Source: Malus domestica
Taxonomy: Eukaryota; Streptophyta; Magnoliopsida; Rosales; Rosaceae
Length of the DNA stretch: 64,000 nt
Reading direction: 5' to 3'
Assembly: GCF_042453785.1 (NCBI RefSeq)
Contig: NC_091672.1
Span: 935,001 to 999,000 of the forward strand
Below, piece by piece: positions 1 through 64,000 of this stretch (position 1 is the stretch's first letter; every line of letters begins with the position of its first letter). The notes under the pieces were generated by a model, which ran no database searches, was not told the origin of the DNA, and saw only the letters and a program-made list of their open reading frames with translations. Position numbers and translations under genes: made by a program.

Positions 1-39
1 ATTAATATTTTAATGAACAATACATGGTCATATTTACCT

Positions 40-587
40 CCGTCTCCAACTAAGGGCCAAAGGGCTAGATGGCTCGTTTTAGCCATGTCACAAAAAATCG
101 TCTCCAACCGAGGGCCATAGGCCAAACATAATTTATTATTTAAATTTAAAAACAACAACAACTTAAATTTAAAAACTACAACTACAATTTAAAAACAATG
201 AATTAAATTTAAAAACTATAAATTAAATTTAAAAACTACAAATTAAATTTAAAGGAATGGTGAATGAATGGTTTAGGTATTTATAGGAAAAAAAATAGAT
301 TTTTTTAAGAATTTTTTTTTAAAAAAAGGCCCAAAAAACCTTAAAAAAAAAAAAAAAAAATCCAACGGTAACTGGCGCCAGCTAGCCGTTGGATTCAAAT
401 TTTAGTTTAAGCATTCATGTCGGTTATAACCGACAGGAAATATGATTTTTCTGGCCAGCCCTCTAGCCCTCTCCGATTCCGTGGGGCCCTTTTAGATTCC
501 ACAGCCCTCTGGCCTAGCCCTTGATTGGAGACGGTTTTCGGGCTATTTTCGACCCTCTGGCCCTCTGGACCCTTCGGTTGGAGATGG
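40..587. mobile_element. TIR-bearing non-autonomous DNA transposon (MITE-like)
   Basis: The left end reads CCGTCTCCAACTAAGGGCC. The reverse complement of the right end reads CCATCTCCAACCGAAGGG, so the two are imperfect terminal inverted repeats. A second copy of each motif lies just inside: GTCTCCAACCGAGGGCC near 103 and TTGGAGACGG near 527. The interior is AT-rich, with an AAATTTAAAAACTACA-type short tandem repeat at about 140-255, a poly-A run, and a short palindrome around GGCGCC near 375. A CCT trinucleotide flanks both ends and may be the target duplication. No coding capacity was seen. The superfamily is not settled. Confidence 0.6.
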
Positions 588-888
588 CCTAAGGGGGGAG
601 TAAAAGGGTTTGATCCGAAGGGTGTGAGAGTGGTTGTAGGCACAATTAGCCGAGCCACTATCAGCTCTTGTGTGGATTATTTAGGTTTTGTGTTTGTTTA
701 TCTTCTTTGCAGGTGATTGCATGCATAGTTATCATAATCCATTGACAAGGAGATGTTATCGAAAATTTCTCTACAATCTCTCGTCTCTTCCAGAAGAGAT
801 TAAGTATCCTTTCACCTATAATCTGGTAAATGATGATATTTTACTGCCGGCTTATAATTAAGATTTGTAGCCGAACAATTATGATATG
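588..888. other. Gene-free spacer
   Basis: Unique-looking AT-rich sequence between the MITE and the solo LTR. No credible ORF, RNA gene or repeat was seen. Confidence 0.5.
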
Positions 889-1403
889 TGTTTGTACCAT
901 ACTTGACCAATCCCGAAACTACTGAGCACCGGTCAACGTTATACCGTCAATGACCCATAAGAGTTTCCCTCCAACCAGGAGGCCAATCACAACACAACAC
1001 ATGTCGACATCAGAAGCCAATCATAGCATGACACGTGTCAATATCAGAAGCCAATCACAACACGACACGTGTCAATGTCAGAATGAAACTAGAAACTCTC
1101 TTCTATAAATAGAGATCATTCTCTCACAATATTTCCTAATGTCATTTGTACTAAATAATTCACTTGTACTCACTAAAGGAGAGTTTGAACCTATGTACTT
1201 GTGTAAACCCTTCACAATTAATGAGAACTCCTCTACTCCATGGACGCAGCCAATCTGGGTGAACCACGTACATCTTGTGTTTGCTTCCCTATCTCTATCC
1301 ATTTACATACTTATCCATACTAGTGACCGGAGTAATCTAGCGAAGGTCACAAATTTAACATTTTCTGTTGTACCAAAGTCCTCGCTGATTTTGTGCATCA
1401 ACA
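889..1403 (+). mobile_element. Solo LTR (515 bp) with 5-bp TSD
   Basis: Starts TGTTTGTACC and ends GTGCATCAACA (TG...CA). It is flanked by the identical pentamer ATATG at 884-888 and 1404-1408. No internal domain or second LTR follows, so this is a solo LTR left by LTR-LTR recombination. It contains direct repeats of CCAATCACAACAC-type units at about 985-1075, a TATA box (TATAAATA, 1104-1111) and a downstream region that recurs in inverse orientation at about 30280-30490. Its terminal bases resemble those of the 7.3-kb element's LTR, so the two families may be related. Confidence 0.85.
1104..1111 (+). promoter_or_regulatory. TATA box inside the solo LTR
   Basis: TATAAATA lies in the LTR. Homology to the 30.3-kb fragment begins only a few bases downstream, as expected if that fragment starts near the LTR transcription start. 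Confidence 0.5.
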
Positions 1404-1759
1404 ATATGTATTAGGGATTCAAACAAGCAATATATACTGCAAAACTTCATTCATGAATATCTCATTGCTTTCTATGTCATATGTTGTAGATCAAGTGACA
1501 AACGTACAATACAATACATCCACTTATTAGCATATATAAGGATTTACAATCAATTTTGATACACATCAAGTTTGTTTTAATAACAAAATATACGTATTTA
1601 GGTGTTTTAATTTAGATTGAACATACTACGTACTAATGAGTCAACAACTTCTTCCGCATATACTTTCGGTCAAAAGCAGCGTCATTGTGAGCTCTAAAAT
1701 GTGAAAACCCTAATTCAAAATACCAATGCAACAATATTAGTTCCAGCTTTACTAGCTAG
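1404..1759. other. Gene-free spacer, 3' flank of VPY
   Basis: AT-rich sequence with no ORF or repeat recognised. It should contain the 3' UTR and polyadenylation site of the minus-strand gene that ends at 1760. Confidence 0.4.
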
Positions 1760-3385
1760 CTAAACAACAGCTAATGGCATCGAACGATTGAAGCTTCCAT
1801 GAAGAGCTCTAGCTCGACTCGATTTCTTCTTCTTCATTCCTCCTTTGATGATCTCCTCCTCTAGTCCCATAGATTTTTTGCCAAATGAAACTGAGGCCTG
1901 GGTCAAGATATGTGCCATATTACTATTGTCTTTTGTTGCACCTCTATGAATAAGTATCCTAGTAATCCCAACGTAGTGCAAAGACTCAGCAATCTGCAGT
2001 GCAGTCACACCCTTGTTAGTTCGAGCTTCAGCATCAGCTCCTTTCTTTACCAACATCTCAATCACATCCGCATGTCCCGACTCCGCTGCACAGTGCAACG
2101 CAGTGTATCCATCCTCATCTTTAGCATCCATATCCACACCCTTTTCAAGCAGCGTTCGAATGACTTCTATCTTCCCTTTGAAACAGGCTCTATGGAGAGC
2201 AGTCCACCCATGTAGGTCTCTTCCATTGATTGCCGCACCTGTCTCAAGCAACTTTACAACTGTTCTTACCTCTCCCTTCCTCGCCGCGATACACAAGCTA
2301 TCACCAAGTCGAAGGGCATCAAATAGTCTCGTGTGTCCATTCTCCGCCGCAACATCATAGGCTGTTAGACCGGCAAAGTTTCTTACATCTTTATTCGCAC
2401 CCTTTTGCAGCAACAGCTTCACCATGTACTCGTCCCCTAGGCTTGCCGCGATTTGCAAAGGCGTGTCACCATCTCTACAATCACTAACTTCAGCTTTAGC
2501 CCCGCTTGCCAATAAGAGCCTCGCACAGTCCCTTCTTCGCTCCTCAACAGCAAGGTGCAAAGCCGTGCTACCATCCTTTGTCAGCGCATCAACATTTGCC
2601 CCTTTGATTATAAGAAGCCTAAGAACCTCTACGTGGCCTCCTCCGACCGCGAGGTGAATAGGTCCCCAAGTGGAGGACTCAGATCGTTCAGTGCTGGCAC
2701 GTCGAGCCAATAGAAGCTCAACTATCAAGGCTTCTCCTCTTGAGGCTGCAACCTCAAGCGGAGTAGATCCTGACTGGCTTTGAGCCTCCACATCGGGCTC
2801 AAATTCAAGAAGTAGCTGGACAAGGTCAGGCCGGCCTTGAGCAACTGCCAAGTGAATCAAAGATTGGCCCTCAGAATCCACAGAATCGGCGGCTCTCCAT
2901 GAAGGTTCACTCTTCTCAAGCACTTCTCGAATATCATCCATCAAACCATCGGACACAAGTTGTGCCAAAATAGGTGAACCAACAAACATAATCTTGACAC
3001 CACTATCTATGAACACTTGTTTCTTCTTTGCGGTGAACCAATCGTTTGGAACCGCATCGAATGTCGAAGAAGACACTTTGATCGCCGCTCCAGGCACAAC
3101 CACGCTATGCAAAAGGAAGGAATCATGGCAGTAAGGAAAGGAGTCCGGGAGGCTGGACCCGGGCGGAAGATGATAAACAATCTCTACCGTCAACTTCTCG
3201 AGAGGAGATATGATCCCGGACTGAGGCCTCACCGTGTAACGATTCTTGATCAACGCTTCGAGCCGGAAGGCTACCGGCATGGTGTACATAACGTTGCGTA
3301 AAGTGAGCTGGCCGTAGCATTTCTGTCCCGGTTCGATCCGTATTGCAACAAGGTTTGATGGCTCCAAACTTATGAGCCTGTCCAT
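1760..3385 (-). CDS. VPY: VAPYRIN-type protein (MSP domain + ankyrin repeats)
   Basis: A single uninterrupted 541-residue ORF. Residues 1 to about 125 form a Major Sperm Protein/VAP domain: it opens [20 protein letters not shown] and has the core [18 protein letters not shown]. From about residue 150 to 500 there are roughly ten ankyrin repeats (for example [21 protein letters not shown] and [21 protein letters not shown]). A basic tail with KKKKSSRAR follows. The MSP-plus-ankyrin arrangement, intronless structure and length match VAPYRIN. In legumes and petunia that protein is needed for intracellular accommodation of arbuscular mycorrhizal fungi (and rhizobia in legumes), and it sits on small mobile compartments by binding VAMP/exocyst partners. 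The start is the first Met and aligns with the usual VPY N-terminus. A VAPYRIN-like paralogue is the main alternative. The ORF is intact. Confidence 0.88.
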
Positions 3386-4880
3386 CTTTCTTTGATTTTC
3401 ACTTTCCCTTCAAATCAATGGGTTTTAAGGGTTCTTAAGATGTATAGAAAAAATTAAGACACATGAAATACTGAAGGAGGAAGTGATATTCGAATGTGAA
3501 AGTATTGGGTTTGGTGGGTGTAGTTTAAGAGAAGGGAATGCGAAAGCCGGCTTTGATGAGAGAATGCCAAGTGGGGGTGTTAAAAACAATGCTGACTTGT
3601 TCTATTAGTCGTCTCAACTTGGAAGAGGATAACTCCTAAAACCAGAGTTGTATGAACAATTTTTTTTAATACAACAGTATACATTTGCACTAGAGAACTG
3701 AGATTTTTGGACAAAATCACACAACGGGTAGTTATATTTATTCGGTATCAAACTCGTAATGTATGAGAGTCGAATATAAAACCTTCCAATTACAAATAAA
3801 GAGAAATATCACAATAATGTAGTGTTAGATAAGAATTTAGTCACCTTAATATTTGAGGAGTGATTTTCACACACTCTTATTCTCCCCCAACACACCCGTA
3901 TCAATTTTTTTTTTATATAAATTTGGGGCATGGAAGGTTAAAATAGTATGTAGAAATCATTTTTCTAAATTTTTGTAGAAAAAACAAAGTTAATTATAAT
4001 TTCAGGGTGTTGTAAAATTGTGAGAATGAATGCCCACAGTAGTGTGATTGTTATTATGTGATGTTTTCAAAAGGCCACAGCAGTGTGATTGTTATTATGT
4101 GAAGTTTTCAAAAAGAGAAATCACTTCACTTTTTGGTTTGTTACGGATGTGGCTATATATAAAAAGCACTCCGTGTGTAATCACAATACATAGAAAAGGA
4201 AAAGAAGTGAAAGCAATAATATCAGTATCCCTCCCTTCCTTTTTTCCTACAATCTTTTGTGTTATAGTTACGAAATTAAACAGTATGATATCTTGCACCC
4301 GCTTCTCTCATGTCCCTCATAAAGGTTATCTCTCTAGCTTTTTCCTATTTATAACACATGGCTGTTTCTCTAGGATATCGCTCTCTCAGTTTTGCATTAT
4401 AATTTATCTTATGCACAAGAAAACCTTTTTTAATTGTTGTCTAGAGGAGACTTAGGTCAAATGAATTAACCTAATTGTTTAACAAAGTGGGATCAATGAA
4501 GAAGCAAACAAGATGCTCTCCATCCAATTGAAAATTTCTAGGAGTACAACTATAAACTGATTATTAAAACACAGTTTTCTTAGTTAATTTCATTTAAAAT
4601 TAAAATTAACAACCCTATGTGAACGTATAAGTTTTATTACAAGAATATTTTCTTTTTTTCTGATAATTTTATCACAAGAATATTACTGAGTAAATATAAA
4701 CAATTCTTCTTGTGCAGCAACTCAATCCTACTACCATGTACAAACAGGCACTATGAACCTTTTCAATGGATTTTGTTTCAATATTTCTGCTGGCAAGACA
4801 ACTAGCCACAACAACAAATTGCTGAACATTGACACGTGGCATCATTTGGTTTGTGAAATGGTGAGAACCCTACCCTATAC
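3386..4880. other. Intergenic: VPY promoter side and dispersed repeats
   Basis: The first few hundred bases should be the VPY promoter and 5' UTR. A degraded copy of a dispersed repeat (motif AAACTCGTAATGTATGAGAGTCG...TTACAAATAAAGAGAAATATCACAA) lies at about 3735-3830; relatives occur near 10.85 and 20.25 kb. A 41-bp unit starting CCACAGTAGTGTGATTG is duplicated head to tail at 4033-4113. No convincing gene is present. A 135-codon ORF at 4048-4455 has no recognisable features. Confidence 0.45.
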
Positions 4881-4884
4881 CTCT

Positions 4885-5455
4885 TGTCCTTTGCTCTATT
4901 TAGATCATCAGCCTTGTCTTTGGCTCTTCAAATTACATAACAGGACCTTTTCTACGATTGCGATGTTGCAGCACACCAGCCAACTATAACTGGATGAAAA
5001 ATAAAACTGTAAAAGGCTCATTGATTGAATCACTAGCGTTGTTGCAATCATACATGCAAGCATGATGAGTTGTTTTTCTTGTCAATTAGAGCATCCGATA
5101 TTTATAATCAACGGAGATGGAGATTCGGACTTAGAACTTCTTCCAATATTGAAAAGTGAAAAACCTTTTAACTTCATTTACTAGCTAATTTCTTTTAGCC
5201 ATTTGCTCTATTTAAATCATCAGCCTTGTCTTTGGCTCTTCCAATTACATACAGGACCTTTTCGACGATTGCGACGTTGCAGCACACCAGCCAACTATAA
5301 CTGGATTGTTTACCAGAAAAAAGAAAACTGTAAAAGGCTCATTGATTGGATTACTCGCGCTGTTGCAATCATACATTCAAGCACGATGAGTTGTTTTTCC
5401 TGTCAATTAGAGCATCTGGTATTCATAATCGACGCAGATGGGAGATTCGGACTTG
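4885..5455 (+). repeat. Direct duplication, about 312-320 bp period
   Basis: The block beginning TTTGCTCTATTTAGATCATC near 4890 recurs near 5202. The later motif GATGAGTTGTTTTTCTTGTC near 5064 recurs near 5384. The two copies keep the same order of motifs (CAGCACACCAGCCAACTATA, then GAGATTCGGACTT) with scattered substitutions and small indels. This is an old tandem duplication of unknown, probably non-coding, sequence. Confidence 0.75.
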
Positions 5456-5559
5456 CTATTTTGGTTGTTAGTCTCAGAAAGAGTCAAAGTACGAACAAGT
5501 TAAATGAAAAAGGGAAAAGAGAATAAAATAAGAATTTTCAGCATTATTTTTTCATGCAT

Positions 5560-6890
5560 ATGCCATTCAATGAAATATTTATGTTTAATTTAAGAATTTT
5601 ATGTCAATTTTAGTATGACAAAAAAAAAATTCAAATTTTGTCCAATTTCATAGATAGTTTCTTCGATTTTAAATTTCCGAGTGTCAACATTTCCACTAAT
5701 TTCAATATTTTCATTGTTGTTGCTTCAATAAGATCTTTCAATGAAAATAATAAGGGCCCAAAATTATAAACAAAGGGACTAGAAATGCATTACATGATCA
5801 TCACAACATTATGGACATTTGCAATGACACTTTTCAAGTAGAGATTAGCAAATTTTCCTCACATAGCTTGGTAATGAACATGTGGTGCATTTCTAATCTC
5901 TACTATTTACATTTTGTAGTACAATCATTCGGCCTCAATCTCTTGAGACTTAGAAGTCTCTAACAAAACAAAATGTAAGAGCCTATTTAGTGAGCAGGAT
6001 GAGACATGTTATTAGCCTTTAAAATGGATTTGAGGCCAAGACCGTTGTTTCATGCATTCAAAGAGCATGATGGGTTGGATCATTTTGAATCCAAGTCCAG
6101 ACTAGTACAGGATTCATAACCTGTTGGTGGACACAGGATACAAATCCATCGCGCCTTTTTCCCATTCTGTTTAACTAATTCAATTTTGAATTCAATCAAT
6201 CATATTGAAACACTCTATGTATACACCAAACACTAGACACAAAACCTATCCAATCTAATGATAGGAAGATCAAATTTTGAGAGACCGCATTGTACATCTC
6301 TAATAAGAATGTGATCTACTTGTATTAGTGAACACTACGTTTATTAGAAAAGTCGTACAATATAATCTCCCAAAATATGAGTTATCTATCATTACTCTTT
6401 ACAACGGCATAACCACATGAAGGCCACAATACGCCTAGGCCCCTTCTGCAGCTCCACCATAGCATATAGCATTTTGCCCTTACAAATTGTTAAAACATGC
6501 ACCACACATGAAAGAGCAATTGTGTTGAAAACTAATTCTATCTGAAATAAGTCCCCTGTATAGTGCTTGCCACCATATGTTTTTAATAATTAGTTTTAAA
6601 CTTATGGTATAATTTTCTCAATACTGATGTTGCATGAAAACTCTAAAAGATTCATCCTTCTTTTTAGTTTGTAATTCTTTATGCCAAATAACTAGCACCA
6701 CATGTACTTTTCTTCACATGAAAGTAGAAAGCCTTAAATTCAACTCATTTGAATGACTAATGTGACACCAAATTATAATTATGACATGCCTATTATGTGC
6801 TTAACCTAAATCTTCCCTTAGTGTGAAATAATGTTGTCTCAAAATAATGATTGATGCCAGTACCAAGAATAAACCTTTCCTCCCATACAT
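5560..6890. other. Gene-free AT-rich intergenic DNA
   Basis: No ORF, splice-like coding stretch or structured RNA was recognised. Confidence 0.45.
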
Positions 6891-6894
6891 TTTG

Positions 6895-7073
6895 TTTAAG
6901 AGAAATGTTTCGCAGACTCTCAAAGTGCGACTCTCCATGCACTCTCTATCACCTCATGTTTTTGACACAATATTTTATAATATTGACATATAAATTGTGC
7001 AAAAAACATGAGATGACAAAGAGTTCGTGAAGAACTCCACTTTTAAAAAAGTTTACTTAGCATTTCTCTTTAA
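6895..7073. mobile_element. Small TIR element (MITE-like)
   Basis: The left end TTTAAGAGAAATG is mirrored by CATTTCTCTTTAA at the right. The next bases are also partly complementary (ACTCTCAAAGTGCGACTC against AGTTCTTCACGAACTC). The unit is non-coding and about 180 bp. The family is not assigned. Confidence 0.5.
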
Positions 7074-7310
7074 TTAATTACGGTCTAGCCTACGTGCCCC
7101 TAGCCTTGATTTATGACTCCGCCACTGACTCTTTATATATACATGACAAGTATAATAATCAATCCAACCCCGTTAACCTGATATTGGGGTCAACACCTAG
7201 TTTATATCCCTAGCATCCTTTCCCAATTTGGAGGACGGGGATGCTTCCATGCATGTCACGAACATAACTTTGTTTTTTTTTTTTTTTTGAACAAACAATA
7301 TTATGTACAC

Positions 7311-7667
7311 TGTTGATGCACAAAACCGGAGGTCTTGAAACAACGTAAATCCGACTGTGAATCTGCATGAAATGTAAATAACACAAGATGTATCGTGGTT
7401 CATCCTAAGGTTTGGGCTACCTCCACACTGATTATTGTATTTCTGAGGGAGAGAGAGAGCTTCTCTATGAGAGTGAGAGCTTTGAGAGGGAGAGCTTAAG
7501 GCATAAGAATTGGCCTCCCCCTATTGTGAGGGTGAGGAGTCCTTTTATAGAATAAGGGTTCCTCACTTATTACATATTTGCCCATTCCTTTATTACATAA
7601 TTACATTTGAGTCCCCCGAGTATTTATACGAGATCTAAATACGGAGGCCCTAAGTATGGTATAAACA
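7311..7667 (-). repeat. 3' LTR of the 7.3-kb element
   Basis: 357 bp, highly similar to the copy at 10442-10798 with scattered differences. It ends in TG/CA. Confidence 0.92.
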
Positions 7668-7879
7668 GTAGTCCCCCAAGTCTTCAGTCAAGAGAGTCTT
7701 TTGGCTGGAGACTTGAAATTTAGTCCATGTGTGGGTTGAAGTAACTAGATGTTGTCTTGAACTAATGCTCGATATGAGGCGGTGCTCAATCTGAAATAAT
7801 GCTTAACTAGAAGTAGCACATGCTGCGAGGCTGCTTGGCTCGTGGCTTATGTTGCCTTGGTCGGCTCGGCTTGTGGCAT

Positions 7880-8275
7880 TTGAAGGTAAGGGAGTCCCTT
7901 ATAGAATAAAGGCTAGCTCCTCAATACATGAATGATGGGCTAGAGTTGATGCTCGCGGCGATGCGGTTGCTCAGTAGGCGGCGATGCTCTCTAATGATTG
8001 TGAGGGAGTCCCTTTTATAGAATAAGGGTTCGCTCATCAATACATAAATTATGGGTTATGAGTGATACTCGCGGCGAGGCGGTTGCTCAGCTGGCGGCGA
8101 TGCTCTCTAACGAAGGTGAGGGAGTCATTTTTATAAAATAAGGGTTCGCTCCTTAATACATAATTGATGGGCTAAGTCCCTTAAGTATTGTTCATGAGTG
8201 CTCTTTAATGAAAGTGAGGGAGTCCCTTTTATAGAATAAGGGCTTACTCCTCAATACATAAATGATGGGATAGGT
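7880..8275. repeat. Tandem repeats inside the LARD element (about 120-bp units)
   Basis: Four degenerate copies carry GAGGGAGTCCCTTTTATAG, then AATAAGGGTTCGCTC, then AATACATAAATGATGGG. The same words occur in the LTR (GAGGAGTCCTTTTATAGAAT), so the array appears to have grown from LTR-derived sequence. Confidence 0.7.
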
Positions 8276-8444
8276 CCCCCAAGTATTTTCATAAGGCCCA
8301 GTTGAGGCCCAATATATGGTACATAATGTAGTCCCTCAAGTCTTCGGTCAATATAGTCTGTTGGCTGGAGACTTCAAATTGAATCCATGTACGGGCCGAA
8401 GTGACGGTTGTTCGGAGGCGGTATTTGTATACCCTGCACTTAAG

Positions 8445-8600
8445 CTTTGTAGGTAAAGCTTGGCAAGTGAAGCTTTGCATCTAGAGCTCTGTAAATGAAG
8501 CTTTTGAAGCTAGAGCTTTTGTAAATGAAGCTTTTGAAGCTGTAGCTCTGTAAATAAAGCTTTTGAAGCTAGAGCTCTGTAAATGAAGCTTTTGAAGCTA
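8445..8600. repeat. About 30-bp minisatellite inside the LARD element
   Basis: About five copies of a unit containing TAAATGAAGCTTTTGAAGCT followed by AGAGCTCTG. Confidence 0.75.
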
Positions 8601-8606
8601 GATTGA

Positions 8607-8775
8607 CATGAGTGATGCTCATGGATGTTGTCATGAGTGATGCTCATGAATGTTAACATAAGTGATGCTCATGAATGTTGACATGAATAATGGTCATGAA
8701 TGTTTATGTATGATTGTCATGAGTGATGCTCATGAATGTTTATGTATGAATGACATGAGTAATGCTCATGTATAA
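8607..8775. repeat. Hairpin-forming short tandem repeat (CATGAG/CTCATG)
   Basis: Six units begin at about 8607, 8632, 8657, 8682, 8718 and 8754. Each has CATGAG, a five-base loop TGATG and CTCATG, with substitutions in units 3, 4 and 6. Spacing is 25, 25, 25, 36 and 36 bp. Confidence 0.7.
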
Positions 8776-8784
8776 TTTGGAGTA

Positions 8785-9060
8785 TTGGGTGTACTTTTGA
8801 TCACCTGGTTGGTGGCATGAAGGAGAGTACGGGTTGTACATTTCATCACCTAGTTGGTGACATGAATGGCTAGTTGCCAAATGATATTAGAGTACAAGTT
8901 GTACATTTCATCACCTGGTTGGTGGCATGAATGGCTAGTTGCCAAATGATATTAGAGTACGGGTTGTACATTTCATCACCTGGTTAGTGTTAATAGCGGC
9001 AGGTTGCCGAATAATTTTGGAGTACTGGGCGTACTTTTGATCACATGGTTGGAGCTATTT
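8785..9060. repeat. About 66-bp minisatellite inside the LARD element
   Basis: Copies of GAGTACGGGTTGTACATTTC, then ATCACCTGGTTGGTGGCATG, then AATGGCTAGTTGCCAAATGA, repeated about four times with degenerate end units. Confidence 0.7.
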
Positions 9061-9989
9061 TGGGCTGATGGGTCTTCGCCTTTTACACAATATTCCAGCC
9101 CATTTATTTTGGGCTTTGCGTTTTTTTTTTTTAGTATTATTACCCTCTGATGGGGTTTGTACAGATGTCCCTGAGAGATAAGAAAAATAAATTACATCAT
9201 ACAAAAAAACAAGAAAAGTAAACCACATCATTCTGGTGTGATGTTTATTCCTTACTTTTGCTTTCTGCTTTCCATCGTACTCTCTCTGTCTCTTCACCTG
9301 GTAGACAAAAGGAATCATAATAATAGGAACCTTATAATTTTGCCCCTTTTCTTCTTTTCTCTTTTCCTTTTCTGCTTTACTTTCTCTTTTTCTTTTGCTG
9401 TCCGCCATGTGCTCCCCCATGATTCTCCTGTAAAAGATGAAGCTTTGCACTGAGAGTTCCGAGACCTAGGTTCTCTCCTGTTCTTCTTCGCCTGCTATTG
9501 GACTTTTCCATTGCTAGCTCCAACCGCAAGATAAGTTATATGTTGAGTCCAGCTAACGGAACAGACGTTGATGTTCAAACCTTTAACATATGTCTCTTCA
9601 TAATTCCTGATCATCTCTTCAGCTGGAGGCTTGTTGTCTCTTGGGGAATCCCTGACGATCATCCATTGGTTGTAATCGCACCATTCGAACAGTACCTTGG
9701 GTCAATCTCGTCCTTTTGGTTGTTTTCGTAAGACGTCGGCCGTGCGGAGGAGAAGCTAAGGCAATTGCTCTACCAATAATCTATTGTGACTGACATCGGC
9801 GCGAGAAGAGGAAGAGAAGGTTGGATGGTAAGCTCCGTTAGTGTAACTGCCTCTGTAAATATTCGATTTCTCCATCCAAGACGCTGAAACCAACGGTTGA
9901 CACGGTGGCGGTGGCAGAGAATTTTTTGAAATTTTGAAACTACGGTTGTGGGCAGAAAGAGATGTGGTAAGTGGGTTGTGACGAACGTG

Positions 9990-10334
9990 TCACGCCTGAT
10001 TTGAATGAGTTTTACCGCCAACAGTGGTAGTTGAAGCTGGGATTGGATCCGAAATGATGCCGCGTAGATATAAAAAAGGGTGTCGTGTCCAGACAGAAGA
10101 ACGAAGAAAAGACCTTGGGACTAGAGTTTGTCGATCTGACCCGAGAGGATCTTGGGACTCTGAACCTGAGTGGGACTGACAGCCGACGAAAATGACTATT
10201 TGGTTGGTTGTGGCTGAGCAGGTGTATCCTTCTGTGCTCGGAACTTGAGCTTGTGCATGGCGGAGTAGGTGGTGGCAGCTGAGAAAGAAGAAGCAGAGCA
10301 GGGCGGAGGAGACCTTCAGAGTTTTGGTTCTCAT
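9990..10334 (-). pseudogene. Captured reading frame with signal peptide inside the LARD element
   Basis: In the element's sense orientation, a 114-codon frame starts MRTKTLKVSSALLCFFFLSC and ends its hydrophobic segment with a plausible cleavage site at AQAQ, followed by VPSTEGYTCSATTNQ. A secretory leader then a Cys-containing ectodomain start resembles LysM receptor-like kinases of the LYK4/LYK5 type. That resemblance is from memory and covers only about 45 residues; the rest matches nothing I recognise. It is not a retrotransposon protein, so capture of a host exon is the likely origin. The same transcript would start upstream in the 5' LTR. Confidence 0.35.
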
Positions 10335-10441
10335 ATTTTCTGCTTTTGGCTTGCTGGGTTTTTGTAGATTCATGGTGGAGGTAAAAAAATGAAAGAGAAC
10401 CGACACAACTTTTTGTATCGATTCCCACAGACGGCGCCAAA

Positions 10442-10798
10442 TGTTGATGCACAAAACCGGAGGTCTTGGAACAACATAAATCCGACCGTGAATCTGCATG
10501 AAATGTAAATAACACAAGATGTATCGTGGTTCACCCTAAGGTTTGGGCTACGTCCACATTGATTATTGTATTTCTGAGGAAGAGAGGGAGCTGCTCTATG
10601 AGAGTGAAAGCTTTGAGAGGGAGAGCTTAAGGCATAAGAATTGGCCTCCCCCTATTGTGAGGGTGAGGAGTCATTTTATAGAATAAGGGCTCCTCACTTA
10701 TTACATATTTGCCCCTTCCTTTATTACATAATTACATTTGAGTCCCTCGAGTATTTATATGAGATCTAAATACGGAGGCCCTAAGTATGGTATAAACA
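10442..10798 (-). repeat. 5' LTR of the 7.3-kb element
   Basis: 357 bp. A TATAAAAT promoter motif on the minus strand lies at about 10673-10680. The primer-binding site follows at 10439-10422. Confidence 0.92.
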
Positions 10799-10807
10799 TA
10801 CACTAAA

Positions 10808-10950
10808 GGATGGGAGAGTGGCTTAAACCTCACAATTGACTATAATAATGTGATTCAAATTCGTCTTTGACGAGAATTGAACCTAAAACCTCTCACTTAC
10901 AAGTAAAAAGAAAATATCACAAAACCGTAATATTAAATGACCAAACACAA
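10808..10950. repeat. Dispersed short repeat copy
   Basis: Contains GAGAATTGAACCTAAAACC, then TCTCACTTACAAGTAAA and ATATCACAA. A close relative in the same orientation is at about 20183-20320, and inverse or degraded relatives lie near 3735 and 19860. It is non-coding and probably MITE-derived. Confidence 0.55.
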
Positions 10951-11910
10951 CTATTAATGTACGGTTTCTTTCATTAACTTGAAAATTTTAGCCACACCAA
11001 GATGAAGGCACGATCAAACTCCTTTGAGAATTTGTAGTTCCGAGTTCAAATAAGTCATTCCATGCGTCCGAACTTCCATCCAAAGATGGTTTCAATTGTA
11101 ACACGTGCACGATGTGGTTGGACACATTCTCATAGCATCAAGGGAAGTGCATCAGAGTGTTCAAGGAATTATCCACTAAATTCGAAGGCCCTGGGTAATG
11201 GTACGACAGGTTTAAGGTCGACGTTGATGAGTAGCCTACCTCTGTAGGTTACACTGTGGATGGTTTTTGGTTCAAGTTGGAATTTGTTTTCATATTTTCT
11301 CTCCATTTCTTCCTTCTACCTTTGATACAGATCCAAACCGTTCTTTTCTTTCCATCGTTATTATCTTTATTACTATTACCAAATCAAATGACTGTAAAAG
11401 GATGAATCCTCTCTTTGGGTGTCTATCTTGTATCAACAATAGCTCACACCTTCTCGATGCCACCGCGTTTTCTTTCCATAATTTCTCGACTCGGTGTGAA
11501 TTGTGAGATTCTTCTTTGCTAGTATTTCGATATGAAGCAAAAGATTTGGAGTTCCCGAATTCCCTAACTTGTATCAAAGAAACGACACAGTTATGATACG
11601 ATGTTCCAACAAGTATTTGATCTTTTAACCCCTTGATTGCTGATACAACTTTGTTCATCCCATGGTACGGATCTCATTCAAACTTATTGCTCTTTCCAAT
11701 TCATCAAAATAATGTGATCTAGTTGTGGTACATTGAAAGCAAAAACCCAATACATTGAAAGCTCAGCACGTGGCCTGGGCTTGGGTCTAAAAATCTTAGC
11801 ATATCTTAGCCCAGAAATTTCTTTTTTAAAAAAGCCCATCATAGCCCCGCCCAAGCCCACAAATTTTGTGGCTCCTAATTGATGGACGAGAAAGGAGAGC
11901 AAAAGAAAAA
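10951..11910. other. Gene-free intergenic DNA
   Basis: ORFs of up to about 120 codons on either strand lack recognisable domains, a promoter or splice support. I see no gene. Confidence 0.45.
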
Positions 11911-12913
11911 GGGTAAATTACACTTTACCACCTCAGGTTTGATTACAACCTCATACAATATTTTCAAAACATTTCATTTTCATACCTCAAGTACTATTTT
12001 ATTTCAATACAATACATCTGTTACATTTTCTATTTATTGGTCCGTTAAGAGCTGACGTGTTTGCCAAATTTGTGCCATGTGGCAAAAATAATAATTTTTA
12101 TACATTTAAAATATTATAATAATTTACCCTATAAAAAATATAAAAATAAAAATAAAAACTCATACGCACACCCATATCCCCTTCCTTCCCCCTCACCTCT
12201 CTACAACTCCTCCCTCTCTTCCTCCATCTCCACCTCCCTCCTAAGACGCTCCTCCCCCTCCCCCTCCTACACACCCATCACCCTTTCTCCCTTCTCCATC
12301 CAAACCATCTTCTCCGTCCACCTTCCCCGTCTGATATCCCCACCCATATTCCCTGTCCATCGCCGTCACAATCTTCCTCCTGGCATGCTTAGTGTAGGTC
12401 ATGGCGTCATGGATCGCATTCTTCAAGGAGATCTTAAGCACTCCACGGGTCTATGAGGAGACCTAGATCTCATCGGTTGGGTTCGCGATGGCATAAGGGG
12501 TTGCGTGGGCGTCGGTTGTGGAGAGAGAAGGCAGGGAGGGTTGTTTGGGGGTTGCGGGTGGGGAGAGAGGGTGTGTCTGATTTGGGTTGAGGGTGTGCTC
12601 GGGTGGGGAGAATGGATGGGGAAGACGAACTAGGTTTTGGCTTTTTTTTTTTTTTGCTTTTTAAAATTAATTATTTTAATATTTTTAAATTTTTATTAAA
12701 TGTTTAGCCACGTGGCATAAATGTGTCAGCCATGTCAGCACAAATGGGAACCCTTTATTTGCCACGTCATCACTTAACGGTTTACTTAACAGATTTTCTA
12801 ACGAATGTATGAAATTGAAATAAAATGATAAATAAATGTATGAAATTGAAATGTTTTAATGTAAAAAATTGAAATCAACCCCAAACCTAATGGGGGTAAA
12901 ATGTAATTTACCC
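11911..12913. mobile_element. About 1-kb TIR element, non-autonomous
   Basis: The left end GGGTAAATTACACTTTACC matches the reverse complement of the right end, GGGTAAATTACATTTTACCC. Complementarity continues with interruptions for tens of bases. Subterminal palindromes GCCATGTGGC (12076) and GCCACGTGGC (12708) mirror each other. The middle (12170-12620) is pyrimidine-rich then G-rich, and any ORF there looks like low-complexity sequence. No transposase was found. A-rich flanks prevent a firm TSD call. Confidence 0.7.
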
Positions 12914-13776
12914 AAAGAACATTAGTAGGAGAGTTTCACATTTCTGAAAATAGTTGTTAGATCATTTAACTTAATGAACTCTAACTTAAATGTTACTTTT
13001 GATGTGCATATTGGTGGAGAGATTTTAAACTTTGACTTGATTTTAAAATCAATTTTCTTTATTTTGAAAATTTAAAAAATCAAAATTAATTACCAAACAG
13101 AAATAAAACCTAAAAAAAAATTATGGTTACCAAATAGGTCCATTTCTAGTTTAATTAGAAATGCAACATTTCAGTCACTCAGTACTACGGTCTGATGATA
13201 TTCTTATTCTAGTGAGAAGTTTTAAGTTGGAACCTCGTGGATGACGAATTCGATAATAAATTAAGTTTGTTTATTGTGTGACTTAGCCGAACTCCTCATT
13301 CTCAACCTTTCATGAAGTTGCAGTTTGTATTTGTAAGGACGTGTCACTTGGAGAGATGCAAAATGATAAACAATATTTTTGCTCACAACTCTATTTATGA
13401 TCGTTGAATGAGTTTAAATTCGAAATTTGTACGATGAATATATATAAATTTTAAAATTTAAACTTATTTAATGATAATAAATAGAATAGTGAGTATTTTC
13501 AAAATTTAAACTCATAACAAATGGTGGTGAGTATTAATATATTATCACCACTTAAAGATGGTGAGTAAAAATGCACCCAACCTGTTGTATTGATGTGTCT
13601 CTGTGCAGTTCTATAGGAAGCCATTGCATTCAAGTTTATTGTTGCAACTTGAAAGAGTTATATGAAAACACGAAAGAACCTAAAAGGATCTTACTGATTA
13701 ACAAGAAAATACAAACAGACCCAAATATTATTAAATTAGTTAAGATTTTGAAGATAGCAAAGCAGGACATGGATCT
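12914..13776. other. Gene-free AT-rich intergenic DNA
   Basis: No gene or clear element was recognised. A weak relative of the dispersed repeat may sit near 13185-13275. Confidence 0.4.
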
Positions 13777-14049
13777 CTAAGGCCAAACTGAATCGACAGA
13801 AACTCTTGACTCGAACTGCAGATAGTCATCCACCAAATCCATTTTCTCACGGTAATTGCAGCTCCCATTTCTAATCAGCGGTTTTATGGCGGCAGTAAAA
13901 GAATTAGAAGCGGCGGAGGTGGCAGCTGCGGCGGCAGAATTAGAACAAGAAGAAGAAGAAGAAGGGGGAAGTACCCACAAGTTACTTGGATCCGTGTTGT
14001 CACTCCTGGGACGCCCTAGTACGGACAACAGAAGTACAAGAGAAGCCAT
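13777..14049 (-). CDS. Small putative secreted/membrane protein, 90 aa
   Basis: Read from the first ATG downstream of a TATA box, the frame starts MASLVLLLSVLGRPRSDNTD. A short hydrophobic N-terminus is followed by a Ser/Ala-rich low-complexity stretch (SSSSSCSNSAAAAATSAASN) and a charged C-terminus ending VDDYLQFESRVSVDSVWP. The frame stays open upstream to 14265, but that start lies above the TATA box, so 14049 is preferred. No other ATG occurs between the likely transcription start and 14049. The size, leader and variable middle with a distinct C-terminal block resemble signalling-peptide precursors, but I do not recognise the family. It could also be one exon of a larger gene. Confidence 0.45.
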   Translation of the reverse strand: MASLVLLLSVLGRPRSDNTDPSNLWVLPPSSSSSCSNSAAAAATSAASNSFTAAIKPLIRNGSCNYREKMDLVDDYLQFESRVSVDSVWP

Positions 14050-14162
14050 TGAGAGTAGAACTAAACTTCGTGTGCTTGAATTGACGTTGAAGTTGAGACG
14101 GTGGTGAATAATGTAGGGTTGCTGTTTTTTTTTTTTTGGTGAACGGTTGCTGTTTATGTATG

Positions 14163-14183
14163 TGTCTATATATATATATAGGC
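14163..14183 (-). promoter_or_regulatory. TATA box of the 90-aa gene
   Basis: A CTATATATATATATA run on the minus strand, about 115-135 bp upstream of the ATG at 14049. It may simply be an AT microsatellite. Confidence 0.45.
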
Positions 14184-14371
14184 ATTGAGCTGCAGCCCAC
14201 TGGTTTAGGTTGTTTTCATTGAAGGAAAAAGGAAAACAACGGGTAGGGTTGATGTTTTTTTTCACCTGTAATTAGCAGAGCCTGAAATGTCATTGTCAGT
14301 CTTCTCGATCTTTATAAGAGATGAATAATTATAACTTGTCATCAGTTGTCCATTTAAAAAAATAAAGAAAA

Positions 14372-14525
14372 GATAATGCTAGGGAGACCACATGTTTAAA
14401 CTAAATTTACAAATTAAATGATGTGTTACTAATAAAAATAAACACGTTAATCGATATTTAAATAATAATTCAATTATCAATATCCACGTTATTTAGTTTA
14501 GAAATATGATCTCTCTAACATTATC
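14372..14525. mobile_element. MITE, family A (GATAATGCTAGGGAGA ends)
   Basis: 154 bp. The left end GATAATGCTAGGGAGACC pairs with the right end GATCTCTCTAACATTATC, and the inner arms TTTAAACTAAATTTACAAATT and TTTAGTTTAGAAATATG are also related. A second family member is at 20001-20150. Confidence 0.75.
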
Positions 14526-15124
14526 ATGTAGAAATATATTTAGCTGCATGTATGATGTACCGTCCCTCTGATCTTTTTCTTTTTCTGTCTTAATTTGTTG
14601 GTTTTGTTCAACTAGATTGACACCTATACATCGATCTTACTTTTGCTGCTGCGAGTGGTTGCATTCTGTGTACGGTTTATTTATTGTGGCTTCTTTTGAA
14701 AGAAACTGTAAACTCCTGCCGACACTTATTTTATTTATTATTTTTATTGAATATTTATTTTAAAACAAACGATATTAATTGCTATAATAAATTACAAATT
14801 TAGAAAAAGAAAATTTAAATTGTAAAAAAAAAGTAAGTCAAAAGTGAAAAATTCAAACTTAAGTGCAAAGAATGAAGCACATCGTTCTAATTAATTTGGC
14901 TAAACCCAATTGATATGCCGATTTGAAAATTCAATTCACCCGTTATTTGTTATGAGTTAAAAAAAAAAAATCTCTTTTTATGAACAAAAATGCACATATG
15001 TTTTTCTTATGTACATATGGGGTGCTTTTTAATGCATAAATTAACATATTGGTTGATCCGCTCCCTTACATGTAGTTTGGACCACAATAAAAGAGTACTT
15101 ATTACCATAAAAAAAGAAGAAAGA

Positions 15125-15273
15125 GTTTTAATGAAAAACCAATGATATTGTTCACTTTAACGAAAAACCAAATGTTTACACTAAAAAGTCAAACATGCTA
15201 CTATTCACTTTACCCTTTATTTTGTATTTATCGTTAAAACTTAAAATTTTCAAACCATTTTAATTAGTTTTCC
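15125..15273. repeat. Short repeat family B (AACGAAAAACCA type)
   Basis: Contains TTGTTCACTTTAACGAAAAA, then TACTATTCACTTTACCCTTT and ATTTTGT. The same order of motifs recurs at 47772-47940. The ends AATGAAAAAC and TTAGTTTTCC are partly complementary, so it may be a MITE. Confidence 0.65.
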
Positions 15274-15289
15274 TAAAAAAAAAAAGTAT

Positions 15290-15540
15290 AAGGACTCCTT
15301 TCCTATTGGGAAGGGATTCTTTCTATATTTACTTTGTGGGGATCCGAAGGATCCTCACATCATAACCGTTCATTGTATATCGTGCGATCAGTTTTCGTCA
15401 GATACTATTTGTATTTAATATTAAATAAAAAAATCAAATGATTTCTGATTGCACGATATAAAATGAATGACTAAGATATGAAAATCCCGAAAATTTCCAC
15501 AAAATGAATCCGAATGGAATTCAATTCCTTTCCAATAAAG
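15290..15540. mobile_element. Fold-back MITE
   Basis: Long imperfect inverted repeat. The left-arm words ACTTTGTGGGGATCC and GTTCATTGTATATCGTGCGA are mirrored in the right arm as TCATTTTGTGG and TCATTTTATATCGTGCAATC (reverse complement). The centre is AT-rich. No ORF. Confidence 0.6.
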
Positions 15541-17440
15541 GGATATGTTAATATAATTACTCTTTAATCCGATTCAACACTAAAGTCAATTACTATTTTG
15601 CAGTCCAATTTCTCACCAAACGAACCCAATCCATTGACAATCCTCCTTACCAAACAAACCCAATCCATTGAAAAAAAATCATATCAAGTGTGACAACTTT
15701 AATGTAATTTACAAAATCCCTCACCCCCATCACACGACATAGACTCAAAGTGCTTGACAACAAAAATAATAAAATAGTGTCCGGGGTCTAAATTTCATTG
15801 GATTTCTCTTTTCTTATGTAACCGATATTGAAAGAGGGAGGGAGTTGAACCAAGACATTAAGGTCTAGGGTAAATTGTTTAACTACTTTGGGCTATATAC
15901 ATATTCGGCTTCTTTTTTTATTTTACATGAACCATGAAAATGGCATAATTCATTTGGTTTATGACTATAAAACCGATAGAAGTTGTGCCTGAGTTTGTTC
16001 TTTGTAAATTATTTTGATCATTCTGTGAAAAATGTTAATATTATCGTTAAATTGTCACGTGAACAATCACGTGACCACCTTTTAAAGGTATTTTTGTCAA
16101 ACCAACCCCTTCAGTACATGAGGATATTGACAGATTTTTTATGAAATAATCAAAATAATAAACCGTGGACAAACTCATGGACCACTTCAATTGATTTCCA
16201 TTGCCAAAAACCAAAATGATAACTTTTGTGCCAATCTCAGAAACCATTATAAATAAAAAGCTTACATATTCATTTAGTTTATTACCTTCTCGTACAATAC
16301 CAAACTTCTTCACTACTAAATAAGAACACGCATGTTTAATTTTTCCCAGTATTTGGCTGCATTGCTTATGGCTTGAAGACATCACTAATTCATTATCTTA
16401 AGAGTATTTGGGTGCATTGCTTATGTCCTGAACACACGACAAATCGAAGAAAAATTCGACAAGCTAATCATCTTCAAAAAATGAGAAGCATGTGTTTATT
16501 GGCCACTCCTCCACATAATATATTATTTAACTCTATCAAATATTTTGTTAGCCTTGGAATGCAATTAAAAAAAGGTCCTTCTATCTCATTTCAAAGATAA
16601 CGTTAGTAATAAAAATGTATGTTAAACTCGTCATTCACAATGTATATTAAACTTGTCATTCACGAGATTTAAATTAAAGAGTTCTCACTTACAAGTTGAG
16701 ACAAATACTTATATTTTAATACAAAATGATACTTTAGTGTCTTTTTAATAAAAAATGCTACTACGATTGGCAATACAAGAGTATATTAAACAACTAAAAC
16801 GATTAACACAGATAATACTAAGCAGTGAGCATTCATCCAAAATATTATTTCATATCAAAGGCTTACGAAGGTTTCACATTAAATCATATATTCAAAACGT
16901 GCCAGAAACATTTTACATGTGGCTAGTAACAGTATTCAGCAAATACACACATTCTTTTTGGTTCTTGGTTTTTGGTTGGGCTGTGAAACAAGCCTTTTTC
17001 TTCTTGAAATTTAAGTATTGGCTGCAACGTAAAGGAAACAGGAGTTGAGCATGCTCTCTTGACGCCCCAAACACCTACAAGGGCAAATCATACATATATA
17101 ATCAGGTAGAGATAAACAATTAATTGAAACTTAACAAATAAATGAATTAACTAACAAATTAATTAAACCTGGCCAACCATGTGTTGCTCACATTTAGGTC
17201 ATATTGTAAAGATAAATCTCATAACCAATATAAGAAAATTATACGTGAAGTCATTCTTGTAACAGGACAATATTGAGTAACAATATGTTTCAAAAATAGC
17301 ATTTGTCAAAAAATTTAATGACTAGTTTTGTTTGTTTCTTAAATCTAACTAATCAAAATTCTTTTGTGGATTAGCAAAAATGAAATCAACTAATGAAATA
17401 ATTACCTAATTATTGGGCAGATGCATGCACATGCGACGGA
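15541..17440. other. Gene-free intergenic DNA, 3' flank of the dehydrin
   Basis: AT-rich. A short direct repeat containing GGGTGCATTGCTTATG occurs at about 16360 and 16410, and TTAAACTTGTCATTCAC-type words are duplicated at about 16623-16665. No convincing gene is present; ORFs of 75-112 codons look like chance. Confidence 0.4.
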
Positions 17441-17741
17441 TTAATCGCTGTCGCTGCTATCATCCTTCTTGTCCTTCTTGTCTTTCTTGTCCTTCTTCTT
17501 CTTCTTCTCGCCCTTGTCTTTGTGGTCATCTTCGTCGTCTTCCTTATGGTGGTCGTCATCTTTGTCCTTGTGGTGGTGGTCATCTTTCTCCTTGCGGTGG
17601 TGGTCATCTTTCTCCTTGCGGTGGTGGTCCATCTTTGTCCTTGTGGTGGTCGCCATCTTTGTCCTTGTGGTGGTCGTCATCTTTGTCCTTGTCGCCTCCA
17701 ATGTGGAGGGCACCTCCAATCTTGCCCATGATTCCTGACAT
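17441..17741 (-). pseudogene. HIRD11: HIRD11-like (KS-type) dehydrin, 1-bp frameshift
   Basis: From the ATG at 17741 the product starts MSGIMGKIGGALHIGGDKDK, very close to the N-terminus of Arabidopsis HIRD11. The middle is a tandem 8-residue His/Lys/Asp repeat (24-bp DNA unit: HHKDKDDD, HHKDKDGD, then HHRKEKDD). It ends with a poly-lysine run and DDSSDSD, again as in HIRD11. The first frame stops inside the repeat. The rest of the protein lies in another frame, and one extra C at about 17629-17630 separates them. With that base ignored the length is about 100 aa, the usual size. Such dehydrins bind metals through His and protect proteins during cold or drought. No clear K-segment is visible. 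The frameshift may be real or a sequencing error in a repetitive tract. Confidence 0.75.
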
Positions 17742-17845
17742 TTTCAGTCTCTCTCTCTCTCTAACTTCTCTGTCTAAAACAAGCAGTTCTCTCTAACTTC
17801 TCTGTGCAGCGTTTGTTATATGAGATATGAAGCTGAATGTGTGCC

Positions 17846-17853
17846 TATTTATA
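17846..17853 (-). promoter_or_regulatory. TATA box of the dehydrin gene
   Basis: TATAAATA on the minus strand, about 105 bp upstream of the ATG. A CT-rich leader with a duplicated TCTCTAACTTCTCTGT motif lies between them. Confidence 0.7.
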
Positions 17854-18133
17854 AGGAAAACAGGAAAAAAGACGACCTTTCCTTTCCCGTCTTTCTTCAA
17901 ATAAATAAACAACTAATATTAGAGTTTATCCGCGGTTTGATTGCTAAGTACATTGACCATCGGCCACCTATTTTCTTGAGTCTACTACATGCACTCAATT
18001 GTTACACATTTGTGTGTTGGATTAAATATAATATTACTCACTCCAGTTTAAGCCATTATATTAAATACAACCTTTAAATATGTGTTGTACTCAACGAAAG
18101 TCGATATGTCGAAGCTATGTATAATTTTATGGG

Positions 18134-18343
18134 CTTGTTTAGATATGCTTTTAAAATGATTGAAAGCATTTTTGTTGAAAATGTTTTTTACAATAATCTT
18201 TAGTAAAAATTTAAGTGAACCCTAAAAAAATATTTTAAGTGCTTTCTGCAAGAAGCACATATCTGATACTTCATCTAAAATGCACTCAAAATCAATTTAT
18301 CCAAAAATATTTTCAGACATTTTAAAAGGACATCTAAACAAAC
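18134..18343. mobile_element. MITE, family C (TTGTTTAGATATGCTTTTAA ends)
   Basis: Terminal inverted repeats: the left TTGTTTAGATATGCTTTTAA matches the right reverse complement TTGTTTAGATGTCCTTTTAA. The interior contains AAGTGCTTTCTGCAAGAAGC, itself partly palindromic, plus TTTAGTAAAAATTTAAGTG. The same interior words occur in the element at 25858-26190. Probably hAT-type. Confidence 0.75.
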
Positions 18344-19288
18344 ATTATAACACATCGATACCATATCCATTCTTCGTCAACGTGTACGCGGGAAACACTG
18401 GGTGATCAAAGTAGAAAAGACTGTGTATAAAGTCTACTCCATCTTTCTTTAAATTCCACATCTGTCGGTTGTCGGTAAGATCACTTTATTTTAAACCAAA
18501 AAAAATAAAATTGATTATTACTACATCAAAGTCCTCTTGTTTTTCTTGGCCAATACTTTGTCCTGGATCTGGCATTGCGGATCGACTGTTGGTTTGTGGC
18601 GTGGCACGTTACATCGAAGTCTCCGACTCTTGCCGTGAATCATGGCTGTGTCGACTGCATGGCTTAATAATATACAAAGAAAAACTTGAGTCGAGATGCC
18701 GACCACGTCATTTATAAGGCTTTCTAGCCAAAAAAAAAAAAGTTTTTAGTCTCACTTCATGTGAGAACCATCCTATTTTTGTCTCGAACATGTTATGTTT
18801 CATATGTATATTTTACACATTAATCTTGCGTTTTGATGTAGGTTTTGAATTTACCGTTTAGTAGTTAAAACTTAATATATCAAAGAAAACACGAGACAAA
18901 CATATTTCAAAGCATCTTAAGTCGTTATATTTAGTAGAAAATACAATAAAACGACGTTTAAGGAGAAACGAAAATTGAAGAAATGTAGATATGACGATGG
19001 CGAACTACAAAAGATGGAAGATGTTTCTTCTCTTTTGGCAACACTTGGATAAGCAAGAATCTTAGCATGAATTAAGGCAGACCCCCGGCTCACCAACGGC
19101 CACAAAATACTCAGTTCACATGCCCCGAGTCCTGACTAATTACACTGCCTCTCTTGTCTTTAAAGCTTACGATCCTTACATAACGCTGCACTCTACGCAT
19201 TCAATACAAATATTTTTTACGGTGGAAGTACCATGTTCCGTCACATCGATTTGAGACGAGTTTCTCAGAATGCAATGCACCAAATCCC

Positions 19289-19319
<31 letters not shown>

Positions 19320-19999
19320 ACACCAACCCAAGACACCCCCAATATCCCAAACCCAAAACCCATCTCCGAAACTTATCAAAGAACAAGACAACCATCAATT
19401 TCCCATATATGAAGCAGGCAAATAAAACTGTAAATACAAACAATTGAACATATTGGATGCAAAAAATGGTAACCAAACGAAAGAATTGTGAAAGGTGAAC
19501 TTGTCTGTAGCGACGTAGATTGGTGGTTGAAAGGTATTGAGTTCTTGCATGCCTGCGTTGGTTCAAACTTCGTCGGTGACTAGTTTAACATTTAATCTAA
19601 CAAAATCTATTATTTAACACAAATAAATAAATAAATAAAAACCCAGATTTAGCAACTCTAACTAAAAAAATCACGTGAATGTCACGCGAGACAACCAACT
19701 AATGAGTAAAAGTAAGTTGGGCCTTAACAATGATTGGGCTAGGGAATGAGTAATTAAACAAGTATCCAATTCATTCCAGTTGACCTTCCAAACTTCTAAT
19801 GCATATTTCAGTTACACGTGAATAGTCACTCATTAGTACAATTAGTTGTATTCCTTTTTCATTTGTAATTGAGAGATTTTAGGTTCAATCCTTACCAAAG
19901 ATAAATTTGAACCACATTGTTGCTAGCCCATGAATAAAAGTCGTTAAATCATTAACGTGATGAGATCTAACTGCTATTGTTTAAATATATAACTTAAGG
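18344..19999. other. Gene-free intergenic DNA with simple repeats
   Basis: Contains a pure C run followed by (CA)n at about 19287-19322 and a dispersed-repeat copy in inverse orientation near 19860-19985. No gene was recognised. ORFs near 18.5 and 19.2 kb are unsupported. Confidence 0.45.
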
Positions 20000-20000
20000 G

Positions 20001-20150
20001 GTAATATTAGATAGACTAAATTTTTAAACCAAATTTGAAAACTAAATGATGTGTCACCAATAGAAAATAAAGACGTTAATCAACACTTAAGTAATAATCA
20101 TAAACAATTACATTATTTGGTTTAAAAATTTAGTCTCCCTAGCATTAGCC
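20001..20150. mobile_element. MITE, family A second copy
   Basis: Ends GTAATATTAGATAGACT and AGTCTCCCTAGCATTAGCC (complementary with mismatches). The interior AAACTAAATGATGTGTCACC matches the 14.4-kb copy. Confidence 0.75.
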
Positions 20151-20182
20151 ATAACTTTATTTTAACAAACAATTTATCTAAA

Positions 20183-20320
20183 CTAAGGGGGACGAGATGA
20201 GTTTAGCCTCATAATAAACTAGCAATAATGTGGTTCATATTCACCTTTGGCGAGAATCGAACCTAAGACCTCTCACTTATAAGTAAAGATAAATAATACT
20301 AGAGGGTAGTACTAAGTGGC
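20183..20320. repeat. Dispersed short repeat copy
   Basis: Same family as 10808-10950. The shared words are GAGAATCGAACCTAAGACC and TCTCACTTATAAGTAAA. Confidence 0.6.
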
Positions 20321-21333
20321 AACATTACTCAAAACTTTTTTATTTTCTTTTTAACAAACGATATTATTTATATTAAGAGAAAAGAGATAAACTTAATCTC
20401 ACAATAAACATTAATGTGTATTTTTTTATGAACGTTACGACACTCGCAAACCCGATAGTTGGCCGGCCTTTTGGGCGTAGTTATATTGGTTAGAAATGTA
20501 TGAATTTTCTCTATATTCGAGTTTGAATTGTCTTGTGTTTGAAAAGCCAATTGAGTGGTCATGGGTTTGTTGTCCTGAATAATGTGTCTCTTCTTTAGTC
20601 CTATGACATGTGTGCTCTACTTAACATTAAAATTTAACACAGTTACTTTCCATAAAATTTAATTAAAATTTTAAAAATTCAAAAAAAAAAAAAAAAAAAA
20701 CCGAAAGGACACTGTTGAAACTCATCATTTCCAATCTCCCTGCAATCGTTCCCCAATCTCTTGCAATCCTTAAAAAGAATCCCTTAAACCCCCTAGAAAC
20801 TCATCTTCCTTATCGTCCTTATCAACCCTATGAATCCAATCACAGTCATCAATCTCCCAACCCGTAGAAGAACCCACAAGTTCAAGACGTCCCCCCCAAA
20901 TCGTCTATACCGCTACTTCAACCCTAATAAATCCAGAACCCACAAACGTCTCTACCGCCAATTCAACACAAACAAACCCAGAAACAATATGGTGAGGAGG
21001 ATGAGGTTGACGACGAAGACAATGACCCAGAACAGTTGGGCTGTGGGAGCTGAAACTGGGTTTCATTGATTTGACCTAGAGGAAGAAGATGACAATGATG
21101 GGTTGGTGAATAAAGAGACCGGCGATTGCGAGCGAAATGGTCGGCGATTAGGGGAAGGGGTGGCTGTCGGGGTGATTTTGGTGGGTGATGGGGTGATTGA
21201 GTTCTTGTGGGTTTATTTGTATTTCTTTAATTTTTTTATATTAATTCTATTAAAAAAACGTTAACAGTGCTTATGTAGAGTTAGACCTGATTTAGTACTG
21301 AGATGATTCTGAAAAAAAATGAGTATAAAAAAA
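20321..21333. other. Gene-free intergenic DNA
   Basis: A poly-A run at about 20680-20702 is followed by Pro/Asn/Arg-rich low-complexity frames (20830-21069) and a G-rich block with GGCGATT repeats at about 21115-21190. This looks like part of an old TE, but termini were not found. No gene call is justified. Confidence 0.35.
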
Positions 21334-21627
21334 AGCTGGCAACTTTTTTGTGTTTGGTAAACATTCAGCTTCAGTTTTTTTTCACAGTTTTAGTGAAAAA
21401 AAAGCAAAAAACACAAAGCTACAAAATCCAGCTTTGAAAAACCGACTTTTTTTCACATCTGTTTTACATAAAAGATTATTAAACACTATAACACTGTTTT
21501 TTTTTTTTCAAAAGCACTTTTACAAAAAAGTTTACCAAACAATCTACTGCTTTATTTCACAGCTGCTTATTCTCACAGCACAGTAGAAACAGTTTTTTTT
21601 CAAGCACGGAAATACCAAACCAGCCCT
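21334..21627. mobile_element. MITE (GCTGGTTTGGTA type, hAT-like)
   Basis: The right end, reverse complemented, is GGGCTGGTTTGGTATTTCC. The left end has GCTGGC followed by GTGTTTGGTAAAC. The interior has short inverted blocks (CAAAGCTACAAAATCCAGC, CACAGCTGCTTATTCTCACA) and runs of T/A. It lies just upstream of the PGAP3 transcription start region. Confidence 0.5.
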
Positions 21628-21699
21628 TAAGGTGAATGCCACGTGTCAAAAACTTACAGAAGGAGACACAAAGAAGACATGAAAATTGGGACAACAGAT

Positions 21700-21838
21700 C
21701 CACTACCCAACTGAGCGTCGTCCCCTTCACTTGACCTGAGCTGCTCACCCTTTCTCGCCTTTAACGAAGGAAGACGAACCCTCTTCCTATTCAGATCTGC
21801 TGACCGCTCTTCCGCTGCCCACGATCCTGCCCCTCCAG
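21700..21838 (+). other. Likely 5' UTR exon of PGAP3
   Basis: A GC-richer leader ending CCCCTCCAG with donor GTACGC. The acceptor CTATGTTCAG lies immediately before the start codon at 23191. There is no RNA evidence; other leader exons are possible. Confidence 0.4.
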
Positions 21839-23190
21839 GTACGCACGCATCCATGTCTTCTCCGATCATACCCCTACAAACTACTCCGATTCAGATCCCT
21901 CATTGCAGTCAATAATTTCTCAGCACCCAATTCAACTAATCCAGTTTCAAAAGTTCACCTTTTATTTGCATACTCTGCAGACTGTAAAAATCGTAAAAAT
22001 TGAATCTTTCAATTTGTTGCAGCAATGGAAAATGTATTGATCTTGTATCCTGTATTAAATATCTGTTCAACTCTACCGCTTTCGATTCCGTCGTTTGTTT
22101 TACCTGCCGAGTTTTTTTTAGTAGAACGATAGCGTTAGTGGGTTAAATAGTTCGTTGTTAGGGGAGGGGAATCGGTGGGGATGAAACCCGCACCGAGGTG
22201 CATAGCGCCATCTGCACCAGCTGAGTTACCTTGGAAGATACTATCAGATACCAAATTGATTTCATGGTTAATTCTAGATTGCATCAGTGTACATGGCATA
22301 TATTGCTAAATTTAACGACTGGATGTTTGCTAAAGAATTCCGAGGAATTAAACGGGTGAATCCGAACCACTTACAAGGCATTGTATACTTAGTATCGCAT
22401 ATGCTTTGGTTAAAGTTTGACCAATCATCAAACTTTAGAGTGAATTGATGATTCGATTTTATTGTTTTTGTACTGCAGGTGGGTTTTTACACAGTCGAAT
22501 TGATTGGGATTGGGGGCTTTTTCACCTCTTTAATTCAGAGGTGTGTTGGTTATAGAGTTAAATCTCAGAGGTTACTCTCATTATTTTTCATGTCTACTGA
22601 TATTTCCACGCACTCTAGTGACAATTGAATATGTTCTCTTGCTTGTATATTTTCAAATTGCTTTACAAAGACAGAATAATGAATTGGAAGTCAAATTATG
22701 AGAGGAACTTTGATAAACAATTATGAAAGACAAAAGCGACATTGATTAATCTAGAATATAGTTGAGCCTGCTCTACTTTAATTTGTCGCTTCATTCCATT
22801 AGAATTTATATGGGATGGTGTACTTGAACAAAAATGTCATTAGTGGACGTGACCATGAATGAGGCATTGAAACAAAGCTGTTGTTTTTAATAAATTACAT
22901 ATACAATTGGCTAAAAGAGAAGTTTAATTCTATTCTACATAGGCACCAACAGAAAGGTCAGACATTTCGCTGTATAGAGTAGTAAATTTCCTTTTTTTTT
23001 TCATTCTTGCCTAGGTTGGTTTTTGTAACGAAGAATATCAGAAAAGATTAATGATGATGTTATTAGTATTAAATGATTGTTTAACCCACATCGTGGCATT
23101 TGATGCGCTGAAGTAGTTAAGATCTCAGCATCTTGTAGTGGTCAAATTTGATACCTTTAGACTCTTATCGATCAGTAATTCTATGTTCAG

Positions 23191-25609
23191 ATGTTAAAGC
23201 ATTATTGGGTTGCTTTCTTTGTGGTGGTGTCATGGGCTGTCAGCTTCACAGTTTTAGATGCCAGTGCTGGTGATGCTGATCCGCGCTATAGGTAATTGTT
23301 TTATCTTTTTTTAGATATTCTTTTATGGTTCATTTTGAGGTATGCTGCTTTTATACCTGTTGTTAATCGTTTGCCACATCTACTTGTATGTTTTTTGAGG
23401 TTTTCATATTTCTTTAAAGTTTAAAGTTATGTTTTGTCGCTTCTTGTCATTCATCATTTAGAACACAATGTAGCCTACTAAGTTATTCTAGCATGCAGAA
23501 CGCTTTCTTTCCCTGATACAGCCATTTATCTTCCAAATGACTGAAATTTCAGCTGAATCCCAAATGGCTATATTGCTCCTCTTCATTGGAAGTTCTAATG
23601 GAAAGGGCCAGTTTTCGCCCACACCGTTCCAGGGAGTGGGGCCATATTGGTGTTCTCCCCATTATGAGCAATTAATGCTCCTCATTTGAATTTCGAACAG
23701 GGAGCTTTCTTTTCCCTCAAATATTTGTGTTCGCATATCTATATGGTAATTCACTAATCAGTAATTTAGTGGATGAATTAATACATAATAAGTATCCCTT
23801 GAATAAAATAGCTTCCATAAAACTATTTATCAATCCTTGTTACACAATTGGAATTCTTTTTGGTAAGTACCTTGCTGGAATTAATTTGTAATAATTGGTT
23901 TATTCCTAAGCTGTACAAGTTCCTTGTGTATTAATTCTTTGGCAAAATCAACATTTTGTTATTTTGCCGACCCTTGTAACTTGTCATGTGGATTTCACAT
24001 TGCGAATTTGGAAATTGATATATGATTACTTGCAACTTCAGGGCTTGTCTAAACGAATGTGGAGAAACCGGATGTGTAGGGCAGAGATGCTTTCCACATT
24101 GCAATTCCTCTTCCGATGGGGTCTCTGTTGATGGTCCATGGTACATGCAAGAACCTCTTTATCAGCAGTGGAAACAATGGGATTGCCAAAGTGATTGCCG
24201 TTACTATTGTATGGTTGACAGAGAGAAAGAAAGAGAAGCAGCTGGTGATGGTCCAGTCAAATATCATGGTAAATGGCCCTTCAAGCGTATTTACGGGATC
24301 CAGGTTTGCCTTTTTCGGACTGTGCGTTGGCAACATTTTCTTTTACAATATATTTTAATGGTATCATAGTTCTGTGGTTGGTGCTATTTGACATGTTATC
24401 CTTTATTTAGGAGCCTGCTTCCGTAGCTTTCTCTGTGCTCAACCTTGCAACGCATGTTCATGGTTGGATATCCTTTTTCATCCTTTTATACTACAACTTG
24501 CCTCTGAGACGGGATAAGAAGACATACTATTATTTTGCTAGTTTATGGCATATCTATGCTCTCTTGTCATTGACCTCCTGGTTCGCGAGTGCTGTGTTCC
24601 ATAGCAAGTAAGCTTTTTATTCTACTCTAACTTGTGCCACCCATATGCAAACTCACAAATTTCTTTTTATTATTGGGACTTGGATATTTGCTCATGCTTG
24701 AATGGGTTGTAATATAATTGGGAGCGTTGGTTTGTATGTTAAGTTATTACTGTGCTATTTAAGTGACATTTTAATTTTCCCTAAATCTTTCTGGAAAGAC
24801 TAGTTATGGATGAAAGACGAATGATAAATACGGTTTGCTTATGCATTGAATTTACCTCACCTGGTGATCCTTACTGGGGGGGGGGGGGAGTTTGGTTACT
24901 TGGCACATTTCTTGATCATCAATGTGTCTAATGGACTACAGGGATGTGGATTTGACCGAGAAATTAGACTACTCATGTGCAGTGGCAATACTTGGGTACT
25001 CACTTATTCTGTCCATACTAAGAAGTTTTGATGTGAAAGATGATGCCGTCAGAGTGATGGTTGCTGCTCCACTGCTTGCTTTCGTAACCACCCACATATT
25101 GTACCTCAACTTCTATAAACTGGATTACGGTATGGCAGTTTACTACTTTTTTTTCATTAACGTATAGTTGGAGGGAGAATATTGATCAATTGCACCTCCT
25201 TTAATCTTCAAATAGTTTTGTTAACATGTAGTTTCTTGACGTGCATAGCAATCTCACGACGACAATCTGATTGAGATAATAAAAAATCTTTGCAGGGTGG
25301 AACATGCAGGTTTGTGTTGTCATGGCGGTGGTTCAACTTCTTATTTGGGCAGTTTGGGCTGGCGTCACTCGCCATCCATCACGTTGGAAGCTGTGGGTGG
25401 TAGTAGTGGGAGGAGGCCTTGCAATGCTCCTAGAAATCTATGACTTCCCTCCATATTACGGATTCTTGGATGCTCATGCCGCCTGGCATGCCACCACGAT
25501 TCCTCTAACTTATATTTGGTGGAGTTTTATCCGAGACGATGCTGAGTTCGTGGCATCTAATCAAGTAAAGAGGTTGCGAAACTCGAACGTTGCAAAGAAG
25601 GCAAAATAA
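23191..25609 (+). CDS. PGAP3: PER1/PGAP3-family GPI-anchor remodelling protein
   Basis: Coding exons: 23191-23291, 24042-24303, 24411-24607, 24942-25129, 25296-25609 (1062 bp, 353 aa). All introns are GT-AG. The product has an N-terminal signal segment (FFVVVSWAVSFTVLDASAGD), then a Cys-rich lumenal region (ACLNECGETGC, GQRCFPHC, CQSDCRYYCM), then several membrane spans. Active-site-type motifs of the CREST hydrolase superfamily are present: SAVFHSKDVDLTEKLDY around residue 185 and DAHAAWHATTIP around residue 310. Family members are ER/Golgi enzymes that remove the unsaturated sn-2 acyl chain of GPI anchors. Length is close to the Arabidopsis proteins. An AG lies directly before the ATG and a GT donor follows a CT-rich leader at 21838, suggesting a 5' UTR intron of about 1.35 kb. 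A 12-G run occurs in intron 3. The gene appears intact. Confidence 0.93.
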
Positions 25610-25857
25610 AGCATGTGGTGGTGGCGCTGGCGCTTGAGCACGTAGCCCTCGTCTCCGTTAACTTACTGGAAATTGCAGTTTTCCCATTTTCTTCACTCAA
25701 CCTGCATTGCAAAACGGGACAGTTGCCGTAGTCGGTAGGGTACTGATTGCAATTGCATTGAGATAACTTGGGATTTTGATTTTTCTTTGGTAATACTGTT
25801 ATAGTTAAATTATTTTTATTTCATCATTTGTTGAAGTCGTGAAGTCGTAATGATGGT

Positions 25858-26190
25858 TCGTTTGGAAGTGTTTCTAAAAGTGCTTTTTGCAAGAAGCACT
25901 TTTAAGTGTTTTTTTTAGGATTCACTTGCATTTTTACTAAAGATTAGTTCCAAAAGCACATTTTTTTTTTTTTGGTAAAGACCACAAAGTGTCCCCACAT
26001 CCCAGGGATGGGACTAATCTCCGCTTGAGGTTCGGCTTGTTTCTGGCCACAAAGTGCTCTCAGCTGGTTTCGAACCCCTGCCAAAAAGGCACCAGGGAAT
26101 TCACCACCTGAAGGTGGCAATTTGCCAATCGCACCACAACTTGTGGTTAGTTCCAAAAGCACATTCATCGAAAGTGCTTTTTGTCCTCCA
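25858..26190. mobile_element. MITE family C relative, interrupted by a SINE
   Basis: Starts near GTTCGTTTGGAAGTGTTTCT and contains AAGTGCTTTTTGCAAGAAGC and TTTTTACTAAAGATTAG, shared with the element at 18134-18343. It resumes at 26164 after the SINE with AAAGTGCTTTTTGTCC. Confidence 0.6.
25961..26146 (-). mobile_element. tRNA-derived SINE with 17-bp TSD
   Basis: The 17-bp direct repeat TTAGTTCCAAAAGCACA occurs at 25944-25960 and 26147-26163. The 186-bp body, read on the minus strand, starts CACAAGTTGTGGTGCGATTG and ends in a run of 13 A. A perfect RNA polymerase III B-box (GGTTCGAAACC) is at 26066-26076. The A-box is less clear (ATTGGCAAATTG). Long exact TSDs, an A tail and an internal pol III box together define a SINE. 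The TSD sequence lies within a MITE, so the SINE is the younger insertion. Confidence 0.85.
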
Positions 26191-26309
26191 TTTTAATCTC
26201 ATTTCAACCAAATTTCGGCTTTCGTAATGATAAAACTTCCTTTCTCAAATCCCTCCGGCGCCACCATCACTAAAACCCTCCCACCAAGGAAACCTCAGCA
26301 AGAACATCA

Positions 26310-26792
26310 CACCAAGTTTTTATGCGTCATTGCTCATTCCATCTGTCGGCTTAAGCTCATTCATCTCACGCACAACATCTTTTCATGGAAACCGCAACCT
26401 GCGTCATTGCTCGCTTAATCGCTGTAATATTCGTATCAGGTGCACCAAACGATTGCGGGATTGACAGCTTACAACTGGTGTCAACAGCATGCTTCACAGA
26501 TGCATGGATACAAGAGGAAATGGTAGGTCCTGCACCCACCCGACTCCCATGCGAAAGCAGAAACAAGACCTTGCAGCACATTGAAGTAGGAAACCATATT
26601 TTCCTCGAGTTCTCTAACTGCCGGTGTTTCTCCTTCGGTCCAAAGCATCCCGAACGTGGTAGTTTGTTCGGAGACTTGATCACCCATCCTTATGGCCTCC
26701 TCCCAGCTCACCATCTCAAGTGTACAGGGTGCGGTTTGATCCAACACCTCGAGGGTCTCATGGACGGTGATGAGGTGCTGGTTTAGAGTTTA
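26310..26792 (-). pseudogene. GCIP / cyclin-D1-binding-protein-like pseudogene fragment
   Basis: On the minus strand a continuous run of homology crosses three reading frames. The first, from about 26792, includes LEMVSWEEAIRMGDQVSEQT. The second, from near 26580, includes LLSHGSRVGAGPTISSCIHA. The third, from near 26385, includes REMNELKPTDG and ends at a stop. This pattern is that of plant proteins with the Grap2-and-cyclin-D-interacting (GCIP) domain. Two single-base indels break it, near the LQGL codons and at an AAAA run after VSMK. There is no intron in about 480 bp and no start codon at the expected place. It is a dead fragment, perhaps a processed copy. The family assignment is from memory of the motif set. 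Confidence 0.65.
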
Positions 26793-27108
26793 GTGGGTTT
26801 GGTGAAAATAACTGAAAGTGCTTTTGATGAAAAGGGGTATATGGTTATCATTTCCCTTCTTTGCATCGGAGAGGGAAGGGGTAAAGAAGGTAAAAAATTG
26901 ATTTGAACATTTACCAATACAGTCTATCACCACATGAATTGAATTTGGGTGCAAGATTTATGTACAAACCACATGATTTGATTACCAAGGCATCGCCGGT
27001 AAACAAATTGGACAATACTTTGTACGGAAGACGAATAAATACGTTATTATACACAAACAGAATTTCAAACCTCCAGAGTATATAGAAATAGCACCATATC
27101 ATTCCATG

Positions 27109-30100
27109 TCATCTCATTGCTCCAAGCAAATTTGCACCATCAAGCTTTGCACCTTCCAAATTCTGTTCAAAACATAAAAATTAGAGTTACATCCTCGATT
27201 GCACGCTGTCAGTTGACACACCTAGCAACTATCCTACCAACAGAAAGGGCGTTCTCAATGCTGCAATTTCTACACTGGTTGTACGGATAATGCACATATA
27301 TCAGACCTCCGAACTTCAATTCAAGGGAGGAAAGTAAATCCTAAACTCACTGTCTAGTTTTAGTAACTTAGGCCCATTCAGCAACCTTTTCTTTCTTTTT
27401 GTTTTTTGCTTTTCATTTGCGTTTTTTCAGTTAGAGATAGAGAGGAAATAAATGGATGAAGTCTTGAAGAGAGGCGGTGAGAGGGGTGAGGGAAAAATCG
27501 AGGATGAATGAAATAAAAACTTGAAACGAAAACAACTTAAAATTGTTTTTATTTCCAAGCCAATATCTTCAATCTCCTCCTACCACCCTTCTATATATCT
27601 CCCTTTCTCCCATATATATCCTCCGTCTCTAACAGAAAATGGAAGCTAAAAGCCAAAAATGAGAAAATTACCAAACCAATAACCAAAATAGAAGTTTACA
27701 AAATGGTTTTAACTTTGATCAGCTTTCATTACCGTATCTCGAAGATTCACTTGACGTAAATAAGCTCGTTGAAGGTTTGCATCCTTCAAATTGGTATTCC
27801 TCAACTTGGCACCCTAGCATGCAAAAAGACAAACCAAACAAATAAATAAAGGGACGAAAGGGAGATATTTTGTTTCATTTACGATTTCATTTCTTTGAAC
27901 AATAATGGATAATGTCATATAAGATGAACTACAGATTGTTTTCTATAAAAAAATTTCATGTAAACGTGGGGTGTTTCTCCAAAACAGCCTCGCATACCAG
28001 CTATATGATTATGACACATATCTAACTGAAGGCATTCTTAATCACATAATAGAATATAAGAAATAAGCAAACCAAATAGGTTTTACATTTGATTTCCCAT
28101 AAATGAGAAGAATGTGAGATATCCGTTGCGTTATTTTTGACTTTACTAAGTAAGATCTCACCAGATTGAAAGTAGAAAACAACACGAGGGATATCTCACA
28201 TTGTTTTTTTTATTATACCTTCACCACTCGTCTTCAAGGACTACCTAGCACAATCACCTCGTACATTTTCTCAAACTCACCTTCGATTTGACCCCAAACC
28301 TAACTTGATGAACATGTTGGTCGTATTCAGTTCTCTACCTAACACTAGAGTTCCACTACCAGCATTTATTATGTTCATTTAACCATGAAACACTAATTCA
28401 CCACAAAGTGATCCAGCCTTCACTGTTAGGGATCTTTCTAAATCATCTCATTTCCCTTAAGGTGAAACAAACGAAGGAATGAAAGAACCTGTATTTCATT
28501 TACATCCCCTGCCTCAGACCAAACAAAGTATTAGAAAAAGGCTTAAATGTTTCGGTAATTGGATTAAAATGAAGACTATTTTCATGGTACTTTTCTTCTC
28601 GAAAAAGGGAGAGCAAGATATCTTGCCTACTATTGCAATGTGTTAGCAAGCCCGTGAAGATGTGTCCCAGAAAATTTAGAGCCATGAAAAAAGATGTAAT
28701 ATGGCAATTCATAAGCTTTTTTAGAAGTCAAACAGGATAATTATGTTCTCAAAATGAATTTATAGGAGTTCTTTTAATCTCTTAAACATAAGATTCATAC
28801 TAGACTAAGTTAGTTTTTTTCCTTTGACACACAACCTCCACTTTACCTTCAAATTTGCTCCTTCCAGAATAGCTCCCTCTAGATTGGCATTTGTAAGATC
28901 AGCATTCTGAAAAATTAAGAGCAAGAAGATAATGCATCATTCACTCTGTCAGTACCAAATCCTAAGCCTTCATTAGTCGAAGTAATATGAGTATCTCAAA
29001 CAAACAGTTACTATCTCATTATTGGATGTTCTCGAAAACCAAAAAAGGACAAACTACTCAGAAACAAGTGAACTATATTCTGATTGACAAATGCAGAACC
29101 TGTAGGTGTGCAGAACGCAGGTCTGCCTGGCAGAAGCTAGAATCTATCAAGCATGCATCTGAAAAGGGACACAACACAATTAAAAGGAAAATTCAGTCTT
29201 AACTCTGGGTAAACGAGAGACACATAAGCTAAATCCATATTAAAAAAGTTTTTAAAAAAATATTTGAAGTTTAAATGAACAGAAACATATGCCAAGGAAT
29301 TTAAGGAACATGATTACGGAAATAACAAATAACATAGTAATAAAATATTATCAGAAACCAAAATGCAGAAAAGTTTGCCTTGTAGATTTGCGCTCTGAAG
29401 ATTAGCACCAGCCAACAAAGCTCCACGGAGATTTGCCCCAGTAAATTCACATCTTACCAAGGCAAAAGATAATTGCATTAATCAAGCAACCGATTAATAA
29501 TATAATATCATCATTAACTGGAAATTATTAGAATTCATACTCCCGCAAAGTTGCATTGTGAAAGATGGCACCCTCAGCATCAACATCCTGTGACAAAATA
29601 TAAAAGCTTCAATAGTCATATACTGATCTTATAAAAAGAAACGAAAACTATATACAACAACAACAACAACAACAAAGCCTTTTCCCACTAAGTGGGGTCG
29701 GCTATATGAATCCTAGAACGCCATTGCGCTCGATTTTGTGTCATGTCCTCCATTAGATCCAAGTACTCTAAGTCTTTTCTTAGAGTCTCTTCCAAAGTTT
29801 TCCTAGGTCTTCCTCTACCCCTTCGGCCCTGAACCTCTGTCCCGTAGTCACATCTTCGAACCGGAGCGTCAGACGGCCTTCTTTGCACATGTCCAAATCA
29901 CCGGAGCCGATTTTCTCTCATCTTTCCTACAATTTCGGCTACTCCTACTTTACCTCGGATATCCTCATTCCCAATCTTATCCTTTCTCATGTGCCCACAC
30001 ATCCCACGAAGCATCCTCATCTCCGCTACACCCATTTTGTGTACGTGTTGATGCTTCACCACCCAACATTCTGTGCCATACAACATCGCTGGCCTTATTG

Positions 30101-33100
30101 CCGTCCTATAAAATTTTCCCTTGAGCTTCAGTGGCCTACGACGGTCACACAACACGCCGGATGCACTCTTTCCATCCAACTCGTATTCTATGGTTGAGAT
30201 CTCCATCTAATTCTCCGTTCTCTTGCAAGATAGATCCTAGGTAGCGAAAACGGTCGCTTTTTGTGATCTTCGCTAGATTGCTCCGGTCATTAGTGTGGAT
30301 AAGTATATAAATGGATAGAGATAGGAAAACAAACACAAGATGTACGTGGTTCACCCAGATTGGCTACGTCCACGGAATAGAAGAGTTCTCATTAATTGTG
30401 AAGGGTTTACACAAGTACATAGGTTCAAGCTCTCCTTTAGTGAGTACAAGTGAATGATTTAGTACAAATGACATTAGGAAATATTGTGGGAGAATGATCT
30501 CGTAATCACGAAACTTCTAAGTATCGGAGTGTGGTGTCGTCTTGACTTGCCTTATCTGTCTCATAGGTAGATGTGGCATCTTCTCTGGAAGTACTCTTCC
30601 TCCATCCAGGGGTGGTATCTTTAACTGGTGGAGATGCACAAGGTAATGTATCAATTTCACTTGAAGCTTACTTGTAGTTTCAGGCTTGGTCAAGCGCGAT
30701 ACAAACCATGTAGTAGGAGTCCCCCAAGTCGCCGAGCTAGGGGGTCTGCTGAAAGAGGTGACAGACAAGGTAAGCAATCAGAGCTCCGACTGATTGTTCA
30801 CCTTCTCCCCATCTTGCAGCAGCATGAAGGATAAAGAGAAGAAAAATGAGAAGAGATGATATGAGATACTTTTGCTTTTGAAGAAGTAACGTTCCACAGG
30901 CTTATTCTTGAACTGAGCTGGAGGGTTTTTTGGTTTCCTCCAGAGTATAAGGCCGACTGAAGAATTTGAGGGTCAAAACAAGTCCATCAAATCTAGAGTA
31001 CGTTCCACCCTGCTGATATGGGATACTTTTGCTTTTGACAGAGTAATGGATGTATCGGCACGTGTGCTGTTACGCTTGTCTCCACATGCTTCCTTGTATC
31101 CTTCGCACTTGCCCTATCTGTTCCTCAAGCAGATGCGGAATCTTCCCTGGAAACATAAGATGTTGAAGATGAGTACTCGAGAGCAATGCCAGGTAAGTAA
31201 TCAGGTAAGGGGTTCCAGGCAGTCAGTTCCTGGCTGGAAGCTTGATTCCAAGTGCTGACTGATTGCTCTCTTTCTCCTTGTCTTGCAGGTAAAAACAAGG
31301 CCAAAAGAAAAGACAGGGAAAAAGCATGATATGGGATACTCTTGCTTTTAACCCTGATGATATGAGATATTCTTGCTCTAGTATAGCTTGTTTGCAGAGG
31401 TATTATCGGGGGGAAAGAAAGCTGAATATTTCGAAAGGCTTTGTTGGGAGTGCCCTCTCAGATATGATGAAGGGTTGAGCATTTTTGCAAGTCTGCCTGT
31501 CCGTTGGGGATGGAGGTCGACATATATAGGAGTCTCCCTAACAACAAGTAGTAATGCTATTCCTTTACCCTGCTTGGTCATAGCACAGTAGTAGGAGCTG
31601 CCAGTTTCACATGTTTTAACTCTGTCAGAGCACTTTGAAAAAGTGGTCTGTGGTATATGGCTCTCGAGATTCGGAGAACGATGCCTCTTCGATTTTTGAG
31701 AAAGCAATCATGCTGGGGGTCTGACTCTCGAGATTCGAAGAGCAGTGTCTCTTCGATTTTTGAGGAAGTAATCATGTTGGGAGTCTGGCTCTCGAGATTC
31801 GGAGGGCGGTGCCTCTTCGATTTTGGAGCAAGCAATCTTGTTGGGAGTGTTGTCTCGAATGTGAGTAAAGGTTGGGCATGTTTGCTAGTCTACCTTGCCA
31901 CGAAGCACAAAGGTTGACACACAGGGACTTTCCAATTATCCAGCAATGGTACTGTTCCTTTACCCTCTCTTCGATTTTGAGAAAGTAGTCATGTTGGGAG
32001 TCTGGCTCTTTAGATTCAGAGGACGGTGCCTCTTCGATTTTGGAGCAAGCAATCTTGTTGGGAGTGTTTTCTCGAATGTGAGTAAAGGTTGGGCATGTTT
32101 GCTAGTCTACCTTGCCACGAAGCACAGAGGTTGACACACAGGGACTTTCCAATTATCCAGCAGTGGTACTGTTCCTTTACCCTTGTGGGTAATAATATGG
32201 TAGCTAGACCTTCAAAATTTATGGGTCTAAACTTTGTTAGTGCTGTTTCTTTGTTATTCTTTTACCTTTCTTGGTCAGAGCGATGTAGTGGGAGCTGCAA
32301 GCTTCACGTGCTCAACTTTGGCAGAGAACTTTGGCAAAGTTATCTGTGGTACCCATGAGTTATTATTGCGTGTGGGAAGTGAGTGATTGAACAGTAAGAT
32401 TCATGTGCTTTCTACTTCACCAGAAGTCTTCGACAGAATGCCCATAATTTCTGCAAAGCTGAGTGTGTGTGTGACAGGTGCTGACAAGGCTAGAAAAGTA
32501 GGTGCCTCTTTGATTTCTGAGATCGGCCCTCGTGGTCTATGAGCAGCCCAGCTTTTGAGAAAGCGAGCGCCTCTTCGATTGATTCGGAGAACGATGCCTC
32601 ATCGATTTTTGAGAAAGCAATCATGCTGGGGGTCTGGCTCTCGAGATTCGGGGAGCAGTGTCTCTTCGATTTTTGAGAAAGTAATCATGTTGGGAGTCTG
32701 GCTCTCGAGATTCGGAGAGCGGTGCCTCTTTGATTTTGGAGCAAGCAATCTTGTTGGGAGTGTTTTCTCGAATGTGAGTAAAGGTTGGGCATGTTTGCTA
32801 GTCTACCTTGCCACGAAGCACAGAGGTTGACACACAGGGACTTTCCAATTATCCAGCAATGGTACTGTTCCTTTACCCTCTCTTCGATTTTTAAGAAAAT
32901 AGTCATGTTGGGAGTCTGGCTCTTTAGATTCGGAGGACGGTGCATCTTCGATTTTGGAGCAAGCAATCTTATTGGGAGTGTTTTCTCGAATGTGAGTAAA
33001 GGTTGGGCATGTTTGCTAGTCTACCTTGCCACGAAGCACAGAGGTTGACACACAGGGACTTTCCAATTATCCAGCAGTGGTACTGTTCCTTTACCCTTGT

Positions 33101-36100
33101 GGGTAATAATATGGTAGCTAGACCTTCAAAATTTATGGGTCTAAACTTTGTTAGTGCTGTTTCTTTGCTATTCTTTTACCCTTCTTGGTCAGAGCGATGT
33201 AGTGGGAGCTGCAAGCTTCACGTGCTCAACTTTGGCAGAGAACTTTGGCAAAGTTATCTGTGGTACCCATGAGCTATTGTTGCGTGTGGGAAATGGGTGA
33301 TTGAACAGTAAGATTCATGTGTTTTCTACTTCCCCAGAAGTCTTTGACAGAATGCCCATAATTTCCGCAAAGCTGAGTGTGCGTGTGACAGGTGCTGACA
33401 AGGTTGGAAAAGTAGGTGCCTCTTCGATTTCTGAGATCGGCCCTCGTGGTCTCTGGGGAGCCCAGCTTTTGAGAAAGCGAGCGCCTCTTCGATTTCTGAG
33501 ATCGGCCTTCGTGGTCTTTGAGCAGCCCAACTTTTGAGAAAGCAAACACCTCTTCGATTTCTGAGATCAACCCTCGTGATCTCTAAGTAGCCCAACTTTT
33601 GAGAAAGCAAACGCCTCTTCGATTTCTGAGCAGGCGCCTCTTCGATTTCTGAAGCTCCGTCGAGTGCAGATTTTTATAGGGGCTGGCATTAAGTTCCAAA
33701 GCACACTTGAATCTCCACCAGTAGAAGCTTCATTCTTGCACTTCTAAGATCTTGATTTGTCCGACCTCTTCTCTCTTCAACACCTTTGAAAATGTCTGGC
33801 CCCTCCGACCGTCGTTTTGACTTGAACCTTGTTGAAGAGGCAGCCCCGCCTTCTCCAGACAACATATGGCGCCCATCCTTCGTCTCCCCTACTGGTCCTC
33901 TTACCGTTGGGGATTCCGTGATGAAGAATGATATGACCGCTGCGGTGGTGGCCAGGAACCTTCTCACTCCCAAAGATAACAGACTACTTTCCAAACGGTC
34001 TGATGAGTTAGCTGTTAAGGATTCGCTGGCTCTCAGTGTTCAGTGTGCAGGTTCTGTGTCTAATATGGCCCAACGCCTATTTGCTCGAACCCGCCAAGTT
34101 GAATCATTGGCGGCTGAAGTGATGAGTCTCAAACAGGAGATTAGAGGGCTCAAGCATGAGAATAAACAGTTGCACCGGCTCGCACATGACTATGCTACAA
34201 ACATGAAGAGGAAGCTTGACCAGATGAAGGAAACTGATGGTCAGGTTTTACTTGATCATCAGAGATTTGTGGGTTTGTTCCAAAGGCATTTATTGCCTTC
34301 GTCTTCTGGGGCTGTACCGCGTAATGAAGCTCCAAATGATCAACCTCTGATGCCTCCTCCTTCTAGGGTTCTGTCCAGTACTGAGGCTCCAAATGATCCC
34401 CCTCCGGTGCCTTCTCTTTCTGGGGCTCTACCGACTGCTGAGACTTCTCCTAAGCAACCTTTGTGAAGGCTTCCTCTTGTGTGTTTATTTTGACTCATGT
34501 ATATGTACATATTTGTAGCTTATCGGGAATATCAATAAATAAGCTTTCCTTCATTTCAACATATTGTGTTAAATACACCAAAGCCTTCTTCGCTAAGTTC
34601 TTTGAATTTTCTTTTGTTGAAGCTTGTATGTTGAAGCTTGTATGTTGAAGCTTTCTGAGTGGAGCATGTAGGTTGGGGTAGTGTTCCCTTAATTTCCCGA
34701 GTGAGGAAAACTTCTCGGTTGGAGACTTGGAAAATCCAAGTCACTGAGTGGGATCGGCTATATGAATCTTAGAACGCCATTGTGCTCGATCCTGTGTCAT
34801 GTCCTTCGTTAGATCCAAGTACTCTAAGTCTTTTCTTAGAGTCTCTTCCAAAGTTTTCCTAGGTCTTCCTCTACCCCTTCGGCCCTGAACCTCTGTCCCA
34901 TAGTCGCATCTTCTAATCGGAGCGTCAGTAGGCCTTCTTTGCACATGTCCAAACCACCGTAACCGATTTTCTCTCATCTTTCCTTCAATTTCGGCTACTC
35001 CTACTTTACCCCGGATATCCTCATTCCTAATCTTATCCTTTCTCGTGTGCCCACACATCCAACGAAGCATCCTCATCTCCGCTACACCCATTTTGTGTAC
35101 GTGTTGATGTTTCACCGCCCAACATTCTGTGCCATACAGCATCGCCGGCCTTATTGCCGTCCTATAAAATTTTCCCTTGAGCTTCAGTGGCATACGGCGG
35201 TCACACAACACGCCGGATGCACTCTTCCACTTCATCCATCCAGCTTGTATTCTATGGTTGAGATCTCCATCTAATTCTCCGTTCTTTTGCAAGATAGATC
35301 CTAGGTAACGAAAACGGTCGCTCTTTGGTATTTCTTGATCTCCGATCCTCACCCCTAACTCGTTTTGGCCTCCATTTGCACTGAACTTGCACTCCATATA
35401 TTCTGTCTTTGATCGGCTTAGGCGAAGACCTTTAGATTCCAACACTTCTCTCCAAAGGTTAAGCTTTGCATTTACCCCTTCCTGAGTTTCATCTATCAAC
35501 ACTATATCGTCTGCGAAAAGCATACACCAAGGAATATCATCTTGAATATGTCCTGTTAACTCATCCATTACCAACGCAAAAAGGTAAGGACTTAAGGATG
35601 AGCCTTGATGTAATCCTACAGTTATGGGAAAGCTTTCGGTTTGTCCTTCATGAGTTCTTACGGCAGTCTTTGCTCCTTCATACATATCCTTTATAGCTTG
35701 GATATATGCTACTCGTACTCCTTTCTTCTCTAAAATCCTCCAAAGAATGTCTCTTGGGACCCTATCATACGCTTTTTCCAAATCTATAAAGACCATGTGT
35801 AAATCCTTTTTCCCATCTCTATATCTTTCCATCAATCTTCGTAAGAGATAGATTGCCTCCATGGTTGAGCGCCCTGGCATGAACCCGAATTGGTTGTCCG
35901 AAACCCGTGTCTCTTGCCTCAATCTATGCTCAATGACTCTCTCCCAGAGCTTCATTGTATGACTCATTAGCTTAATACCCCCTATAGTTCATGCAATTTT
36001 GTACGTCACCCTTATTCTTGTAGATAGGCACCAAAGTGCTCGTTCGCCACTCATTTGGCATCTTCTTCGTTTTCAAAATCCTATTGAAAAGGTCAGTGAG

Positions 36101-39100
36101 CCATGTTATACCTGTCTCTCCCAAAAGTTTCCACACTTCGATTGGTATATCGTCTGGGCCTATTGCTTTTTTATGTTTCATCTTCTTCAAAGCTACAACC
36201 ACTTCTTCCTTCCGGATTCGACGATAAAAAGAGTAGTTTCTACACTCTTCTGAGTTACTCAACTCCCCTAAAGAATCACTCATTTCATGTCCTTCATTGA
36301 AAAGATTATGAAAATAACCTCTCCATCTGTCTTTAACCGCGTTCTCTGTAGCAAGAACCTTTCCATCCTCATCCTTGATGCACCTCACTTGGTTTAGGTC
36401 CCTTGTCTTCTTTTCCCTTGCTCTAGATAGTTTATAGATATCCAACTCTCCTTCTTTGGTATCTAGTCGTTTATACATATCGTCGTAAGCCGCTAACTTA
36501 GCTTCTCTGACAGCTTTCTTCGCCTCTTGCTTCGCTTTTCTATACCTTTCACCATTTTCATCGGTCCTCTCCTTGTATAAGGCTTTACAACATTCCTTCT
36601 TAGCCTTCACCTTTGTTTGTACCTCCTCATTCCACCACCAAGATTCCTTTTGGTGTGGGGCAAAGCCCTTGGACTCTCCTAATACCTCTTTTGCTACTTT
36701 TCGGATACAACTAGCCATGGAATCCCACATTTGGCTAGCTTCCCCCTCTCTATCCCACACACATTGGGTGATTACCTTCTCTTTGAAAATGACTTGTTTT
36801 TCTTCTTTTAGATTCCACCATCTAGTCCTTGGGCACTTCCAAGTATTGTTCTTTTGTCTTACTCTTTTGATATGTACATCCATCACCAACAAGCGATGTT
36901 GATTAGCCACGCTCTCTCCTGGTATAACTTTGCAATCCTTACAAGTTATACGATCCCCTTTCCTCATTAGAAGAAAATCTATTTGTGTTTTTGACGACCC
37001 ACTCTTGTAGGTGATCACATGTTCTTCTCTCTTCTTAAAGAAGGTGTTGGCTAAGAAGAGATCATATGCCATTGCAAAATCCAAGATAGCTTCCCCATCC
37101 TCGTTTCTCTCCCCAAAACCATGGCCACCATGAAAACCTCCATAGTTGCCTGTCTCCCTGCCCACGTGTCCATTTAAATCTCCTCCTATAAATAACTTCT
37201 CCGTCTGAGCAATTCCTTGCACCAAGTCTCCAAGATCTTCCCAAAATTTCTCCTTCGAACTCGTATCCAACCCTACTTGAGGTGCGTACGCACTAATCAC
37301 ATTGATAAGTTCTTGTCCTATTACAATCTTGATTGCCATGATTCTATCTCCTACCCTCTTGACATCTACAACATCTTGTACCAAGGTCTTGTCCACGATG
37401 ATGCCAACACCGTTTCTCGTTCTATTTGTGCCCGAATACCAAAGTTTAAACCCTGAGTTTTCTAGATCCTTTGCCTTACTACCAACCCACTTAGTTTCTT
37501 GTAGGCACATAATATTTATCCTTCTCCTCACCATAACTTCCACTACTTCCATAGATTTTCCCGTTAAGGTTCCTATATTCCACGTTCCTAAACGCATTTT
37601 GCTCTCTTGAACTCTACCCTTCTGTCCTAGCTTCTTCACCCTCCCCTGTCTAATAGGATCAAAGTACTTCTTTTGTGTGTCCCGGGTAAAGTTGATAGGA
37701 GCATATGCTCCCAAACAACTTTGAGTGGAGTCGTTCGAAAAGAAGTTTCTATGGCCCCCTTGCTCATTTAACACTGCATCCGGGTGCCGATGGAGATACA
37801 GCGACCCTTGCTCACTTATCACTGTGCTCGGGCCACACAGCGCGCCACTTACGGGTGACGCCCTAGCTTTAGCGCGATTTTGTTCTGGATTCATTTTCAT
37901 AAGGATTCGACGTGATCATGGAGTGCCGGCTGTCGACTACCTGACGCCCTCCCCCTCCTCCTTTATCCGGGCTTGGGACCGGCCATGTAAGACATAGGCG
38001 GAGTTAAACGAAAACTATATACGCCGACAAAAAATACAGTGAGAATAACAACATTTAATACAACAACAACAACAAAGCCTTTTCCCACTAAGTGGGGTCG
38101 GCTAGAATAACAACATTTAATATGTAGAAAAAAAACAGCAGTTGTTTTTAACAGACCAGACATACCATGTATAACTAAAGGTTACCTTGAACTTAGCACA
38201 TTGAAGATTTGCACGTGAGAAAAAGACATTTTTCAAACATGCATAGCTGAAGTCAACAAATGACAAGTCCTGCAATTTCATGGATCAAGTAACACCATGA
38301 CATCAGAGACAAGGCATCAAATAAATGGATAATCATGCATCTTTTACCAACCAAAACATCTTTTCATTTAAATTCATAAATAATCCAGCAATGCTTACTT
38401 TTAATTTATGAAAGCAGTAAGAAACTGGTTTCAACATGCTATAGGAAATTTTGATTCTTAATACAGATTGTAATAGATGTTGTTTTACAAATTCAAAATA
38501 TTTTTTGGTAAAAAAACTTGGTACACTAGGCATGAGTGAGGACGTTGCAGAGAAAATGCAAATGTATAGATCTCTTAGGGGCTTCATTATGTGCCTGTAC
38601 TTCTGAAACTAGATGTTCTAAACGGATATTAGCTTATTGTAGTGTATTTTTTTCAAATTTCTAGAAACCGAATTTTACAAGGCACATATCTCGTACTACT
38701 TTTACTTTTTTTTTTTTTTCAGAATTGAGAACCTGAGAAATTACCAATTTGGAAAGGTCAAGGCCAGAAAGATTGACACCTCGAAAACGCACTTTCTCAG
38801 ACTGTATGCACTTGATGATATCAGTACGTGTTAGTTCTGTATCTACCTCTTCATCCTCCCTCTTCTTATTTAGAACAGCATGTATTCCATCCATCAGACC
38901 CTGAAAATTGTTTCAGAAATTCACAACATTGTTGAAACAATCTGACTGTCAAATGAAAAGAGGCAGTATTCATTGTGATGGGAGAAATGAAAGCGGATAA
39001 AAATGGAGATATTTTTGACATGTAAATTCATTAGTAGATTGATGAATGAATCTCAGCACATGTATAAACTCCATTACTTCAACATAGTTAGAGATATACA

Positions 39101-40834
39101 AAAATGTTTCATCCGAGTTGTATAGTTACAAAGTGAATACTTTATCTCTAGGGACTTGTTTCGAGTCTTTCAATATTCCAGAAAATAATCAGTTTATATT
39201 ATTAGATTGGGAATCCAAAACATTAACTACTTTGATCACTGCTTGAATATGTGGTCCAGATTCACGGTTTGGAAATTAAGATTCCTATGTTGCAGATTAT
39301 CTTAAAAAAAAAAAAATATTAGTCCATATATTGTACATGTACATAAGACTGTAATTTTAATGCGTTGGTGGTTGTTGTTGTTGTTGGTGCTATCTATGCA
39401 CCCTTTTTTACCTCCCACACTTTTCTTATTAATTTTTGTCCTTTAATCCTCTTCAATACATTTGATTTGAACCTTCCATCGGTTTAAAATTACGGAACAA
39501 AAATTCACTATTTGAGTAAACAAGTACACAATATGAACTAGAGTGCAGCCCATTGATGACGTTAATAAATAAGAGTAAATGAATATAAAATGTAAAACCC
39601 ACACTTACTAGAAGTTGATAGTATTCAGCCTCCCTAAGTAGTTCTGAATATTCTGAATCTTTTAATGTGGGAACAACGCCATCCCTCAACCAGTTAAGGA
39701 TGTGCCGAAAATGTTTGCCATCCCTATCAAGAAAAACATATCCCTACAAAAAAAGCCCGGGAGCAGATTATCATTATACAAACTGAAAATAATGTTTTCA
39801 TTCATATTTACATAACAATAAATAAATAAAAAATATGATTCATGTCCAACCATTTGGGATTGTTACTTGAATCCCAACCCTTCACTTGATCCTATATGGA
39901 TCGTACCTTCATACAAATCACACAGTACTGTATTTTTCCTAATTACTTCCTTGCCATCTCCTTTCGTAGCACTACCCTGTTTTGATTAAATCACTTCCTA
40001 ACCATCACACCTATTGGTCTTTGTTAAACATGCGGAGGCCATCATAGATGGTTCTCCCTATGTTTCCACTGAGCGCCATTTCAGCCTACTCAAACATGAT
40101 CATTCAAGTTCATAAATAATTATCTAACATCTGGTGAGGTTGTAGTGGGGAAATCAATAGTCACAATGGAAAACTGTTTAAAATGTCTCAAAGGCAGAAG
40201 TTTATACCTTTTCGGCTTCTTGACATAGACTATGGCGACCACTGAACATTGCAGCAAGCAACGAATCGGGCTCACGACGAGTCAAAGTATCAATAGTAGT
40301 ACAAAATTTCTTTCCTCCTGTTAACAGACAAGAATGTATCCAAATTATGTAGCTAATCCTCAAGCTCTATTAAACTACACCATCACTATAAGTTTTAAAC
40401 AAAACCACTTCAAGAGCTCAATTGGAGAAGAAAGACTCTTCATTTATCCACTTTTCATACTCTTAATCTGAAGTTGGGTTTGAAGTGGTTTGCCTCTAAA
40501 GTGTAATCTAATCAAGGCTTATAAGTTAAAACCCCAATTTTGAATTTTTGACAACTCCAATCAGTCACACATGCACAAACACACAGATTGCAGTAATTGC
40601 CTCGCCAAAACATTCAATTGGTCTACTTATATAGCTTGGCTTTTCTGAGAAAATGAAAAATTAGGGTTTCAACTTCTATTCGAGAGCGATCAAATCGATT
40701 CAACACAAATTTTTATACTGTAAGAAACAGAAAATTCAAATCATTTTGGATTGGATTGCAACTTGCAAGAGAGAGAGAGGAAGCTGACCGATGTTGAGGC
40801 GAATCAGAGAGGATGATTCGGAGACCTTCGTCAT
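27109..40834 (-). CDS. FIP2: FIP2-like BTB/T1 + pentapeptide-repeat protein
   Basis: Coding exons, 5' to 3' on the minus strand: 40789-40834, 40208-40317, 39609-39743, 38745-38900, 38186-38269, 29541-29587, 29379-29452, 29100-29158, 28847-28906, 27733-27813, 27109-27162 (906 bp, 301 aa). The N-terminal half is a potassium-channel-tetramerisation-type BTB domain: LIRLNIGGKKF, then [13 protein letters not shown], then [17 protein letters not shown]. The C-terminal half is pentapeptide repeats of the A(D/N)LXX type ([19 protein letters not shown] through [13 protein letters not shown]). The order and length fit Arabidopsis FIP2, found as a partner of the formin AFH1; BTB-T1 proteins can also be CUL3 adaptors. 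Intron 5 (29588-38185) is swollen by a composite retroelement. Intron 7 uses a GC donor (AAG|GCAAAC). All joins keep frame, so the gene is probably functional despite the insertion. Confidence 0.92.
29656..30275 (-). mobile_element. RTE LINE 3' segment (C-terminal RT region and tail)
   Basis: Frames at 29688-30275 match the C-terminal part of the RTE ORF at 34741-35330 (for example [20 protein letters not shown] and [16 protein letters not shown]), with about 5-8 percent visible differences and a deletion near the KWKSASG site. It ends in the RTE 3' UTR (CCCACTTAGTGGG) and (TTG)n. It is a second copy of this region, not the missing end of the first. Confidence 0.85.
30276..30490 (-). mobile_element. 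LTR fragment related to the solo LTR at 889-1403
   Basis: The reverse complement matches about 1114-1355 of the solo LTR (TGTCATTTGTACTAAATCAT, GGAGAGCTTGAACCTATGTA, GGTGAACCACGTACATCTTG). It is fused directly to the RTE segment at GATCACAAA|AAGCGACCG with no TSD between. The matched region begins just downstream of the LTR TATA box. Confidence 0.75.
31640..33300 (+). repeat. Tandem duplication, about 914-bp period, with internal shorter repeats
   Basis: GTGGGTAATAATATGGTAGC occurs at about 32185 and 33099, and GATTGAACAGTAAGATTCAT at 32384 and 33299 (offset 914-915). Inside, a shorter unit (TCTCGAGATTCGGAG, then CTTCGATTTTTGAGAAAG) and a unit containing GGTTGGGCATGTTTGCTAG repeat several times from 31655. 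Confidence 0.85.
33415..33645 (+). repeat. 65-bp tandem repeat
   Basis: Three full and two partial copies start at about 33418, 33482, 33547, 33612 and 33631. Each has CCTCTTCGATTTCTGAGATC and CCCAACTTTTGAGAAAGC. Confidence 0.85.
33786..34466 (+). CDS. Tat-element antisense ORF: coiled-coil protein, 226 aa (host-irrelevant)
   Basis: Preceded by a leader resembling that at 59 kb (CTTCTAAGATCTTGATTT and CTTCAACACCTTTGAAA). It begins [21 protein letters not shown] conserved N-terminal block ([20 protein letters not shown]) is followed by a coiled coil at about 105-160 ([20 protein letters not shown]) and a Pro-rich tail with a repeated EAPNDxP motif. A second copy lies at 59073-59738. It is not Gag, protease or pol. 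The frame here is fully open, unlike the 59-kb copy. It lies in reverse orientation to the FIP2 gene, inside its intron. Function unknown. Confidence 0.7.
   Translation: MKMSGPSDRRFDLNLVEEAAPPSPDNIWRPSFVSPTGPLTVGDSVMKNDMTAAVVARNLLTPKDNRLLSKRSDELAVKDSLALSVQCAGSVSNMAQRLFARTRQVESLAAEVMSLKQEIRGLKHENKQLHRLAHDYATNMKRKLDQMKETDGQVLLDHQRFVGLFQRHLLPSSSGAVPRNEAPNDQPLMPPPSRVLSSTEAPNDPPPVPSLSGALPTAETSPKQPL
34741..38005 (-). mobile_element. RTE-clade LINE, near full length, one frameshift
   Basis: The 5' end is complete (5' UTR 37901-38005 including GGCCGGTCCCAAGCCCGG). The endonuclease/RT ORF runs from 37900 to 34741. The AP-endonuclease domain shows [29 protein letters not shown] and the histidine motif [11 protein letters not shown] shows [33 protein letters not shown] and FADDIVLID. 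The C-terminus ends [10 protein letters not shown]...[12 protein letters not shown] as in plant RTE elements. At about 35975-35985 a run of five G puts the N-terminal part out of frame with RT (stop in GGGGGTATTAA). The last ~35 bases of the 3' UTR and the (TTG)n tail are missing: at 34740 it passes straight into Tat-type sequence. Confidence 0.9.
38061..38103 (-). mobile_element. 43-bp RTE tail insertion with 19-bp TSD
   Basis: Only the last 43 bases of the RTE 3' end (CCGACCCCACTTAGTGGG...TTTGTTGTTG on the minus strand) are present. They are flanked by AGAATAACAACATTTAATA at 38042-38060 and 38104-38122. It is an extreme 5'-truncated TPRT product, 20 bp from the TSD of the 8.35-kb insertion. 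Confidence 0.9.
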
Positions 40835-42558
40835 TGAATTGAGGGCTCCGATTTGGGAATCCACAGGATCAAGTAATTCAAAGCTCGGAGCTTTTTGTTT
40901 CCGACTTTATGACTGTAGGTTGAAGGTAAGTTTACGTTAGTGTGTTTTTGCAGCTCTTCATTGCTTAGCAAGCGAGAAATAGAATATGAGGAAAGCGTAG
41001 CAATTGATCGGTTAATTCATTAAAATGTGCCACTATGTCATTTTCATCAACATCGTTAGAATTTTAGTGAAAAAGAATCATGTGTCACGTATTAAAGACT
41101 AAATTAAGGAACAAATATGAAAAACTAAAATGAGAAAATTGTAGCAGTGGTCCTTGAACTTTAGCCCAAAGGGAAATAGTCCATCAACTTCAATGCAATG
41201 ATCCTTTTTACCATGACTTATTTTGACGGAAATTCTGATGAAGTTGACACAAAGGACCAGAGCTGCATGTTTTGATGGGTTAAGGGAAAAGAGATCCTCT
41301 CTGGATCTCTTCCACCAAGACCACTGGATCAAGTGATTCAGACATTTAAAATTTCATTTAATGGCCCACTTGTTTTGATCCCTTAAAAGCCATAATAATT
41401 TTTGGTCGTTAGAAAGGGATTAAGGTTACAGTTTTTTAGTTGAGAGACCAACATTCCAATTGAATTAAAATTAAGGTGACATTGTTCCAATTTTCTCACT
41501 AAAGAAATAATTTTCCGTTTCTTCATATTTTACTTATTTATTAAAATTTAGACAAAACAATTCCTAACAAAAATTAAGATTAAAACATAAAAATGGAAGT
41601 AATCTCAACACATTTTGTCTTCTTTTGTTTGTATTTCGACTTTTGATTTATTTATTTAATTTTAAGACTAAAATAAATATATTGCGATCAAGAGAAAAAA
41701 AAGTGTGCACAATTTAATTCACTCTCACATCTACCATTGAGTTGGCGAGATTTTTTTTTCCTAGCGTTGACAAGAGATTCAAAGTTTCAACTAGTTTTTA
41801 ATTGAGCAATGCTAGAGAGGTTAAATTTGTAAGAGTGCTACTAGACTCATTACGTTGTCTTATTTCTCCACCTCATTGTAATCTCACCCCCTATAAAAAT
41901 TAAAATCTTGTTTTCCCACCCTCTATTATTCCAAAAATAACCTTTATCATAGCACCAGCACCACACCATCATTACCTTGTTTCCACCTCCAGTCTGCCCT
42001 GGAACTTCCTTTAGCGGCAAAACGCGTCAATTAGCCAACCCAAAATCCCAAATTCCAATACCATTTTCTCAATCTTGTCCACAAGTTATGTATCTCTAGA
42101 TTTTGTACATTGGCAACAAGTCACTTGCACTTGTAGCAACTATCAAGCAATGAAGTTCGGGGTAATAAAAAAACCAAACTAAAAAGTTAATTACCGTCGT
42201 GATGACACTCTCAATCTCCACAACCATTCAAAACCCTAAACCCTAACTAGTTAGCAATTTGAATAGGGCCAAGAGTGTGAGATCAGCTATGTTCGGTTGG
42301 TTTCTAATTCCGGATAATTCAGCCCAACTCGACCCAGAAGGTTAAGAAAAGACAGCCCAAGTCGGCCTCAGAGAAACGAGGAACGTGCAACAGGTGGAAT
42401 AGCAAATGCTGCATGGCCACCCAAACGTGGCAGCTCCATGAAGAAACACATCTCAGCCTCTGCCGCTCCTTCAACTTCTCCTTTCTCCTTCATCCCTCCT
42501 TATTAAAAACCAAGCAATCTTCTGCTCTAATTCTCTGCTGTTCTGCAACAATACAACA
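40835..42558. other. Divergent intergenic region between FIP2 and the DUF639 gene
   Basis: FIP2 (minus) and the DUF639 gene (plus) start about 1.7 kb apart in opposite directions. The leaders are likely at 40835-40950 and 42440-42558. The middle is AT-rich with no gene or obvious TE. Confidence 0.5.
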
Positions 42559-45500
42559 ATGTCCACAATGAGGTTGAAGCATCTCTCCTCCATTGCAAAC
42601 GACGTTGTACAAAAATGCGCTTTGTAAGTCCATCATATATGATATGCAATTCATACATATATAATATTTTGCACCTGTAAATATTGTTCTTTTTCGTATT
42701 TGTTGAATTTTTCAAATCGATGTTGACTATATATATATATATATAATATATGTGTCTTTTATATACGAATCGTTTTTCTACTTTAAACTACTATAAACCG
42801 CATGTCGAGGGAGATTCGAAGTAGGGTGCACAGGAGAGCACATCCGTTGTAGCCAACCAATGAGGCTACGCCCACGTCTTCATGTGTATATGCATGTATG
42901 TTGATTAAATCCTATTATATATCCTTATATAATTATATTACGTTCAGGAAACTGGATACCCCGGTGGACAAATTGGTGGAGGAATTTGAAACTATATGGA
43001 AGACGGATGAAACGGCGCCGGTTGGTGCTGCTACTATCAGTAGTAACAACAACAACAATAGGAATAGTTATGGGAGGAAATTCGTAGAATTTTGCAGTGC
43101 CAAGGTTATGCAGAGTTGTGACATGTGCAAAACCATTGAGGAAAAGATTGCCAATGGCTCTTTTAGCCGCTTCACCTTCGACATGATGCTAGCTTGGGAG
43201 ATGCCTACCTCTGCTGACGAGGAATCTTTTACGGTAATTAATTATGTTCGTAATTTGATTGTTTCTGTTGCTACTAACGGGGATTTGGCTAAGCCTCATG
43301 ATGATGTTGAAGTGAAAAAATTTTGGTATCGAAGAATTTACCATTCATGGAAGTCGAACCTAAAAACACCTAAACTCTCACACAGAGGTGGATGTGGTAT
43401 TCACCACTAAACGTACGGTTGTTTTTTATTGAAGAGAAAAAAATAGTTGCATAATTATGTTCGTAATTAGTTAGTTTGTTAACAACTTCACAATCAGGAC
43501 TATATCTATATAATACATTGAAACATATATAAATTACATATGATTTCTCCACCATATTTACAATATTGATTGAACTATTATGATGCATTGATATATTTAT
43601 ATTTGTATGGAAGGAAACACATGTACGCAGCCTTACCCTTACTCTTTGCAAAGCAAGGTAAGACTGTGTACGATAGACATTCCTCCCCTCACAAAGTGGG
43701 AGCCTTGTTGGCTTGGGATCGCCCTTTTGTTGTTTCTTTTGTTATTGTTCAAATGTCATGTTTTTGGGGTTTTGCAGGAGTGTGTGGCGAAGGAGAAAGA
43801 AGAGAAAAAATTGCCGCAAAAATGTCTTTCAGAACAAGATGACATCTCTCTGTTCTATTCAGATCTTATGCCGCTTCTTGTAAGCTATATCATTTCTTAA
43901 GATTTAATTTCGTTTTTTGTAATTTTTTTTTCGAGATACATAGAGAGATGGAAAGTTGGACTAAACTAAGTTCTAGGTTAAAGTAATGGTCGTTGCTTGA
44001 ACCCTAATCTTTTGTTCCTCGTTGTAGTTGTAATTATGTTTTGTTTCTATTCGTTCTTCACCTACTGTCTGGCAGGTTGACAATGAGAAAAATGTTGGAG
44101 AAGATGCATTTGTTTGGATGGGGTCGCTGGTTCCACTAGTTACAGATGTTGTTAATGGGAGATTTACCTTTGAAACTTTAACGGTGCCTACGGGAAACCG
44201 GCTCCATTTTCCTTCCTATGACAAATTTTTAAAGGAAATTGATAGGTGATGCATCTATAACCATATATTTCATTTGTATGATGCGTCGACGCATACCCAA
44301 TACTAATACTGTTGGAGACACTCGTTATACCTTAGCTGAACCTTTTTCTTTGAAATAATAACATGCAAAGAGTAATTAAATTTGGTACAATACATTTAGG
44401 GGAATAGACAGTATAAATGGTAGTGTAACTTATAAAGAATGCTTGCATTTGAAGTTTCTTTAAGATTGTTTCAACTTTTCCCTTTTTGTACTGTTTTGAT
44501 TTTATAGATGTATAAAATATTTGGCAAAACATGCAAAACCGAAGGGTGTGGAGCTTGCAGACGACGAATTCATTTTACACGTCGAGGGAACTGCTAGCAC
44601 ACAGCGAGTAGTGCGCCACATTGGAGGAACAAGTTGGCCTGGTTTGTTTAGAAAAGAGAACTTTGATCATCTCATGTCTTATATATAGTTTCTTTTCCCC
44701 ATATATAATTAAGTAATCGATTTGATATGGCTAACCATGCATTGGTATTTCAGGTAGGCTTACGCTAACGAATTACGCACTCTATTTCGAGGCTTCTGGA
44801 GTATTAACATATGAAGATGCTCTTAAAATAGACCTTTCGAAGGATATGGAGCAAACGGTGAAACCAGCTTCAACAGGGCCATGGGGTGCTCCACTTTTTG
44901 ACAAGGCTATAATTTACGAGTCTCCTGAATTGTGAGGGCATATGCTCTGCATTTATGAATTTAAGTATTTATCCGAAATCTTGCATTCATTTTTTAGTCT
45001 AACCCAAAGCACCAAATAGCTAATCAATCTATGTGTCGCGTGTTTAGAAACTAGTAGAAACTAGTATTTGACACACTGAAAAACCAAAATCTTCGCTGGG
45101 ATTTCTAGTGCTCCTTGCGACGCTGTGTGGATGCCACATTGACCAAACAGAAACACAACTACATGAAGTTTGTTAAAATCTTATATTGTTGTTATAGATT
45201 AATGATTTGTTTCACCAAATTTCTAGATCAGAGGAGATTGTCCTGGAGTTCCCCGAGGTAACAAGCTCTACAAGGCGTGACCTTTGGCTTGCGCTCTCAA
45301 AGGAGATTATGTTGATGCATCGTTTCGTAGCAAAGTATGAAATAAATTGTCCGATACAAGCATGGGAGATGCATTCAAGGACAATCCTAGCAATAACAAG
45401 GCTCCATGCAGCAAGAGAGATGCTAAGAATATCACCCCCTCCACCAACAAGATTCTTAATTTTTTCTTTGTTCGATGAGATACCGAAGGGAGATTACGTA

Positions 45501-46870
45501 CTGGAAGAGCTTGCAGAGAGTCTTAAGAAGAGCAATAGCGGGCATCCATGTAGTGCTAGTTCAATCCTAAGGAGCATGAACTTGTCAGAGTCGATGATCA
45601 TCTCAGGTTTAGACCAAGAGATGGAAGTTGGCAGCAGCGAAAATGCAACCCCAACTCCAAGCGGTCAAGTCGAAAACAGTTCCTTATTAGAAACAGCAAT
45701 TAATCAGTCAAGAGAGGAAGAAAAGGATATTGCTATTGCCAAAGCTACCACAAAGGAACTTAAAGAAGAGGGAATCAGTGAAAGCGCTACTATCTTTTTG
45801 GTAAATATCTAACCCCATCCATATCACTCTAGAGGAATTTCCATGATCCATCAATGGCGAAAAATATCTTAGTTTATATTATACTTAATATTCCGTCTAA
45901 CGTGTACCTTCGCATACATCCACGTATCAATCTGACTTTGTTTTATTGTGTAGGAGCTACTAAGGCCCCTTAGGAATTCAGTGCCTTGGTTTGAAGAAGT
46001 ACTCATGTGGGAAAGACCGTCAACTACTCTCACTGTGGTTGCTGCGACTTTAGTAGTCACCTACCAGTATGTCGTTTCTCTAGCTAGCTGCAGTGCTGCG
46101 TAAGCTTTAATAAAATTCCAAGTTGGTGAATTGGATTTTGTGAAGAATAACTTCTTATGCAGGGAATGGGTTGGCATAGCACTTGCCGCTTTATTCATTT
46201 GGCTGGTTGCGAAGATGGTTAGAGCCAGGCTGCAAAGACTTGATATAAAATGCAATGAGATAGTCGTATGCACCGCCTCGGACCAGAGTACAATAGAAAG
46301 CATAGTGTCTGCTCAACGTGGAATGCAAACTGTGCAGGAGATGATGCAGATAGCAAATGTTTCGATATTGAAGTTGTGGTCCATATATATTTCGAAGGCA
46401 CGCAAGGTATTTATATATGCAGCCAAGCTATATCTTCACTTCTACAATTCACTGTGAATTTCCAGATCTATACGCATGCGTAATATTAGTAGCAAGAGTC
46501 GAAACATATTCTAAATTCAGAGGCTCAAATGTCGCAATGCTTATGTTACGCCGACTTTTCTCATGCGCATATAAGAGATTGATAACTTGGTGTTAATTGC
46601 ATCAATCCAACTAACAAAGTTTAATTGTTGTTGCAGCATGCAAATGTGGCGATGGTGTTGTTGAGTGCGACAGCAATATTTTTTACGGTGGTTCCGGTGA
46701 AGTTCGTTATAATGGCAGCCATAGTTTGTTGCTTCTCATCGACATTGGCATCGAGACTAGGTACGGGTAAGGGGGAGAACCAAAGCAGCAGACGACTAAG
46801 AGAATGGTGGGATTCAATTCCAGTCATTCCTGTCCGTGTTGTCGAGACTCGACAGTCCAAGGCAGACTAG
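42559..46870 (+). CDS. DUF639 family membrane-associated protein, 699 aa
   Basis: Coding exons: 42559-42623, 42948-43233, 43778-43879, 44076-44245, 44508-44641, 44754-44931, 45227-45800, 45954-46066, 46163-46406, 46637-46870 (2100 bp, 699 aa), all GT-AG and in frame. The central block is typical of plant DUF639 proteins: a GRAM/PH-like segment GRLTLTNYALYFEASGVLTY then DLSKDMEQTVKPASTGPWGAPLFDKAIIYES, then EIVLEFPEVTSSTRRDLWLAL. The C-terminal third has hydrophobic segments (TLTVVAATLVVTYQ, WVGIALAALFIWLVAKM, VAMVLLSATAIFFTVVPVKF), so it is probably membrane-anchored with several spans. An acidic/Ser-rich region (about 430-490) precedes them. Molecular function is not established. The ATG at 42559 is the first in the exon; a second in-frame Met is at codon 4. 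Confidence 0.9.
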
Positions 46871-47324
46871 CTAGATAAGGCTGCTTCCGACTGCCAACTG
46901 CCCGAAATAGTTTACGTTGCACTTGTGATTCCGGTCTGGCATGGTTTCTCCGGTTTCTTTTCGATACTGCAGTAAATGGATACAGAAGAAGGGTAGCTTG
47001 GATGTGTGGCCATGTGTAAATAAATATCATCGTTAAGAGCTATAGATTGTACACAAGTGGTGTTATTGTCATACTTCCTTTACAGCAAAACTTGTAATGT
47101 AATAATAATGGAGTTTGTTACATGACAAGCTTCTTATGCGCGCCTCGATTCAGTGAGATCGAATCTTCCTGGCCTTCGTTACACCATTTGTTTTGAGATA
47201 TTGGAGCATCGGTTCCTGAATTCTGGTCGAACTGTGGGTTTTGGTCTGTTTGAACCAAAAAATCGCGAGTATTGGTCTTTGAACTTTCATCTAAATAAAG
47301 AGTTTAAAAAGCGGGAATAAACGA

Positions 47325-47450
47325 CAAAACTTCTAATGAAGTTAATTAAAGTGAACATTACGTGACAAAACTTCTAATGAAGTTAATCAAAGTGAACATT
47401 ACCATTTCTAATGAAGTTAATCAAAGTGAACATTACGTCTCAAATCGATA
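47325..47450. repeat. About 40-bp minisatellite, three copies
   Basis: Three copies of CTTCTAATGAAGTTAATCAA followed by AGTGAACATTAC; the last copy lacks the ACAAAA lead. Confidence 0.8.
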
Positions 47451-47771
47451 AGCTGATGGATTAATACAATGATAAGTTGATGGATTAATACACCGATTTT
47501 CTCTTTGCTCTCATTGTTCCATTGGTTTTGCAATGGATTAATACACTGATTTTCTCTCATCGTTTCATTGGTTTTGCATCTCCCATGTGTTACTGAAGGT
47601 TATTGAACAGTACTCGACTATTCAATGACTAGTGAACTCAAAAATTTTCGTGACCAAATCATAGTAAATTATTCTATAAAGATATCTCTATAAAAAATCA
47701 CTTAATAAAACTCAAATTGTGTCCATAAATCCATGGCATTTCTTTAAATAATTTTTCAAACGGAGTTAATT

Positions 47772-47940
47772 TTAGGAAACTTTAACGAAAAACTCTCAAT
47801 ATTGTTCACTTTAACGAAAAACCATATTTTTACATTAAAAAATCAATCCTGATACTATTCACTTTACCCTTTATTTTGTCATTATCATTAAAACCCAAAG
47901 TTTTCAAGTCATTTTCATTAGTTTTCCTTTAATTTTAATG
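47772..47940. repeat. Short repeat family B second copy
   Basis: Same motif order as 15125-15273 (TTGTTCACTTTAACGAAAAA, TACTATTCACTTTACCCTTT). The ends AGGAAACTTTAACG and TTCATTAGTTTTCCT are partly inverted. Confidence 0.65.
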
Positions 47941-48169
47941 GCTTTTAGAGACTTTTTGAATTTGGCTCGGCTCGTTTATAGCCCTGACTGGCTGAACAAG
48001 GGCTAAGGTCACATTAATTTGAAACCATGGAGTTAGAACCAAAGATAATGCTAAGTTTAGAGCATGAGGAGGATATGATCAAATAGTTACAAAGGTGTCA
48101 TGTCAAAGTGTTTCGCCTTCCATCAAGTTTAACTAACTTCATATAACTCACTACTTCGTCATCGTCTTC

Positions 48170-50604
48170 CTACTTTCTCGCCTTCTCCAGGTCCGGAAGA
48201 TCTGTAAACAAGCCAAAACCGGGTGTTAAAGAACCGTGAGAAAGAGATGCAGGTGCAGCACTTCTTAACATTTCCAACAGACTTCATATGACTCACTCTA
48301 ATTCCTTCAACAACTGACTGAAACCGCAATGTCCTAAATGGCATCGCTAGGGTTTCTTCTTTTTCAAGGACAAATTGACGACAGAAGGTAACTCGAGAAT
48401 AACAGAGAAGAACTTGTAGTTTTTAAATAGAAAAACCGTTCTATACTACACATTCGATTACACAATGTCTTAAAATGCAGAGACAATAAGGAGAAATGTT
48501 GAATGTACTGAGAGTCTACAAATTTGGTTTAAAAGAAAAAACAACTTGACAGTTTATGTGCCTCGCTATGCGTATAGATTATCAAGTGAGTTCGGCAAAC
48601 AGAGGATGCTGCCACTGGCTTGCTGTTTAAGCCGCCACATTTAGTAAAAGGAACTTTGCGGAACTCTTTGTAAGGACTAAGCAGCGAAAATTACCAAATG
48701 CACATACTTCTATAAAATTAACTGTGACTAACATCACCAACGGACCAAGAGGAAAAATAGAGAAAAAAATACACTTACAGAGCATTCCTTCGTCGTCACT
48801 GCTTCCACCATCTTGACCAACATACTGCAAAAGTACAAAAAATCCATTTTACCTGATTAGGTGAAGCTACTCCATTATTGTAAATGAAATAAGGTGTCAT
48901 ATTTACCGCATCATCATCATCATCATCGGGGGCCAAATCAGCTGCAAAAGACAACACAAATGTTGAGTCAGATCCATGGAAAATCTCTCTCAAGAACTAT
49001 ATTGAATTTGCAGGCACATGATACTAAAGATTGTGTCAAATTAAAAACGGCAATCATGCCCAATTGGCATTCCCCTGACCAACCATGGCATTTCATATTA
49101 ACAATAACGGTATGAAAAGATCAGGGATGCCATATCATTTCTATGGATTAGCCTAAGCCACTGAAGCCCTCATATAATTGACTTTCCAGAAAGATTGTGC
49201 AAAAACTGGAGGTAGATAAAAACTAGGTAACGATAACACAGCGGGGAACATTTTTTTTTTCACCTTACACAAGAGAAGATGGGTACCATTTTCCTATTAA
49301 GCATGTCAACGGTTTTCAGATGAGCTATTATATGTCACTTGGAAATGAGGTTTCTCAACACATATCAACAACTTTATAGTAAACAACAAATAGACATAAA
49401 GAGAATCAATCTAATGTGCTAGAGCAATTAGAAACCAACATTATCTACACACTACAGTGAGGCAATCAAATCACCAGATAGTCCTGCTTTCTCATTTCAA
49501 TCATTCACTACTCAGACAAACAACGCCAAGCACATCAACGAGAAAGGCAAGATATATGATTCTACTAGCCAAAGTAGGGCCTTTACATGTACTCATATAT
49601 TCCAGATAGTTTGAAAACACACAAGCTATGAACTTCGTGCCACCTCATGCTCATTTTTCACATTCCTATCCAAAAATTCATTTCGGTTTCACTATTCACC
49701 TCAAAATCACAAATTCGTTAGACAAAATCATAATCAGACAAACCCCATCAACCAAAACATCACAAAATTTTGAAAAATAAACCGATAACAGAATCAAACA
49801 GCCACAATAAATGCAACCATTTAACGAAAATCGAAAGGCAATCTATATGAAAGTTCATTTTGGGTTCACTGTTCACCTCAAGCTCACAAACAAGTTGGAC
49901 AAAATCATAATCAGACAAACCCCATCAATCAAAACATCAGAAAATTTTGAAAAATAAACCGATAACAGAATCAAACAGCTAAAATAAAGGCAACCGATTT
50001 AATGAAAATCGAAATGTGATCCATACGAAAGTTCATCTTGGGTTCACCATTCACCTCAATCTCACAATCTAGTTGGACAAAATCATAATCAGACACACCC
50101 CATCAATCAAAACATGATTAAAATTCGAAAAATAAACCAATAACAAACCAAACAGCTAAAACAAAAACAACCCAATTGACGATAATCGAAACTTGACAAA
50201 CAAAAACAAGTCACAAGTCTCACCTTCCTCGTCCTCATCGCACCATTTGTTCCAATCAACTTTAATGTAGGGCGCCGGCTTCTCTTCCGTCTTCAGCAAC
50301 CGCTTCCACCAACCTCTCTGCTCCTTCTGGATCGAGCAGAGAATGTTCCGCAACCCAGTTCTCGTTTTGCAGCCGTCAGGGGTTATTGGACCGTACAGCT
50401 CGAGAGTGAAGTGAAAGGGCTCGCCTTGGACTCCCACGGCGGAGAAGCTGAATAATCCCTCAGGCTCGCACTTGACGGTGATATCTTTGGCGTCCGGTAG
50501 CGCCACCGTCAGGTACACCTTGTCGGAGCGCTGCGCCCACAGAACCTCCGGGTGCCGACTGGTCCCACTACAAAAGACAACAAAAAGTTAATCAAATTGA
50601 AATC

Positions 50605-50643
<39 letters not shown>

Positions 50644-50670
50644 AGGGAGGAGAGAGAAGGAGAACCTCAT
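48170..50670 (-). CDS. p23 co-chaperone (CS domain), 153 aa
   Basis: Exons on the minus strand: 50666-50670, 50224-50567, 48907-48941, 48779-48824, 48170-48201 (462 bp, 153 aa). The first coding exon holds only ATGAG. The CS domain occupies residues 1 to about 105, with [32 protein letters not shown] and the trailing [12 protein letters not shown] motif of HSP90-binding p23. The tail is acidic ([17 protein letters not shown]) and ends LPDLEKARK as in plant p23-2-like proteins. Plant p23 stabilises HSP90 client complexes in the cytosol and nucleus. The start is fixed by the 5-base exon plus the conserved [14 protein letters not shown] context. Intron 1 has a GA microsatellite. Intron 2 carries a threefold 178-bp tandem repeat. 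Confidence 0.92.
49680..50165. repeat. Tandem repeat (about 178 bp x 3) in p23 intron 2
   Basis: GACAAAATCATAATCAGACA recurs at about 49720, 49897 and 50075, and AAATAAACCGATAACAGAAT or a variant follows in each copy. Copies differ at scattered bases. Confidence 0.85.
50604..50641. repeat. (GA)n microsatellite
   Basis: A perfect AG dinucleotide run in p23 intron 1, useful as a polymorphic marker. Confidence 0.95.
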
Positions 50671-50770
50671 TTTGGAGGGTTGCTGCGGCAGAGGGAGGGC
50701 AGAGATCAGGTGTACCGGGTGCTGCAAGAACAGTGGGTACGAAGCAACAAGGAAATGGAGAACTGACAAA

Positions 50771-51796
50771 AACCCTCAACACTCAAACAATATGTAGAAG
50801 GAATATTCCATGTAGATTGCTCAACCATTAAATATAGCTCACTTGATTAAGAGTATTCGTACTTGTTTTTGAGGTTTTGTATCAAATTTTTCTCTTTTCA
50901 GCTTTGTGTCAAACTCTTCTCTTTTCTTGGACCGTAAGTTCATGGTTCAAAATTGCTTAGTTGATTAAGAACATTTGCACGCAGGCTCATTGTAAATTAA
51001 ATGCGAGGCACTTAAACAAAATAGTAGGCTCCACGTAAGAAAAGTATCTGAACTAATCACTTCATAGTTGTACCACGGTCTAATAATTTTAACCCCTTAT
51101 GAGAAATGTCACTGTTAGACGATGAGTTCGATTCCTTAATATAGCTAGTTGATTGGTGGCCTTTGACCAAATTCTTTTCTCCAATATTGACGTATAAAAT
51201 CAAGCTAGTCGTCTCATAAAGTTCATAAGCAGTTCGTATTTTTTTTCGAAATAAAACGAGTTTGATTCAAGCACGACTCTCATAATTAGACTACAAACAA
51301 CAACAAAATCTTATTTCACTAAATGAGATTTGATATATATATACTATAACGCCACTGCGCTTTCGATTTTTGCGCTTATAATTCGAACAAGTTGTAAAAT
51401 TAGAGCCAACTATTGTATTAGTTTACTTAAATCTAAGTACTTATTTATGAACGTACCATTTCTAAAAGCATAAGCACAACGTATGCCATCTGAGACCTCT
51501 TCAGAGGAGAACCTCAAAGAAATTGCATGACCAAAAGAAGCTAATCGAAATTAAATTGCAAATGAACGATGCTCATAATGCTCGTAACAGATTTCGTTAC
51601 ACTTCCAATTAAGGTATACAATCTGCTAAAACCGTTGCGTTGCCTGATCTCTGCTTCGATCACTAAGTGAAAGGGAAAAAAAATGAGTAACTGCAGTAAA
51701 TGAACCTCAAACCTCAAACTAATATTGCTGTGCAGCTTAAGAGGAACAACTCGCAACTGCATTCAGTCTCCCATGTTTGTGAATTGTGATGATGAA
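50771..51796. other. Intergenic: p23 promoter and XCT 3' flank
   Basis: No gene or clear element. A short T-rich direct repeat (CAAATTTTTCTCTTTTC and TCAAACTCTTCTCTTTTC) is at about 50884-50920. Confidence 0.45.
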
Positions 51797-54700
51797 TCAG
51801 TCCCCGTGGATGGTATAACGCTCCCATTTCTTCGTTGGATCATATATCTGCCAGGAAATAAAAAAAGACAACGGGTGACTGAAAAGAATGCTGAAGAATC
51901 ATACACAAATACCCAATGGCGTAGAGTATCTCTGTAAACAGAAACATTGGGGAACTAAAAACACAGAAATATCGATATTGGAACATTATGAGAGAAATGA
52001 TGCAAACTTTGAAGGAACTATCCGCTATTTCAATCAAAGAATCGGAAAACATTCAAGGCATAATGGGTCTATACGCTTTTAAGGTGGATATATTGTCACT
52101 CAAAACCAAAAAGTGAACATCCCATATTGCTATAAAAGAAGAAAGAATCATGAAGCCTCATCTGCAACTCTATGTTTGATGTTAACTATTCAAATATATT
52201 AAACATGTCTTAAATACTCAGATGAAGTAGTAAAGACGGTAGGCAATCATCCCACTGAAAGAGAGAGGTTAGGGATTTGAACCGCACTCCCATAATCAAA
52301 CTTATTTACCGCCCGTCCTGGTGCACACAGTATGTTATCCCACGTAAAAATTAAATTTATCAACAATAGTCGGATATTGGTCGCACTACATTAACTATAG
52401 TGCTTTTGAGTATGCAATTTCTGTGTATGTAGTCTACATACATAGAAATTTGATACTCAAGCACTGTAGTTAATACTCTAGAGATGCAATTTATAGAATG
52501 GCAAGCAGTATACCACACTATCAAGCCTGTCTAGAGCGAAAAGGCGAAAGGGACACTTCGTTGTAGACATCTCCCAGACATAGATACCATATATAACACA
52601 CATATACGAAGAGAGAGTGACTACCCAACGGGTATACCTAACAGTTATGGGTATGGTTAACTGTTTATAAACGGTTATGGGTATGGGTATACCCATTTAT
52701 GTAAATACCCAACGGGTAAACGGTTATGGGTAAATAACCGCAGTTACCCGCCCGCCATAACCGTTGCCCATCCCTAAGAGTGAGAGAGGGAGTCAGAGAG
52801 AGAGGGTACCTCCCATCTGGAAGCAGGGAAAATATGCTTGTTCTTCTCATACCAATGCCTCTCAACAACCTTCCCAGCATGAGACTGCCACAAAAATAAA
52901 AGCAAAGATATAAGAATACGAAGAGAGCCATGTCATTACCAGAAATAGATACCTGAAACGTATAACCAAGCATAGTCAAGCCATGGCATTAACTTAGTTA
53001 TGGTTGTCTTTCATTTCTTTAGTATTGGAAACTTTCTATGCAATAGAGTATTACTAAAAAAGAAACAAGAATGTACCTCATCCTTCTCTATTGTAGCATC
53101 AGCAATTGTTCGCACATCCTCATGCACATCAAAATGAAAAAGCTATGCAAAATACAACAGAAAATCGTAATGAGTCACCATCAATGAGCACATCCTACAA
53201 TAAAATTTCAGACAAACCTAAACCTTAATACAATATTTCCAAATGATGGAAGAAGAATAACAAGATATATTGAACATTACCGGTCCACTTTTTCCCCTAG
53301 CCTTGTTTACAATTAGCTCATAGAAACTATGCTGCTGTATTTCCACAACCATGACACAAGTGATGAGAAATTAATTAGCATTTATTCAGTAAAGCTTCTA
53401 CCAAGAAAATGCATCACTAACAATTTTTTCTTACATGTGGAATGATAAGATCTTCTTTTACATATAGCAAATTCTCCACTGAGGTGGTTCGCACCTCTCG
53501 AAACTCAGGTGCAAGTTGCTGTTGAACAGCCTTAAGGAAATCTCCTATTTTATCACCTTTCGTTACCTGAATGGAAACAAAGAGAAAATGAAAAATAATA
53601 GAAAAAACGATAGCTTCAATTTTAAAAGAGAAATCATGAAGGGAAAACAAATGCAAGTCGAGCATGCTTTACTTGCCTTGAGCACTCTCCTATGCCCAGT
53701 TCCATCCCAATAGCTGTAAGTAATTTGAAGTGCCTCCTCTGAAAAAACACAGTAAAAATTTCTTTCAAAACTTATTAATGGCAAAGGAGATAAACTCAGG
53801 GAAAATTAGGATAGTAAAATTACTTCGTATTTTGTCCTGCTCAGTCTGCCACTGCTTCCGCAACCTTTCACGCTCAGCTTGTTCCTCTGCCTCCCGCTCA
53901 CTGAAATACATCCATAGCACCTCTTAAGTTCAAATGCTAGACTGAAACAGAATGAAATAAGAGGGAGGGATAAAAATGTTTGTGCATAAGAGCAAGAAAG
54001 AGAAAAATGTTACACCTATCTGGCAGAAAGCTGGTCTCCACTGTAGGATCTTTCCCAAGTCTACTGCACCGTAATCTTGTAGCCTCTGTGCTTTCTGTAG
54101 AACAAGAATCAGCATTAAGTTTCTAGTGGGCATCCACAAAAAACACTAGATGAGAATACTCTCAAGTGACCACTAAAACATCAAGTATCTAAATATAGCC
54201 TCCCGTCAAAAAATTAGAATGGACGCTTCTATACATGCAAGTTGCAACAAATATCAGTCTAGATCTATGCCTAATGTTCATCAGGGGAGAATATGTCACA
54301 TAAAATGGTGAAAAGAAATGCCAAATCAATCTACAAAGTTCCATACAATAAACTTTAGTGACAGTCTGTCATTAAAAATAAGAACAATATGAATCCTATG
54401 AGCAACTTAAGGCACTGCATAACCAGAATAAAAATTTTAATTCTTTAAGGAGAGAAGTTCTTACTATGTTCACCATCTTCCTCTTCAATTCCATCCTCAA
54501 TGTCATCTGCGAAGGACAATCGAGAACCCCCCTTTACCTTCCTCTTCTTTCGCTTTTGTAATTGAAGAAGCTCCTCCCTGAATTATAAAAGGAAAAACAA
54601 AATTAGACTGTTGCAGTCATTGACAAATATAAACACTTTCAGATGTTCATAAATCAAACAGCAACACAGTCATCTGTTACGAAACTCACTCTTGTTGTAG

Positions 54701-55379
54701 CTTCTGAAGTTTCTCCTTTTCTTCCTCCTCAAATTTGATCTTAATATTTTCTTTCTACAACATAAATTCACAGCACAAGCACCGCACTTTAACCATCATA
54801 TGCTTCCATTAGTATAAGTAAAAGAAAGCAATCCTAGTTGTTTAGTATTTACCTTCTCCACATACTGCTCCCTTGTTACCAAACCAATGGTTTCCTTCTT
54901 AAATGCTGTCTCAAGAATCTGAAATATCAATCAAGAAAATCATTAATCAACGATAAAAATTATGTCCGTACAAAATTTGTTATCTATATCTATTGTAAGT
55001 TTGTAACACACCTATTTGGTACCACATAAATCGTAAGGACAAGAAATTTTTTTTGAATGAATAGTCTCACAACTTTCATGCTTCTCGTCATTGATAAACC
55101 AGAGAGTACACAGAACCAACATAAAAAAGTCCTAAGATTTCTGACACCGAAATATATGCGCATGGGGAACTTTAAAGCCTAGATATGAGTTCAGTTTCAA
55201 GTACAAACCTCAGAGGTACTTGACCCGAATTGGAGGAGACCCGGCTGGCCTGTATCGTTGGCTGACTTGCTTTTGAGCTCATGAATTTTCTGGCGCTCGG
55301 CTTCTCTTTGCTTCTCAAGCCTTCGGATCCTCACGGCATCTTGGGCCGTGCCCACATATCCGTCTCCCATGCCCGACAT
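51797..55379 (-). CDS. XCT: XAP5 CIRCADIAN TIMEKEEPER (XAP5/FAM50 family), 336 aa
   Basis: Exons on the minus strand: 55209-55379, 54853-54918, 54690-54754, 54465-54577, 54016-54094, 53824-53900, 53677-53738, 53435-53566, 53281-53334, 53077-53142, 52810-52884, 51797-51847 (1011 bp, 336 aa; Arabidopsis XCT is about the same). It starts [20 protein letters not shown], has a long charged coiled coil ([20 protein letters not shown]), a KRKKRK nuclear signal, then the XAP5 core [16 protein letters not shown] and [20 protein letters not shown], ending [21 protein letters not shown] is a nuclear protein acting in circadian timing, small-RNA production and splicing. The intron after HRRVLK uses GC at the donor (AAG|GCAAGT). 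A leader intron is likely, with a donor at 55879 (CCCAG|GTACC). Confidence 0.95.
52615..52790. repeat. Short palindromic repeats in XCT intron 11
   Basis: Repeated words AACGGTTATGGGTATGGG and TACCCAACGGGTA, then ACCGCAGTTACCCGCCCGCC and CCCATCCCTAA, resembling the terminal region of a hAT-type MITE. Boundaries are unclear. Confidence 0.45.
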
Positions 55380-56235
55380 CTTTTCCTTCCTCTCTGTTCA
55401 ACCCCTACCCCTCCTCTTATCCCTTACTTTGAACTGATAGAATAAATTAAGGTTAATAATCTAGGTTCTTGTTAAAACCAACTCTTCAGCATAAACCTAC
55501 TAGAAATCTGACCTGTATTATTAAAAACTTTCATAATTTGTATTAAATAAAAGGGAATTTCAGCATTAAATTAACAGCTTCAGAACTCATACAAATTATA
55601 AATTCGAGAAATTACATGCTCAGAACTGGAAATTTGAGAAATTACTACTGGTTGTAATCAGGAAAATGTACAAATTTAAATATTTAAATATCAATTAGAA
55701 GTTGCCACTCAAAGCACAAATATTTGTTTTCCCTAAACAAGGACTGCAGATAATAAAACTGATCAAGAACGCATTTTCTCAAGAAATCGGTACTGTTATT
55801 ACCTCAATTAGCAAAATTAAGCCACAATTTAATCATAAATTAATAGTTTATAATCAAGGATTGAAGGATGATGAGGTACCTGGGTGCGAAGAGACGAATT
55901 GAGGAAGAAGAAGACGAGCCGATTGGAAGAATCCGAATGAGAAAAGGAGGGAAGACCAAATTAGAGGGAGGTGAAGATGGTTGCGAAGAGAAGCGGGGAG
56001 GTGTCCCTTTCAGTAGGTTACGTGGCGACCCTCAAGTTATTTTTTGATGAATCCGAAAGCTGTTATTATTTCATTCAAATTAAAATACTTATTATTAAAA
56101 AAAAATACACGAGATATAAATTTTTTTTAAGAAGAGACATGTACAATCACTTTTTAAGCAACAATGCGTGATTGGTTTGAATTGAATTAAAAACGAGCTT
56201 GACCTAAAGTTTGGTTGGAGTTGATGAGATGTTAC
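55380..56235 (-). promoter_or_regulatory. XCT 5' leader, likely UTR intron and promoter
   Basis: On the minus strand a CT-rich leader at about 56020-55880 ends CGCACCCAG with donor GTACCTC. A likely acceptor (TCTATCAG) is near 55435, followed by TTCAAAGTAAGGG to the ATG. The Tat LTR abuts the promoter from 56236. Confidence 0.45.
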
Positions 56236-57128
56236 TGTGAACACGGAAATTTCCTGAAACGAAAGAGACAAGAACAACGTGCACAAAATAATATTTGTAT
56301 TTGATGATTTTGGGTTACAATCTCTCTTAAATTTGATCCTCTGATTCAATCTCCGTAAGGTGTTGATTTGTGGATGTGCGATTGATCCAAAGGGCCGTTG
56401 GGCTTGATCTAAGGATGAACGTTCTTCAAGGGCCGTGAACTTGATCTTGAAGGTGGATTTGAGCGGATCTTCAAAGGGGCTTTTGGGCTTGATCTTTGAA
56501 GAACAGTGATGAACGGATCTCCAGGGGCTTTTGGGCTTTGATCTTGAAGAACGGTTGGACGTGTGGATTTGTTGATGTTGTTGATCCAATGGGCCGTCGG
56601 GGCTTGATCTTAGAAGAACGATGAACGAAGAACGAAGAACACTTTCTTCAAGGGCCGTCGGGGCTTGATCTTGAATTTGGTGGAAGTTCTTCACGGGGCT
56701 GTCGAGGCTTGATCTCGAAGGTGGATGATTGTTGATCCAAGGGGCCGTCGGGGCTTGATCTTGGAAGAATGATGAACGAAGAACGAAGAACGAAGAATAC
56801 TTTCTTCAAGGGCCGTCGGGGCTTGATCTTGAAGGAGGATTTGATGAAGAACGAAAAGGGCTTTCTTGATCTTTCGGGAATTGCTTGAGAGCTTCGGAGT
56901 TTCAGAGCTTCAGAGCTTTAAGGTGTAATATGAATTCCTCCTTTCAAATGAATGAATTAGCCTTCTATTTATAGAAATTTCCAAGGCCTAATTTTGAATA
57001 TAATATTCTAGATGAAATAAGTCGTTTCTGCCAGGTGTTGACACGTGTCCTATTTGATGACTTTTCCAACTTATTTCGATTTTTTGTTTATCGGTTAACA
57101 TTTATTTACCGAAATTTCGATGTCTACA
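56236..57128 (-). repeat. 3' LTR of the Tat element (893 bp)
   Basis: On the minus strand it begins TGTAGACATCGAAATTTCGG and ends TTTCCGTGTTCACA. It contains about nine degenerate copies of GGGCCGTCGGGGCTTGATCT separated by GAAGAACGATGAACGAAG-like linkers. The partner LTR is outside the window, so length and TSD are unconfirmed. Confidence 0.8.
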
Positions 57129-57144
57129 AATGCCCCCACTTCAA
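57129..57144 (-). promoter_or_regulatory. Polypurine tract
   Basis: On the minus strand GAAGTGGGGGCATT directly precedes the LTR start TGTAGACA: the plus-strand priming site of the element. Confidence 0.7.
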
Positions 57145-57214
57145 GGCGCGTCGTATACATGTGCTTGTCACGTGTAGGAGATGCGTTTTGAAGTCCCTTA
57201 ATGTAGATGTCGAT

Positions 57215-57560
57215 CCAAGGGCCGTCGAGGCTTGATCTTGAAGGTTGAAATTGGACCACAAGGAGCTTCATGTGGTAGATGATCTTTGGCTTTGGTAGTG
57301 GATGAATCGGCACATATTTTGTTGCGCTTGTTGACTTTCCACAGCTTTGATCTTGAACTGGGTTGGAGGATTTTCTGGATTCATCCAATTGTTGATTTTC
57401 CACAGCTTATTCTTGAACTGGATTTGATTCAAATATGGTGGACGCTTGATCTTGAATCGGACTTGTGATTTCCTCAAGGGCCGTCGAGGCTTGATCTTGA
57501 ATTTGGCCGGAAACTTCTTCAAGGGCCGTTGAAGCTTGATTCTTGAAGGTTGACTCAAAC
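57215..57560. repeat. Internal copies of the LTR 28-bp motif
   Basis: GGGCCGTCGAGGCTTGATCT-like units at about 57219, 57479 and 57522 continue outside the LTR boundary, showing that the motif family spans both LTR and internal DNA. Confidence 0.65.
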
Positions 57561-58559
57561 ACATGGCAAGCAGGCACGAGGTGAAGGTGACGGCTTGTTG
57601 CTTTGTTCAATCTTTCTAATTCACACCTGAGCAGTTTGGTCAACGGTATGATCTTCAAGATTGATGGGTTCTTCTTCCAGTTGGTGACTTGATCTTTAAG
57701 GATTTGATCCAAGGGTGGTGAAACGGCACATGCAGCCCACAACGCTTAGCAAGTCGACCCAAGAATTTGAGGGTCAAAACGAGTCCTCCACCCAGAGTGA
57801 TTGCAAACCTGATGATATAAGATACTTTTGATTTTGAAGAAGTAGCGGATGAATCGGCACGTGCTTTGTTGTGCTTGTCTCCACATGCTTCAATGTATCA
57901 TTTTCCCTTGTCTTATCTATTCTTCTGGCAGAATGTAGCATCTTCTCGAGTTCTTCAGCTCAGACTTCTTCTATTAAGCTGACTGTGCAGGCTGCATTCT
58001 TCTCTGCTTGTTTCTTCAGGCAGATGTGGCAGTTTCTTGAGTTCCTCAGCTCGGACTCCTTCTGCTGAGCTGACTGTGAAGACTGCATTCTTCTCTGTTT
58101 GTTTCTTCTGCACGTTGTCTCCACATGCTGCAAGGTATCATTTTCACTTGCCTTATCTGTTCTCCAGGCAAATGTGGCATCCGAGTTTGAGTGGAGGTTC
58201 CGGCATATTGTTTTCTTTATCCTTGTCTTTATAGGTAAGAACAAGGACAAAGGAAATGACAGGGAGAACGCATGATATGAGATACTCTTGCTTTCTACCC
58301 TGGTGATATGAGATACTTTTGCTTTGGTGTCATTTGTTTGCAGAGGTACCCCAAGGAATAAGAAACACTGAGTGACTCGAGAGGCTTTGTTGGGAAGGCA
58401 TTCTCGGAGATGAAGAAAGGTTATGTATGTCTGCCTTGCTATGGAGGGTGAAGGTGGACAGTTATAGGAAATTCTTTAGTACCTGTAGAGGTACTATTCT
58501 TTTACTTGTGTCGGCAACCAATGCGTGATTGATCAGTATGGCTTCACGTGCTTTCTTCT

Positions 58560-58850
58560 TTATCAGAAATCTTCGACAAATTGTCCGTAATTTTCGTCAA
58601 GCTGAGTGTGCATGTGACAGGTGTTAACGAGGCTGAAAAAGACTGGCGCCTCTTCGATATCTGGGATCGGCGCTTCGACAAATTGCCCGTGATTTCCGCA
58701 AAGCTGAGTTTACGCGTGACGGGTGCTGACGAGGCTGAAAAAGACTGGCACCTCTTCGATATCTGGGATCGGCGCTTCGACAACTTGCCCGTGATTTCCG
58801 CAAAGCTGAATTTGCGCGTAACGGGTGCTGACGCGTCTGGAAAAGCAAGA
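58560..58850 (+). repeat. About 123-bp tandem repeat
   Basis: Two and a half copies: AAAGACTGGCGCCTCTTCGA, then TATCTGGGATCGGCGCTTCG, then CGTGATTTCCGCAAAGCTGA. Related to the 65-bp repeat of the 33.4-kb fragment. Confidence 0.85.
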
Positions 58851-59072
58851 TGTTTCTCCGATTTCTGAGCTTGCCTCTTCAATTTTTGAATTGACCTCTT
58901 CGAATTCTGAGCTCGCCTCTTCGATCTCTGAAATCCCGTCGAGTGTTGATTTTTTATAGAGGCACGCAGTTCGTTTCAAAGCTCACTTGAATTTTCGCTT
59001 GTAGAAACTCCCTTTGTGCACTTCTAAGATCTTGATTTTGTCCGACTTCTTATTTCTTCAACACCTTTGAAA

Positions 59073-59738
59073 ATGTCTGGATCCTCCGACCGTCGTTTTG
59101 ATTTGAATCTTGGTGAAGAGGCAGTCCCGCCTTCTCCAGACAACATATGGCGCCCATCTTTCATATCCCCTACTGGTCCTCTTACCGTTGGGGATTCGAT
59201 GATGAAGAATGATATGACCGCTGCGGTGGTGGCCAGGAACCTTGTCACTCCCAAAGATAACAGACTACTTTCCAAACGGTCTGATGAGTTGGCTGTTAAG
59301 GATTATCTGGCTCTTAGTGTGCAATGTGCAGGTTCTGTGTCTAATATGGCCCAACGCCTATTTGCTCGAACTCGTCAAGTTGAATCATTGGCGGCTGAGG
59401 TGATGAGTCTCAAATAGGAGATTAGAGGGCTTAAGCATGAGAATAAACAGTTGCACAAGCTCGCACATAACTATGCTACAACCATGAAGAGGAAGATTAG
59501 CCAGATGCAGGAATCTGACGGTCAGATTTTACTTGATCATCAGAGGTTTGTGGGTTTGTTCCAACATCATTTGCCTTCGTCTTCTGGGGCTGTACCGCTT
59601 AATGAAGCTCCAAATGATCAACCTTCGGTGCCTTCTCCTTCTGGGGTTCCGCCGAGTGATGATGCTCTGAATAATCACCCTCTGGTGCCTCTCCGATCTG
59701 GGGCTCCGCCGAGTACTGAGGCGCCACCTGATCAATGA
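59073..59738 (+). pseudogene. Antisense coiled-coil ORF of the Tat element (stop mutation)
   Basis: Homologous along its length to the 226-aa ORF at 33786-34466. It begins [20 protein letters not shown] and contains [12 protein letters not shown], where the next codon is TAG (59415-59417); the intact copy has CAG there. The frame then reads on to 59738 through the coiled coil and a shorter Pro-rich tail. Comparison of the two copies shows the stop is secondary. It lies antisense to pol. Confidence 0.8.
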
Positions 59739-59860
59739 AGGCTTTTGTTTGTTTGCACTTTTTTTTTTTTTTTTGGTATGTAAATGTTCCGTCTGTAATT
59801 TTTCCAGAGAAATCAATGAAATGGACTTTATTTCTCTCAATGCATTTGTTTTTTTTTTCA

Positions 59861-60379
59861 TGTGGTGCAATCCGCAACATCCTTTTTTTTTTTTAATTTA
59901 TTTATATTTATATTTATATTTATTTATTTTATTTTATTTTATTTTTTTCTTTTCAGATGGTGCAATCCGCACCATCCCCCCCTTTTTTTATATTATTTTT
60001 TTTATTATTATTATTTTTTCAGATGGTGCAATCCGCACCATCCCTCTATTTTTTTATTATTATTTTTTTTTCTTTTCAATGGTGCAATCCGCACCATCCC
60101 CTTTTATTTATTTATTATTTATTTATTTTATTTTATTTTATTATATATATATATATTTTTTTTATATTATTTTATTATATATTTTTTTTCTTTTCAGATG
60201 GTGCAATCCGCACCATACCCCTTTTTTTTTTTTTTTTTTTTTGAGATGGTGCAATCCGCACCATCCCCCCTCTTTTTTTTTTAATTTATTTATTATTTAT
60301 TATTTATTTATTGAATTTTTTATATTATTTTTTATATTTTTATATTTTTTCCTTTTTAGATGGTGCAATCCGCACCATC
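59861..60379. repeat. Array of seven 21-bp perfect-arm hairpins in T-rich spacers
   Basis: Units start at 59861, 59956, 60022, 60078, 60197, 60245 and 60359. The consensus is GATGGTGC, loop AATCC, GCACCATC (8-bp perfect arms). Units 2, 3, 6 and 7 are exact; unit 1 has changes in both outer arms, and units 4 and 5 have one mismatch each. Each is typically preceded by TTTTCA and followed by a short C run, then a T run and AT-rich filler of variable length (27-98 bp). Confidence 0.9.
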
Positions 60380-60418
60380 TTTTTTTTTTTTAATCATCAC
60401 CCTCTCTTCTTTTTTTCC

Positions 60419-60426
60419 TATAAATA
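60419..60426 (+). promoter_or_regulatory. TATA box of the antisense PMD gene
   Basis: TATAAATA is followed about 30 bp later by a GA-rich leader. A likely first exon ends CAAGCTTTTAG with donor GTATG at 60520. Confidence 0.55.
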
Positions 60427-60549
60427 CCCCCATAGGTTGTCTTGGCAATGGGCAGAAGATTGAGCAGAGGGAGGATGCAGACGGGTGACATCGTGGTGCA
60501 GTAACAGCAAGCTTTTAGGTATGTTTTTTTTTTTTTTTTTTTTGGACCT

Positions 60550-60676
60550 CATATATATATATATATATATATAATCTGTTTATGATGCTAGAATATATAT
60601 ATATTCCTTCAATCGTCCCATCACCATCATTGTGTACACATTATATATATTTGTATATGGAACTTGGTTGCCGTGT

Positions 60677-60734
<58 letters not shown>

Positions 60735-60740
60735 CACACA
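60550..60740. repeat. (TA)n microsatellites
   Basis: Long AT runs at about 60550-60572 and 60680-60731, within the probable leader intron of the PMD gene. Confidence 0.9.
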
Positions 60741-60918
60741 CACCCATATACGCACACACATATAATACCATATAATGTGTCTATTTTTATACACAGTGTG
60801 TTTGTGCCTTCACTGATGGATTTCTTTGCTACTGTAACGTGTTTTGAAGGACCGTCTTGTAGCTGCCCACTTTTGCCGTGCCTATTCAAGCTTTGTGGCT
60901 GACTTTTCCGTTGTAGTC

Positions 60919-61722
60919 ATGGTGTTTCTTAAGTGCTTTAAAAACAACACCATCACCATTCTTGCGAAGGAAGGCGATCCACAAGATAGTGGAACGACAT
61001 TGAAGCTTTATGCGCCACTGACTGGCCCTAAGGCACTTGTTCTTCCCATAAAAGACAACTCCATGCATATTAAGTCATGGTCTTCTGAGGTATCTTGAGA
61101 GCTAGTAGACTCCGTTCGACCAACTACAAAGAGGAAGGTGTGCAGATCGAGGATTTTTATCTTGAACTCTTCGCACCATGATCGTGCCAACCCTTTGGTT
61201 AAGTCTAAGCTTCTTGGTGATCGTATCCGTAGCGGAGCTATAGCTTGGAATAGCACCCTGTCGACTACTGGAGGAGCCGCATTCGTTGAGTTTTATTGGG
61301 AATGGCTTGAAGATGTCTTGAGCCGCTCCAAAGATGTACTTACCAACACAGGCATTTATCATGCTGTATACGCATCTTTGTTTAGTTATGATCGTCATCC
61401 TTCCGTCATTCGTGCATTCTTTGACCATTGGTGTTCAGCGACCAACACGCTTCACACGGCTCGAGGGGAGATGTCGATTTCACTTAAGGATCTCCACAAG
61501 CTAGGGGGTCTGCCCATCCAGGGAAAATTTTATGACGAGGTTGTTCCTAGTGTGGAGGAGTTTTCTTGTCGCAACAGTCGAGGATTGCCTGCGAGCTGCC
61601 GCTATTTGTTCTGGGCGTACCATAAGCTTTTCCAAGAGGCCCTCGGTAAGTCAGGCGTGAAGATTTCTTCGTGGATCCGGTTTTGGTATTGGGATGTCGT
61701 GAAGTACAAGAGGCATTCGAAA
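60919..61722 (+). pseudogene. Antisense plant-mobile-domain (PMD) ORF, stop and 3' deletion
   Basis: After an acceptor-like TTGTAG at 60911-60916, the first ATG opens MVFLKCFKNNTITILAKEGD. The PMD core follows: GGAAFVEFYWEWLEDVLSRS, GIYHAVYASLFSYDRHPSVI, SLKDLHKLGGLPIQGKFYDE, then SSWIRFWYWDVVKY. This is the aminotransferase-like plant mobile domain, known from host genes (MAIN/MAIL) and from retrotransposons and Mutator elements. A TGA at 61096-61098 interrupts the frame. Homology ends at about 61722, where the frame runs into sequence that is integrase on the other strand. The domain's C-terminal part is missing. Confidence 0.75.
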
Positions 61723-61726
61723 AAAA

Positions 61727-64000
61727 ATGTTGCTGGGCTTCGAGTCTTTTCTCATCCAGGGCTTCCAGCTCTTGAATGCGCAACTTTGCATTCTCTTCGT
61801 CAGTCAAGCCTTCTTGTAGAGCCATCCTTAGCGAGGGGATTTGACTTTCGAGTGGTAGAACAACTTCCACGCCATATACGAGAGAATAAGGTGTAGCTTG
61901 GGTAGGCGTTCTATATGTCGTCCTGTATGCCCAAAGTGCTTCGCCTATTCTTTCATGCCAGTCTTTCTTTGTTCTGCCGATTACCTTCTTCAGGAGGTTG
62001 CACAATGTCTTGTTAAATGCTTCTGCAAGATCGTTGGCCGGAGCATGATACATGGAGGATTTGTGCTGCTTGAACTTGTATTTCTCGCAGAGCTCGTCCA
62101 CGAGTCGGTTGGAGAACTGTTTTCCGTTGTCAGTGACAATGTAGCGAGGCACGCCATATCGGTGGATGATATGTTCCTTGATGAAACGGACGACAGTTTC
62201 CTTCTTGACTTCCTTCAGGGGTATGGCTTCAGCCCACTTGGAGAAGTAATCTGTTGCAGCCAGGATGTAAGCTTCTCCTGCAGATGACTTTGGCGCAATT
62301 GGTCCTACTACGTCTAATCCCCATGCATCGAATGGCCATGAAGTAGCTGTAGGGTGTAATGGTTCAAGCGGTTGATGTATGAAGTTGGCGTGAAATTGGC
62401 AGGCTTGGCACCTTTTGGCGTGTTCTAGGCAGTCCTTTACCATGCTTGGCTAGTAGTAACCCATTCTTTTGAGCTGGAAATGAAGCTTCGGTCCGGACTG
62501 ATGCGCTCCACATATTCCTGAGTGTGCTTCTTCCATGGCTTGATTGGCTTCTTCCTCGCCTAAGCATCTCAGAAGTACTCATTCAAAAGATCGCCGGTAG
62601 AGTGTCCATTTGTAATAGAGGAAGCGATGCGCTCGTCGACGTACTTCAGAACGGTGTTTTGGATCATCTGGGAGTATTTCATGCTCCAAGTAGTTGATCA
62701 GCGGCGGTCTCCATTCTTCAACGTTGACCGGAAGTATGGAAATAACATTTGTATCACTTAGTACCATTTCAGTGACAGGCGGGATTACCCATCTTTGGCA
62801 GACTGGCACGTTTGTGGCTTCATCTTCTCCTAACGTTATGCTCGAGGCTAGGTTGGCGAGAGCGTCTGCCATTTGATTCTCTTTTCTTGGCACGTGTTCT
62901 AGTGTTACGGCCTCAAATCTTTGTAGCAATTGCGTTGCCAGCCGGAAGTATGGGACGAGATCCTCTTTCCTAACCTCATATTCAGTCAAGAGTTGATTGA
63001 TTTTGAGCTTGGAGTCGCCATATATCTCAAGGGCTATGATTTCCATGTTGATTGCCATTTGGAGCCCGATGATCAGTGCTTGGTACTCAGCGACGTTGTT
63101 GGAGCATAATTCGCTTAGTTGGAATGAATAAGGTAATATTTGCCTTTGTGGCGACATGAATACTACTCCTGCCCCCGCTCCGTCTGCTCGTGCAGATCCG
63201 TCGAAGAACATCGTCCATGTCGGAAATATGTCGATGTAGAACACCTCTTCGTCAGGCAAGTCGTCTGAGATTTTCCAATCGGCTGCGATTGGATGGTCGG
63301 CAAGGAAGTCTGCTAGCGCTTGTCCCTTGATGGCTTTAGTTGGGACGTAGATGATCTCGTATTGATTGAGAAGCAATGCCCATTTAGCTAGTCGTCCTGT
63401 CAAAATTGGCTTGGACATGACATATTTGACCGGGTCAGCTTTAGCAATCAAGTGGATGGTGTAAGCATGCATGTAATGTCTGAGCTTTTGGATGGCAAAC
63501 ATCAAGGCAAGGCACATTTTTTCTATTGGGGAATAGTTCAACTTAGCGCCGGTGAGCGTTCGACTGAGGTAGTAGAGCGCTCATTCTTTCTGGGATTCGT
63601 TTTCCTGTGCTAAGAGTGCTCCAACTGAACTTTCATGAGCAGCGATGTAGAATATGAGCGGTTTCCATGGTAGAGGTGCCCCCAAGACAGGTGGACTTGA
63701 TAAATACTTCTTTATGCTTTCAAAAGCATTATTGCATGCTTTGTCCCATACGAATGGAACATCTTTCTTCATGAGTCGACTGAACGGTTGACAACGCCCT
63801 GCAAGGTTGGAGATGAAGCGTCTGATGATGGCTAGCCGTCCTTGTAGACTTTTCAACTCGTGCAGGTTTCTTGGCTCGGGCATGCTTTGAATGGCCTTGA
63901 TCTTTGATTGGTCCACTTCAATGCCACGATGCTTGACAATGAAGCCGATGAACTTTCCAGATGTGACGCCAAATGCACATTTTAACTGGTTCATCTTGAG
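61727..64000 (-). pseudogene. Tat pol: RT (C-term), RNase H, archaeal-type RNase H, integrase
   Basis: Read from 64000 downward. RT C-terminus/connection: GFIVKHRGIEVDQSKIKAIQ. Ty3-type RNase H region: LNYSPIEKMCLALMFAIQKL. Second, archaeal-type RNase H: TMFFDGSARADGAGAGVVF, NNVAEYQALIIGL, then EIYGDSK and ADALANLAS. Integrase: CQACQFHANFIHQPLEPLHP, first Asp in WGLDVVGPI, second Asp in TDNGKQFSNRL, Glu in LAEAFNKTL. Stops interrupt at about 63581 (TGA), 62579 (TGA) and 62446 (TAG). The frame loses homology after LEALDEKRLEAQQ, so the integrase C-terminal domain is missing. It is not functional. Confidence 0.88.

Follow-up and report, generated by a model that had tools for sequence, protein, structure and literature searches.

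Introduction

The usual view of LINE chimeras and 3' transductions is that they are rare dead ends. In the L1 3' transductions of mammals, flanking DNA is carried at the 3' end of the element by read-through. Among high-copy repeats, HODOR is known from Golden Delicious. It is mentioned in PMC6445120.

The RTE-clade LINEs of flowering plants are all described as ending in (TTG)n or (TTGATG)n (PMC3747384), and RTEs are reported to have target-site duplications (TSDs) of 6-12 bp and a typically short 3' UTR ahead of the tail (PMC2887409). Template switches are on record for LINE retrotransposition (PMC2104539). The same source describes 33 bipartite chimeras and one tripartite chimera in the fungus Magnaporthe, with the LINE mostly as the 3' part, and direct repeats of 14 bp in the fungal tripartite chimera and 15-16 bp in two mouse ones; no microhomology was seen at the points of template switching (PMC2104539). 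The plant non-LTR copies of Sadhu in Arabidopsis contain foreign segments, 19 and 150 bp long, and template switching or transduction has been put forward as their source (PMC2848041).

The locus examined here lies in a window of 64,000 nucleotides of Malus domestica (NC_091672.1) and joins parts of two RTEs and an LTR element. It is like the plant RTE-clade LINEs in its EN and RT, its (TTG)n 3' end, its 5' truncation and its TSDs, but differs in an added 3' sequence of 5.1 kb, longer than the RTE itself, made up of antisense LTR-element DNA and the 3' end of a second RTE. Its TSDs also exceed the range of 6-12 bp reported for RTEs (PMC2887409). It shares with the LINE template-switch chimeras of Magnaporthe and mammals the fusion of different RNAs in one orientation between short direct repeats, whereas, compared with the Magnaporthe chimeras as described, it has the LINE as its 5' part, microhomology at the fusion and thousands of copies of the junction (PMC2104539). 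Where the foreign stretches of Sadhu are short, the composite carries a module of 5 kb and belongs to an amplified family that codes for protein (PMC2848041). Its middle 4.5 kb resembles part of a LARD of Rosaceae (an LTR terminus, without pol domains), but comprises only the 5' part, is antisense and is carried by a LINE, and its filing as a LARD is inferred (PMC4668562). The composite is also unlike mammalian L1 transductions, which are usually shorter and are not known to replace the element's own lineage.

Structure of the composite insertion

The composite insertion occupied positions 29656-38005 of the window (8,350 bp). Its features are listed below.

29639-29655, no strand: left TSD, AAACGAAAACTATATAC, a sequence repeat
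29656-30261, minus strand: RTE-B, the 3' end of a second RTE with the CCCACTTAGTGGG hairpin and (TTG)n tail; present 3' terminus of the composite
30262-34741, plus strand: LARD-type LTR-element piece (LTR 5' terminus, leader and part of the interior; no 3' LTR), antisense to the RTE
31668-33494, plus strand: 913-bp tandem duplication in the LARD piece (31668-32580 and 32581-33494, 96.5%)
33792-34466, plus strand: open frame of the LARD piece, 224 aa, coiled-coil-like
34742-34751, no strand: 10-nt microhomology at the fusion (LARD, CACTGAGTGG; RTE 3' end, CACTAAGTGG)
34742-38005, minus strand: RTE-A, a 5'-complete RTE with EN (PF03372) and RT (PF00078)
38006-38022, no strand: right TSD, 17/17 identical to the left one

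A perfect 17-bp duplication surrounded RTE-A, the antisense LARD-type piece and the 3' end of RTE-B. As a preliminary description of this DNA had held, a single perfect TSD thus flanked the 8.35-kb LINE/LTR composite, and the 17-mer was present nowhere else in the window. In the chance controls, shuffled flanks gave a maximum of 13 nt in 2,000 trials and random pairs from the window (n = 3,969) a maximum of 14 nt.

RTE-A matched the endonuclease (PF03372, 1.4e-09) and RT (PF00078, 2.7e-34) families of Pfam. Where the preliminary description had named an RTE 5' end, the full 5' end was indeed present, but the element ran on nearly complete and was missing only about its last 10-20 nt and the (TTG)n tail. 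The reading frame of the window copy was broken once, by one extra G in the run of Gs near 35980 relative to the other copies covering it. RTE-A probably belongs to the RTE clade, as judged by the TTG tail. The composite had an apurinic-like EN together with RT and a (TTG)n 3' end, and its family had the TSDs and 5' truncation that are the signature of TPRT; in place of a short 3' UTR, about 5.09 kb separated the stop of the frame from the TSD.

The C-terminal regions of RTE-A and RTE-B overlapped over 586 columns at 93.0% identity, close to the differing overlap of about 590 bp first described. The border of the LTR with RTE-B, earlier set at 30275/30276, had to be moved, because the LTR began at 30262 (TGTGATCTTCGC); an independent LTR copy at 1353-1112 of the window (minus strand) had the same start. 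The middle, previously divided into Tat-type sequence and an LTR fragment, was one LARD-like piece, collinear with native loci and, for parts of 30954-34486, with a second LARD-like copy at 57.7-59.75 kb of the window. We infer that this 4.5 kb is part of a LARD: it has an LTR terminus, and no pol domains were found in it. Its 224-aa frame matched no Pfam family above the family's cut-off. Of the two LTRs that surround the interior of a LARD, only a 5' LTR terminus was present.

At the fusion of RTE-A with the LARD, the 10-nt microhomology had the form CACTRAGTGG. The LARD likeness continued to 34750-34751 in all 11 native loci fetched, and past the join the native LARD continued as CACTGAGTGGTCGTAAGA or close variants in 24 of 26 places. 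Either a template switch or a deletion within a nested source would be in keeping with this microhomology. Splicing at 34741 was rejected as an explanation, no clear splice sites being visible by eye. A hairpin adjoined the join (z -1.67) and was not counted as evidence.

The family across the genome

We searched the window's own genome (651 Mb) for the two junctions. The A|LARD junction was found at 2,371 places with at most 3 mismatches and the B|LTR junction at 2,499 places, each with 0 matches in its control (a reversed pattern for A|LARD), and both junctions recurred on both strands. Taking 2,371 copies of about 4.2 to 8.35 kb each, the family would make up roughly 10 to 20 Mb of DNA, or 12-20 Mb if copy length is 5.1-8.35 kb. 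No relatives were found in viral contig and genome contig collections. Titles and abstract openings in the literature named no amplified plant family of such build, although the family may already be catalogued.

Twenty full loci were fetched around the junction. All 20 had B, LARD and A, both junctions and one common 3' end, the terminus of RTE-B, while their 5' ends ranged from 34947 to 38009 in window coordinates, a variable 5' truncation. TSDs of at least 13 bp (13-21 bp) were present in 12 of the 20: all 9 of the 5'-complete loci and 3 of the 11 that were 5'-truncated. The remaining 8, all 5'-truncated, had no TSD of this length (nothing clear in seven, 8 bp in L027). When each left flank was compared with the right flanks of other copies, the best scores were 7-11 and once 13 (L011), so that the 13-bp TSD of L015 is the weakest case.

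A separate and less biased sample consisted of 10 exact-match members on one contig (C1). The B tail was present in 10/10, the outer edge being unread for one. The 5' end was reached in five members, and four of these had repeats of 17-18 bp; the fifth had no repeat at its ends. On the same contig, 48 of 49 exact-match RTE-A places were fused.

The 913-bp segment of the LARD piece was single in 5 of the 20 loci, and its tandem duplication is therefore probably younger than the fusion. Two lesions in RTE-B against one in RTE-A (P ~0.05-0.08) had raised the idea that B was older, or dead at capture, which was ruled out by copies without the B lesions: the window copy and 18 of the 20 loci carried the stop in RTE-B, which L024 and L025 lacked, and the 8-bp deletion was absent from L022-L028. 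RTE-B thus decayed inside the family, and because of this the A-versus-B dN/dS of 0.32 mixes histories and was set aside.

An uninterrupted EN-RT frame of 1,057 codons was present in 4 of the 20 loci (L010, L018, L021 and L026). In pairwise tests, which reused sequences among pairs and included decayed copies, dN/dS was 0.29-0.53 between subfamilies, whereas two decayed copies compared with each other gave 1.19, and the excess of synonymous changes gave P values of 0.02, 0.0007 and 0.015 against 0.74. One close pair, L018-L010, speaks against such selection, with 1 synonymous and 4 other changes. The window copy differed from L018 by 2 mismatches and 1 gap across 8,350 nt. Near-identity of this kind suggests that the composite family may be active at the present day.

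Origin of the composite

The window insertion very probably arose recently by TPRT, as a full-length copy from a composite RTE family that was already established; this confidence covers the family and the TPRT insertion, and the formation of the founder is a separate matter. As both junctions stand at thousands of places, the fusion is older and the window copy is routine. The check proposed in the preliminary description, a search for the same junctions with different flanks, thus returned many loci, in agreement with its view that the whole chimeric RNA was reverse transcribed as one; its placing of the chimera-forming event at this locus, as we read it, does not hold.

The composite RNA would start at the 5' end of RTE-A, encode the EN-RT protein, continue through the 4.5 kb of antisense LARD/LTR sequence and terminate at the 3' end of RTE-B. 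From what is known of RTE biology, the hairpin and TTG tail of RTE-B would be the start point for TPRT by the RTE enzyme, which would have produced the single 17-bp TSD at the window locus. The founder presumably formed once: RTE-A became joined to the antisense LARD within the 10-nt microhomology, and its own tail was lost. We slightly favour a template switch, in which the RT would have left a LARD/B RNA and continued on the 3' end of an RTE-A RNA. Like a template-switch chimera, the composite has same-orientation parts between TSDs and a full-length 5' part, save for the short stretch and tail that RTE-A lacks. The evidence from one contig suggests that the family then took the place of the plain form in its lineage.

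The founder could instead have arisen by read-through 3' transduction, as first proposed, and we put the chances of this a little short of even. RTE-A would have lain antisense in a LARD for which RTE-B had served as the insertion site. A small deletion at CACTRAGTGG would then have cut the tail of A, and transcripts running through the LARD to the end of B would have been retrotransposed. The LARD piece begins at an LTR terminus inside RTE-B, as expected for a LARD inserted in B, the loss of A's tail would make reading on necessary, and the microhomology fits a deletion. However, an extra insertion and a deletion are required, and a template switch gives the same product in fewer steps; with the join inside a 10-nt microhomology, it is at least as good an explanation. 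In the few native LARD places read, neither the nested locus nor a source locus with the transduced DNA contiguous to its source element was found, and the closest of the 11 native LARD loci fetched was only 90.5% identical, so none of these is the parent. A read-through founder is compatible with a TPRT copy of an established family, and later copies would arise in the same way in both cases.

Mobility of the unit as an LTR element carrying an RTE is very improbable. The 4.5 kb of LTR-element DNA has an intact LTR 5' terminus, but the RTE 3' tail bounds the copies on one side and the RTE 5' end bounds complete ones on the other, 5' truncation is common, and TSDs are 13-21 bp. In addition, none of the 20 loci had a second LTR match of at least 150 nt within the composite (L013 had one outside). 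It is equally hard to credit an assembly artefact joining repeats: such young repeats are difficult to assemble, and an artefact would leave room for the unexplained 5' junctions of seven truncated copies, but matching repeats of at least 13 bp stand at the two ends of the window copy and of 16 others examined, and both junctions recur thousands of times, on either strand. The local alternative first raised (a LARD inserted in one RTE, a second RTE in the LARD, and a deletion between the direct-repeat RTEs, here only) would account for one TSD and overlapping RTE ends at a single locus, but is refuted for practical purposes by the 2,371 A|LARD places and by 30 loci with other flanks (20 with both junctions, 10 with the A|LARD junction and B tail), 16 of which have their own TSD-like repeat of at least 13 bp.

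With the insertion read as a copy of an established family, a LINE chimera has here become such a family, at the roughly 10 to 20 Mb estimated above. It is possible, if on balance doubtful, that this is a LINE lineage with a permanently changed 3' end, which lost its own tail and captured a 5-kb antisense LTR-element module and the tail of another RTE; it would be a new, autonomous family whose 3' UTR exceeds its gene in length, would have displaced its plain form, and would make transcripts antisense to LARD elements that could affect the silencing of either. The whole 3' region of a LINE can be exchanged if the recognition end of its enzyme is regained. Recognition of the 3' end, the length of read-through and processivity (8.35 kb) are directly testable in a plant. 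Annotation pipelines may list the LARD and RTE parts as separate elements.

Structure of the composite insertion

The composite seems to sit, in sense, within an intron of a host gene, going by the exons as we read them. In minus-strand order it consisted of a 17-bp TSD, a first RTE LINE (RTE-A), an LTR-element piece of LARD type in antisense, the 3' end of a second RTE (RTE-B) and the second TSD copy:

28.4-40.2 kb, minus strand: host gene encoding a BTB_2 domain plus pentapeptide repeats
38005 (5' end) to 34742, minus strand: RTE-A
34741 to 30262, antisense: LTR-element piece
30261 to 29656, minus strand: RTE-B, final 606 nt of the second RTE

We take the host gene to resemble Arabidopsis FIP2. 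RTE-A contained endonuclease and reverse transcriptase domains, and its frame was broken once in the window, where a G run near 35980 is one G longer than in other copies. It was missing only the last part of the terminal hairpin and the TTG tail (~10-20 nt plus repeats). The middle of the composite begins at an LTR terminus common to an independent LTR copy at 1353-1112, and parts of the LARD interior align collinearly with a second LARD-like element (57.7-59.75 kb).

Both junctions recur across the genome

The preliminary description had proposed, as its simplest reading, that a chimeric RNA formed by read-through was reverse transcribed whole, and had called for the same junctions to be sought elsewhere. 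The window sequence by itself could not separate read-through, template switching and nested insertions with deletion, and the genome search changed the question. Both junctions were found in large numbers: a 47-nt pattern across the RTE-A/LARD junction matched 2,371 places at ≤3 mismatches (reversed control, 0), and the RTE-B/LTR pattern matched 2,499 (control, 0). With 301 nt across the RTE-A/LARD junction, 12 of 40 scored places, including the window's own, reached full score (1,037 candidates).

An internal RTE-A pattern matched 2,754 genome places at ≤3 mismatches. We compared plain and fused copies on one contig (C1) for exact matches only, so that older plain RTEs with mismatches fall outside the count; 48 of the 49 exact matches listed were fused, as would fit replacement of the plain form there. 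In 36 of them the exact junction lay 578-581 nt away (lists compared by eye), and one was the composite L024. The remaining 12 were all fetched, and LARD was joined to RTE in 11, one of which (L074) had a small deletion at the join. The unjoined match, L075, begins at 34960 beside other DNA and was the sole one of the 49 lacking fusion at the usual point.

Structure of family members

Twenty loci of 10 kb were fetched from among the 40 scored matches, leaving out the window. All 20 showed RTE-B, LARD and RTE-A in one order, with both junctions and a common 3' terminus. The RTE 5' end was reached in nine, two of them after internal deletion; of the other 11, one stopped at 37951 and ten were cut short between 34947 and 37768. 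Repeats of 13-21 bp bounded both ends of 12 loci (9/9 of the 5'-complete and 3/11 of the others), and the rest showed 8 bp (L027) or no clear TSD (seven). As a control, each left flank was compared with the right flanks of other copies, giving best scores of 7-13, with 13 reached once only. Fifteen loci had two copies of a 913-bp unit; L010 and L023-L026 had one.

The two internal deletions in RTE-A ran from 35040 to 37883 (L019, TSD 14 bp) and from 35831 to 37851 (L028, TSD 15 bp), both with intact 5' ends; these are possibly short forms or RT jumps. The seven loci lacking clear TSDs (L009, L011, L013, L014, L020, L021 and L022) were all 5'-truncated.

Since the 20 loci had been chosen by identity, we sampled 10 further members on C1 (ten at the head of a set of twenty spaced along the exact-match list, ends alone read). 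All ten carried the RTE-B tail, the outer edge of one lying beyond the stretch read. In five the 5' end lay as far away as expected; four of the five had 17-18 bp repeats, one extending into the CAA tail. The middle was shorter in seven.

The fusion point

At the join the RTE end reads CACTAAGTGGGGTCGGC and the composite reads CACTGAGTGGGATCGGC. A pattern designed to exclude the composite found 26 places, and at 24 of these native LARD past the join reads CCAAGTCACTGAGTGGTCGTAAGA or close variants; the other two were a composite with a 1-nt deletion (L061) and a place on contig C12 that reads otherwise. All 11 native LARD loci read were alike to 34750-34751 and then diverged. The diagnostic G in the composite is that of LARD, which places the switch within the common AGTGG. 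LARD and the RTE end were alike at 9/10 positions of a 10-nt stretch, a likeness reached by 17 of 200,000 pairs of random window 10-mers. This microhomology is consistent with nascent cDNA annealing near the 3' end of RTE-A RNA; a microhomology deletion within a nested source fits as well. The closest native LARD read was 90.5% identical, so the parent is not among the eleven. The RTE-B stop and 8-bp deletion arose within the family, not earlier.

Template-switch chimeras flanked by short direct repeats are reported for a fungus and mouse (PMC2104539), and small foreign stretches within plant non-LTR elements (PMC2848041). Our search of paper titles and abstract openings found no amplified plant family of RTE-LARD-RTE build; the family is possibly already catalogued (Repbase; HODOR description).

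Age and coding capacity

LTR-region distance was 0.004 within the young group of 14 copies, rising to 0.035 when young copies were set against old ones, indicating that the fusion predates the young/old split. The window copy differed from L018 by 2 mismatches and 1 gap over 8,350 nt.

An uninterrupted 1,057-codon stop-to-stop frame was present in L010, L018, L021 and L026, and was truncated or broken in the other 16 fetched loci. Between subfamilies dN/dS was 0.29 (L018-L026), 0.39 (L018-L024) and 0.53 (L018-L025), whereas two decayed copies gave 1.19 against each other. The synonymous excess had P of 0.02, 0.0007 and 0.015 between subfamilies against 0.74 for the decayed pair, in comparisons that share sequences and are not independent. 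Young pairs had changed too little for a verdict (L018-L010, 1 synonymous change and 4 others; L018-L021, 3 and 0). We read these results together as those of a composite family moved by its own protein after fusion; present activity is beyond what these data prove.

Neighbouring elements

An RTE insertion of 43 bp (38061-38103), 38 bp past the right TSD of the composite, comprised nothing but terminal hairpin and TTG tail and had its own 19-bp TSD AGAATAACAACATTTAATA (span 38042-38122); it is an extreme 5' truncation. A short, old RTE 3' end at 51296-51370 showed 76% identity to the tail region over 75 columns. The LTR-like copy at 1353-890 (minus strand) kept the LARD LTR start (94% over 242 nt) with a different middle, and is possibly a solo LTR bounded by AAATT and TAATT, an imperfect 5-bp repeat. 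The second LARD-like element (56.1-60.4 kb) held a relative of the 224-aa LARD frame, and GATGGTGCAATCCGCACCATC palindromes recurred there within T-rich DNA. At 61.1-63.6 kb, a plant mobile domain frame (plus strand) overlapped a retrotransposon integrase/RNase H stretch (minus strand).
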